44,571 nt of DNA from an uncultured Sunxiuqinia sp. GTDB lineage: Bacteria; Bacteroidota; Bacteroidia; Bacteroidales; Prolixibacteraceae. The stretch lies in the NCBI RefSeq assembly GCF_947495665.1, contig NZ_CANLZV010000022.1, positions 1 to 44,571 of the forward strand, read 5' to 3'. Below, one piece after another: positions 1 through 44,571 of the stretch. Both the position numbers and the translations under genes were made by a program. How positions within the stretch are numbered: position 1 is the first letter of the stretch; each line of letters opens with the position of its first letter. Under the pieces are notes generated by a model that saw only the letters and a list, made by a program, of their open reading frames with translations, was not told where the DNA came from and made no database searches.

Positions 1-452
1 GAACTTGTTTGCTTTCTGTTTCCGTTTTTAAGACGACTGGTTTCTGTTTTCGTTACACTCTGTATAGAACTTTTTTTTAACTATTTCTATCTTTTACCTT
101 GAATTCGGTATTACAAATATACAACCATTAAATGGTTCTATGCAATACAAAGTACTATCTTTTTTGAAAATATTTTCATGAAAATCACCTAATTCACTGA
201 TTTAACACACATTAAATACCTAGAGAATTTTAATCTTTTTTTCGAAGGATGGAGCAAAAGGGCTTAAGATCACTAAAATGGACTTCCTTCTTATGCCAGA
301 AGGCAACAAAAAAAACAGCAATGAGAGGGTGAAAAAAGAAGAAAAGAGTGCAGGTAGTAAAGAATGAGCCTTTCCTTAGAAAGGTGAAAGGCTGCCCGAA
401 AACAATCGGGCAGCCTTTCTGCTGTTGTTAAAATTTATTTCCTATTCACTCG
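1..452. other. Non-coding left edge, AT-rich
   Basis: No convincing coding region is visible. The stretch is AT-rich and contains two short palindromes, a 15-base one at 123-137 (arms AACCATT/AATGGTT) and a 14-base one at 172-185 (ATTTTCATGAAAAT). A strong hairpin follows at 386-419 (separate entry). The left part could be the control region of a gene beyond the window edge, but nothing proves this. Confidence 0.5.
386..419. terminator. Hairpin terminator downstream of the TonB-dependent receptor
   Basis: A perfect 14-bp stem (GAAAGGCTGCCCGA with its complement) encloses a 6-base loop, AAACAA. It lies 34 bases beyond the stop codon of the leftward receptor gene. Both arms end in an A-rich/T-rich GAAAG/CTTTC base, so it could work in either direction, although no long T-run follows. 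A smaller hairpin (CCTTTC/GAAAGG, 369-384) lies next to it. Confidence 0.7.
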
Positions 453-3400
453 TTAGAAAAAATAGCGCACTCCAACTTGTAACTGCCAGCATTGATTATA
501 ATTCTCATAAGTTGAGTAGGTTTTTGTTGGGTATTCACCACCTACTTTAACCATTGAGAAAGTAGGAACATAATTTGCATCCCTACTCTCGTACTTTAGA
601 ATTGAACCGTAGTTACTTGCAGCCATATTTTTATTTACTCCCCATTCAGAATTAATAAGGTTTCCAACATTTAATACGTCAGCACTTAATTGAATAGTAT
701 GAGTAGTCTTGCCTACTTTTATCGAAAGATCTTCCAAAATACGCAAATCAAATTTGTGAACCCATGGAGCACGGGCTGCATTGGCTTCAGCGTATTCTCC
801 CTTATGCTTGCTCAAATAATCATCTTGCTCAATAAATGCAAAAAATGCATTTTCATCTTCAGGCGAAACAAATTGAATATCACCTTTGGCTTTAGGAATA
901 TAGATTAGATCAGCATTTACTCCATCACTATTCATATCGTTACTATATGTGAATGAATTACCATAAGGTGAGTAACCTGAGTAGAATACGCTAATCGTAG
1001 TACCTCTCATAATTTTTGACTCACTGTGACCGAAACGGTAATTCAAAGCTCCAACTACCTTATCAGGAATTACATATTGAGAACGTTGAGCCTCTGCAAC
1101 ATTGGGGCCATTCACAGAAGTAACTCCACTCCAAGCAGAGTTAGCATAGCTGCCCGGCATACCGGAAACTTCTTTCATCTCGGTGCGGGTATAAGCAAGC
1201 ATCAATTTCAAATCCTCGATTGGCTCTGCATTAACAGTCAAATTCAACGTATAACCATAACCTTTACTTGTATTAGTCAACACACAAGCATCGCGCACAC
1301 CTTCCTCAGATGGAGAATACAAATAATCGGAGTAGATATAGCGATTATCTGGTCCTGAGAAAGTTTCCCAACTGTCAGTTGGAGTTTTCACTAAATAGTT
1401 TTCCTGCATCACGGCATTCACATTTTTCGTAAAAACACCTTCTGCAGTTACCGACAACGGGAAACTAACAGGAACCTGGAAATCGACTCCTGCTGCCGTT
1501 TTCCACACCTGAGGCATTTTAAAATCAGGATCAACACCAGCCACAGAACTCACTACACTACCATCCTCAGGAGTCACTTCTGTTTGGAAACCTAAAGTTG
1601 AAATCATCTCATCTACACTGGTTAATAATCCACCCGTCAATTTATCCAAATTAGCATCTCGACTCTTCACCGAACCATCTGGATTAAACCTAGTTTGAAC
1701 TTTCATAAGTAATTGATTCATCCCTGCATTGGAAGGCATATTAGTGAAGAATACCAATGGCAAACGACCTGTAAACAGACCACTACCACCACGAATAACT
1801 AATGATTTATCGCCTTTAACATCCCAGTTTGCCCCAATACGTGGAGAAAGATTAATTTTAGCATCGGGCCATGCGCCAGTATCAATTTTGCGACCACCAA
1901 AATCCAAATCGTAAATGGCCTGATTTCGCATTATATCGTTTAAAAAGCTAATTCTATCCGCACGCAAGCCAAAAGTTAATTTCAAATTAGGCTTAACAGT
2001 CCATTCATCTTGTGCATAAAAGCCCAACTGGCTAAATACAACCTCATTCACAGGGTTCTTTTCACCGTTAGCACCATAAGTCAGTGCAAAATCTACCGGA
2101 GCGGCACCATTTAAGAAATCAGACAAACTGGCGTAACGATAATAACCAGTACCACTACGCATATAAGAGTTAGCCGCTGATTGATGCTCATAACTAATAC
2201 CAGCAGTCAACTTATGAGCATCCAAGTAATAAGTAAAGTTATCTGTAATGGTGTAAATTTTATTTTTCACCCCATTATTATAAGTAAACAACTCGTAACC
2301 AGCTGATATATACGGATCCAATGCTTCAGCTCCGGATGCAATATCTCCACTCATAATATCTATGAAAGGGAATACTGACGAGTTCGTTCCACGCACATCC
2401 TGTATGTCTGAATAAGTTGCAATAACTTGATTCGACATCTTTTCATTAATTCGGCTATTCAATTCAATTGTCCCAGACTTGACCAGATTATCCATTGAAT
2501 ACATCGAATTAGCGTAAGACATCGAGTACTGAGAAATTCGGTTTTTATTGCGATCACGATATGCACCATCCGTTGAGTTCCCATTAGGAGCGTTCCAAGC
2601 CGTGTTCTTTGTATAATTGTAACGAATATTCATTTTATTCGCGTCATTTATATTCCAGTCCAAACGCAACAAATATTTAATATTCTCCTGATCTGCTGGG
2701 AAATCGGTAAACGATCCGGTATCATAACCGTATTTATTTTTCAAATGGTCTGATACCGCCTGAAGATCGCTAATTGTTGTTCTGGAAATTGTTTGCTCAT
2801 CAGTTACACCGTCAGTCGAAGGTTTCCAGTTAACAACTTGTTCTGGACTTTTCTCTTTCTCAATATTACCAAAGAAGAATAACTTGTTTTCAATAATTGG
2901 ACCACCCAAAGAAGCTCCATAAGTTGTTTTTGACTCCTCTGCTCGTTCTCCAAAATATTTATCGCCAATTTTATTACCGCGCATATCTTGATTGCGATAA
3001 TAAGTATATCCGGTCCCCTTAAAGGTATTGGTTCCTGATTTAGTAATCGCATTGATCCCTCCGCCAATGAAGTTGGTTTGACGAACATCGAAAGGAGCAA
3101 TAACCACTTGCACTTCTTCTATCGCGTCCATAGAAATAGGATTTCCACCACCAGGAAGATTTGAACCCAATCCAAAATTGTTGTTAAAGTTGGCACCGTC
3201 AACCGTGAAGTTGGTAGAGCGACCATCACCTCCGGCAAAGCTCATTCCATTGGCATAAGGCGAAATACGTGCAATGTCCGAAATGCTTCGGTTAATGGTG
3301 GGCATTGCGTTCATTTGTTCGTTCGAAATATTGGTTGTAGCCCCGGTCTTGGTCGTCCGGAAAGGGGAGGCTTGCGTACCAAGCACCACCACTTCTCCTA

Positions 3401-3752
3401 CATCAACCGAGCTTTCCTTCATTGTAGCATTCAAAATGTAAGTTTCACCCAAGAATAGTCTGATATCAGTGAAAGTTCCTTTATTGTACCCAACAAAAGA
3501 TACTTCAACCCGGTAAGGCCCGCCGGATCTCATCCCTTGCAGATCAAACAAACCTTCTTTGTTGGTAATGGTCCCGTACTGAGAACCTGATGGTTCATGA
3601 ACAGCCAGGACAGTTGCACCCGGCAGTCGTTCACCTGATTCAGTCTCAACAGTTCCAGTCATTCCTGCAGTAGTTATCTGCGAAAAAACCGGAGAAGTTG
3701 CTAACAGCATCAAAGCGAATAGCAAAGTGTAATTTTTTAGTTTTGTTTTCAT
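453..3752 (-). CDS. TonB-dependent receptor, Oar-like, with carboxypeptidase-type N-terminal domain
   Basis: This 1099-residue protein is an outer membrane TonB-dependent transporter. I place the start at the ATG at 3752 because it opens directly into a signal peptide (MKTKLKNYTLLFALMLLATS, cleavage near VFSQ); the longer open frame upstream lacks such a signal. A carboxypeptidase-regulatory-like beta-sandwich covers about residues 28-115. A plug domain follows at about 130-240, with FTVDGANFNNNFG and IEEVQVVIAPFDVRQTNFIGG. The rest is a large beta-barrel ending in the aromatic RYFF typical of outer membrane proteins. Length and the plug sequence fit the Oar-like group, often linked in Bacteroidota to peptide or protein uptake; the substrate is not evident. 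No SusD partner lies beside it. It diverges from the beta-galactosidase gene. Confidence 0.9.
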   Translation of the reverse strand: MKTKLKNYTLLFALMLLATSPVFSQITTAGMTGTVETESGERLPGATVLAVHEPSGSQYGTITNKEGLFDLQGMRSGGPYRVEVSFVGYNKGTFTDIRLFLGETYILNATMKESSVDVGEVVVLGTQASPFRTTKTGATTNISNEQMNAMPTINRSISDIARISPYANGMSFAGGDGRSTNFTVDGANFNNNFGLGSNLPGGGNPISMDAIEEVQVVIAPFDVRQTNFIGGGINAITKSGTNTFKGTGYTYYRNQDMRGNKIGDKYFGERAEESKTTYGASLGGPIIENKLFFFGNIEKEKSPEQVVNWKPSTDGVTDEQTISRTTISDLQAVSDHLKNKYGYDTGSFTDFPADQENIKYLLRLDWNINDANKMNIRYNYTKNTAWNAPNGNSTDGAYRDRNKNRISQYSMSYANSMYSMDNLVKSGTIELNSRINEKMSNQVIATYSDIQDVRGTNSSVFPFIDIMSGDIASGAEALDPYISAGYELFTYNNGVKNKIYTITDNFTYYLDAHKLTAGISYEHQSAANSYMRSGTGYYRYASLSDFLNGAAPVDFALTYGANGEKNPVNEVVFSQLGFYAQDEWTVKPNLKLTFGLRADRISFLNDIMRNQAIYDLDFGGRKIDTGAWPDAKINLSPRIGANWDVKGDKSLVIRGGSGLFTGRLPLVFFTNMPSNAGMNQLLMKVQTRFNPDGSVKSRDANLDKLTGGLLTSVDEMISTLGFQTEVTPEDGSVVSSVAGVDPDFKMPQVWKTAAGVDFQVPVSFPLSVTAEGVFTKNVNAVMQENYLVKTPTDSWETFSGPDNRYIYSDYLYSPSEEGVRDACVLTNTSKGYGYTLNLTVNAEPIEDLKLMLAYTRTEMKEVSGMPGSYANSAWSGVTSVNGPNVAEAQRSQYVIPDKVVGALNYRFGHSESKIMRGTTISVFYSGYSPYGNSFTYSNDMNSDGVNADLIYIPKAKGDIQFVSPEDENAFFAFIEQDDYLSKHKGEYAEANAARAPWVHKFDLRILEDLSIKVGKTTHTIQLSADVLNVGNLINSEWGVNKNMAASNYGSILKYESRDANYVPTFSMVKVGGEYPTKTYSTYENYNQCWQLQVGVRYFF

Positions 3753-7434
<3,682 letters not shown>

Positions 7435-7458
7435 TACAAATTACTCGATTCCCGAGTC

Positions 7459-7500
7459 AAATCCCTGTCAGATTATTAGCTGGCAGGGATTTTTTATTTT
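7459..7500 (+). terminator. Rho-independent terminator of the beta-galactosidase gene
   Basis: A stem of about 13 bp (AAATCCCTGTCAG with CTGGCAGGGATTT, one G-T pair) encloses an 8-base loop and is followed by a T-rich run. It begins 25 bases after the stop codon. Confidence 0.9.
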
Positions 7501-7711
7501 GATCTTACCGCTATCCCCAGCGAGCTGATTTTACTGAAGGTACGACTGACCAACGGTGCCCAACACATGGTAAAAGTAATAGTCACCCATTAAACGATGT
7601 TTGCCGAAATCTGGTCCCCCACTAACCATTCCTAGTCCTGACACACCCAGTGGATATGCGTTCATTCTCAAAACATTTAAAGATTGCTATATGTTTTTTT
7701 AGAGGAATTCT

Positions 7712-7719
7712 TAATTTTG
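7712..7719 (+). promoter_or_regulatory. nadA promoter -7 element
   Basis: TAATTTTG is an exact match to the Bacteroidota -7 consensus TAnnTTTG. It lies 33 bases before the chosen nadA start, with a T-rich stretch (7694-7700) about 12-18 bases upstream. Its position inside the longer open frame argues for the ATG at 7753. Confidence 0.65.
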
Positions 7720-7752
7720 CAGGCAATTATTCTGAAAAAAGGAGTGCTGACG

Positions 7753-8745
7753 ATGGAAAAGTTATTGGTTCAGGAGATGTTGGAAGAGAAAGGTTTTATT
7801 GACGAAAAAATCGATCCTAAACTGAATTTGGTAAACGAGATTAAGCGGCTGAAACAGGAAAAAAATGCCGTTATTCTGAGCCATTACTATGTGGATGGAG
7901 ACTTGCAGGACATTGCTGATTTCGTTGGAGACAGCTTACAGCTGGCGCAGGCTGCAGCCCAAACCGAAGCAGACATGATTGTTTTTGTTGGCGTGCATTT
8001 TATGGCTGAAACAGCCAAAATCATCAACCCCTCCAAAAAAGTGATTCTGCCCGACCTAAAAGCCGGATGCTCACTGGCCGAGTCAGCCCCTGCGGATAAA
8101 TTTGCTGAATTCAAAAAACAATATCCTGACCACCAAGTTATTTCTTACATCAACTGTACTGCTGACCTGAAAACAATGACTGATGTGGTCTGCACCTCAT
8201 CCAATGCCGAGAAAATAGTCAACAGCTTTCCGAAAGATGCCAAACTTATTTTTGCCCCCGACAAAAACCTGGGCAACTACATCAACAGCATCACAGGACG
8301 CAATATGGTGCTTTGGGACGGCGCGTGTATGGTTCATGAAAAATATTCGGTTGAGAAAATTATCGAGCTGATGGATCAACATCCGGACGCAGAATTTATT
8401 GCTCACCCCGAATGTGAAAAAACCGTGCTTTTGCTGGCCAAGCACATTGGGTCTACTAGCTCTTTGCTGAATTACGTTCAGGAAAACAAGGCCCAAAAAT
8501 TTATCGTAGCTACTGAAAGCGGGATTCTTCACCAAATGAACAAAGCGTGTCCCGACAAAATTTTCATTCCTGCCCCTTCAAACGATTCTACCTGTGCTTG
8601 CAACGACTGTTCTTACATGAAGCTGAACAGCTTACAAAAACTGTACATCTGCATGAAACATGAGCTACCCGAGGTACAACTTTCTGCCGAGGTCATCGAA
8701 CAAGCCAAGGTACCGATTGTTCGTATGCTCGAAATTTCGAAGTAA
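7753..8745 (+). CDS. nadA: Quinolinate synthase NadA
   Basis: NadA condenses iminoaspartate with dihydroxyacetone phosphate to quinolinate in de novo NAD synthesis, using a 4Fe-4S cluster in the cytoplasm. The 330-residue product has the expected pseudo-triplicated fold. Visible signatures are ILSHYYVDGDLQDIADFVGDS near residues 41-61, the Cys106 motif AGCSLAE, Cys192 in GACMVHE, and the C-terminal CACNDCSYM (Cys281, 283, 286) that supplies the third cluster ligand. I use the ATG at 7753, preceded by AAGGAG at 7739-7743, rather than the upstream codon at 7684, because a -7 promoter element lies between them. nadB and nadC are not in the window. It appears to be transcribed alone. Confidence 0.96.
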   Translation: MEKLLVQEMLEEKGFIDEKIDPKLNLVNEIKRLKQEKNAVILSHYYVDGDLQDIADFVGDSLQLAQAAAQTEADMIVFVGVHFMAETAKIINPSKKVILPDLKAGCSLAESAPADKFAEFKKQYPDHQVISYINCTADLKTMTDVVCTSSNAEKIVNSFPKDAKLIFAPDKNLGNYINSITGRNMVLWDGACMVHEKYSVEKIIELMDQHPDAEFIAHPECEKTVLLLAKHIGSTSSLLNYVQENKAQKFIVATESGILHQMNKACPDKIFIPAPSNDSTCACNDCSYMKLNSLQKLYICMKHELPEVQLSAEVIEQAKVPIVRMLEISK

Positions 8746-8935
8746 GTTTAAGAAAGAGCCCACAACCTGAAGGACAGTTTCTCCCCTGGAACAGCACTCA
8801 GAGAAAGCAAGAAAATACTGCGAACAGCCCGTAAATATTAACTTGTGAACAGGTAGCTGTTAATTAAAATAGGAAAGAACAGCTCAATTAGCTTGCGCGT
8901 AATTCTTATCTTCGTAGTACTCAAAAGAACTTAGT

Positions 8936-9670
8936 ATGCCTTACCGCAGGTTGCCAAATACCGACCAAGCACGAATGAAAGCCATTGAGATGGCTTTGGA
9001 AAAAGGAAAGCGAACAGCCTATAGTGAATTGGCTTTCAGTCAGCTCACACTCAACAAGCTTCAATCGCTTTACCCCAATTTGTCCAACTGTATCCGGCAA
9101 CTTCAGGCTGCCAAACAAGTACAGTTTGACCGGTCCAACGAATACGGCAACATCTTCAAAAAGGCTAAATTATACTTATCCCACTTCGTTCAGGTGCTGA
9201 ACTTCGCCATTCAGCGTGAAGAAATGAAACCTGCTGTCCGCGAATTTTACGGGCTTCGTCCCAATGCCTTGGATGTTCCTCCACTCAACTTGGAAAAGGA
9301 CGTTTTAGCCTGGGGAGAACGGATCATTCAGGGAGAACAAAGACGCTGCATGCAAGGCGGAAGTGCCATCTATAGCCCATCCATTGCCTTGGTAAAGGTT
9401 CATTATGAAAATTTCAAGGATGCCTTTCAGCATCAGAAAATTCTGCAAAACAACACCGATCGTGCATCCTTTAAAATGAAGGACATACGCGAACAGGCAG
9501 ATGCACTCATTCAGCAGTTGTGGAACGAGGTAGAAGCCCATTTTGAAGGACAACCCGATGAAATTCGACGTGAAAAAGCCGCACAATATGGCGTGGTGTA
9601 CGTTTACCGCCAGTCGGAACTGAAACGGATGGAAGCAGAAAAACTGCAGATCAATCTCAATTTCAACTAA
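8936..9670 (+). CDS. Conserved-looking hypothetical protein, 244 aa
   Basis: I do not recognise a family with confidence. The product is soluble, rich in Gln, Lys, Glu and Arg, and probably mostly helical; it has no signal peptide or membrane segment. The first 80 residues look like a helical bundle (RMKAIEMALEKGKRTAYSEL), and the middle has VREFYGLRPNALDVPPL followed by AWGERIIQGEQRR. The end is a charged helix. A near-consensus -7 element (TATCTTCG, 8907-8914) lies 22 bases before the ATG. It stands alone between nadA and a convergent protease gene. Codon use matches the neighbours, so I consider it a true gene. Confidence 0.75.
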   Translation: MPYRRLPNTDQARMKAIEMALEKGKRTAYSELAFSQLTLNKLQSLYPNLSNCIRQLQAAKQVQFDRSNEYGNIFKKAKLYLSHFVQVLNFAIQREEMKPAVREFYGLRPNALDVPPLNLEKDVLAWGERIIQGEQRRCMQGGSAIYSPSIALVKVHYENFKDAFQHQKILQNNTDRASFKMKDIREQADALIQQLWNEVEAHFEGQPDEIRREKAAQYGVVYVYRQSELKRMEAEKLQINLNFN

Positions 9671-9754
9671 GCTGCACCTTTCTTTTAAACCGGGTTCTTA
9701 TACCTGCAACCGAAAGCTAAGGCTAATCGACAAAACTTCGATTTACGAAAACCA

Positions 9755-10681
9755 TCAGGCTTCTGCGCCCACTCTTTTGCGCAGTATATAGACCAATGCA
9801 ATGGTTAAGGCCAGACTCAAAACAGCCATCACTACAGAAGTACTCATCGAATCGCCATAGCTGTTCAATGATTCCATTGTTTTACTGCCGGTCTTTTCGG
9901 CATGCAAGGCCAAAACACCTAAGGCATTATTCATGAAGTGAGCCAGAATAGGCAACCACATCGACCCCGAATAAATGAGTAGGTAGCCAAATAAAGCACC
10001 TAAAACCAATCGGGGGAAAAAGCCAAAAAACTGCATGTGCAAAGTGCTGAATAAAAACGCAGAGATCCAAATTCCCCAATGTTGATTGCGGGTCATGTTC
10101 GTGAAAATCTTCTGAACCACCCCACGAAAAAGCAACTCCTCGCCAATAGCCGGAATTACGGCAATCATAAACAAGTTGAACAGCACCCCCCACACCGTTT
10201 CTACCGCAATAAAACGATCAATCAGGTTGGCAGCACTATCCTCCATGCTTCGCATCCAGTCTTCCATGCCGGCCAAAAAGCCGGGAAGATGCATATTCTG
10301 GTTCAGCTCGCCCAGGTAACCCACCCAGGGGCCGGCTGCCAGCACCGCAAGCAAACCAAGCAACAGATTGCCTGTCCGCACTTTTTGATCCAGGGTCAGG
10401 TACCGCCATACATTCCCTTCAAACAACCAAGCTAAAAGAAAGGGAGGCAATACAAAAAGCCCAATGGACTGAACCACCTGAAAATATTTCAACAAGTTTA
10501 CCGTGTTCGGGTCCGAAGGATCAACCCCCGAAAGGCTGTTCATCATTTCGGAAAGCCCAACAATTGGCACAAGCGCAGCAATAGAAATAGAAAAGACAAC
10601 CAAAAAGGAAACCAGAATAACAAATGCAGAGAAAACTAACTGTGTGCCGGGCTTCATCCCCCGGAATGTGGTAAAGGCCAT
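9755..10681 (-). CDS. CPBP family intramembrane metalloprotease
   Basis: This 308-residue polytopic membrane protein belongs to the CPBP (CAAX prenyl protease 2 / bacteriocin-processing, Abi) family. The hallmarks are the glutamate motif IPAIGEELLFRGV, the second-helix motif STLHMQFFGFFPRLVLGALFG, and the histidine/asparagine motif PILAHFMNNALG. Hydrophobic segments flank them (for example LVFSAFVILVSFLVVFSISI near the N-terminus and VVMAVLSLALTIALVYIL near the end). I chose the ATG at 10681 (MAFTTFRGMKPG), which puts the first membrane span about 15 residues in; the open frame continues upstream without adding a plausible domain. Bacterial members may process peptides or confer self-immunity; the substrate here is unknown. 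Confidence 0.88.
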   Translation of the reverse strand: MAFTTFRGMKPGTQLVFSAFVILVSFLVVFSISIAALVPIVGLSEMMNSLSGVDPSDPNTVNLLKYFQVVQSIGLFVLPPFLLAWLFEGNVWRYLTLDQKVRTGNLLLGLLAVLAAGPWVGYLGELNQNMHLPGFLAGMEDWMRSMEDSAANLIDRFIAVETVWGVLFNLFMIAVIPAIGEELLFRGVVQKIFTNMTRNQHWGIWISAFLFSTLHMQFFGFFPRLVLGALFGYLLIYSGSMWLPILAHFMNNALGVLALHAEKTGSKTMESLNSYGDSMSTSVVMAVLSLALTIALVYILRKRVGAEA

Positions 10682-10821
10682 AGTTAAAATTTTAAGTGCC
10701 CTAAAGATAAGTCGCCCGAAGCAAAAAAAAAACCGCAAAAAAGCCCCCCAAAACAGGTCAGCAGCCAGACTCTTTCCCGTCATCTTCAGGTACAAAACTC
10801 GAAACTCAAAGCTTCTTTATA

Positions 10822-10829
10822 TATCTTTG
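10822..10829 (+). promoter_or_regulatory. dusB promoter -7 element
   Basis: TATCTTTG matches TAnnTTTG exactly and lies 21 bases before the GTG start of dusB. It shows that the much longer open frame reaching back to 10503, antisense to the protease gene, is not the real 5' end. Confidence 0.65.
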
Positions 10830-10850
10830 TACCTTAAAAATTGGAGTAAA

Positions 10851-11864
10851 GTGAAGATTGGATCGATTGATTTAGGAGAAATGCCGCTGTTTTTAGCGCC
10901 AATGGAAGATGTGACTTACAAGTCGTTTCGATACATGTGTAAAAAATTTGGCGCCGATGTGATGTACACGGAGTTTGTGTCGTCCGAAGCACTGATTCGG
11001 GATATTGCCAAAACCAAACAAAAGATGCACCTTTTCGATTTTGATCGTCCGGTAGCCATTCAGATTTATGGGTACGACATCGATTCGATGGTAAATGCTG
11101 CCAAAGCCGTTGAAGAGTTTCAGCCCGATTTTATCGATATCAACTATGGTTGTCCCATGAAAAAAATCGTCAAGAAAGGGGCTGGTGCCGGACTGCTGCA
11201 GGATTTGGATAAAATGCAACGGATGACGGCAGAGATTGTCAAAGCGGTTTCGCTGCCCGTAACGGCCAAAACCCGCCTGGGTTGGGACGAAGACTCCAAA
11301 GTCATTCTGGAAGCTGCGGAACGCCTTCAGGACGCCGGTGTGGCTGCGTTGGCCATTCACGGCCGAACCCGCAAGCAATTGTATACCGGAAAAGCCGACT
11401 GGAGCCTGATTGCTGAAGTGAAAAACAATTCGCGCATGCACATTCCCATTATTGGTAACGGCGACATCAACGGGCCCGAAAAAGCCATGGAGTTCTTAAA
11501 ACAAAGTGGTGTCGATGGCTTAATGATTGGCCGAGGTTCCATTGGCCGCCCCTGGATTTTCAATGAGGTGAAACACTACCTAAAAACCGGCGAAATTCTT
11601 CCTCCCCCCACCGTATCTGAAGTCGTTCAGAACTTGCGCGATCAATTACAACTTTCACTCGACTGGAAAGCCAACGAACGCTCTGCCATTTTGATGATGC
11701 GCCGGCATTTTGCCAAGTATTTTCCGGGCGTTCCCGACTTTCGGCAACACCGCATTCAACTCCTTCAGGCCGTCGAGATGGATGAAGTGCAGCGCATTCT
11801 TAACGAAATTGTTGAACACTATGGGCAGCTGCAGGTTGATTATACAAACATGAGTTTGAAATGA
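10851..11864 (+). CDS. dusB: tRNA-dihydrouridine synthase (DusB type)
   Basis: This FMN-dependent enzyme reduces uridine to dihydrouridine in the tRNA D-loop. The 337-residue product has a TIM barrel with LAPMEDVTYKSFR near the start, the catalytic cysteine in DINYGCPMKK, IHGRTRKQLYTGKADW, IPIIGNGDI for FMN phosphate binding, and DGLMIGRGSIGRPWIF, then a helical tRNA-binding tail. I use the GTG at 10851 because VKIGSIDLGEMPLFLAPMED aligns with normal DusB N-termini and TTGGAG sits just upstream; an ATG at 10881 would cut off the first strand. Its stop overlaps the start of the YkvA gene (ATGA), so the two are translationally coupled. Confidence 0.93.
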   Translation: MKIGSIDLGEMPLFLAPMEDVTYKSFRYMCKKFGADVMYTEFVSSEALIRDIAKTKQKMHLFDFDRPVAIQIYGYDIDSMVNAAKAVEEFQPDFIDINYGCPMKKIVKKGAGAGLLQDLDKMQRMTAEIVKAVSLPVTAKTRLGWDEDSKVILEAAERLQDAGVAALAIHGRTRKQLYTGKADWSLIAEVKNNSRMHIPIIGNGDINGPEKAMEFLKQSGVDGLMIGRGSIGRPWIFNEVKHYLKTGEILPPPTVSEVVQNLRDQLQLSLDWKANERSAILMMRRHFAKYFPGVPDFRQHRIQLLQAVEMDEVQRILNEIVEHYGQLQVDYTNMSLK

Positions 11865-12244
11865 TCCCGCACGATTACAAACAATTCTACAGCGAGCAAT
11901 CGTTTAAGCAGAAATTGCAGCAGTTTGCAAAAACAGCCGGCCTGCAAGTTGCTTATGCCGCCTTGCTCCTGTTCTATCTGATGAAAGAACCTTCCGTTTC
12001 CGTCAAAGCCAAAGTAACCATTGCGGCAGCACTGGGCTATTTTATTTTACCCACCGATGCCATTCCCGACTTGGCCCCCTTGGTTGGTTTTAGCGATGAC
12101 CTTGGGGTTTTGATTTTTGCCCTTTCCCAAATCAGCAACAACATCACCCCAGAGGTTCAGCACAAAGCCAAAAACCAATTGCGAGCCTGGTTTAAGGAGT
12201 TTGATGAAGCCAAGCTGGACGAAATCAACTCCAAAATATTCTAG
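11861..12244 (+). CDS. YkvA/DUF1232 domain membrane protein
   Basis: This 127-residue protein carries the YkvA (DUF1232) signature at residues 45-85: a membrane segment, VTIAAALGYFILPTDAIPD, followed by LVGFSDDLGVLIFAL. A first hydrophobic segment lies at about 29-42. The family is widespread and its biochemical role is not established. It overlaps the dusB stop by four bases and is almost certainly co-transcribed with it. The tail is a charged amphipathic helix. Confidence 0.88.
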   Translation: MIPHDYKQFYSEQSFKQKLQQFAKTAGLQVAYAALLLFYLMKEPSVSVKAKVTIAAALGYFILPTDAIPDLAPLVGFSDDLGVLIFALSQISNNITPEVQHKAKNQLRAWFKEFDEAKLDEINSKIF

Positions 12245-12369
12245 CCCTTCCTGATCAGCTCAATACCCCAATAGCCAGTCCGCCCAGCGTATTTTTAACA
12301 GCCCTTAGCACTTCTTGGCATTGTTTTTGAATTTCATGAATCAGCAAACAAATTAAAAGCCTTGGAGTT

Positions 12370-12705
12370 ATGAAAAAAACAATGCTGATCGTGCTTTTAG
12401 GAATGGCGTCTTTTTTACTGAATCCGGAAACAACACAGGCACAGGTGACTGTTGAGCACAAGCCAAGCCCGCCAAAGGTTAAGTTGCCCCTGCCCGAGAA
12501 ACCCGGACCAGATTATCAGCTCATTCCCGGACACTGGATCTGGCACCGGCCCTCCAAGATGTACGTATGGGTGGGGCCCCACTGGGTGCTCCCCAAGGAA
12601 AACAGAAAGTGGAGCCCGGGGCATTGGCAAAAACAAAAGAAAGGCTGGAAATGGATTCCCGGTAAATGGAAGAAGATCAATAAGAGAAAATACTTTTTCA
12701 ACTAA
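12370..12705 (+). CDS. Small secreted Trp/His-rich protein (YXWGXW-like repeats)
   Basis: The 111-residue product has a clear signal peptide (MKKTMLIVLLGMASFLLNPE, cleavage near TQA). The mature part repeats a Pro-Gly-His/Lys-Trp pattern: IPGHWIWHRPSKMYVWVGP, then WSPGHWQKQKKGWKWIPGKW. This matches the style of YXWGXW repeat proteins, found in the periplasm or at the cell surface; their function is unknown. A ribosome binding site TTGGAG lies a few bases before the ATG. The C-terminus is very basic. It ends before a strong terminator and is probably a single-gene unit. Confidence 0.8.
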   Translation: MKKTMLIVLLGMASFLLNPETTQAQVTVEHKPSPPKVKLPLPEKPGPDYQLIPGHWIWHRPSKMYVWVGPHWVLPKENRKWSPGHWQKQKKGWKWIPGKWKKINKRKYFFN

Positions 12706-12749
12706 TAATATTATTTTTTTTCATACTTGTTTGTTATGTGTTTTGGGTC

Positions 12750-12777
12750 AAAGGCCGGATTGTTCCGGCCTTTTTTT
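12750..12777 (+). terminator. Rho-independent terminator
   Basis: A perfect 10-bp stem (AAAGGCCGGA/TCCGGCCTTT) with a 4-base loop is followed directly by a run of T. It closes the unit of the small Trp-rich protein. Confidence 0.92.
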
Positions 12778-12809
12778 GGCTTCCTTCCCTTCGTTCGCTT
12801 CAACTTTAC

Positions 12810-12817
12810 TATTTTTG
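12810..12817 (+). promoter_or_regulatory. Promoter -7 element of the TauE/SafE-methyltransferase pair
   Basis: TATTTTTG is an exact TAnnTTTG match lying 18 bases before the ATG at 12836. The preceding terminator isolates this promoter from the upstream gene. Confidence 0.6.
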
Positions 12818-12835
12818 TCCTTCTAAACAAACAAC

Positions 12836-13591
12836 ATGGAATTACTTTCACCCTTTGACTTAAGCCCGCTGCAGTGGGTTTTAATGGCTGTATGCGGCAT
12901 GCTTATAGGTATGTCGAAGGTTGGAGTGCCGGGCGTATCCATGATCGTGGTTCCCATTCTGGCCTTCATCTTTGGAGGTAAACAATCCACCGGAGTTTTA
13001 CTGCCCATTTTGATGATGGCTGATTTGTTTGGTGTTGGCTATTACCGCCGGCACGCACAATGGAGCTACCTGGTCAAAATCCTTCCCTGGGCCTTTATCG
13101 GCGTTGGTCTGGCTTTGTGGGTAGGCAAAATTGTGAACGACGAGCAATTCAAAGACCTCATCGCCATTCTGGTGTTTATGTGCATCGGGCTGATGCTTTG
13201 GAAAGACCGGCGAAAAGGGAAAAACTTTTTCCCCGACAGTTGGTGGTTTGCAGCATCCATGGGTGTTTTGGGCGGATTTGCCACGATGATTGGCAATGTG
13301 GCCGGCCCCATTTTTGCTATTTACCTGCTGGCCATGCATCTGCCTAAAAACAATTTTATCGGTACCTCAGCCTGGTTTTTTCTGATTCTGAATTTCTGCA
13401 AGTTCCCCTTGCACCTGTTCATTTGGAAAACCATTAGCTGGCCCAGCCTGAAAATGGATTTAATGACTTTACCGGCCATTGCGCTGGGGGCATTTCTGGG
13501 CATTTGGCTGGTTCGCATTATTCCTGAAAAAACCTATCGGACAGCCGTAATCGTTATTACCGCAATCTCAGCATTTTTACTATTGATATGA
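12836..13591 (+). CDS. Sulfite exporter TauE/SafE family membrane protein
   Basis: This 251-residue polytopic inner membrane protein belongs to the TauE/SafE (formerly DUF81) family, whose members export sulfite, sulfoacetate or related organosulfur anions. About seven to eight hydrophobic helices are visible. The conserved first half has GMLIGMSKVGVPGVSMIVVP and ILAFIFGGKQSTGVLLPILM; the second half has GVLGGFATMIGNVAGPIFAIYLLA. No sulfur-metabolism genes lie alongside, so the substrate is open. Its stop overlaps the start of the methyltransferase gene by four bases (ATGA). Confidence 0.9.
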   Translation: MELLSPFDLSPLQWVLMAVCGMLIGMSKVGVPGVSMIVVPILAFIFGGKQSTGVLLPILMMADLFGVGYYRRHAQWSYLVKILPWAFIGVGLALWVGKIVNDEQFKDLIAILVFMCIGLMLWKDRRKGKNFFPDSWWFAASMGVLGGFATMIGNVAGPIFAIYLLAMHLPKNNFIGTSAWFFLILNFCKFPLHLFIWKTISWPSLKMDLMTLPAIALGAFLGIWLVRIIPEKTYRTAVIVITAISAFLLLI

Positions 13592-14307
13592 AACAGCTTC
13601 AGCATTTTTTCAAAGACAAAACCGTCCAGCAGGTCCTCGATGTCGGATGCGGATCGGGCGATTTCATCAAAGTGCTTAACGACACCTTTAATGGGCAGGT
13701 ATCCATCACAGGAGTTGATCCGGGTGAGCAGTGGCTGAAAGAAGCACGTGCACGTTTCGCCCAGGAGCACATCTGTTTTTCGTGCATGAGTGGCGAAACA
13801 CTGGCCTTTGAGGATGCCTCTTTTGATGTTGTTTCCTTGTCGAATGCGCTGCATCATTTAGCTGACCTGGAACAAGCCTTGAATGAGATGAAGCGCGTGG
13901 TCAAACCTGGCGGATGGATCATCATTAACGAGGTTTCGGATGGCGATTTGACCGAAGCACAGGAGAACCAAAAAATGCTGCATCATTTCAAATCGTTTGT
14001 CGATCGTTTGCACGGTATTCCGCATTGCTCAACCTGGACCGTTGACGAAATTCTGGACATTGTTCGTCAAAACAAACTGGAGATTGTAGACTCCTTCAGG
14101 CACCTTAAAACGAAGCAAGTCAATTTTGAATCCTATTTTCTGGATGAAAAGAGCCGGCAAATGGAAAGCCTGCTGGAAGAGCTGCAGGGACGACCAGAGT
14201 ATGATCAGACCAAAGATCAGCTCCCGCTTTTCAAAGAGCGGCTGGAGCAACATGGCTTTCAGTCAGCCCCTCAGTTGCTGGTAATCGCCCGGCCAAAAGC
14301 CCGTTAA
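13588..14307 (+). CDS. Class I SAM-dependent methyltransferase
   Basis: The 239-residue product has a Rossmann-type methyltransferase fold. Motif I is VLDVGCGSGDFI at about residues 17-28, the acidic loop is ITGVDPGEQWL, and motif IV is FDVVSLSNALHHLADLEQAL. The following post-motif is MKRVVKPGGWIIINEV. These match the methyltransferase type 11 group acting on small molecules or lipids. No C-terminal domain reveals the substrate. Translational coupling to the TauE-like transporter suggests a shared task, but that is inference. Confidence 0.87.
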   Translation: MKQLQHFFKDKTVQQVLDVGCGSGDFIKVLNDTFNGQVSITGVDPGEQWLKEARARFAQEHICFSCMSGETLAFEDASFDVVSLSNALHHLADLEQALNEMKRVVKPGGWIIINEVSDGDLTEAQENQKMLHHFKSFVDRLHGIPHCSTWTVDEILDIVRQNKLEIVDSFRHLKTKQVNFESYFLDEKSRQMESLLEELQGRPEYDQTKDQLPLFKERLEQHGFQSAPQLLVIARPKAR

Positions 14308-14384
14308 AACGCGCTAGCTCATTGGGGTAAATCATCAATTATTTTGTAATTTCGGGAGCACAGAACCAAAAACGAAATTAAATC

Positions 14385-15374
14385 ATGACTTATCTGGCAA
14401 ACAATGCACGTTACAAAACCATGACCTATAACCGGTGTGGCCGCTCTGGCTTAATGCTTCCGGCAATTTCACTGGGCTTATGGCATAATTTCGGCGGAGT
14501 CGATGTCTTTGAAAACGGACGCGCTATTCTGCGCCACGCTTTTGACAAGGGAATTACCCATTTCGACCTGGCCAATAACTACGGGCCACCTTACGGCTCG
14601 GCAGAAGAAAACTTTGGGAAGATCATGAAACAGGACCTCCGGCCTTACCGCGATGAACTGGTGATTTCGACCAAAGCCGGTTACGACATGTGGCCCGGAC
14701 CATACGGAAACTGGGGAAGCCGCAAATACTTGCTGGCCAGCCTCGACCAAAGCCTGCAGCGCATGGGGCTCGAGTATGTTGATATTTTTTACTCGCACCG
14801 CCCCGATCCGGAAACCCCCTTGGAAGAAACCATGATGGCCCTTGACCAGGCTGTTCGCCAGGGAAAAGCCCTGTATGTGGGCATCTCCAACTACCCGGCC
14901 GAACGCACGCGGGAGGCGGCTCAAATCCTGCGTGATCTGGGGACTCCCTGTCTGATTCATCAACCCAAATACTCCATGTTTGAGCGTTGGGTAGAAGATG
15001 AATTGCTGGACGTGCTGGAGGAAGAAGGCATTGGCTGCATTCCGTTTTCACCCCTGGCGCAAGGCTTGCTTACCAACAAGTACCTGAAAGGCATTCCGGA
15101 AGGGTCGCGGGCTGCAAAGTCGTGGGGATTTTTGAAAGCCGACCAGGTAGAACCGGCCATCGAGAAAGTGAAGCAGTTGAATGAAATTGCCCTGCAGCGC
15201 GGACAAACGCTGGCGCAAATGGCCCTGGCCTGGATCATGAAAGATCAGCGAATTACTTCGGTCTTGATTGGCGCCAGCTCCGTTAAGCAGCTGGATGACA
15301 ATATTGCCATGCTCGACTACCTGCATTTCTCGCAAAATGAGCTGCAACAAATTGAAGCGATTTTGAACGACTAA
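14385..15374 (+). CDS. Aldo/keto reductase, YghZ/L-glyceraldehyde 3-phosphate reductase type
   Basis: This 329-residue NADPH-dependent oxidoreductase adopts the aldo/keto reductase barrel. The N-terminus (YKTMTYNRCGRSGLMLPAIS) is typical of the YghZ/Gpr branch, supporting the ATG at 14385. The catalytic tetrad is visible as Asp and Tyr in THFDLANNYGPPYGSAE, Lys in VISTKAGYDMW and His in IFYSHRPDPETP. The cofactor-binding end is SVLIGASSVKQLDDN. E. coli YghZ reduces L-glyceraldehyde 3-phosphate and methylglyoxal, so detoxification of reactive aldehydes is likely; the exact substrate is not shown. A near-consensus -7 element (TAATTTCG, 14347-14354) precedes it. Confidence 0.9.
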   Translation: MTYLANNARYKTMTYNRCGRSGLMLPAISLGLWHNFGGVDVFENGRAILRHAFDKGITHFDLANNYGPPYGSAEENFGKIMKQDLRPYRDELVISTKAGYDMWPGPYGNWGSRKYLLASLDQSLQRMGLEYVDIFYSHRPDPETPLEETMMALDQAVRQGKALYVGISNYPAERTREAAQILRDLGTPCLIHQPKYSMFERWVEDELLDVLEEEGIGCIPFSPLAQGLLTNKYLKGIPEGSRAAKSWGFLKADQVEPAIEKVKQLNEIALQRGQTLAQMALAWIMKDQRITSVLIGASSVKQLDDNIAMLDYLHFSQNELQQIEAILND

Positions 15375-15380
15375 AATGAC

Positions 15381-15420
15381 AAAAGCCGGCTGAAAAGTAA
15401 TTACTTTTCAACCGGCTTTT
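15381..15420. terminator. Bidirectional terminator between convergent genes
   Basis: A long inverted repeat of about 20 bp per arm (AAAAGCCGGCTGAAAAGTAA and near-complement) is flanked by A-run and T-run ends. The single mismatch becomes a G-U pair in the minus-strand RNA. It lies between the aldo/keto reductase and the coiled-coil protein gene and can serve both. Confidence 0.93.
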
Positions 15421-15451
15421 GTATCCATTCAGTCCTTAAAGGCGTTTTATC

Positions 15452-16372
15452 TTACTTTTTAAAGGAGAACGTTGTGGTTCCGATGTTGTTTCCATCAGCA
15501 AAAATATCCACCGTATATTCGCCGGCAATAAGGGGTTGCTCACCATTGTTATCCCAGAAAATATTCACTGGCAGATCATTGCCTTCATAAGTCACCTCGC
15601 GCATGGCTGAGTAAGGAATGCGCAGGTCTTCGAACCGGAAAAGGTCGTTTTTCGATTTCAGCAGCAAGATTTGGTCTGGTCGCTGAATACGGACATAAAT
15701 ATTTTTGGCTCCGCGCTTGGCAGTAATGTTCTTTCCGAGGGTAAAATTCACCTGAATCTTTTCCGCTTTTCGACTGTTGTTCACATCATTACCACGAGAG
15801 TTAATTCCAAAAGCCGTCAAGCCTTTGGCCTCCAGGGCAGCGGCTTTCTCCACGCGCTGCGACAGGCGTTCTTTTTCCTTTTCCAAGCGCTGCTTTTGGC
15901 TTTCAATTTGGGCAAACTCTTGTTTCACCTGGGCGTTTTCCACCATCAGCTCTTGGTTTCTTTTATTCAGCGAATCGACCTGAGTAATGTAGTTCCGCAT
16001 AATTTTACGCAGCGATCCCACCTGGTTCCGGTACATTTCAATCTGTTCGTAGCTGGCTTTCTTCACTTGCCCAATCTCCAGCATCAGGTCTTTCACCCGG
16101 GTTTGTGCCACAAAAAGCTGCGAGTTTACGGTGTCGTTATCTGTTTTCAAGCTGTCGTAACTCTGAACCATTTCCGTTAATTCCATTTGAATGGAATCCT
16201 TTTCGGCATTCAGTGCCTTAAGAATTTCCTTGTGTTCGCCACGCTGCAAAAAAAACAACACCACAACACCAACTAAAATAACGGCCAGAAAAATTACAAT
16301 CAGGTTATTGCGTCTGTCCTTGTCTGTACTTCCTAGAGAAAACTTGTTCTTCTTCATTTGCGAATCGCCCAT
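15452..16372 (-). CDS. Membrane-anchored coiled-coil protein, unknown function
   Basis: The 306-residue product has one N-terminal membrane helix (NNLIVIFLAVILVGVVVLFF, about residues 22-41). A long coiled coil follows at about 45-180, rich in Glu, Gln, Lys and Leu. A compact C-terminal beta-domain at about 195-306 contains KIQVNFTLGKNITAKRGAKN, YVRIQRPDQILLL and AGEYTVDIFADGNNIGTTTF. The orientation predicts a periplasmic coiled coil and C-terminal domain. I do not know a named family. A second possible start, the ATG at 16357 (MKKNKFSLGS), would shorten it by five residues. It is separated from the upstream receptor gene by a terminator, so it has its own promoter. Confidence 0.82.
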   Translation of the reverse strand: MGDSQMKKNKFSLGSTDKDRRNNLIVIFLAVILVGVVVLFFLQRGEHKEILKALNAEKDSIQMELTEMVQSYDSLKTDNDTVNSQLFVAQTRVKDLMLEIGQVKKASYEQIEMYRNQVGSLRKIMRNYITQVDSLNKRNQELMVENAQVKQEFAQIESQKQRLEKEKERLSQRVEKAAALEAKGLTAFGINSRGNDVNNSRKAEKIQVNFTLGKNITAKRGAKNIYVRIQRPDQILLLKSKNDLFRFEDLRIPYSAMREVTYEGNDLPVNIFWDNNGEQPLIAGEYTVDIFADGNNIGTTTFSFKK

Positions 16373-16400
16373 ATTTGCAGAATTTTAGCTCCATAAACAA

Positions 16401-16431
16401 CGCCCACAAAATTAATATTATTTTGTGGGCG
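16401..16431 (-). terminator. Terminator of the CxxC TonB-dependent receptor gene
   Basis: A perfect 12-bp stem (CGCCCACAAAAT/ATTTTGTGGGCG) has a 7-base AT loop and is followed on the minus strand by TTGTTTAT. It lies 33 bases beyond the receptor stop. Confidence 0.85.
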
Positions 16432-16463
16432 GTCAAATAAAGAGGTGTTATGTAGCGAATGTA

Positions 16464-18815
16464 CTAAAAGATATTTCCAAGCTTCACGCCAAAGTAGAAG
16501 GTACGAGGCGAAAGTGGCCCGTAAATGTAGCCCGGATCGCGGTCAATGCCGTGGTCAAAATCATCCTGATAAGCATCAAGCAAGTTCTTAGCACCGGCAT
16601 ACACTTGCAGCTGCAAACTTCCCGGAAGCTCAATGTTTTGACTTACTTTCAGCCCCAAATCAAAGAAAGAACCGACTTCATTAAGCTGACCTGCCTCCGG
16701 GTTGATCAAGGTATTTCCGAAATAAGGAACCAGCATCTTTCCGGTGTAATTTCCAGTAACCGAAGCCTTGAATGCAGCCGTTGGCGAGTAGGTCATGGCC
16801 AGGTAGCCATAACTGTCTGGCGTGCGGAAGAAACGACGCTCGTTGAATTCCTGTGGTGTATCGTATTCGCTTTTCTGAAAAGTCAGTCCTGACTGAAACA
16901 TCCAACGGGCGCCTGGTGAGGCATTCAACTCCAGATTAACCCCCTGAACCTTTGCGCCATCTTCAGCATTGATTCGGGTGTACACCACTTCACCTTGCTC
17001 GTTTGGTGTTCCGTATTCATTCGTGAATGGGTTTTCCAGAACGGTGTAGAATCCTTCAGCCAGCAGCTGGGTTTGCCAACGACCAAAATCTTGTGAAATA
17101 TCAATCGAAAAAGTTGCACTGTGCGAGTTTTCCTGTTTCAGGTTAGGATCATTTTCATGAATCACCTTGCGAGCTCCGGAAGTTTCAATGTGCAGGTCCT
17201 CATCAAAAATCTGAGGAGCCCGGTAGCCTTTGGCAAAGCTGGAGCGCAACTGGACTTGCTCTGACAAGTTGAACAGCAGGCTGGCACGCGGACTAAAAAC
17301 ATCGCCGGAAATATCACCACTCGATGTTGCTTTGTCGGAAATCGCGTAGTGTTCAACGCGGAAACCCAATGAAAAACGCCACCTATCGTTGACCCATTCG
17401 TTTTGAGCAAAAAAACCAAGGGTACTAACTTCCTGATCAGCGATGGTGGTTGTACCAACATGTTCCATGGTTTCTACATCCAGGTAGCCCAGTTTTTTGT
17501 CCGTTAAGGCATCACTGGTCAACTCCAATCCCATGACTAATTCGGAAGGGGCAAACAATAGTTTTTCGATATCGCGATGGTATTGCGATCCCAGTGAGTA
17601 AGCAAAATCGTCGGTGTTTCCATAGGCTGACAAGTCTTGTTCGGCTCCATAGTACGACCCGCGCTCCACCCACTGAGCTGCAGCAAAGAAACTGAGTTTA
17701 TCGTGGTCGCGCATGAAATGATCGAAGGTCAGGTTGGCCGAATTGATTTGGTGGTCTACAGCCTCTGAAATATCTGCTTCGTGGTTAGGCAAGCTAAAAT
17801 CATTGCCGCCCCGTCGCGACTCCTCAATAAAGAAGTAATCAAGGTTAATCTTCGAGCGCATCCCTACTCGTTGAAAAAAGCTGGCTCCAAAGGTGCTGTT
17901 AGTTATTTTCGCCATCTCAGAAAAACCATCGCCGTTGGCATCGTAAGGATCGCGCTCCCGTTTAAAACCATAAAAACTCATTCCGGAACGGTAATCTTCG
18001 CTTACAATGGAACCATTCATGCTGAGGTTAAAATCAGCAATGGCATCAGCACCAATCAATCCCAATGAGCTGTTAATGCTGTATGTGTCCTGAACGGGCT
18101 CTTTGGTAATCAGGTTGATGGTTCCGGCAATGGCATTGCTGCCGAACAAGGCCGATCCGCCCCCACGCACCACTTCTACGCGGTCGATCATGTTGGCCGG
18201 AATCAGCTCCAAGCCATACACCCCTGCCAAACCGCTAAATACCGGCCGGCTGTTAATCAGGATTTGCGAATAAGGCCCTTCCAGCCCATTCATTCGAACC
18301 TGGGTAAAACCGCAGTTCTGACAGTTGTTTTCCATGCGCAAACCCGGTGTAAAACTCAAGCCTTCGCTCAGCGTTACACTTTGAGTGGTCTCCATCAGCT
18401 TGGGGCTAATGGTACTCACTATAGTCGAGGCATCCCGGCGCGATTTCTCACTGCGATCAGCCGTTACTACCACCTGCTCCAGCCCAATTTGGTCCGGCTC
18501 CAGTTCAGCCAGCAAGGTAAGTGCTTTTCCTACTTTAAATTCGAATTCATACGATTTGGATTGGTAGCCAACGGCTGACACGACAACCGTCTGGGTCCCT
18601 TCCGGAATGCCCACCAATTTATAATGTCCGGTTACATCGGCGGCTGTTCCTACCGTGGTTCCTTTCACCATAATGGTTGCAAACGGGATGTGCTCATCGT
18701 CCGAACGTACATCTCCAAAGAGCATGGTATCATTGGGTTTTACCGTTGGAACTTCCTTACCCTGAGCCAGGGTGCAAAAAAGTGACATTAAAGCCACAAT
18801 AAATATTTTTCTCAT
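16464..18815 (-). CDS. TonB-dependent receptor with CxxC plug motif, probable metal or metallophore uptake
   Basis: This 783-residue outer membrane transporter starts at the ATG at 18815, giving a signal peptide (MRKIFIVALMSLFCTLAQG). A carboxypeptidase-like domain spans about residues 30-108. The plug (about 115-240) contains LEQVVVTADRSEKSRRD and a TonB-family signature, IDRVEVVRGGGSALFGSNAI. Within the plug is ENNCQNCGFTQVRMNG, a CxxC pair at Cys165 and Cys168 that is unusual for an extracytoplasmic protein. The barrel ends in FYFGVKLGNIF. Size and barrel resemble siderophore, cobalamin or metal receptors rather than SusC. A promoter, a palindrome cluster and a 5' leader hairpin precede it, and a His-rich small protein gene lies upstream. 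Metal uptake is inference; the ligand is unknown. Confidence 0.92.
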   Translation of the reverse strand: MRKIFIVALMSLFCTLAQGKEVPTVKPNDTMLFGDVRSDDEHIPFATIMVKGTTVGTAADVTGHYKLVGIPEGTQTVVVSAVGYQSKSYEFEFKVGKALTLLAELEPDQIGLEQVVVTADRSEKSRRDASTIVSTISPKLMETTQSVTLSEGLSFTPGLRMENNCQNCGFTQVRMNGLEGPYSQILINSRPVFSGLAGVYGLELIPANMIDRVEVVRGGGSALFGSNAIAGTINLITKEPVQDTYSINSSLGLIGADAIADFNLSMNGSIVSEDYRSGMSFYGFKRERDPYDANGDGFSEMAKITNSTFGASFFQRVGMRSKINLDYFFIEESRRGGNDFSLPNHEADISEAVDHQINSANLTFDHFMRDHDKLSFFAAAQWVERGSYYGAEQDLSAYGNTDDFAYSLGSQYHRDIEKLLFAPSELVMGLELTSDALTDKKLGYLDVETMEHVGTTTIADQEVSTLGFFAQNEWVNDRWRFSLGFRVEHYAISDKATSSGDISGDVFSPRASLLFNLSEQVQLRSSFAKGYRAPQIFDEDLHIETSGARKVIHENDPNLKQENSHSATFSIDISQDFGRWQTQLLAEGFYTVLENPFTNEYGTPNEQGEVVYTRINAEDGAKVQGVNLELNASPGARWMFQSGLTFQKSEYDTPQEFNERRFFRTPDSYGYLAMTYSPTAAFKASVTGNYTGKMLVPYFGNTLINPEAGQLNEVGSFFDLGLKVSQNIELPGSLQLQVYAGAKNLLDAYQDDFDHGIDRDPGYIYGPLSPRTFYFGVKLGNIF

Positions 18816-18884
18816 AACGAGTGCTGTGGTTTTTTTATTGGCTTCTGTTGAAAACCAATGCGTGATCAAGTAATTTTTGGGTTG

Positions 18885-18915
18885 AATTCATTCGTGAAAT
18901 GACAACGAATGAATT
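18885..18915 (-). promoter_or_regulatory. Stem-loop in the 5' leader of the CxxC receptor gene
   Basis: A perfect 11-bp inverted repeat (AATTCATTCGT/ACGAATGAATT) with a 9-base loop lies between the predicted promoter and the start codon, about 70 bases upstream of the ATG. It would form in the leader RNA. It has no T-run, so it is more likely an RNA control or stability element, or an operator, than a terminator. Confidence 0.55.
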
Positions 18916-18925
18916 GTTTTTTTGA

Positions 18926-18984
18926 CAAAGCTAGGTGCCTGTTGAAGGATGTACAATCCCCAAATATTGGGATTTAAATCCCAA
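18926..18984 (-). promoter_or_regulatory. Promoter with overlapping palindromic operator candidate
   Basis: On the minus strand, TAGCTTTG at 18933-18926 is an exact -7 match and a TTG at 18956-18954 lies 20 bases upstream, the right spacing for a -33 element. Immediately upstream is an 18-bp perfect palindrome, TTGGGATTTAAATCCCAA (18967-18984). A third half-site, AATCCC, at 18955-18960 overlaps the -33 element. The predicted leader is about 105 bases. The layout suggests control by a dimeric regulator. Confidence 0.6.
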
Positions 18985-19019
18985 AACATAACATAATGAC
19001 CAAGTTTGTCCCACTAAAA

Positions 19020-19376
19020 TCAGACCACGGGAGGACCACGAAGATCGTTCAGATTGAATTGCTCGTACGAGTAGAAAAAGGCAAGCGGCTGCTCATCGGT
19101 ATCAACAGCCACCGTTGTCAAACGAACCGGTTCAAAGGGTGTTGATGTATCCAGATAATCTAAAAAGAAAGCCTGATAGTAACAGATTTCCGAATCGCTG
19201 TGCGAATGGTGCTTATCGCCTTCTGAATCATGCTTTAAAGGGTGAGCATGTTTCACCACCATGCCATTCGAAAGCACATGCACGTGCATGTTCTGCATCG
19301 AGTTAGCCAGCAGGGCCAGATAGACTGGCAGAACCAGAAGAATAAATACTTTTATATATTTGTACAAGCGTCTCAT
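19020..19376 (-). CDS. Small histidine-rich exported protein
   Basis: The 118-residue product has an N-terminal hydrophobic signal or anchor (YIKVFILLVLPVYLALLANS, about residues 7-26). Directly after it is a histidine cluster: eight His between residues 31 and 59 (HVHV, KHAHPLKH, DKHHSHSDSE) followed by Cys65. The tail is acidic and aromatic. This composition suits binding of Zn, Cu, Ni or Co in the periplasm. It lies 204 bases upstream of the CxxC receptor on the same strand. An exact -7 element (TATCTTTG, 19394-19387) sits 10 bases before the ATG. I recognise no named family; metal binding is inferred from composition and context. Confidence 0.75.
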   Translation of the reverse strand: MRRLYKYIKVFILLVLPVYLALLANSMQNMHVHVLSNGMVVKHAHPLKHDSEGDKHHSHSDSEICYYQAFFLDYLDTSTPFEPVRLTTVAVDTDEQPLAFFYSYEQFNLNDLRGPPVV

Positions 19377-19386
19377 GGAGGAGTTG

Positions 19387-19394
19387 CAAAGATA
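19387..19394 (-). promoter_or_regulatory. Promoter -7 element of the His-rich protein gene
   Basis: Read on the minus strand this is TATCTTTG, an exact TAnnTTTG match, 10 bases from the start codon. The mRNA leader would be very short. Confidence 0.55.
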
Positions 19395-19456
19395 ATTACT
19401 CCGCGCTTATTTGGAATAACTCTTAATAAAAGAATCGAAAAAAATTTAACATACCC

Positions 19457-19852
19457 TTGGCAAAGAAAAAGATCGATATTGTGCTTTATAGTTATGGTGA
19501 ATACAGTCCCTGGGACCGATCGAACCGGGACTTACCCAAAATCAGGGAAATCACCGAAATCATTGAAGCAGAAATCGGAACCGAATTTGGCTACATCTTG
19601 AAAATACGGAAAGGAAAAGGGAAAAAACTGGAGTTTCGGATCATTCATCCGCCGTTTAAGGATGAACATGGAGCCATTGCACCCGACTTTACCGGGGAGT
19701 ACTATATAAACAGCAATGACTATTCCTTCTTTCTGGGTGATTGCATCTGGGAACCCCTTGAAGACAAACTGGGCCCGTGGCGCTTAATCACCTACCTCGA
19801 TGGGCAGGTGATTGCAGATAAAACATTACAATTGGTTGCCAAAAAACCTTAG
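19457..19852 (+). CDS. Conserved-looking hypothetical protein, 131 aa
   Basis: The frame begins at a TTG (19457) read as MAKKKIDIVLYSYGEY; no ATG is available nearby, so this start is tentative. The soluble product ends in a compact beta-rich part: FTGEYYINSNDYSFFLGDCIW, then GPWRLITYLDGQVIADKTLQLV. The pattern of an aromatic GPW followed by a hydrophobic strand and YLDG resembles DUF3859-type domains, but I cannot confirm this. It has no signal peptide. Its TAG stop shares two bases with the TAA stop of the convergent downstream gene. Confidence 0.68.
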   Translation: MAKKKIDIVLYSYGEYSPWDRSNRDLPKIREITEIIEAEIGTEFGYILKIRKGKGKKLEFRIIHPPFKDEHGAIAPDFTGEYYINSNDYSFFLGDCIWEPLEDKLGPWRLITYLDGQVIADKTLQLVAKKP

Positions 19853-20142
19853 GCTTCCTTCTCGATCAACTCTGCGAGTTGGGCATAAGCAGCATCGCAG
19901 GCTACCAACAGGTCTTCACCAATTTTACGATAGTGTGCTTTAATTAATTTCGGATTGTCTTTCCCGTCCGGATGATTTACCCGTTGACGCAACTCCTGAT
20001 GCTTGGCCATCACTTCACCGGCTATTTTGTAAGCAGCATCCTTATCTGCATTTTCAAAATAACTGCTATACTGAAAACAATCAACAACTACCAAGGATAC
20101 TAAATAATCAATGTCCTTTTTAAGATCGCGGATACTTGCCAT
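19849..20142 (-). CDS. Small helical hypothetical protein, 97 aa
   Basis: The product is soluble, acidic and predicted all-helical (SIRDLKKDIDYLVSLVVVDC; AGEVMAKHQELRQRVNHPDG; LLVACDAAYAQLAELIEKEA). It has no recognisable motif. The start lies two bases after the stop of the DUF3108 gene, so it is the last gene of the leftward operon. Its stop codon overlaps that of the convergent 131-residue protein gene. Codon use agrees with its neighbours and it is likely real; function unknown. Confidence 0.72.
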   Translation of the reverse strand: MASIRDLKKDIDYLVSLVVVDCFQYSSYFENADKDAAYKIAGEVMAKHQELRQRVNHPDGKDNPKLIKAHYRKIGEDLLVACDAAYAQLAELIEKEA

Positions 20143-20144
20143 AA

Positions 20145-21014
20145 TTAGTCTATTTCTGATGTTAATGGATATTTAATCTGTTCCAGGCCGGTCAAAATTG
20201 CGCTAACCGATCCAACCAAAATTTCCGTTTCTACCTTCACCGGAATATGATTTCGGTCGGCCGTGAACCAGACGTTCATGTGTTCGCCATCCGGGAAAAA
20301 ATCGCCCCCTAACAGGGCAATGGATACATGATGACAACGAAACTTCCGGCCTTCGCGTGTTTTCACAACCTCCTGTCCCAGGTAACGAAAGTACAAATCT
20401 TCTGTCTTGTTATCAACCAACATCCGAAAATTAACTTTATCCCCCTTTTTAAGGGCATCAAAGTCGTAATTCCGAAACTGATAGACTGTTGTCAGCATAT
20501 CGGCCGTAGCGGGCTTCCAGCTTAGCGTATCGCGAAAAAGCGCTTCCTTTTCGCGTTTTATTCGCGAATAAATCTTTTTGCTTTCGGCATCGAAGGCGTA
20601 TTCGTGCAAGGTGGAGCTTTTGCCATGGTTCACTTTCCGGTTAAAATAGTCGGCTTGCAAGCCCTGCACACCGGCATAACTCATGAAAGTATCACGAACC
20701 GTATAGAAGAGATCATAAGCCTTGTAGGTGCGGCCTTCAGCCAAAAACTGCCACTGCGCCTCTCCCTTTCGGCGGAGCGTGTCAGCCTCAAAGGTTACTT
20801 CGCCGGCATTCACCCATAGAATGCCCCAGTTGTAATAGGCGCCGTAAGTAATCTTCTCTCCCGACTGGAAGACATAGTCGGCCTTTTGCGCACCGACAGA
20901 GCTGGGAAGCAAAAGAACAAAGGCAAGGAAAATCAGGCTAGAAAGGCCGGTTGCCCGACCGCTGCGATTGTTTTCTCTTTGAATTTTTGCCATCCTCTTT
21001 TTTCTTGTCTTCAT
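20145..21014 (-). CDS. DUF3108 domain protein, exported
   Basis: The 289-residue protein carries the DUF3108 beta-rich fold: YVFQSGEKITYGAYYNWGIL, WVNAGEVTF, then DLFYTVRDTFMSYAG, and later GKSSTLHEYAFD. A signal peptide at about residues 22-43 (GLSSLIFLAFVLLLPSSVGAQ) follows a long basic N-region. I chose the ATG at 21014 because AAGGA lies 8 bases upstream; the ATG at 20993 would give a more usual N-region and remains possible. The gene overlaps the upstream lipoprotein gene by 77 bases. The family is periplasmic or outer membrane-associated with no firm function. Confidence 0.85.
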   Translation of the reverse strand: MKTRKKRMAKIQRENNRSGRATGLSSLIFLAFVLLLPSSVGAQKADYVFQSGEKITYGAYYNWGILWVNAGEVTFEADTLRRKGEAQWQFLAEGRTYKAYDLFYTVRDTFMSYAGVQGLQADYFNRKVNHGKSSTLHEYAFDAESKKIYSRIKREKEALFRDTLSWKPATADMLTTVYQFRNYDFDALKKGDKVNFRMLVDNKTEDLYFRYLGQEVVKTREGRKFRCHHVSIALLGGDFFPDGEHMNVWFTADRNHIPVKVETEILVGSVSAILTGLEQIKYPLTSEID

Positions 21015-22818
21015 CAATCAGTTCCTTATCAAATTGAATTAAGGGGAGTACCCACACTTCCCGAACTTCAAAATTGGAGCGCAGTTTCAAAATTTTAGAA
21101 TAGTACATGACCTGCTCAGGCTGAATTCCTTCATCCAGTTTCCCGGTATCCCATTTCCCGTTGTTGTTACGATCAGCAATAAGCCTGATTTTATACTTAT
21201 CGGGTTTTAGATAAGCAAATTCAATTTCACTGTCCTCGGCAATGCGAATTTCCCGCAAGACTTTTTCGTCCTCGGTATTCTCAAGCAATTGCACGATTCC
21301 AGGGCCATTCAAGCCGCCAACCATCAAAATAATCTTGGCATAGAAACTCTCTTCCTGAATGCCTATCTTTTGGTTAAGCTTACTGCTGGGGTGCCCCGCA
21401 AAGTTGCAGGCAGCAGCCGAATCAACTTGCAAGCGATACTGGCCTTCAAACTCCCACGGGTAATGAATGTGAAATTTACGCGCCGACAAAGAATCCTGCC
21501 AAATCTCGAACTCCCGTTCTTCCTCCAAGGTATCTACTTGTTGGTACAGATGAATCATTGACCAATCAAAGAATTCCAAGGGCTCAGGAGCTTCGAGCAA
21601 AATGTTGTTATACACATCAAAGCCTTTGCTTTTGCCATTGGCTTTGAATGTAATATGTGGAATGGGCTCGGGCTTATCTTCCTCCTCCTTTTTCCGTCGC
21701 TTTCGGGAAGTGCTCTCTGGTTTGGCATAGTTCAAATCCAGCGTATCATGTTTTAGCACCAGCTGATTCAAGCTATCCGCCACCAAATACTCCAAATGAA
21801 ACATCAGGCTGTCGGTGTTGCTCAACACGGTGTCGGTCAACCAAAACATCAGCGAATCGCGGGTGGGATTAAACTCCATGTAGTTCCAGTCATCCCGGGA
21901 AGGAGTCGAATTAAGCAATTCTACATGAAATGAATCGCTCAGGCTTTCAGCAAAGTAAAAGTGAATCAGGTTGTTGCGTTCCCGTTTGGCATCTTCCAGG
22001 TACTGGTCAAAGTATTCTTCTTCAAACAGCATTAAAAAGAACGGTGTTTCAAGGGCACTGCGACGTTTGTCCTTTATACTGAGTGTATCAGTCGTATCCG
22101 CTACGGCAGTATACTCCGGCAAGTTCATTTCCTGCGGAATCACCAGGGAATCGAGAAAGCCGATCTGCTCCAACTGCTGGTTGTAGTTTAAGCTGTTGTC
22201 AGCATCGGTCAGCGCGTACAGCCGGTACGAGCCCGGAGCAATATTACTGACCACAAAGAAGCCCTCTTCATCCGTTTTGGCAATATAATCAGGAATGCTA
22301 TCGGTAAAAGCCGACAGCTCTTTCAACGCGTGAAGCATGACCAAGGCATCTTCAACTGGCTCCAGGTTATCGGCTCTTTTCACATAACCGCCAATCATCA
22401 GGCTGTCAAAATCAGAGCCGGTACTAAAAGAAAACCGGAAATCTTCCAGCGGATTTTTCTCATTATTGTCCACAATGGCATCCTTGAAATCAAGCGAATA
22501 CGTTGTGTTTTCCTGGAGTTCTTCCCCCAAATCGATAATCAGGGTTTTGGACTTGGTCCGAATCATGGGCCGCTTTTTCAGCGGAGGCGAAACCACCAAG
22601 GCTTCACGCACCTCATCGCTAAGCACAAATTCATCAAAGGTCAGACTAATTTCCTCCCCCTTAAAATTTCGACCGTTAAATTCGGGAACGGTTTTAATCA
22701 CCGCGGGAGGAATGGAGTCTTTAGGGCCGCCTGTGGGCATTCCAGGATTGGCACAAGAGGTTGTAAAAACCAAATACCCAACATAGGCAAACAGAAGTAT
22801 CGGGAAAAATTTTTTCAT
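20938..22818 (-). CDS. Ig-like domain lipoprotein, large envelope protein
   Basis: The 626-residue product begins with a lipoprotein signal, MKKFFPILLFAYVGYLVFTT followed by SC; the ATG at 22818 sets this correctly. Residues about 25-130 form a Big_5 (bacterial Ig-like) domain: GGPKDSIPPAVIKTVPEFNG, EISLTFDEFV, ENTTYSLDFKDAIVDNNEKN. A SpaA/carboxypeptidase-like beta-sandwich follows (LVMLHA, FFVVSNIAPGSYRLYALTDA), then more beta-rich regions with an acidic, Lys/Arg-rich insert (SRKRRKKEEEDKPEP). It is a typical Bacteroidota surface lipoprotein. The gene lies 81 bases after glmS and overlaps the DUF3108 gene. Role unknown; position suggests envelope maintenance. Confidence 0.87.
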   Translation of the reverse strand: MKKFFPILLFAYVGYLVFTTSCANPGMPTGGPKDSIPPAVIKTVPEFNGRNFKGEEISLTFDEFVLSDEVREALVVSPPLKKRPMIRTKSKTLIIDLGEELQENTTYSLDFKDAIVDNNEKNPLEDFRFSFSTGSDFDSLMIGGYVKRADNLEPVEDALVMLHALKELSAFTDSIPDYIAKTDEEGFFVVSNIAPGSYRLYALTDADNSLNYNQQLEQIGFLDSLVIPQEMNLPEYTAVADTTDTLSIKDKRRSALETPFFLMLFEEEYFDQYLEDAKRERNNLIHFYFAESLSDSFHVELLNSTPSRDDWNYMEFNPTRDSLMFWLTDTVLSNTDSLMFHLEYLVADSLNQLVLKHDTLDLNYAKPESTSRKRRKKEEEDKPEPIPHITFKANGKSKGFDVYNNILLEAPEPLEFFDWSMIHLYQQVDTLEEEREFEIWQDSLSARKFHIHYPWEFEGQYRLQVDSAAACNFAGHPSSKLNQKIGIQEESFYAKIILMVGGLNGPGIVQLLENTEDEKVLREIRIAEDSEIEFAYLKPDKYKIRLIADRNNNGKWDTGKLDEGIQPEQVMYYSKILKLRSNFEVREVWVLPLIQFDKELIDEDKKKEDGKNSKRKQSQRSGNRPF

Positions 22819-22899
22819 GTTTTTAAAGTCTGCATAAACATACAAAATCCATCAGAAATTGCCGATGGTCTTGCTTTTTTGTTTGGTTGAAAGGACGAT

Positions 22900-24738
22900 T
22901 TATTCCACAGTAACTGATTTGGCCAGGTTTCGGGGTTGGTCAACATCACAGCCCCGCATCACCGCAATATAATAAGAAAACAGTTGCAGGGGAACCACCG
23001 TAAGCAAAGCAGCCACCGCCGGGTGCGACTCAGGAACTTCGAACAGGTCATCGGCCATTTTACGCAAGCCGTTATCGCCTTCGGTAACTACCGCAATGAT
23101 ATTTCCTTTACGGGCTTTCACCTCCTGAATGTTGCTAACCACTTTCTCATAGTAGCTGTCTTTGGCTGACACCACCACTACCGGCAGGTTGTCATCCACT
23201 AACGCAATGGGTCCGTGTTTCATTTCACCGGCAGCATAGCCTTCCGCATGAATGTAGGAGATCTCCTTCAGCTTTAAGGCACCTTCCAAGGCAACAGGAA
23301 ACAGGTATCCACGTCCCAGATAAAGTGCATTCACGGCATCTTTATACTTTTCAGCTACCTGTTTGATGTAAGGGTGACCGACTAATATTTTTTCCAGTTT
23401 CTCCGGGATAGCCAGCATTTCGGCAATCAACATTTCATAGAATTCCTGGTCAATCTCCCCTCGTTCCTTCGCCAGTTTAAAAGCCAGCAAAGTCAGCACC
23501 GTGACCTGAGCCGTAAAAGCTTTGGTTGAAGCCACGCCAATCTCAGTACCGGCATGAGTATAAACACCGGCTGCTGTTTCGCGGGCAATACTGGAGCCTA
23601 CGACATTGCAAATTCCAAGAATCAGAGCGCCTTGTGCTTTAGCCATTTTCAGGGCAGCCAAGGTATCAGCCGTCTCCCCGCTTTGACTAATGGCAAGCAC
23701 CACATCGCCTTCATAAATAATGGGCTTCCGGTACCTGAATTCCGAAGCATACTCCACTTCAACCGGCACGCGGGCATACTCTTCAATCAGGTATTCGGCC
23801 ACCAGAGCTGCATGCCAGGAGGTTCCGCAGCCAAGAATTATAATTCGTTTGGCGGCCACTATCTGTGGAAAAACATCCATTAGTCCGCCTAAGACAATGT
23901 CATTCTGATTTGGCCGAATCCGGCCACGGTAAGTATCTGAAATCGTTTTGGGTTGCTCGAAAATTTCTTTCAGCATGAAGTGCTCAAAATCCCCTTTATC
24001 CAAATCGCCAATACTCAGATCGACCTTGGTAACTTTGAAGTTGGCCGGATTATTCTGCACCGTTCTCAGGGTCAGGCTGTTTCGTTCCACAATAGCCACA
24101 TCACCATCATTCAGGTAAATCACACTATCGGTGTACTCCACAATCGGGCTGGCATCAGAAGCCAGAAAATATTCACCCTGCCCAATGCCAATCACCAACG
24201 GACTCCCCATTCGTGCCGCAATAATCCGGTCTTTTTCGGCTTTGCAAATCACCACTATACCGTATGCACCAACCACTTTTGAAAGAGCCAGGCGAACAGC
24301 TGTTTCGGCGTCTTCCACCTCTTCCAGCTGATAAAAATACTCAATCAGGTTGGCCAAAACTTCGGAGTCTGTTTCCGAATGGAATTCAAAGCCTTTGGCC
24401 ATCAAATCCTTTTTCAGGCGGGCATAGTTCTCAATGATTCCGTTGTGCACCAGCACAAAATTACCGAGCATGGACTGATGCGGGTGAGCGTTCACATCGT
24501 TGGGCTCGCCATGGGTTGCCCAGCGGGTATGTCCAATCCCGACATGCCCTTCTATGTTTTTGTCCGCTACAAAAGCTTCCAGTTCGCTTACTTTCCCTTT
24601 GCGCTTGTAAACGTTTAAGGAACTATTATAAATAGCAATACCGGCGGAATCATATCCCCGGTATTCTAATCGTTGCAATCCTTTGAGCAGGATTGGGTAT
24701 ACATTTTTATCGCCGATATAACCAACTATTCCACACAT
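22900..24738 (-). CDS. glmS: Glutamine-fructose-6-phosphate aminotransferase (isomerizing)
   Basis: GlmS makes glucosamine 6-phosphate from fructose 6-phosphate and glutamine, the first step toward UDP-GlcNAc for peptidoglycan and lipid A. The 612-residue length is standard. The N-terminal glutaminase begins MCGIVGYIGDK, so Cys2 becomes the nucleophile after Met removal; HTRWATHGEPN and HNGIIENYARLK are conserved. Two SIS domains follow with GCGTSWHAALVAEYLIEE and SQSGETADTLAALK, and the protein ends NLAKSVTVE. It lies 39 bases after the DUF4270 gene in the same operon. No glmS ribozyme-like structure was noticed in that short gap. Confidence 0.98.
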   Translation of the reverse strand: MCGIVGYIGDKNVYPILLKGLQRLEYRGYDSAGIAIYNSSLNVYKRKGKVSELEAFVADKNIEGHVGIGHTRWATHGEPNDVNAHPHQSMLGNFVLVHNGIIENYARLKKDLMAKGFEFHSETDSEVLANLIEYFYQLEEVEDAETAVRLALSKVVGAYGIVVICKAEKDRIIAARMGSPLVIGIGQGEYFLASDASPIVEYTDSVIYLNDGDVAIVERNSLTLRTVQNNPANFKVTKVDLSIGDLDKGDFEHFMLKEIFEQPKTISDTYRGRIRPNQNDIVLGGLMDVFPQIVAAKRIIILGCGTSWHAALVAEYLIEEYARVPVEVEYASEFRYRKPIIYEGDVVLAISQSGETADTLAALKMAKAQGALILGICNVVGSSIARETAAGVYTHAGTEIGVASTKAFTAQVTVLTLLAFKLAKERGEIDQEFYEMLIAEMLAIPEKLEKILVGHPYIKQVAEKYKDAVNALYLGRGYLFPVALEGALKLKEISYIHAEGYAAGEMKHGPIALVDDNLPVVVVSAKDSYYEKVVSNIQEVKARKGNIIAVVTEGDNGLRKMADDLFEVPESHPAVAALLTVVPLQLFSYYIAVMRGCDVDQPRNLAKSVTVE

Positions 24739-24777
24739 ATTTTATCTGGTTTTAAAAGTGGAAACGATTGGCAGGCG

Positions 24778-26145
24778 CTAATTCAACTTGGTGTAAGTCA
24801 CCTCCAAACGAATTCCAACATGGCTGGAACTCCCTTTCAAGACCACTCTTCGAGTCCGCTCATTGCGGAAGAGAGTAGAAAGGTAAAAACCATAATTCGT
24901 TACTTCTCCATCAATAATATCTTGTAAGTGATGGGTAATATTGAATGTATAGGTCGCATCCTCAGCGTTGAACCGTCCGCCATACAAAGCAGAAGAAACC
25001 GCAAAATCGGAAGGCAGGTACAAGTAGCCATCTTCCCCTTCTGTTTTTTCTCCATCAATAGCCCGTAAAACTAAAGCCGATGGAACTTGATAGTTGTTAT
25101 AGTCTGAAGCAACGGTATCAACCTGAAAAACAATAGAAGCCTTGTTTATGATGAAATCCGTTGAATCCTTCCAGGTATCCAGACTTGGAATGTCAACCTT
25201 TGATCTCAACCCTCCAAGAGTTTGAAGATAAATCAAGCTGTCCGGCGTTTCCGGGTGTTCTACCAGCTGGTCTGCAAATACGGTAGTAGAGTAATCATGT
25301 GTAAAGCTGCTAATCCGCGCCGAGTTGGTATTGATGCGATACGAAAAGCTTAAAGAATCGGTCTCCACTGTATCTATTACTTGCGTGTAGTGCAAGGTAA
25401 GGTTTGATCCACCTGCCAAGGTATAGAGGCTCAGCAAAGCACCACCTTCACTAACATCTTGCGACTCGATGTAAAGGCCTTTAAAAAAGTCAAGGAACAC
25501 ATCGTTATTCACCATGTCCAGTGAGTCAGCCTTCACCAAACGTTCGGCCAAAGACTGATCAAGTTTAATGGCTAATTCCTGAACCAAGGTATCGGTTTCC
25601 GTAGAATCCATGCGGAAAACAGGATAAAAATCCAGCTCTCCAATGACATTGGCACTGGCCAAAGCTTTCAGATCAACATCCTGGTAATAAGGATAATCTC
25701 CGGAACCCGTAACATCGGTTGTATCCAGGTAAACATCCTCCTCCAACTCATAAACCTTAAGTGACTGCAAGGTCGTCGTATCGCCATAAAAATCCTTGTA
25801 AAGCAGGTACAATACCAACGAATCAGCCTGGGTCGTTTCATCAAATCCGGGATAACCGGGCAGACGAAGCTGAACCGCTAAATTGGCTGTTGTTTTCCCA
25901 AACACAGGATCATTAAATGTTCCAAAGATATTGTAATTGGGCTCGTCGGTTCTCAAAAGCTCATCGTTTTCGGTGTACGCCGCAATGGTTGTTGAATCCA
26001 CAGCAAAATCTACTTCCTTCAAGTCAGAACCTGGTAACAACTCCAAACCGGTACTGTTCGGGTCTTCCTTACAGCTCCACAAGGCTAAGCTTGCCAATGA
26101 GCAAACGAGTACCAGTCTACTTAGTTTTTTTAGTTTCCTTTTCAC
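24778..26145 (-). CDS. DUF4270 family lipoprotein
   Basis: The 455-residue protein starts with a lipoprotein signal (KLSRLVLVCSLASLALWSC). The DUF4270 pattern is evident: SCKEDPNSTGLELLPGSDL, then YNIFGTFNDPVFGKTTANLA and TQADSLVLYLLYKDFYGDT. The rest is beta-rich and acidic with conserved Asp/Ser-rich strands. This family is specific to Bacteroidota, exported and often encoded beside the glycogen synthase-like gene and panC, as here. Function is not established; surface or periplasmic attachment is likely. It lies between the synthase-like gene (30-base gap) and glmS. Confidence 0.9.
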   Translation of the reverse strand: MKRKLKKLSRLVLVCSLASLALWSCKEDPNSTGLELLPGSDLKEVDFAVDSTTIAAYTENDELLRTDEPNYNIFGTFNDPVFGKTTANLAVQLRLPGYPGFDETTQADSLVLYLLYKDFYGDTTTLQSLKVYELEEDVYLDTTDVTGSGDYPYYQDVDLKALASANVIGELDFYPVFRMDSTETDTLVQELAIKLDQSLAERLVKADSLDMVNNDVFLDFFKGLYIESQDVSEGGALLSLYTLAGGSNLTLHYTQVIDTVETDSLSFSYRINTNSARISSFTHDYSTTVFADQLVEHPETPDSLIYLQTLGGLRSKVDIPSLDTWKDSTDFIINKASIVFQVDTVASDYNNYQVPSALVLRAIDGEKTEGEDGYLYLPSDFAVSSALYGGRFNAEDATYTFNITHHLQDIIDGEVTNYGFYLSTLFRNERTRRVVLKGSSSHVGIRLEVTYTKLN

Positions 26146-26175
26146 GTAAACATTGTTTTTAGTGCATCAGTGCGC

Positions 26176-26979
26176 TTACATCACCTTGTCGTAAAATTCG
26201 TTGTAGGCATCCACGTAAGTGTCTTCCGACTGATAATTTAGAAATAGTTTTTCTGACTCCTGAATGTAAGCCGACAGGTTGGGATTAATCTGCTCACTGC
26301 CTTGAATAACGGCATCTGCATATTCAATTCCCAGTTTACTCATGTTCTCATAAGTCGGTTCATCCAACAGTTTCAGATCGTCCTCTGCAATACCATCCAA
26401 CAGTACATTGGATTTCGTATTTGGACTTAACGGATTTTTGAAGGTTTCATTGTATACCGAATACACAACTTTGGAATTGGCAAAAAGCGGATCGTCATGA
26501 TAAGCCTTTTTGATGTATAGAGGTACCAGAGAAGCTAACCAACCATGACAATGAATCAAATCCGGAGCCCAGCGAAGTTTGATTACTGTTTCGAGCACGC
26601 CACGGGCAAAAAACACCGCACGTTCATCATTGTCTTCAAATTCTTTTCCTTTTTTATCCCGCAGGATTTCTTTTCGGTGAAAATAATCCTCATTATCAAT
26701 AAAATAGACCTGCATACGTGCAGCCTGAATAGAAGCCACCTTAATAATTAGCGGGTGATCGGCATCATTAATAACCAAGTTCATTCCCGACAAACGAATC
26801 ACCTCATGCAATTGATTTCTGCGTTCGTTTACACTCCCGTAACGCGGCATGAAAGTCCTGATCTCTCGACCTTTCTCTTGAATTCCCTGAGGTAAGAACC
26901 TCGACTTAACCGACATTTCTGATTCTGGAAGGTAAGGTGTAATTTCCTGGGAGATAAATAATACTCTTTTCTTTTCCAT
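26176..26979 (-). CDS. Glycogen/starch synthase-like protein, N-terminal catalytic half only
   Basis: The 267-residue product matches the N-terminal Rossmann domain of GT5 glycogen/starch synthases: VLFISQEITPYLPESEMSVK, PQGIQEKGREIRTFMPRYG, DNDERAVFFARGVLETV and LIHCHGWLASLVPLYIKKAY. Full enzymes are about 450-500 residues; the second GT-B domain, with the ADP-glucose-binding KTGGL and acid/base glutamate motifs, is absent. The usual KxGGL loop near the start is replaced by SEMSVKSRFLPQG. It may therefore lack synthase activity and serve another role. It heads the operon with DUF4270 and glmS and diverges from panC, with a good promoter at 27005-27035. Confidence 0.88.
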   Translation of the reverse strand: MEKKRVLFISQEITPYLPESEMSVKSRFLPQGIQEKGREIRTFMPRYGSVNERRNQLHEVIRLSGMNLVINDADHPLIIKVASIQAARMQVYFIDNEDYFHRKEILRDKKGKEFEDNDERAVFFARGVLETVIKLRWAPDLIHCHGWLASLVPLYIKKAYHDDPLFANSKVVYSVYNETFKNPLSPNTKSNVLLDGIAEDDLKLLDEPTYENMSKLGIEYADAVIQGSEQINPNLSAYIQESEKLFLNYQSEDTYVDAYNEFYDKVM

Positions 26980-27004
26980 TGAAAAATAGCTGAATTTGAA
27001 TAGG

Positions 27005-27035
27005 CAAAATTAGTAAAAATATCGCGAATATTCAA
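27005..27035 (-). promoter_or_regulatory. Promoter of the synthase-like/DUF4270/glmS operon
   Basis: On the minus strand, TAATTTTG (27012-27005) is an exact -7 element and TTG (27035-27033) lies 20 bases upstream as a -33 element. The start codon follows 25 bases downstream. Confidence 0.7.
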
Positions 27036-27084
27036 TTTAAGGCGGTTACGTGTATCTTAAAAAAACTTAAGAAGGCAGATCACC

Positions 27085-27113
27085 TTTTGTTTTGAATTAA
27101 TTTATTTACTTTG
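27085..27113 (+). promoter_or_regulatory. Putative panC promoter
   Basis: TTTTG (27085-27089) and TTACTTTG (27106-27113) are 16 bases apart, close to the Bacteroidota -33/-7 arrangement though the -7 element has one mismatch. The panC ATG follows 20 bases downstream. Confidence 0.4.
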
Positions 27114-27133
27114 CAGCTCAAATTTTGCCCTGT

Positions 27134-27976
27134 ATGTTGGTTGTAAAGGAAATAAAAGAATTACAAGAACGAATTGCGCGAGAGAAACAGGAGGGAAGAA
27201 CCATCGGTTTTGTACCAACCATGGGGGCCTTACACCAGGGGCACCTATCGCTGATTGAAAAGGCGGGACAACAAACTGACTTTGTTGTTACTAGCATCTT
27301 TGTAAACCCCACCCAATTCAATGATAAAAAAGATTTAACAAATTATCCAAGAACCTTGGATAAAGATCTTGAACTGTTGCAGGAAACAGCCTGTCAGCTG
27401 GTTTTTGCACCGGAAGTAAAAACCATTTATCCTCAGGAAGATAAACGGCAATTCAACTTCGGAAAACTGGAGCAGGTCTTGGAAGGTCAGTTTCGCCCCG
27501 GGCACTTTAACGGAGTAGCTCAGGTGGTCAGTAAACTGTTCGACATGACCAAACCAGACCAGGCTTTTTTCGGTCAAAAGGACTTTCAACAGCTGGTGAT
27601 TATAAAAGCTCTGGTAAAACAACTAAATTTGCCGATCGAAATCGTGGCCTGTCCAACCATGCGCGAAGAAGATGGCCTGGCCATGAGCTCGCGCAACCAA
27701 CGTTTGACCGATGAGCAGCGTCAAAACGCTCCGCACATCTACCAAACACTAAAGCAGGCACGGAACAAAGCCCGCTCCATGAGCGTAAACGAAGTAAAGC
27801 AGTGGGTGATTGAGACGATTGATCAAAATGAATTCCTGCAAACGGAATATTTTGAAATTACTGATGATGAGAACCTTGACACAATTGAAAGCTGGAACAG
27901 TCCGCTAAACAAAGTGGGATCACTGGCTGTTCACTGTGGAGAGGTCAGGTTAATTGATAATATTGTATTTGAATAA
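27134..27976 (+). CDS. panC: Pantoate-beta-alanine ligase
   Basis: PanC joins pantoate and beta-alanine using ATP to form pantothenate. The 280-residue product carries [20 protein letters not shown] (with the HIGH-like ATP motif), [33 protein letters not shown], and [17 protein letters not shown] (KMSKS-like). I use the ATG at 27134; the TTG at 27125 only adds three residues. panD follows after 11 bases, so the two genes supply substrate and enzyme together. panB is not in this window. Confidence 0.97.
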
Positions 27977-27987
27977 ATAATTACAAC

Positions 27988-28338
27988 ATGTTTATTGAAG
28001 TTTGTAAATCAAAAATACATAAGGTAAGTGTTACCGAAGCAAACCTGCAATATGTTGGAAGTATTACCATTGATGAAGATTTGATGGATGCTGCCAACCT
28101 GATTGAGAACGAAAAAGTTCAAGTGGTTAACATTAACAATGGCGAGCGGCTGGAAACTTACGTCATTAAAGGAGAGCGCAATTCAGGCGTTATTTGCCTG
28201 AACGGCCCTGCGGCACGTAAAGTCGCCGTAGGCGATGTAGTGATTATCATTTCATACGCTATGATGGATTTTGAGGAAGCCAAGAAACACAACCCAACCT
28301 TGGTATTTCCCGACATTGAAACAAACAAAATCGTTTAA
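27988..28338 (+). CDS. panD: Aspartate 1-decarboxylase
   Basis: PanD makes beta-alanine from aspartate for pantothenate synthesis. It is a 116-residue pyruvoyl enzyme: Gly24-Ser25 in [16 protein letters not shown] is the self-cleavage site and Ser25 becomes the pyruvoyl group. Lys9 (CKSKIHKV) and Arg/Tyr residues in [20 protein letters not shown] belong to the active site. [20 protein letters not shown] is also conserved. It is co-transcribed with panC and closed by a terminator at 28360-28391. Confidence 0.97.
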
Positions 28339-28359
28339 AACGATTGAAACCCATAAATT

Positions 28360-28398
28360 AAACCTCAAGGCTTTTTTTAGCTTTGGGGTTTTCTTATT
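28360..28398 (+). terminator. Terminator of panC-panD
   Basis: A 13-bp stem with two G-U pairs (AAACCTCAAGGCT with AGCTTTGGGGTTT) has a T-rich loop and a following TTTTCTTA tail. A short AT-rich palindrome (AATCGTTT/AAACGATT, 28329-28345) overlaps the panD stop. Confidence 0.85.
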
Positions 28399-28422
28399 TT
28401 TACTGAATAACCTTCAGTTAAG

Positions 28423-28911
28423 ATGATAATAGACCTGTCCCGCAAAATCTTCCCTTCGTTTGAAGCCTTTTTTGACACGCTTAAAACCTGGAAAACAAGC
28501 AATCACAAACTTGTTTTCACCAACGGATGTTTTGACCTGCTGCACCGGGGACACCTCGACTCCTTGGTTCAGGCAGCCAGGCTGGGAGACAAACTCATTG
28601 TCGGACTCAACTCCGACACCTCGGTTAAGCGCCTGAAAGGTGTCAGCCGTCCGCTGATTGATGAGGAGTCGCGCGCACACATGCTCGCGGCGCTGGAGAT
28701 GGTTGATGCCGTCATCCTGTTTGACGAAGACACCCCTTATCCCTTAATTAAGGCCATTCGCCCCGACATTCTGGCGAAGGGAAATGATTATGCCATCAGT
28801 GAGATTGCGGGAGCCGACCTGGTTCAAAGCTATGGCGGAACCGTGGCACTCCTTCCGCTAACCAAAGGATTTTCAAGCTCATCCTTGATTGAAAAAATAA
28901 AAAACAGCTAA
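28423..28911 (+). CDS. rfaE2: D-glycero-beta-D-manno-heptose 1-phosphate adenylyltransferase
   Basis: This nucleotidyltransferase activates heptose 1-phosphate to ADP-heptose for lipopolysaccharide core synthesis. The 162-residue protein equals the C-terminal domain of bifunctional HldE; the kinase domain is absent, so a separate kinase is expected elsewhere. The cytidylyltransferase-like motif VFTNGCFDLLHRGHLDSLVQ carries HxGH, followed by GLNSDTSVKRLKGVSRPLI and PDILAKGNDY. Two bases separate its stop from radA, so the genes are likely co-transcribed. Confidence 0.94.
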   Translation: MIIDLSRKIFPSFEAFFDTLKTWKTSNHKLVFTNGCFDLLHRGHLDSLVQAARLGDKLIVGLNSDTSVKRLKGVSRPLIDEESRAHMLAALEMVDAVILFDEDTPYPLIKAIRPDILAKGNDYAISEIAGADLVQSYGGTVALLPLTKGFSSSSLIEKIKNS

Positions 28912-28913
28912 AC

Positions 28914-30278
28914 ATGGCCAAAGTAAAAACCGTTTATACCTGCCAAAACTGTGGCAGTCAATCTCCCAAATGGGTGGGTCGTTGCAACAACTGTGGCCAA
29001 TGGAACACCCTTGTGGAAGAAGCCGTAGTGAAGGAAACCAAAAGCCCGTTAAGCTCGCGAACAGCCAGTGGCGCCAAACCGCAAAAACTGAACGAAGTGA
29101 GTTCCGAGCAAGTACAGCGAATCGATTGCCACAACAAAGAACTCAACCGGGTGCTTGGCGGCGGCTTGGTTCCCGGTTCCCTGGTGCTGGTTGGCGGCGA
29201 ACCTGGCATTGGCAAATCAACCCTGGTTTTGCAGGTTGCCCTTGACCTAAGCACCAAAAAGATTTTGTATGTCTCGGGCGAAGAAAGCATTCAGCAAATA
29301 AAAATACGCGCCAACCGGCTGAAACGCGAAAACGACAACTGCTACTTTTTAAGCGAAACATCGCTCGAAAATATCCTGACCCACTGCGAACACCTGGAGC
29401 CCGAAGTGCTCATCATCGACTCCATTCAAACGGTGTCCACGGCCCACATTGAATCGTCGCCGGGCTCGGTCAGTCAAATCCGGGAGTGTACCAACGGCAT
29501 TCTGAAATTTTCCAAAGAACGGCAGATTCCCGCCATTTTAATCGGACACATCACCAAGGAAGGCAGCCTGGCCGGCCCCAAAGTGCTGGAGCACATGGTT
29601 GACACGGTTTTGCAGTTTGAAGGCGAAAACCAATACCTCTACCGGATTTTACGATCCATCAAAAACAGGTTTGGCTCTACCTCCGAATTGGGGATTTTTG
29701 AAATGAACAACGAAGGGATGCGCGAGGTAAGCAACCCATCAGAGCTGCTGATTAACCGCGACCACGAAGGACTTAGCGGGACAGCCATTTCCGGAGCCAT
29801 TGAAGGCAACCGCCCTTTGCTGATTGAAATTCAGTCGCTGGTAAGCACGGCCGCCTATGGCACCCCGCAGCGCTCCTCTACCGGCTTCGACCTGCGACGC
29901 CTGAACATGCTGCTGGCCGTACTGGAAAAACGAGCCGGGTTCAAACTGGCCAGCAAAGATGTTTTCCTGAACATTGCCGGCGGAATAAAAGTGGACGATC
30001 CGGCCATTGATCTGGCTGTGATCTCGGCCATCCTCTCGTCCAACTTCGATTTGGCCGTCGACAAGAAACTGTGCTTTGCCGGCGAAGTGGGTCTGTCGGG
30101 TGAAATACGCGCTGTCAACCGGCTGGAGCAACGTATCGCAGAAGCCGAGAAACTGGGCATGCAGAAAATTTTCGTGCCCAAAAGCGGAAAGGCCCTCAAC
30201 CTGAAAAAATTCAACATCCTCATCGAGCAAGTCGACCGAGTGGATGACTTTTTCCGAAAGCTGTTCCGCAAAAACTAA
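28914..30278 (+). CDS. radA: DNA repair protein RadA
   Basis: RadA is a RecA-related, DnaB-type helicase that extends recombination intermediates. The 454-residue product has an N-terminal zinc finger (Cys10, Cys13, Cys24, Cys27), a Walker A motif GEPGIGKST at 95-103, the RadA-specific KNRFG motif at 250-254 (IKNRFGSTSELGIFEM), and a C-terminal Lon protease-like domain (LNIAGGIKVDDPAIDLAVIS, AGEVGLSGEIRAVNRLEQRI). Length and domain order are standard. Confidence 0.97.
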   Translation: MAKVKTVYTCQNCGSQSPKWVGRCNNCGQWNTLVEEAVVKETKSPLSSRTASGAKPQKLNEVSSEQVQRIDCHNKELNRVLGGGLVPGSLVLVGGEPGIGKSTLVLQVALDLSTKKILYVSGEESIQQIKIRANRLKRENDNCYFLSETSLENILTHCEHLEPEVLIIDSIQTVSTAHIESSPGSVSQIRECTNGILKFSKERQIPAILIGHITKEGSLAGPKVLEHMVDTVLQFEGENQYLYRILRSIKNRFGSTSELGIFEMNNEGMREVSNPSELLINRDHEGLSGTAISGAIEGNRPLLIEIQSLVSTAAYGTPQRSSTGFDLRRLNMLLAVLEKRAGFKLASKDVFLNIAGGIKVDDPAIDLAVISAILSSNFDLAVDKKLCFAGEVGLSGEIRAVNRLEQRIAEAEKLGMQKIFVPKSGKALNLKKFNILIEQVDRVDDFFRKLFRKN

Positions 30279-30375
30279 CCGAATGCCAACAAGCATTTCC
30301 GGTTCCAGCCCAGCTTCGTTTTAGTAAATTCAATCTTTTTTTGAAGTTAGCGGATCAAATAATGAGATGGAATCC

Positions 30376-30383
30376 TAACTTTG
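30376..30383 (+). promoter_or_regulatory. Promoter -7 element of the DUF4296 gene
   Basis: TAACTTTG is an exact match, 21 bases before the ATG at 30405. It overlaps the TTG at 30381, which rules that codon out as the true start. Confidence 0.6.
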
Positions 30384-30404
30384 TCAACGAATTCACGATC
30401 AGTA

Positions 30405-30791
30405 ATGAAAAAAATAAGCTTATACTTCCTCCTGATACTTTTGGCGGTAGCCTCCTTTTCCTGTAAAGAGAAAAAGGGCTTTCCCGAACCTGTAAACCTG
30501 ATTAAGGAGAAGCAGATGGTCGATATGCTTTACGATATTCATCTTAATGAAGCCTACGCCAGCCAAGCCCGCTACGATAAAAAAAGGATTCAGGTGGAGT
30601 CGAAGGACTTGTACCTGTCAGTGCTGGAAAAATACGGCGTGCCCGACTCTGTTTTCGCACAATCAGTCGTCTTTTACTCCAGCAGGCCCAAACTGTACGA
30701 CCGCATCTACCAACAAGTGGTTGAACGCCTGAACATGCTTCAGGAAGAGAACAGCGCCCGGAAGGAAGTCAATATTCAACCCCAGGAATGA
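30405..30791 (+). CDS. DUF4296 domain lipoprotein
   Basis: The 128-residue product has a lipoprotein signal (KISLYFLLILLAVASFSC) and the helical DUF4296 domain: NLIKEKQMVDMLYDIHLNEA, then SVLEKYGVPDSVFAQSVVFY and LYDRIYQQVVERL. The family is small, exported and restricted to Bacteroidota; its role is unknown. Its stop overlaps the start of the amidohydrolase-like gene by four bases (ATGA), so the two are coupled. Confidence 0.9.
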   Translation: MKKISLYFLLILLAVASFSCKEKKGFPEPVNLIKEKQMVDMLYDIHLNEAYASQARYDKKRIQVESKDLYLSVLEKYGVPDSVFAQSVVFYSSRPKLYDRIYQQVVERLNMLQEENSARKEVNIQPQE

Positions 30792-31282
30792 AGAAATACG
30801 CTGCTCACTACCTTTTCCCCGGCAACGAAAGCCCCATTGCCCAAGGAATGGTTCAGGTCGATTCCAGTGGTCTGATTCTGGCTGTTGTTAAGCCGCATGG
30901 GAAACTGCAAGAAGAGGCAGGCATGGAATTTCACAACGGCATCCTCTGCCCTGCCTTTGTTAATGTTTACCACGAATTTGAGCCTGAACGCTTTTACCGC
31001 AAATTTCCCTTGCTGAAAAAATTCCAAGCGCTGCAGCCCGAACGCCTATCAACCGAAAAAGACGTGCTAAGCTGGCTGATTGCCATTCAGCAGGCCGATG
31101 AACAAATCAGTCTGCAACAACTGATTACCATTTTTACCATCGACGCTGCCAAAGCCATCGACCTGGAAAAAGAAATGGGTAGCCTCACTGCCGGGAAACG
31201 CCCCGGCCTAATGCTCCTTTCGGGCATGGACTACCAAAAACTGCGATTGACCGAAAAAAGCCATCTGAAGAGGCTGGTCTGA
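30788..31282 (+). CDS. Shrunken amidohydrolase-like protein lacking metal site
   Basis: The 164-residue product keeps two pieces of the amidohydrolase/chlorohydrolase fold. The N-terminal beta-sandwich covers about residues 1-60 (AAHYLFPGNESPIAQGMVQV, ILAVVKPHGKLQEEAGMEFH). The C-terminal closing motif covers about 115-160 (TIFTIDAAKAIDLEKEMGSL followed by TAGKRPGLMLLSGMD). Normal members are about 370-450 residues with a TIM barrel between. Here the region after PAFVN reads VYHEF in place of the metal-binding HxH, and most of the barrel is gone. The frame is intact and coupled to the DUF4296 gene, so it is probably a functional non-enzymatic or altered protein rather than a decayed gene. Confidence 0.75.
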   Translation: MKKYAAHYLFPGNESPIAQGMVQVDSSGLILAVVKPHGKLQEEAGMEFHNGILCPAFVNVYHEFEPERFYRKFPLLKKFQALQPERLSTEKDVLSWLIAIQQADEQISLQQLITIFTIDAAKAIDLEKEMGSLTAGKRPGLMLLSGMDYQKLRLTEKSHLKRLV

Positions 31283-31334
31283 CTCCAAAGTAGCCCAGCG
31301 CACAACTTGGCTCAGCCAAAACCAAAGAAATCCT

Positions 31335-31342
31335 TACTTTTG
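31335..31342 (+). promoter_or_regulatory. Promoter -7 element of the radical SAM gene
   Basis: TACTTTTG is an exact match, 15 bases before the ATG at 31358, giving a very short leader and supporting this start over the TTG at 31307. Confidence 0.6.
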
Positions 31343-31357
31343 CTGAAAAATTACCGC

Positions 31358-32137
31358 ATGGCAACCTTTCTGTTTGACGAGATTATTTTTGGACCGGTTA
31401 AAAGTCGCCGGTTGGGTGTTTCCCTTGGTGTAAACCTGCTTCCTACCGACAGCAAAGTCTGTTCGTTCGATTGCATTTACTGCGAGTGTGGCTGGAACCC
31501 GAAACAGCGGGAGAAAAAAGCGGAACTCCCAAGCCGGGAAACCGTTTCCGACAAGCTACGCAGCAAGCTAAAGGCCATGCAAACGGCAGGTGAGCTTCCC
31601 GATGTAATTACCTTTGCAGGCAATGGCGAACCCACCCTGCACCCGCAGTTTGCCGAAATTATTGACGACACCATCGCCCTGCGTGATGAGTTTGCCCCCG
31701 ACTGCCGCATCGCAGTGCTTTCCAACTCAACTATGATTCAGCGGGAAAGCGTTTTTCAGGCGCTCCTAAAAATCGAAGACAACATTTTAAAGCTGGATTC
31801 GGCCATCGAAAAAACCGTGCAACTGCTGGACTGTCCGGTTGGACGTTTCGACCTGAAACAAACCATCGAGCAGCTGAAGCGATTCGGCAATCAGGCCATT
31901 ATTCAAACCCTGTTTGTGCGCGGAGAACATAAACAGCAAATGGTGGATAACACGACCGAAGAAGAACTCAGCGCCTGGCTGGAAGCACTCCTGGCCATTC
32001 AACCGAAACAGGTCATGATTTACACCATTGCCCGTGACACACCGGCCGAGGGACTTCAAAAAGTTTCGGTGGAAGAGCTGAATGCCATTGCCGACCGGGT
32101 AAAATCAGCCGGCTTTGATGTGCAGGTGTCGGGTTAA
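31358..32137 (+). CDS. Radical SAM protein
   Basis: The 259-residue enzyme binds a 4Fe-4S cluster through CSFDCIYC (Cys35, Cys39, Cys42); a fourth cysteine, Cys44, follows. The start reads FDEIIFGPVKSRRLGVSLGV, typical of a group of short radical SAM proteins, and VITFAGNGEPTLHPQF carries the GGE-like SAM-binding motif. LSNSTMI and KLDSAIEKTVQLLDCP continue the partial TIM barrel. No C-terminal accessory domain is present. The substrate is not known; it stands as a single-gene unit. Confidence 0.9.
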   Translation: MATFLFDEIIFGPVKSRRLGVSLGVNLLPTDSKVCSFDCIYCECGWNPKQREKKAELPSRETVSDKLRSKLKAMQTAGELPDVITFAGNGEPTLHPQFAEIIDDTIALRDEFAPDCRIAVLSNSTMIQRESVFQALLKIEDNILKLDSAIEKTVQLLDCPVGRFDLKQTIEQLKRFGNQAIIQTLFVRGEHKQQMVDNTTEEELSAWLEALLAIQPKQVMIYTIARDTPAEGLQKVSVEELNAIADRVKSAGFDVQVSG

Positions 32138-32240
32138 GTTCGACCGCTTCTCCCCCGGCTATTTCCCTTAAATAAAACAGCTTGCAGCAATGACGTAAAA
32201 ATGACGTAAGCCAGACGCTATACACACTAAACCCTGCTCC

Positions 32241-32248
32241 TACTTTTG
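32241..32248 (+). promoter_or_regulatory. Promoter -7 element of the HTH/DUF4870 gene
   Basis: TACTTTTG is an exact match to TAnnTTTG, 24 bases before the ATG. Confidence 0.6.
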
Positions 32249-32272
32249 TTCGAAACATTAATTTGAAGAAAA

Positions 32273-32875
32273 ATGAAAAACAACGATTTAGCCAGGCGCG
32301 TCAAGCTCCTTCGTTCACGGAAAGGGTTTTCACAAGAGTTATTAGCCGAGAATTCAGGCTTGAGTTTACGTACAATTCAACGTATGGAAAATGGCGAAAC
32401 GGAGCCACGTGGCGACACCTTAAAACGTTTGGCTCATGCGCTGGATGTTTCGTCGGATGAAATCATGGACTGGACCATTGAGGAAGATCGCGGTTTTCTG
32501 ACCGGCCTTAACTTATCGGCCTTAAGTTTTATTCTGTTCCCCCTTTTGGGCATACTTGTTCCTTTAATTCTTTGGATCTCGAAAAAGGATAAAATAAAAG
32601 ACGTGGATCAGGTGGGCCGAAACCTGTTGAATTTTCAGATTAGCTGGAGCATGTTTCTCTTTTTGGGATTGATTGGCAACATTTTACTGACACAGTATCG
32701 GATCCATTCGAGTGGAGACATCAATATGGCCATCCTCATGACCGCCAACCTCCTCAACATTGGTTTGTTTGGATTAACCTACTTCTTCAACCTAACACTG
32801 GTCATCATCAATACCATTCGTATCCAGAATGAGAAAGCAACATGGTACTTTCCAAAGATTCGCTTTCTGCGTTAA
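32273..32875 (+). CDS. XRE-family HTH protein fused to a DUF4870-type membrane domain
   Basis: Residues about 7-62 form an XRE/Cro-type helix-turn-helix (RVKLLRSRKGFSQELLAENS, LSLRTIQRMENGETEPRGDT). After a short linker, about residues 78-195 contain four hydrophobic segments with VGRNLLNFQISWSMFLFLGL, the core of the DUF4870 membrane domain. The protein should be a membrane-tethered DNA-binding regulator. The first segment reads LSALSFILFPLLGILVPLIL. It is a single gene with its own promoter and a terminator downstream. Targets and signals are unknown. Confidence 0.87.
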   Translation: MKNNDLARRVKLLRSRKGFSQELLAENSGLSLRTIQRMENGETEPRGDTLKRLAHALDVSSDEIMDWTIEEDRGFLTGLNLSALSFILFPLLGILVPLILWISKKDKIKDVDQVGRNLLNFQISWSMFLFLGLIGNILLTQYRIHSSGDINMAILMTANLLNIGLFGLTYFFNLTLVIINTIRIQNEKATWYFPKIRFLR

Positions 32876-32961
32876 TCCCAACGACCATTTTCTGGAGAAC
32901 AACAACAAATTTTTTCAAATCGAATTGATCCAATCTGTTGGTTTGAGCAAAAAAACACATG

Positions 32962-32999
32962 AAGACAGTTGAATACAATCACTTTCAACTGTCTTTTTT
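32962..32999 (+). terminator. Rho-independent terminator
   Basis: A perfect 12-bp stem (AAGACAGTTGAA/TTCAACTGTCTT) with a 10-base loop is followed by a T-run. It ends the HTH/DUF4870 unit and may also work for the convergent DUF2147 gene. Confidence 0.9.
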
Positions 33000-33056
33000 C
33001 GGCTGAAGATTTATATCAAGCTATATCTTTAACATCTTATTCGCTTTGCCCCCGAA

Positions 33057-33506
33057 TCAGTTGAGTTTGGTGCGTGTCCATTCGGTTGATTTGCCCAGCC
33101 ATCGGATTCCCACCACATAACCTTTCAGGTAAAGCGTGTTTGAATCATTTTTAAACCAGGCGTAGCAATCGTAGGTTTTGCCCGACTTGGGATCGTAAAT
33201 TCGACCGCCCTGCCATTCCTTGTCGCTGGTATCGTAGGTCAGGCGGTTCAAAATCTGAAGACCAACAATGGAGCGGTCGCGCAAATCCGGATCCGGATTT
33301 TCATCATCTTTGGGAGGCTGGCCATTGTCATATTTCTCCGGAATCATGTACACAATGGTTCCCGTGAACACACCATTTTCTTCAACCACTTCTATTTTCG
33401 AAGTCTTTTCATCATTCCACCAAATACCGGTGATATCGGAGGCTTTCTGCGCCGAAACAGTATTCAGCCCCAGCCCAAACAGCAAAAGAAACAGGATTTT
33501 TTTCAT
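33057..33506 (-). CDS. DUF2147 domain protein, exported
   Basis: The 149-residue product has a signal peptide (MKKILFLLLFGLGLNTVSAQ) and the DUF2147 beta-barrel-like domain: ASDITGIWWNDEKTSKIEVV, GTIVYMIPEK, and GGRIYDPKSGKTYDCYAWF, with LYLKGYVVGIRWLGKSTEW near the end. The start at 33506 is set by the signal peptide and by an exact -7 element at 33532-33525. The family is periplasmic and of unknown function, with a lipocalin-like look. Confidence 0.92.
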   Translation of the reverse strand: MKKILFLLLFGLGLNTVSAQKASDITGIWWNDEKTSKIEVVEENGVFTGTIVYMIPEKYDNGQPPKDDENPDPDLRDRSIVGLQILNRLTYDTSDKEWQGGRIYDPKSGKTYDCYAWFKNDSNTLYLKGYVVGIRWLGKSTEWTRTKLN

Positions 33507-33524
33507 CGTATCAGGATTAGTCAT

Positions 33525-33532
33525 CAAACATA
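33525..33532 (-). promoter_or_regulatory. Promoter -7 element of the DUF2147 gene
   Basis: Read on the minus strand this is TATGTTTG, an exact TAnnTTTG match, 18 bases before the ATG. It lies inside the longer open frame and so excludes the upstream codon at 33527. Confidence 0.6.
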
Positions 33533-33610
33533 GCGCTTGCCGTTCTGTTGAATTGCAAGCAGCCTAAAGGTAAAGAAATCAATGAATAATCCTTCACTCC
33601 AATGAAAACA

Positions 33611-34453
33611 TCAGGCATCGTAACACAAAAAGGAGATGTAGTCCACCACCATTGCTGCCGGCTGTACTTCCCCGGAATTTCCTCTGCGCAGCAAGGCAAT
33701 TCCAGGCCGCTGCGCCACCTGACGGGTATATTCAATCAAGGTCATAATGGGGCCATAGCCACAGGCCGACACCTGGTGCTTCTGCACCACATCAAATACG
33801 TTCTGACTATTCAGACTTAAAATCTGGTCAATGACCAGCTGATCCTTCTCATACCCCTTGCTTGGCGATTCGTGGTGCGAAAAATCAGAAGAAGCGATAA
33901 GCAGAATACGCTCACCGGTTTGCAGGGCAGCCTGCTTGATTTTGGAAGCCAGCGACACCGCGCTGGGGACGGTTTGCTTATTCATGGTAATCATGACCAC
34001 CGCAAAAGGATGTTCGGCATACAGCTGCAAAAAAGGCAATTGCACTTCACCCGAATGCTCGAGCGAATGCGCCCGGTTGTTGGGTTCAATATCCAGGGCC
34101 TCCATAAAAGCCTGGTCGGTATCCACCGTGCCCAAAGGCGTTTCCCATTGGGTGTAGCTGCTGGTGTTGTACCAACCCGATCCGTAGCCGGTGTGATTGG
34201 GATTTACCACCACAATGGTATCGAAATGCTGCTGACTTTGCTTGAGAATATCGTAGAAATGAATGGCCTCGTAACCGGAGTAAGCATAGCCTGCATGCGG
34301 AACAATGCCGCCGAGCAGGGTTTTCTGAGCCAGAGCTTTGTTGATGCTTGCCTTTTCAGCCTGATAAACATTCTGGATCAGTTGTTTTAAGGCCACCTCG
34401 TTGTCGGGGTAGAAACTTCCGGTAAAAATGGGGTTACGAATCGACGTGTTCAT
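33611..34453 (-). CDS. amrB: AmmeMemoRadiSam system protein B (MEMO1-like)
   Basis: The 280-residue product belongs to the Memo family, related to extradiol dioxygenases. Visible signatures are NPIFTGSFYPD at the start, GGIVPHAGYAYSGYEAIHFY, VVVNPNHTGYGSGW, REHSGEVQ-type sequence (AHSLEHSGEVQLPFLQLYAE), and LIASSDFSHHESPSKGYEKD. The conserved His/Asp residues could bind a metal. I start at the ATG at 34453, which overlaps the end of amrS by 20 bases. The genes always travel with the radical SAM partner; the joint reaction is not settled. Confidence 0.93.
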   Translation of the reverse strand: MNTSIRNPIFTGSFYPDNEVALKQLIQNVYQAEKASINKALAQKTLLGGIVPHAGYAYSGYEAIHFYDILKQSQQHFDTIVVVNPNHTGYGSGWYNTSSYTQWETPLGTVDTDQAFMEALDIEPNNRAHSLEHSGEVQLPFLQLYAEHPFAVVMITMNKQTVPSAVSLASKIKQAALQTGERILLIASSDFSHHESPSKGYEKDQLVIDQILSLNSQNVFDVVQKHQVSACGYGPIMTLIEYTRQVAQRPGIALLRRGNSGEVQPAAMVVDYISFLCYDA

Positions 34454-35462
34454 AGAGATGCTGTTTAATGACGTTGGTTTTACAGTGCTGACAATTTCCA
34501 CTGGCATCAATCCCGCTCGGATGAACCTGATAGGCATTGCGCTCAATCAGCTTGTTGTTGCAATGCGGGCAAAACGTATCGCCATGATCACCGACAAACA
34601 AATTGCCCAGGTAAACGTGATGAAGCACATTTTTAGCCAGATCATACATCCGGAACAAGGTTTCGGCTGGCGTTGGTTCCAGTCGCAAACGGTAGCCGGG
34701 GAAATACCTGGAAAGATGAAGAACCGTTGAGTTCCCAGTCTCATCGGCAATCCATTGACACAGTTGTTCAAACTCCTGCAAATCATCATTCAGTCCCGGA
34801 ATAACCAGGGTCGTCAGTTCCAGATGACTGTCTGATCGTGCAATCTGTTTGATCGTACGTAACACCGGACTCAGCCTGCCCTGGCAATGCTTCCGGTAAA
34901 AAAGCTTGTTAAAGGCCTTCAAATCAATATTGAAAGCATCCATCATTCCCATCAAGCTGCTCAAAGGTTCGGGGTTGATGTAACCATTGCTGATCATCGC
35001 GGTGTGCAAGCCTTCCTGCTTGGCATTCACTGCTGCACTCAGCATAAATTCATAATTCACCGTGGGCTCATTGTAGGTAAACGCCAGGCCAATGTTATGC
35101 GGCGTTCGTTTAGCCAGCTCTACCAGCTCTACGGGCGAAAACTCATGCAGGGGTTGGCGGTCTGTTACCCCGCCCTGGGTCAGGCTGTGGTTCTGGCAAA
35201 ACGGGCAGCGCAAATTGCATCCGGCCGTTCCGACCGACAAAATTTTATGCCCCGGAAAAAAGTGATACAAAGGCTTCTTTTCCACCGGATCCAGGTTCAT
35301 CGCCTCCACCTTACCATACACTTTGGACAACAACACCCCGCCGTGGTTCATGCGAACCAGGCAATCGCCATAGGCACCGGGCTTAATCCGGCAGTTATGC
35401 GGGCACAAGTGACATTGCACCTGGTGGTTCTTCAATGCGGTATAGTAAAGCGCTTCGTGCAT
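34434..35462 (-). CDS. amrS: AmmeMemoRadiSam system radical SAM enzyme
   Basis: The 342-residue enzyme carries the radical SAM cluster motif CNLRCPFC (Cys82, Cys86, Cys89) in VGTAGCNLRCPFCQNHSLTQ. An N-terminal cysteine cluster (CHLCPHNC at 17-24, Cys34) matches the AmrS group, and a C-terminal zinc-ribbon-like part has CPHCNNKL and NCQHC. AFTYNEPTVNYEFML carries the conserved SAM-contacting region. It is transcribed ahead of amrB with a 20-base overlap. The third usual partner, AMMECR1 (amrA), is not in this window. Confidence 0.94.
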   Translation of the reverse strand: MHEALYYTALKNHQVQCHLCPHNCRIKPGAYGDCLVRMNHGGVLLSKVYGKVEAMNLDPVEKKPLYHFFPGHKILSVGTAGCNLRCPFCQNHSLTQGGVTDRQPLHEFSPVELVELAKRTPHNIGLAFTYNEPTVNYEFMLSAAVNAKQEGLHTAMISNGYINPEPLSSLMGMMDAFNIDLKAFNKLFYRKHCQGRLSPVLRTIKQIARSDSHLELTTLVIPGLNDDLQEFEQLCQWIADETGNSTVLHLSRYFPGYRLRLEPTPAETLFRMYDLAKNVLHHVYLGNLFVGDHGDTFCPHCNNKLIERNAYQVHPSGIDASGNCQHCKTNVIKQHLYEHVDS

Positions 35463-35656
35463 GGTTTTTTGCTTTTAATACGGGGCAGACAGCCGTTTTC
35501 AAAGCCCTGTAATCTTCTATACGCAAACCTTCGATAAAAGGTATCTTAATCCAAAAATCAGAAAAGATGAAGAACATCTTTTTTTATACCAATTCCTTGT
35601 AATATATTTCCACCATAAATTACCTATACAGTCAGGAACTGTACAATTTAAAATAC

Positions 35657-37555
35657 ATGAAGCGAATTAATCTGAAAACAAACACGATCCTGTTAACTAT
35701 TATAGCGATGTTTGTGGCTATGAATAGTAACAGTCAGAATCAGAAAACCCGGGAAGATATCCCCGAAAAGTACCAATGGAATTTGACCGATTTATATGAA
35801 TCGGATGAAGCCTGGCGGGAGGCCGTAGAGAATTTAACAGACAAACTCGATGAAGTTGAAAAGTTCAAAGGCACATTGACCCAATCCGCCGATCACCTGT
35901 TGAAAGCCATGGAATTCAACAGTCTGCTTTCCAAAGAAGCTTCCAAAATCTACCTGTACGCCGGCATGAACTCCGACCTGGACACCCGCAACATGAAATA
36001 CAACGGCATGAAACAAGAGCTGCAATCTTTGTTTTCCAACTTTGGAGCCAAAGCCGCTTTTATTGAGCCGGAAATTCTGTCTGCCGACTGGGCAACCATC
36101 AAAGACTTTATTAAAGAAGAGCCAAAGCTGGCCGTCTACCGCATGCCGCTGGAAAACATGTTCCGCACCAAAGCCCACTCCCTGAGTGAAAAAGAAGAGC
36201 GTATCATGGCCCTTTCCGGCATGGTGGGCTCCGTACCTCAGGCGGTTTACGGAACTTTTTCCAATGCCGAGATGCCCAAACCCGAAGTTACGCTGACGGA
36301 TGGCTCGAAACTTAAGGTTGGAAGCGCCGAATATGGCCGCTACCGGGCATCAGCCAACCGCGCCGACCGCGAGATTGTGTTCGAAGCCTACTGGAACAAC
36401 TATGCGAAATTTCGGGCTACCTACGGCGAAATGCTTTACGGCAACGTGAAAGCCGACATTTTCCATGCCCGCGCCCGTCATTACAACTCATCGCTTGAAG
36501 CTTCGCTTTACCCCAATAACATTCCGGTGGAAGTGTACCATTCGCTGGTGGACAACGTGAACGAAAACCTGCCTGCTTTTCACCGCTACCTCAACATTAA
36601 AAAGCGCATGATGGGGGTTGATACCTTGAAGTATCTCGATTTGTATGCTCCGGTAGTGAAAGATGTTGACCTGACGTACGACTACGACGAAGCAACAGCC
36701 CTTATTCTGGATGCGCTGAAACCGCTGGGAAAAGAGTATGTGAACACCGTTAAGCAGGCGGTTGATGAGCGCTGGATTGATGTGTACCCCACCGAAGGCA
36801 AACGCTCCGGAGCTTACTCCAACGGCGCCTTCTACGATGGTCACCCCTTCATTTTGCTCAACTACAACGATCTTTACGACGATGTAAGCACCCTGGCACA
36901 CGAGCTGGGTCACACCATGCAAAGTTACCTTTCGAACAAAAGCCAGCCCTACCCAACGGCCGACTACGTAACTTTTGTGGCCGAAGTAGCTTCTACCTTC
37001 AACGAAGTATTGCTTTTTGAATACATGATGAATAAGGTGGAAGATGACGATGTACGCTTGTCGTTGCTGATGGAGTGGCTCGACCGTTTCAAAGGCACCT
37101 TGTTCCGTCAAACCCAGTTTGCCGAGTTCGAACTGAAGATTCACGAAGAAGCTGAAAAAGGCAAACCGCTGACCGGTGATGAGTTCTCCGAAATTTACAC
37201 CGACATTGTTAATCGCTACTACGGACACGACAAAGGCGTTTGCTACGTGGATGACTACATCAACATGGAGTGGGCCTACATCCCTCACTTCTATTACAAC
37301 TTTTACGTGTACCAATACAGCACCTCGTTTACAGCCTCCATTTCGCTGGCCGAAAAAGTGATGAGCGGCGACAAACAGGCCTTGAAAAACTACATCGATT
37401 TCCTCTCTGCCGGTGGATCCGACTACCCCATTCCGCTGCTGAAAAACGCAGGCGTGGATATGACCAGCTCTGAACCATTCGACAAAGCCATTGCCTCGAT
37501 GAACAAGGTGATGGATGAAATTGAAAAGATACTGGACAAGAAGGAGAAAGAGTAA
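35657..37555 (+). CDS. pepF: Oligoendopeptidase F, M3 family, exported
   Basis: This 632-residue zinc metallopeptidase cleaves medium-length peptides. The gluzincin motif HELGH is at residues 415-419 (STLAHELGHTMQSYLS), with a downstream glutamate in FVAEVASTFNEVLLFEYMMN as third ligand. The N-terminal oligopeptidase F domain has YQWNLTDLYESDEAWREAVE; the C-terminal has YYNFYVYQYSTSFTASISLA. Unlike most PepF, which are cytoplasmic, it starts with a signal peptide (TNTILLTIIAMFVAMNSNSQ), placing it in the periplasm. It is a single-gene unit with a terminator after it. Confidence 0.95.
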   Translation: MKRINLKTNTILLTIIAMFVAMNSNSQNQKTREDIPEKYQWNLTDLYESDEAWREAVENLTDKLDEVEKFKGTLTQSADHLLKAMEFNSLLSKEASKIYLYAGMNSDLDTRNMKYNGMKQELQSLFSNFGAKAAFIEPEILSADWATIKDFIKEEPKLAVYRMPLENMFRTKAHSLSEKEERIMALSGMVGSVPQAVYGTFSNAEMPKPEVTLTDGSKLKVGSAEYGRYRASANRADREIVFEAYWNNYAKFRATYGEMLYGNVKADIFHARARHYNSSLEASLYPNNIPVEVYHSLVDNVNENLPAFHRYLNIKKRMMGVDTLKYLDLYAPVVKDVDLTYDYDEATALILDALKPLGKEYVNTVKQAVDERWIDVYPTEGKRSGAYSNGAFYDGHPFILLNYNDLYDDVSTLAHELGHTMQSYLSNKSQPYPTADYVTFVAEVASTFNEVLLFEYMMNKVEDDDVRLSLLMEWLDRFKGTLFRQTQFAEFELKIHEEAEKGKPLTGDEFSEIYTDIVNRYYGHDKGVCYVDDYINMEWAYIPHFYYNFYVYQYSTSFTASISLAEKVMSGDKQALKNYIDFLSAGGSDYPIPLLKNAGVDMTSSEPFDKAIASMNKVMDEIEKILDKKEKE

Positions 37556-37579
37556 CCATGTTACTGATTGTCCGTTTAT

Positions 37580-37612
37580 AAACCAGCTTCCCGCAAGGGA
37601 AACTGGTTTTTT
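37580..37612 (+). terminator. Terminator of the oligoendopeptidase gene
   Basis: A 13-bp stem with one mismatch (AAACCAGCTTCCC with GGGAAACTGGTTT) and a GCAA tetraloop is followed by a T-run. Confidence 0.9.
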
Positions 37613-37680
37613 ATTGACTCCTTTCCCTGGCTTACCCGGGAACTTTCATTCGATGAATAACTCATAAAAATCTCCAACCA

Positions 37681-38502
37681 ATGACTCCGAAAAAAGACTA
37701 CATCGCCATCAACCGCGAATCGTGGAACAACAAAACAGCCACGCATCTCCAGTCCGATTTCTATGATCTGAAAGGCTTTCTGGCAGGCAAAACATCCTTG
37801 AAGTCCATTGAACTGGAACTTTTGGGTGATGTGCGCGGAAAAAGTATCCTCCACCTGCAATGTCATTTCGGACAGGACAGCCTTTCATTGGGGCGCATGG
37901 GAGCCCGGGTAACCGGCGTTGACCTTTCCGACCGGGCCATTGAGCAAGCCCGCCAGCTGGCCGAAAAAACGCAGATTGAGGCCAAATTCATTTGTTGTGA
38001 CCTTTATGACTTACCCCGGCATCTGGATGAAAAGTTTGATGTGGTGTTTACCAGCTATGGCACCATTGGCTGGCTGCCGGACCTGGATCGCTGGGCCCGG
38101 CTTATTGCCAGCTACCTGAAGCCAAACGGCCAGTTTATCTTTGCTGAATTCCACCCGGTGGTCTGGATGTTCGACGACCAGTTTCGGCAAATTGCCTACA
38201 ACTATTTCAATTCCGGAGCCATTGTAGAAACGGAATCAGGCACCTACGCCGACCGGGATGCACCCATCAGCCAGGAGTTTGTTTGCTGGAACCACAGCCT
38301 GGGTGAAGTCATCACCAGTTTGATTGAAAACAAGCTTGTGCTAAACACGTTCAACGAGTTTGATTATTCGCCCTACAACTGTTTTAACAACACCTTGGAA
38401 GCGGAGCCGGGCAAATTCCGAATCCAACACCTTGGCAATAAGCTGCCCATGGTTTATGCCCTAAAAGCAAGCTTAAAAAAAGTAACAACAACAGCGCGAT
38501 AA
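37681..38502 (+). CDS. Class I SAM-dependent methyltransferase
   Basis: The 273-residue protein begins DYIAINRESWNNKTATHLQS, typical of a Bacteroidota methyltransferase group. Motif I is altered to ILHLQCHFGQDSLSLGRMGA, followed by VTGVDLSDRAIEQARQLAEK and FDVVFTSYGTIGWLPDLDRW. A post-motif LKPNGQFIFAEFHPVVWMFD supports the fold. The substrate is unknown. A hairpin (38488-38511) overlaps its stop codon. Confidence 0.9.
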   Translation: MTPKKDYIAINRESWNNKTATHLQSDFYDLKGFLAGKTSLKSIELELLGDVRGKSILHLQCHFGQDSLSLGRMGARVTGVDLSDRAIEQARQLAEKTQIEAKFICCDLYDLPRHLDEKFDVVFTSYGTIGWLPDLDRWARLIASYLKPNGQFIFAEFHPVVWMFDDQFRQIAYNYFNSGAIVETESGTYADRDAPISQEFVCWNHSLGEVITSLIENKLVLNTFNEFDYSPYNCFNNTLEAEPGKFRIQHLGNKLPMVYALKASLKKVTTTAR

Positions 38503-38511
38503 AGCTGTTGT
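38488..38511 (+). terminator. Hairpin overlapping the methyltransferase stop codon
   Basis: A perfect 8-bp stem (ACAACAGC/GCTGTTGT) encloses an 8-base loop holding the TAA stop. It lacks a T-run, so it may be a weak terminator or mRNA end; it also overlaps the upstream part of the next promoter. Confidence 0.4.
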
Positions 38512-38524
38512 CCTACAAAAACAC

Positions 38525-38532
38525 TAATTTTG
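38525..38532 (+). promoter_or_regulatory. Promoter -7 element of the GH18 gene
   Basis: TAATTTTG is an exact match, 24 bases before the ATG at 38557, and it covers the TTG at 38530 that might otherwise be taken as the start. Confidence 0.6.
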
Positions 38533-38556
38533 CATTACAAATTCAAAACCTTCGAC

Positions 38557-39744
38557 ATGAACAAATTATTCGCTATTGTTTGTCTGGCAATTCTCGCAAC
38601 TGCGATGGCCTGTACCTCAACCAGTGAGCCGGCTAACAAGCCTGCCCGCGTGATTATGGGTTATTACTTTGCAGGAGAAGATGCACAGATTGAAAAACTT
38701 CCGCTGAACAAGTTAACGCACATCATCTTTTCGTTTACCGAAGTATTGGACGGAGAGATGAAATTTCCAACGGCATTCAGCGCGGATCAACTTCACCGCC
38801 TGGTCGCCCAAAAAGAGAACTATCCCGGACTGAAAGTGATGGTTGCCTGCGGTGGCTGGGTTGGCAGTAAAGGATTTTCGGAAATGGCTGCAACGCCCGA
38901 ATCGCGCAAAAAATTTGTGGATAGCACCGTTGACTTCATTAACACATTCAAAATTGACGGAATCGACCTTGACTGGGAGTATCCGGCTTTGCCAGGAGAT
39001 AACAACCCTTATGGCCCGGAAGATACGCCCAACTTTACTTCGCTGGTTAAAGAGCTTCGCGAAGCGATGGATAACATCGATGAAGATTTAATCCTGTCGT
39101 TTGCCTCAGCCGGATGGGCCAAGTACTACGACCATATTGAGACCCTTGAGGTGATGAAGTATGTGGATTACATGAACATCATGACTTACGACCTGACTAC
39201 CGGAGCCAATCCGTTTACTGGTCACCACACCAACCTGGGACTGATTACGAAAGAAGACCTGGAAGGAACACCAATGATGGAGGCTTACAAAGCCGATCCG
39301 GATTTTGATGTTGAAAACTGGACGCCTCGTTCTACGGAGTTCATTGTTGACTATTGCATTGATCTTGGCATTGAGCCTTCAAAAATTGTGCTGGGAGCTG
39401 CTTTCTACGGACGCGGATGGAAAGGTGTTCCACCGGAAAACAATGGTCTTTACCAGCCCAACCAGGGAATTTTCATCAACTGGGCTTCCTACTCGCTTAT
39501 GCGCGACAAGTACGAAAACAAGAATGGCTACGTTCGCCATTGGGACCCGGTAGCCAAAGCGCCTTACCTGTACAGTGCGAAAGACAGTATTTTCTTTTCG
39601 TACGACGACAGCACCTCGCTGAAAATGAAGAGCCGCTACGCGATCGACAAAAACCTGGGCGGAATCATGTTCTGGCACCTGGGTGACGATACCACCGAAG
39701 AAAACAGCTTGCTGGATGCCATTTATGAGGAAATGACACGCTAA
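38557..39744 (+). CDS. Glycoside hydrolase family 18 lipoprotein, chitinase-like
   Basis: The 395-residue product begins with a lipoprotein signal (MNKLFAIVCLAILATAMAC). The GH18 barrel shows VIMGYYFAG, LTHIIFSFTEV, VACGGW and the catalytic DxxDxDxE at Asp134, Asp137, Asp139 and Glu141 (IDGIDLDWEYP), then YMNIMTYDL and VLGAAFYGRGW. All catalytic residues are present, so it should hydrolyse beta-1,4-GlcNAc links in chitin or glycoprotein glycans. No carbohydrate-binding module is visible. It is a single gene ended by a hairpin terminator. Confidence 0.94.
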   Translation: MNKLFAIVCLAILATAMACTSTSEPANKPARVIMGYYFAGEDAQIEKLPLNKLTHIIFSFTEVLDGEMKFPTAFSADQLHRLVAQKENYPGLKVMVACGGWVGSKGFSEMAATPESRKKFVDSTVDFINTFKIDGIDLDWEYPALPGDNNPYGPEDTPNFTSLVKELREAMDNIDEDLILSFASAGWAKYYDHIETLEVMKYVDYMNIMTYDLTTGANPFTGHHTNLGLITKEDLEGTPMMEAYKADPDFDVENWTPRSTEFIVDYCIDLGIEPSKIVLGAAFYGRGWKGVPPENNGLYQPNQGIFINWASYSLMRDKYENKNGYVRHWDPVAKAPYLYSAKDSIFFSYDDSTSLKMKSRYAIDKNLGGIMFWHLGDDTTEENSLLDAIYEEMTR

Positions 39745-39766
39745 AACAAGCACTGAAAATAAATAG

Positions 39767-39804
39767 AAAGGCTGTCTCAAAGTAATTTTGGGACAGCTTT
39801 TTTT
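39767..39804 (+). terminator. Terminator of the GH18 gene
   Basis: An imperfect stem (AAAGGCTGTCTCAAA with TTTTGGGACAGCTTT) is followed by a T-run. The GGCTGTCTCAAA sequence also resembles ends of some insertion sequences, but no transposase is present nearby, so terminator is preferred. Confidence 0.75.
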
Positions 39805-39821
39805 ATGGCTAAACTGACCAG

Positions 39822-39850
39822 CTTTTCCAAAGTTCTAAACTTTGGAAAAG
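39822..39850. repeat. Perfect 13-bp palindromic hairpin element
   Basis: CTTTTCCAAAGTT and its exact complement are separated by the 3-base loop CTA. It lies just after the GH18 terminator and before the 21-bp array. It has no T-run and no link to a gene end of its own, so it looks like a dispersed palindromic repeat (REP-like). Confidence 0.7.
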
Positions 39851-39906
39851 TTAAGAAAACGATACATGCCCAAAAGCTTATCAGCCAAACAATAGCAGAA
39901 TCAACG

Positions 39907-40032
39907 ATTTCGGTCCGATCCGCCACTATTTCCATGCAGTCCGACACAATTTCGATGCAATCCGCCATGATTTCGGTCCAGTCCGATGATATTTCCGTCC
40001 GATCCGCAAGCATTTCGGAACAATCTGCAGCA
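39907..40032. repeat. Tandem array of six degenerate 21-bp units
   Basis: Units begin with ATTTC at 39907, 39928, 39949, 39970, 39991 and 40012, exactly 21 bases apart, with a variable middle and conserved TCCG. A weak seventh unit may follow to about 40050. Read on the minus strand the frame is open and gives heptads such as ADRTEIV, SDCMEIV and SDWTEIM; the plus strand is also open. No start or gene context convinces me that a protein is made, so it is listed as a repeat. Confidence 0.9.
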
Positions 40033-40138
40033 AATGCGCTCCAATGAGCCGTTCTTTCGTGGCCATCCTACTGCTTCCCACCCGTGCCAGCCGAAGATGA
40101 CTTTTATCGAATCATCAAGCCTAAACACCCCTGTTGAC

Positions 40139-41461
40139 TTATCTCACACTAGCCAATCCAGGATGTTTTTGGAGTTCCTGCTCCAGCTTGGTTCTAATGA
40201 GGCGTTCATTTTGGCTCAATGAATCAGTATTCAACGGATGCTTTTCTAGACGATCCTGAGTCAGGTTGTAAAATTTGCCATCCTGATACAGCTTATAGTC
40301 GAGCGTCCGGACAAACTGATTGCGATACCGGTTGACATTCTTGCCCCACTGAGGATCATAGTGCACAAAGGCAGTTTCTCTTGCTTCATAGTTCCCCCCG
40401 GTTAGCAAAGGATAAAAGCTTTTCCCATCCGCTTCAACCGCTCTCCCTGCAATATCAGCCAAAGTGGGAAAGAAATCGCTGAATTCAATGAGGTTTTCAT
40501 AGGTAAATCCCTTTTGAATTGCTTTGGGCCAGGATATAACCAGCGGTACATGAGTCCCCGCATCAATCGTCTTCCCTTTTCCGCCTTGTATGGTTTCTGT
40601 CGCCAGCTTGGAGTAGATGGTGGGATGCGTTCCATTATCTCCGGTAAAAATTACCAGGGTGTTCTCATACAGATTGAGCTCCTTCAACTTATCGGTTAGT
40701 TTCCCGACAATTTTGTCGGTATAAGTAACCATATCCTTGAAGTAAGCGGTGTCATTTTTGTTTCGTAGTGCTTCATTCGCCCAGTCTTCCGAATCAGGCG
40801 TCGGAACAAATGGATCGTGGACCAACACCATGGGATAGTAAACAAAAAATGGGTTCTCCTGATGTCGCTCCATAAAATCCAGGATATAGTTTGCAAAGAT
40901 ATCCGGGCCATAATCCTCTGCCGAGGTCTTCAGGATGTGTCCATTTTGCTCAATCAAGGGGTTTGCATACCGACCTCCTTCGCTTCCGGCTTTTGTCAGT
41001 TGCCACAAACAATATTCATCAAAGCCGAACTGATTGGGCTTGGTATTATCGTTCCAATCCGGAATTTCATCTTTATGGTAGGCTCCGTTAAGCTGCCATT
41101 TGCCGGCAATACAGGTGACATAGCCTGCATCCTGCATCAAGTTGCCAAAGGTATATTGATTGGTGCTTAAATGCCCAAAATAGTCGTAGTTGCGGTAGTT
41201 GTACAAGCCAGTCATAATCTTAACTCTCGAAGGCGTACAAAGCGGTTGCGAAACGCAGTTGCTAAAACGCACACCAACAGAAGCCAGTTGATCGAGATGG
41301 GGTGTCGCATAGGAAGTAGAACCATAAGCGCTTAAACACTCATAGCCCATATCATCCGCCATAATCAGCAAAACATTGGGCTTATCCGCTGTTATCGTCG
41401 GCTGGCAGGATGCTGCTGATAACAATAAAAGCGAGTTAATGACGAGTGCTGACTTTCTCAT
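40139..41461 (-). CDS. Sulfatase, lipoprotein or exported
   Basis: This 440-residue type I sulfatase has a lipoprotein-like signal (MRKSALVINSLLLLSAASC). The formylglycine site is Cys75 in QPLCTPSRVKIMTG (CxPxR), requiring an anaerobic maturation enzyme encoded elsewhere. Metal ligands include Asp36-Asp37 in LLIMADDMGY and the later FTGDNGTH. CIAGKWQLNG is the conserved GKW motif. It is slightly short and lacks a long C-terminal extension. Substrate could be a sulfated polysaccharide; no glycoside hydrolase flanks it directly. A possible gene remnant ends 14 bases upstream of its start. Confidence 0.93.
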   Translation of the reverse strand: MRKSALVINSLLLLSAASCQPTITADKPNVLLIMADDMGYECLSAYGSTSYATPHLDQLASVGVRFSNCVSQPLCTPSRVKIMTGLYNYRNYDYFGHLSTNQYTFGNLMQDAGYVTCIAGKWQLNGAYHKDEIPDWNDNTKPNQFGFDEYCLWQLTKAGSEGGRYANPLIEQNGHILKTSAEDYGPDIFANYILDFMERHQENPFFVYYPMVLVHDPFVPTPDSEDWANEALRNKNDTAYFKDMVTYTDKIVGKLTDKLKELNLYENTLVIFTGDNGTHPTIYSKLATETIQGGKGKTIDAGTHVPLVISWPKAIQKGFTYENLIEFSDFFPTLADIAGRAVEADGKSFYPLLTGGNYEARETAFVHYDPQWGKNVNRYRNQFVRTLDYKLYQDGKFYNLTQDRLEKHPLNTDSLSQNERLIRTKLEQELQKHPGLASVR

Positions 41462-41475
41462 AAGGCTGTGTTCGT

Positions 41476-41589
41476 TTAAATGTCGGGTGTTCTAAAGAAC
41501 GACTTAAAATACGCGAAATCATCCGGCGATGCAAACAGCTTCTCATATTCATTCAATTCCTTTCTGATTTGGGTACTGCTCTGATAACC
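41476..41589 (-). pseudogene. Possible truncated gene tail upstream of the sulfatase
   Basis: About 37 codons with a charged, aromatic composition (YQSSTQIRKELNEYEKLF, ASPDDFAYFKSFFRTPDI) end in TAA 14 bases before the sulfatase ATG, the spacing of an operon neighbour. An in-frame stop immediately upstream and no start codon suggest a truncated gene. I do not recognise the family, and chance coding cannot be excluded. Confidence 0.3.
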
Positions 41590-41896
41590 TTAAAGAAATG
41601 GCAAAGGAGACATAAACTTGGCCAGTTGAACAGGCGAAATTGCCCGAGGGAATACTGAGAACCCGATTGTTCGATCAATTACAAACCGAAAGATCCTGAA
41701 ATATGCAATTGAAACAGTTTAATGAACACAACCAACTCTGTCAGTTCTTTAAATCGTGAATAAAATGGGTTTTCTTAGGCTCATGTTTTGTGAAGTTTTG
41801 TAAATTGAAGGAGAAACGATTAAGCTGTAATACCCGAACACAAGGATACGAAGCAGTACGATTCCCAATTGCTGATTTCGATTGGGAGGATGCTTA

Positions 41897-42034
41897 ATGA
41901 TGCCGTTTAGAGCATATCGTATTGTTGTTCGAAAAGGAAGGGGCTTAATTCTTTCAGTGATGGAAACGGGAACGATTATTCAAGGAATAAAACTTGCGTT
42001 TCATTTAGCTTGGAACAAGAATAAAATCAGCTGA
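41897..42034 (+). CDS. Doubtful 45-residue ORF before the ClC gene
   Basis: The frame starts with two ATG codons (MMPFRAYRIVVRKGRGLILS), is basic with a hydrophobic second half (TIIQGIKLAFHLAW), and stops 3 bases before the ClC start. It could be a small coupled leader protein or chance. No ribosome binding site or known family is visible. Confidence 0.25.
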   Translation: MMPFRAYRIVVRKGRGLILSVMETGTIIQGIKLAFHLAWNKNKIS

Positions 42035-42037
42035 TTT

Positions 42038-43384
42038 ATGATAAAGCTTAATGCATTTCCTAATGAATATCAACGATCGGTTTATGAGAACACCAGGCAT
42101 TTCAGGCTATTGTTCTATGCGCTGTTAATAGGGCTTATTGTAGGACTGGTTGGTTCCATTTTTAGAATTACACTTAGCTATATTGAAGGTTTCAGGATTA
42201 CCTTATTTGAACATGCAGGCAACGCGGGATTTATAAGTTGGCTATGGCCTGTTTTGTTTGCAATTGCTGGAATAAGTATTGCCTTATTTCTGGTTCGGAA
42301 ATTTGCACCTGAAGCAGCAGGAAGTGGCGTTCAGGAAATAGAGGGGGCCTTAGACGGGATACGTCCCATGCGTTGGAAAAGAGTAATACCAATAAAATTT
42401 ATTGCTTCGTTATTTTCCTTGGGCAGTGGCTTGTTGTTGGGGCGCGAAGGGCCGACGGTTCAGTTGGGTGCCAATATTGGTAAAATGGTTAAAGACACTT
42501 TGGGGCAATCAGATATTGAAAATAACCCATTGGTTTCAGCTGGTGCTGCAGCAGGGCTTGCCAGTGCTTTTAATGCACCTTTTGCGGGTATTATTTTTGT
42601 TATTGAAGAAATGCACGGCCATTTTAAGTTTAATTTTTATTCAGTAGCGGCGATTATGATTGGAGCGGGAACAGCCGATTTTATTGTTCGCGTCATGGTT
42701 GAATCTAAGCCCATTATACAAATGATGGTTTTTCCTAGTCCGGACCTTTTGGGATTATGGCTATTTATAATTCTGGGTTTATTATGTAGTGTTATCGGCT
42801 ACCTCTATAATAAGCTTCTTATTTTATCGTTGGATTTTTTTCAATTCGCCCTTAAAATGCCAGTAATTTATACCGGAGTTTTTGTAGGATTAGTCATCGC
42901 CTTAATCGGTATCTTTTCCGCCGATATGATCGGTGGCGGGTACGAAACAATTACCAAAGTCCTCGATAATTCATTTCCTTTATCTTTCCTGTTGTTTCTA
43001 TTTGTTGCAAGAATGTTATTATCCTTTTTTAGCTATAGTCCCGGAGTACCCGGAGGCATTTTTTTACCCGTGCTTACACTTGGCGTTATTTTAGGAGTCG
43101 TGTTCGGAATAATCATGCAAAACTATTTTCCCAATTTAATTGCTCATCCGGGTGTTTTTGCGATTGCCGGTATGGCAGGCATTTTTGCAGCAACTGTTAG
43201 AGCACCCCTTACAGGATTAGTGCTGGCTGTTGAAATGACGTCAAACTATGAATTGATTTTACCATTAATAATTGCTACAGTTACCGCCTCTGTATTTACA
43301 ACCCTTTTTGGAAATAAGCCAATTTACACAACCCTTTTAGAGCGTACATTGGTAAAGAGCAAGCAGGAAGAACAAGTAGAATAA
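42038..43384 (+). CDS. clcA: ClC family chloride/proton antiporter
   Basis: The 448-residue membrane protein has the ClC selectivity motifs: GSGVQE at 95-100, GREGP at 135-139 with gating Glu137 (Glu148 in E. coli ClcA), and GVPGGIFLP. IIFVIEEMHGHF holds Glu190-Glu191, where Glu191 matches the proton glutamate Glu203, so antiport rather than a channel is likely. KPIYTTLLERT carries the equivalent of Tyr445. There is no CBS domain. Codon use looks more AT-rich than upstream genes, hinting at separate origin. Acid resistance or ion balance is the expected role. Confidence 0.94.
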   Translation: MIKLNAFPNEYQRSVYENTRHFRLLFYALLIGLIVGLVGSIFRITLSYIEGFRITLFEHAGNAGFISWLWPVLFAIAGISIALFLVRKFAPEAAGSGVQEIEGALDGIRPMRWKRVIPIKFIASLFSLGSGLLLGREGPTVQLGANIGKMVKDTLGQSDIENNPLVSAGAAAGLASAFNAPFAGIIFVIEEMHGHFKFNFYSVAAIMIGAGTADFIVRVMVESKPIIQMMVFPSPDLLGLWLFIILGLLCSVIGYLYNKLLILSLDFFQFALKMPVIYTGVFVGLVIALIGIFSADMIGGGYETITKVLDNSFPLSFLLFLFVARMLLSFFSYSPGVPGGIFLPVLTLGVILGVVFGIIMQNYFPNLIAHPGVFAIAGMAGIFAATVRAPLTGLVLAVEMTSNYELILPLIIATVTASVFTTLFGNKPIYTTLLERTLVKSKQEEQVE

Positions 43385-43653
43385 AACCCGGCAGGAAATA
43401 ACCAGACGTGCTTTAAGTGGCACGCAGGCCAAGCATTGAGCCACTGGTTAGACGAAGTCGGGTGTTCCGGTCAGCTGGCCTTAAGTTTTCAACCAAAGGT
43501 TAAAGCACAATTCGAAACTGCACCAGCAGTGGGATTTTTGCATTTCCTGTCTATTCGTTTGTCCTCTGTTTCTCAACCTTCACCTTCCCTCGTGCCTACA
43601 GCCTTCTGTCTGCTCACTACTGCCTTCCTGCCTGATTTTCAACCCATCCTGCG

Positions 43654-43895
43654 TAAGGTTTATTGGCTTCCTACTTTAACCTTTCTCCTTGATTCTTTAA
43701 CCTTTCAATTAATAATTGATTGTCAGATTTTTGGATGCTCAGATAGTCAGATTGTGCGTGCGTTCTTGAGTTCGTGCCTTCGTACCTTCCTGAGTTCGTG
43801 ACCTCGTGCTTGATTCTTACCCCATCCGTCCCGGTTCCCTGGACATCTTCCCTTCGAGAATGGAAGGAAATCCAACCACTAGCGCATGGTTCAAT
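43654..43895. repeat. Tandem duplication, copy 1 (242 bp)
   Basis: This copy and copy 2 (43901-44134) are nearly identical, with roughly ten substitutions and one gap of exactly 8 bases. Each holds, in order, a TTAACCTTTC-rich part, CAATTAATAATTG, octamer-like TCAGAT/GGATGCTC repeats, a GAGTTCGTG tract and a double hairpin. Copy starts are 247 bases apart. Confidence 0.92.
43821..43871. repeat. Double-hairpin element, copy 1
   Basis: Hairpin A is an imperfect GTCC...GGAC palindrome (43828-43844); hairpin B is CTTCC...GGAAG with the loop CTTCGAGAAT. The layout resembles palindromic repeats dispersed in Bacteroidota genomes. Confidence 0.65.
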
Positions 43896-43900
43896 GAGAA

Positions 43901-44134
43901 TAAGGTTTATTGGCTTCCTCCTTTAACCTTTCTCCTTGATTCTTTAACCTTTCAATTAATAATTGATTGTCAGATTTTCGGATGCTCGGATACTCAGATT
44001 GTGCGTGCGTTCTTGAGTTCGTGCCTTCCTGAGTTCGTGACCTCGTGCTTGATTCTTAACCCATCCGTCCCGGTTACCGGGACACCTTCCCTTCGAGAAT
44101 GGAAGGAAATCCAACCACTTGCGCATGGTTCAAT
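43901..44134. repeat. Tandem duplication, copy 2 (234 bp)
   Basis: This copy lacks one 8-base unit (CGTACCTT) present in copy 1 within the GAGTTCGTG tract. A degenerate beginning of a third copy (AAACCTTATTAGCTTC) follows at about 44141. Confidence 0.92.
44060..44110. repeat. Double-hairpin element, copy 2
   Basis: Hairpin A is perfect here: GTCCCGGTTACCGGGAC (44067-44083), 8-bp arms around one T. Hairpin B is the same CTTCC...GGAAG stem as in copy 1. Confidence 0.7.
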
Positions 44135-44175
44135 TTTCTTAAACCTTATTAGCTTCTTTGTTGCTGATTTTGACC

Positions 44176-44225
44176 ACCCCGTCCCCGACAAGTCGTGGAC
44201 ACCCCTCCTTGACAGGCGGGGAAAT
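44176..44225. repeat. Double-hairpin element, divergent copy 3
   Basis: The same plan recurs with changed bases: GTCCCCGACAAGTCGTGGAC as hairpin A and CCCCTCC...GGCGGGG as hairpin B, followed by the AAAT seen in the other copies. Paired changes in both arms suggest that the structure, not the sequence, is kept. Confidence 0.6.
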
Positions 44226-44350
44226 GGGCCTGAGCCAGACAATCGACTTTTGGCTACAGCGAAAGGTGCTTTTTTCGTTCCTGAGTTCGTACGTTCGTGC
44301 CTTCGCCTTCTCCCTTCTGCCTGTCTCCTTTGCTCCCTTTTTGGTAACCC

Positions 44351-44571
44351 GACTGCAGTTCCCATTTTGGTGACTTGTTGCACGTTTTTGCCGACTGCAG
44401 TTTGTTTGGAGGTAACTCGAGTCATGCGGGAACTGACTTCAGTCAGCTTGGAGCTAACTCTTCGCATCTTTTTACCGACTGCAGTCACCTTTTGGATGAA
44501 TTGAGTCAGGTCAGAACCGACTGCAGTCACCCCGAAGGTAAGTCGAGTCAGGTCGGAACCGACTGCAGTCA
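44351..44571. repeat. Tandem array of 21-bp units, cut by the window edge
   Basis: An anchor of the form GACTGCAGT or close variants (AACTCGAGT, GACTTCAGT, GAATTGAGT) falls at 44351, 44372, 44393, 44414, 44435, 44456, 44477, 44498, 44519, 44540 and 44561, always 21 bases apart with no slip. The minus-strand frame is open across the whole array to the edge and gives heptads like LTEVSSR, MTRVTSK and VTAVGKK. The array probably continues beyond the window. Confidence 0.93.

Follow-up and report, generated by a model that had tools for sequence, protein, structure and literature searches.

A degenerate 21-bp array at a Sunxiuqinia contig end and a class of symmetric, probably non-coding arrays adjoining an orphan gene family in Bacteroidota

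Introduction

Plasmid iterons and the parR/parC systems are built of near-identical units, come with a recognisable Rep or partition protein and occur mostly on plasmids. The arrays described here resemble such iteron- or centromere-like arrays in that a small gene adjoins tandem sites spaced by whole helical turns. However, the gene family involved had no Rep or partition match and was absent from the plasmid collection.

The nearest published element that we found, as far as the available text of its report goes, is BrickBuilt, a MITE with a 23-nt minisatellite in Porphyromonas gingivalis (PMC4596501). According to that text, BrickBuilt shares with the present arrays its occurrence in Bacteroidales, the intergenic and multi-copy state, the leader beside an imperfect tandem array, the dyad symmetry, the predicted stem-loops, the expansion and contraction by whole units and the frequent in-frame stops. 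However, BrickBuilt has a period of 23 and a single 23-nt consensus, whereas the period here is 21 and the units within one genome are unrelated; it has IS5-type terminal repeats, which were not found here in 12 loci; and the text available mentions no partner gene, whereas the arrays here adjoin a gene family. The MITE464/PgRS elements of P. gingivalis, with 41-nt tandem repeats, are similar as intergenic tandem arrays of about four helical turns; they differ in their reported terminal inverted repeats, and a partner gene is again not mentioned in the same available text (PMC4596501). The TAACTGA heptamer repeats of Beggiatoaceae, Cyanobacteria and five Bacteroidetes are also mostly intergenic short direct repeats and occur in some Bacteroidetes, but the accessible account describes exact 7-mers, most of which, in the genome chiefly studied, lie shortly before start codons (PMC4679880). 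BrickBuilt apart, neither the arrays nor the gene-array pair was described in the accessible texts that our literature search covered.

Array at the contig end

The window, which is the whole stretch of 44,571 nt that was analysed, represents the entire contig C22 of the genome of an uncultured Sunxiuqinia sp. (4.73 Mb, 70 contigs). Its relevant features are listed below.

39907..40038, plus strand: second 21-bp array of six ATTTCGGTCCGATCCGCCACT-like units, which are unrelated to those of the main array
42038..43384, plus strand: gene of 448 aa, with its 3' end facing the array tail, as in most intact copies
43726..44156, no strand: two copies of a 192-nt repeat (family D2, 81% identity), separated by 239 bp, in the interval from the upstream gene to the array
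43997..44569, minus strand: 191-codon frame, open through to the edge, spanning the array and the neighbouring repeats; judged non-coding
44349..44571, minus strand: degenerate 21-bp array of 10.6 units with ACTGCAGT- and ACTCGAGT-type dyad cores, ending at the contig end

The 21-bp array in the window is real. The original prediction of an exact 21-bp spacing without indels was confirmed by lag tests and by TRF: the spacing was exactly 21 bp from ~44349 to the final base 44571 (10.6 units), and the TRF rows on the array showed 0% indels. The lag-21 identity was 0.470 (shuffle mean 0.249, sd 0.032, z 6.9) and the lag-42 identity 0.641 (z 11.9). Neither value was attained in 2000 dinucleotide shuffles, in which the maximum over lags 14–63 was 0.404. 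The 42-bp super-period, which the original prediction did not contain, was thus stronger than the 21-bp period. The array had also been described as running off the edge, and this edge turned out to be the right end of contig C22, where the array is truncated. Compared with its copy on C12 (L009), the array was 95.5% identical over 221 bp, ungapped.

The product of the flanking 448-aa gene, a putative ClC chloride channel judging from a motif, had no match at E 1e-60 in the six other genomes of the genus. The second array in the window had a lag-21 identity of 0.658, and its dyad score was reached by 83 of 200 permutations, which is not significant. It was located between two convergent genes, ~100 bp behind a stem with a T run after it.

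Coding potential

The minus-strand frame encoding T-x-V heptads was indeed open for 191 codons (43997–44569) and continued off the edge; on its other side it ran into the adjoining repeats, the two copies of the 192-nt repeat, as had been noted before. The view that this heptad frame is under selection did not survive comparison of paralogous arrays. Summed over eight array pairs, which are not independent, the changes at first, second and third codon positions numbered 65, 64 and 67; 60 of 194 (31%) were synonymous against a random expectation of 26–29%, so that neither third-position nor synonymous change was in excess. Between the window and the C12 copy there were 4, 3 and 3 changes by codon position, and three of the ten were synonymous. 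The same frame was open in L009, L011 and L012, but the paralog L010 carried a stop codon inside it. Stops in all six frames were observed in 8 of 26 arrays of like architecture (extents set by hand) and in 37 of 58 arrays beside the orphan family of ~155 residues described below. Some other lineages have super-periods of 43 and 44/22 bp, which are not multiples of a codon and also contradict a heptad frame. No clear start was seen when L011 and L012 were scanned by eye; in the window, the start side falls beyond the contig end.

A heptad-repeat protein on the minus strand, for which the open frames of the window and of L009, L011 and L012 speak, is therefore extremely improbable: the codon positions changed evenly, with no purifying selection on the frame, L010 interrupts it and other arrays are stopped in all six frames, and coding heptads were rejected. 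The frame is open because the repeat unit has no stops in that frame, and the stretch is most likely non-coding DNA rather than a repetitive protein. For annotators, this is a warning that open frames across such arrays need not encode proteins.

Array class, leader and palindrome

A search of parts of the genome for other 21-bp arrays, as the original prediction had proposed, detected several intergenic ones. In the stretches fetched, degenerate 21-bp arrays were found between genes on C1, C2, C4, C7, C12, C14, C15 and C20, and a 400-kb sample of the genome contained 21-bp arrays at C1:310.5k and C1:481.5k and a 22-bp array at C3:61.8k. Many of these arrays have units unrelated to those of the others. 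Paralogs of the window array were located on C12, C14, C2 and C11, and one was found in the congener G006.

Many arrays share a leader that ends in GGGGGTACYTCSGARGTACCCCC and is mostly preceded by TATTTAACA. The leader sequence matched 14 places in the genome, some of them partially. The intact relatives of the window array run into the palindrome GGGGGTACYTCSGARGTACCCCC, which comprises ACYTC-N-GARGT within a GGGGG/CCCCC stem at the array start. Being intergenic and multi-copy, with a leader and a tandem array, the class has a MITE-like anatomy. Of the 140 genomes of the window's family, 19 matched a sequence model of the palindrome; in the order sample, 4 of 393 did so at 1e-5, among them the Sunxiuqinia genome itself. 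Lag 21, 41 or 42 was among the top five in all 40 palindrome loci among the matches listed; L107, L114 and L124 reached a lag identity of just 0.49–0.50. In the 38 palindrome loci tallied for orientation, which are not independent, a gene 5' end lay opposite the palindrome side in 26 of 35 cases, and a 3' end opposite the array tail in 26 of 34.

Like the window array, its C12 copy ends at a contig end, just short of the palindrome, and GGGGGTACYTCSGARGTACCCCC would therefore be expected just past the right end of the window. Copies of the leader or array were at or near the ends of contigs C2, C4, C5, C12, C14, C16, C22 and C33, which suggests that the assembly breaks at this repeat class.

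The sequence of the arrays turned over much faster than their flanks. The orphan proteins at L012:2787-3251 and L084:1945-2412 are 94% identical, and the two loci share 152 bp of leader at 93%. The best ungapped identity between their arrays over at least 150 bp was 0.48, i.e., the arrays are unrelated, and both kept the period and the dyads despite this divergence. Copies differed by whole units (L012 compared with L011 and L092, by inspection), and at L098:1793-2464 a block of 168 bp (8 × 21) occurred four times, starting at 1793, 1961, 2129 and 2297. The alignment of L009 and L010 had nine gap columns, which nearly cancelled and were confined to the tail and to a stretch where the units are dissimilar.

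Period and dyad symmetry

The TRF set comprised 132 loci picked for an array or a family gene, with some places entered twice. Among the 188 best-per-place rows, the period was 21 in 70, 42 in 38 and 63 in 16, and periods of 20, 22 and 43 had four rows each. Rows of period 20–23 or 41–44 were free of indels in 79 of 124 cases, and in 49 of 81 at ≤80% match; the indel-free phase of the original prediction thus held for the window array and was weaker across the class. The TRF rows of the class had a mean match of 77.6% and a mean indel rate of 1.73%, with ~13 mismatches per indel. At L248, L254, L260, L261, L263 and L265, the super-period behind the orphan gene was 43 or 44 bp (~21.5 or 22 bp per half).

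For the dyad test, the columns of the unit were permuted, which retained the periodicity and destroyed the symmetry. Dyad symmetry was detected in 16 of 26 arrays (reached by ≤5 of 200 column permutations), and in the window array none of 200 permutations reached the observed value; the other 10, including the second array in the window, had no significant dyad. Across the phylum, 34 of 58 arrays beside the ~155-aa family were symmetric (<5 of 100 permutations) and 24 were not.

Relative to the palindrome axis, the dyad axes had phases of 10.5 and 0 (mod 21), with mean matches of 0.43 and 0.37 compared with 0.25 overall. This register test took 33 of the 38 palindrome loci; in the omitted ones (L095, L117, L119, L124, and L011) the palindrome or the array was weak or missing, or the locus was a near copy. 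The best dyad phase was 0 or 10.5 in 22 of the 33 loci, near copies included, and one base off in seven others. Axes at 10.5-bp steps are a matter of arithmetic, because they follow from a dyad combined with a 21-bp period; the informative part is the register with the palindrome and its persistence under sequence change. Phasing by the DNA helix, the other option of the original prediction, received indirect support from the 21-bp period and from the dyad axes in 10.5-bp register with the palindrome, which would be consistent with it.

Within units the symmetry was 0.513 and between units 0.493 (21 arrays, 26 loci having been named and five dropped for too few units), and the former was higher in 12 of 21. 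The consensus of an array is symmetric, and the units drift around it. Symmetric mismatches of the types G.T and A.C numbered 222 and 207 in 26 arrays, and 201 and 195 as well as 227 and 211 in two other counts. As G.T was about as frequent as A.C, the symmetry looks like that of DNA and not of folded RNA.

Orphan gene families beside the arrays

Ten of the 38 palindrome loci shared a neighbour protein of ~154–160 aa, with the 3' end of its gene toward the element. Eight of these genes were at the array tail and two (L173 and L175) at the palindrome side. The copy in L114 carries an internal stop, and that in L101 is a fragment. This protein family was carried by 51 of the 140 genomes that belong to the window's family, by 39 of 393 in the order sample, with up to seven matches in one genome, and by 31 of 395 in the phylum sample.

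Among the matches listed, 70 of 96 distinct genes had an array (20–22 or 41–44 bp) within 800 bp downstream and 80 of 96 had one on either side, while 26 of 96 lacked a downstream array at the threshold used; the count covers 89 loci, with the best matches listed first and one of 97 genes set aside for its short flank. By single search, 41 of 59 and 20 of 29 of the loci listed had a downstream array of 20–22 or 41–44 bp. Such an array accompanied only 17 of 505 control genes (random genes from three genomes: 5/251, 4/121, and 8/133). An upstream array was present at 14 of 92 genes among the matches listed, several of which were tandem gene pairs. Both copies of the family in the Sunxiuqinia genome have a downstream array. 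The array began at a median of 56.5 bp past the stop codon (58 arrays), and a strict terminator-like stem was between gene and array in 14 of the 58 loci. The motif ACYTCNGARGT was within 800 bp downstream of 21 of 96 family genes among the matches listed (background 0.008 per 900 bp), and outside the taxonomic class of the Sunxiuqinia genome it was also found at L244 and L245, in the same phylum only. The family gene was not found within the window, and the window array would be a solo copy of this array class.

An alignment (A4) was made of 41 of the 58 proteins of the family; two others had internal stops, and the rest were near copies or partial. Single members matched nothing in NCBIfam or the PDB sequences and nothing convincing in Pfam. 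As a family, A4 had only weak Pfam matches (at most three members, best E 0.0026) and likewise weak NCBIfam ones; its best PDB sequence match (E 0.015) was a designed protein, and PADLOC gave three single-member matches (E 0.014–0.027). No convincing Pfam or NCBIfam match supported a Rep-like or ParB/ParR-like identity. None of the 41 members matched PHROGs, no record of the family was present in the plasmid or phage collections, and none was found in viral contigs with narrower patterns. No known anti-phage or phage system could accordingly be assigned to the partner protein by PADLOC, PHROGs or the phage records. The libraries searched offer no curated model, structure or function for the family, which nevertheless has a conserved DNA partner.

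Counting the ~155-aa family, four orphan families in the Sunxiuqinia genome have adjacent arrays; three of the four were first spotted through these arrays. In the 228-aa family, each of the three intact copies in this genome (L279, L280, and L281, on C1, C1, and C15) had a 21- or 42-bp array directly after the stop codon. The similarity of this family to the NCBIfam model PQLLE was distant (22.7 and 28 bits against a cut-off of 80). Both copies seen of the 248-aa family were accompanied by an array, downstream at L021 and upstream at L137, and elsewhere the array was upstream in five of six relatives. Further copies found by protein search (L280 and L281) or in a sampled stretch (L137) all had arrays (3/3); the gene fragments L282 and L283 had none. 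Profile comparison with hhalign showed no convincing relation among three of the four families, and searching viral contigs for three of the families gave no lead. At L137:1542-1992, two unrelated 21-bp arrays occurred in succession upstream of the 248-aa family gene. At L149:18114-18755, a 213-aa orphan protein was followed by a 42/21-bp array, the units of which resembled, by inspection, those of the solo array L088.

Evolution and possible role of the arrays

To explain these observations, we give even chances to a cis-acting, non-coding array of phased symmetric protein-binding sites, of which the window would hold a solo copy. Dyad sites every 21 bp, i.e., two turns of B-DNA, would all lie on one face of the helix, where dimers of a protein could assemble side by side; intact arrays start at a strong palindrome in 10.5-bp register. 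The lack of coding selection, the period, the dyads of most arrays, the register and the link to the gene family are observations, whereas a bound protein, its identity and its role are inferred. The candidate binder is the neighbouring orphan protein or a partner common to all arrays, and the most likely role would be to maintain or regulate the locus through a local nucleoprotein assembly. With fast sequence turnover and with spacing and symmetry kept, a binder would recognise spacing and symmetry more than any fixed sequence. The divergent arrays beside proteins of 94% identity argue against ordinary sequence-specific binding by that protein.

The chief difficulty is the fast turnover beside nearly identical proteins, which would fit a binder that reads spacing and symmetry but also the lack of any recognition. 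The latter would be a neutral or selfish minisatellite similar to BrickBuilt, in which whole units are gained and lost by slippage or recombination, symmetry is maintained via template switching at quasi-palindromes, and the host derives no function. This is the main rival and, on balance, rather unlikely. Copies that differ by whole units or multiples of them, such as the fourfold 168-bp block in L098, are as it would have them, as are the 14 leader matches, some partial, in one genome and the ~13 mismatches per indel, which may be near neutral. It accounts poorly for a period of 21 that is retained over wide distances, for arrays that stay by one gene family (70/96 of the matches listed) and for dyad axes that keep register with the palindrome despite sequence change. 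Arrays without dyads, indels across the class, the absence of a family gene beside the window array, the 26 of 96 genes without an array among the matches listed and a within-unit symmetry barely above the between-unit one all count against the binding-array reading.

Two further explanations concern mobility and transcription. Palindromic arrays could mark the ends of mobile cassettes as attC-like recombination sites, with solo arrays as leftovers, which would suit four orphan families with adjacent arrays in one genome (the three compared seem unrelated) and a patchy distribution (31/395 genomes) with up to seven matches per genome. We regard this as quite improbable: terminal inverted repeats were not above apparent chance in 12 loci, the main family was not in the plasmid and phage collections, and the arrays are long and variable, unlike attC, which are single sites. 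A transcribed structured RNA, such as a 3' UTR hairpin array, a sponge or an antisense RNA, is less probable still and very doubtful. It would draw on the orientation of tail and palindrome toward gene 3' (26/34) and 5' ends (26/35) and on the 10-bp hairpin into which the palindrome folds, where both partners of one pair differ in 3 of 13 sequences. The symmetry, however, shows no G-U preference, Rfam had no match at the gathering threshold for ten sources including the window, and a strict terminator-like stem already separates gene and array in 14 of 58 loci; an RNA hairpin array was therefore rejected for its lack of G-U bias and of an Rfam match.

By inspection, a CRISPR-like array was set aside, there being no constant repeat with unique spacers, and so was a type III toxin-antitoxin system, as the array is downstream and a toxin match is absent. 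A MITE with terminal repeats was unsupported: inverted flank matches were at most 15 bp with mismatches and differed in each of 12 loci, one of which (L100) had no inverted match in its flanks.

Returning to the binding-array reading, arrays adjoining a large uncharacterised family across Bacteroidota hint at an undescribed system of gene plus DNA site. More specifically, and only tentatively, the orphan family and the downstream 21-bp dyad array may form an undescribed two-part system of Bacteroidota, in which the protein would assemble on the phased symmetric array, the sequence would be free or driven to vary and solo arrays would respond in trans. The pairing of gene and array gives a direct handle on the function of the orphan protein, and the arrays offer a natural case in which spacing and symmetry of DNA sites outlast sequence.

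Other repeats

Intergenic repeats with 16- and 24-bp lags (TTCGTGCC and TGAGTTCG), in the window those at 43726-44156, adjoined several arrays. A period-7 array (CAGTTAT-like) was found at L133:14912-15138, with lags from 14 to 49 visible. In the window at ~41790-41830, TTTTGTGAAGTTTTGTAAATT resembled by eye the reversed leader, and no array adjoined it.
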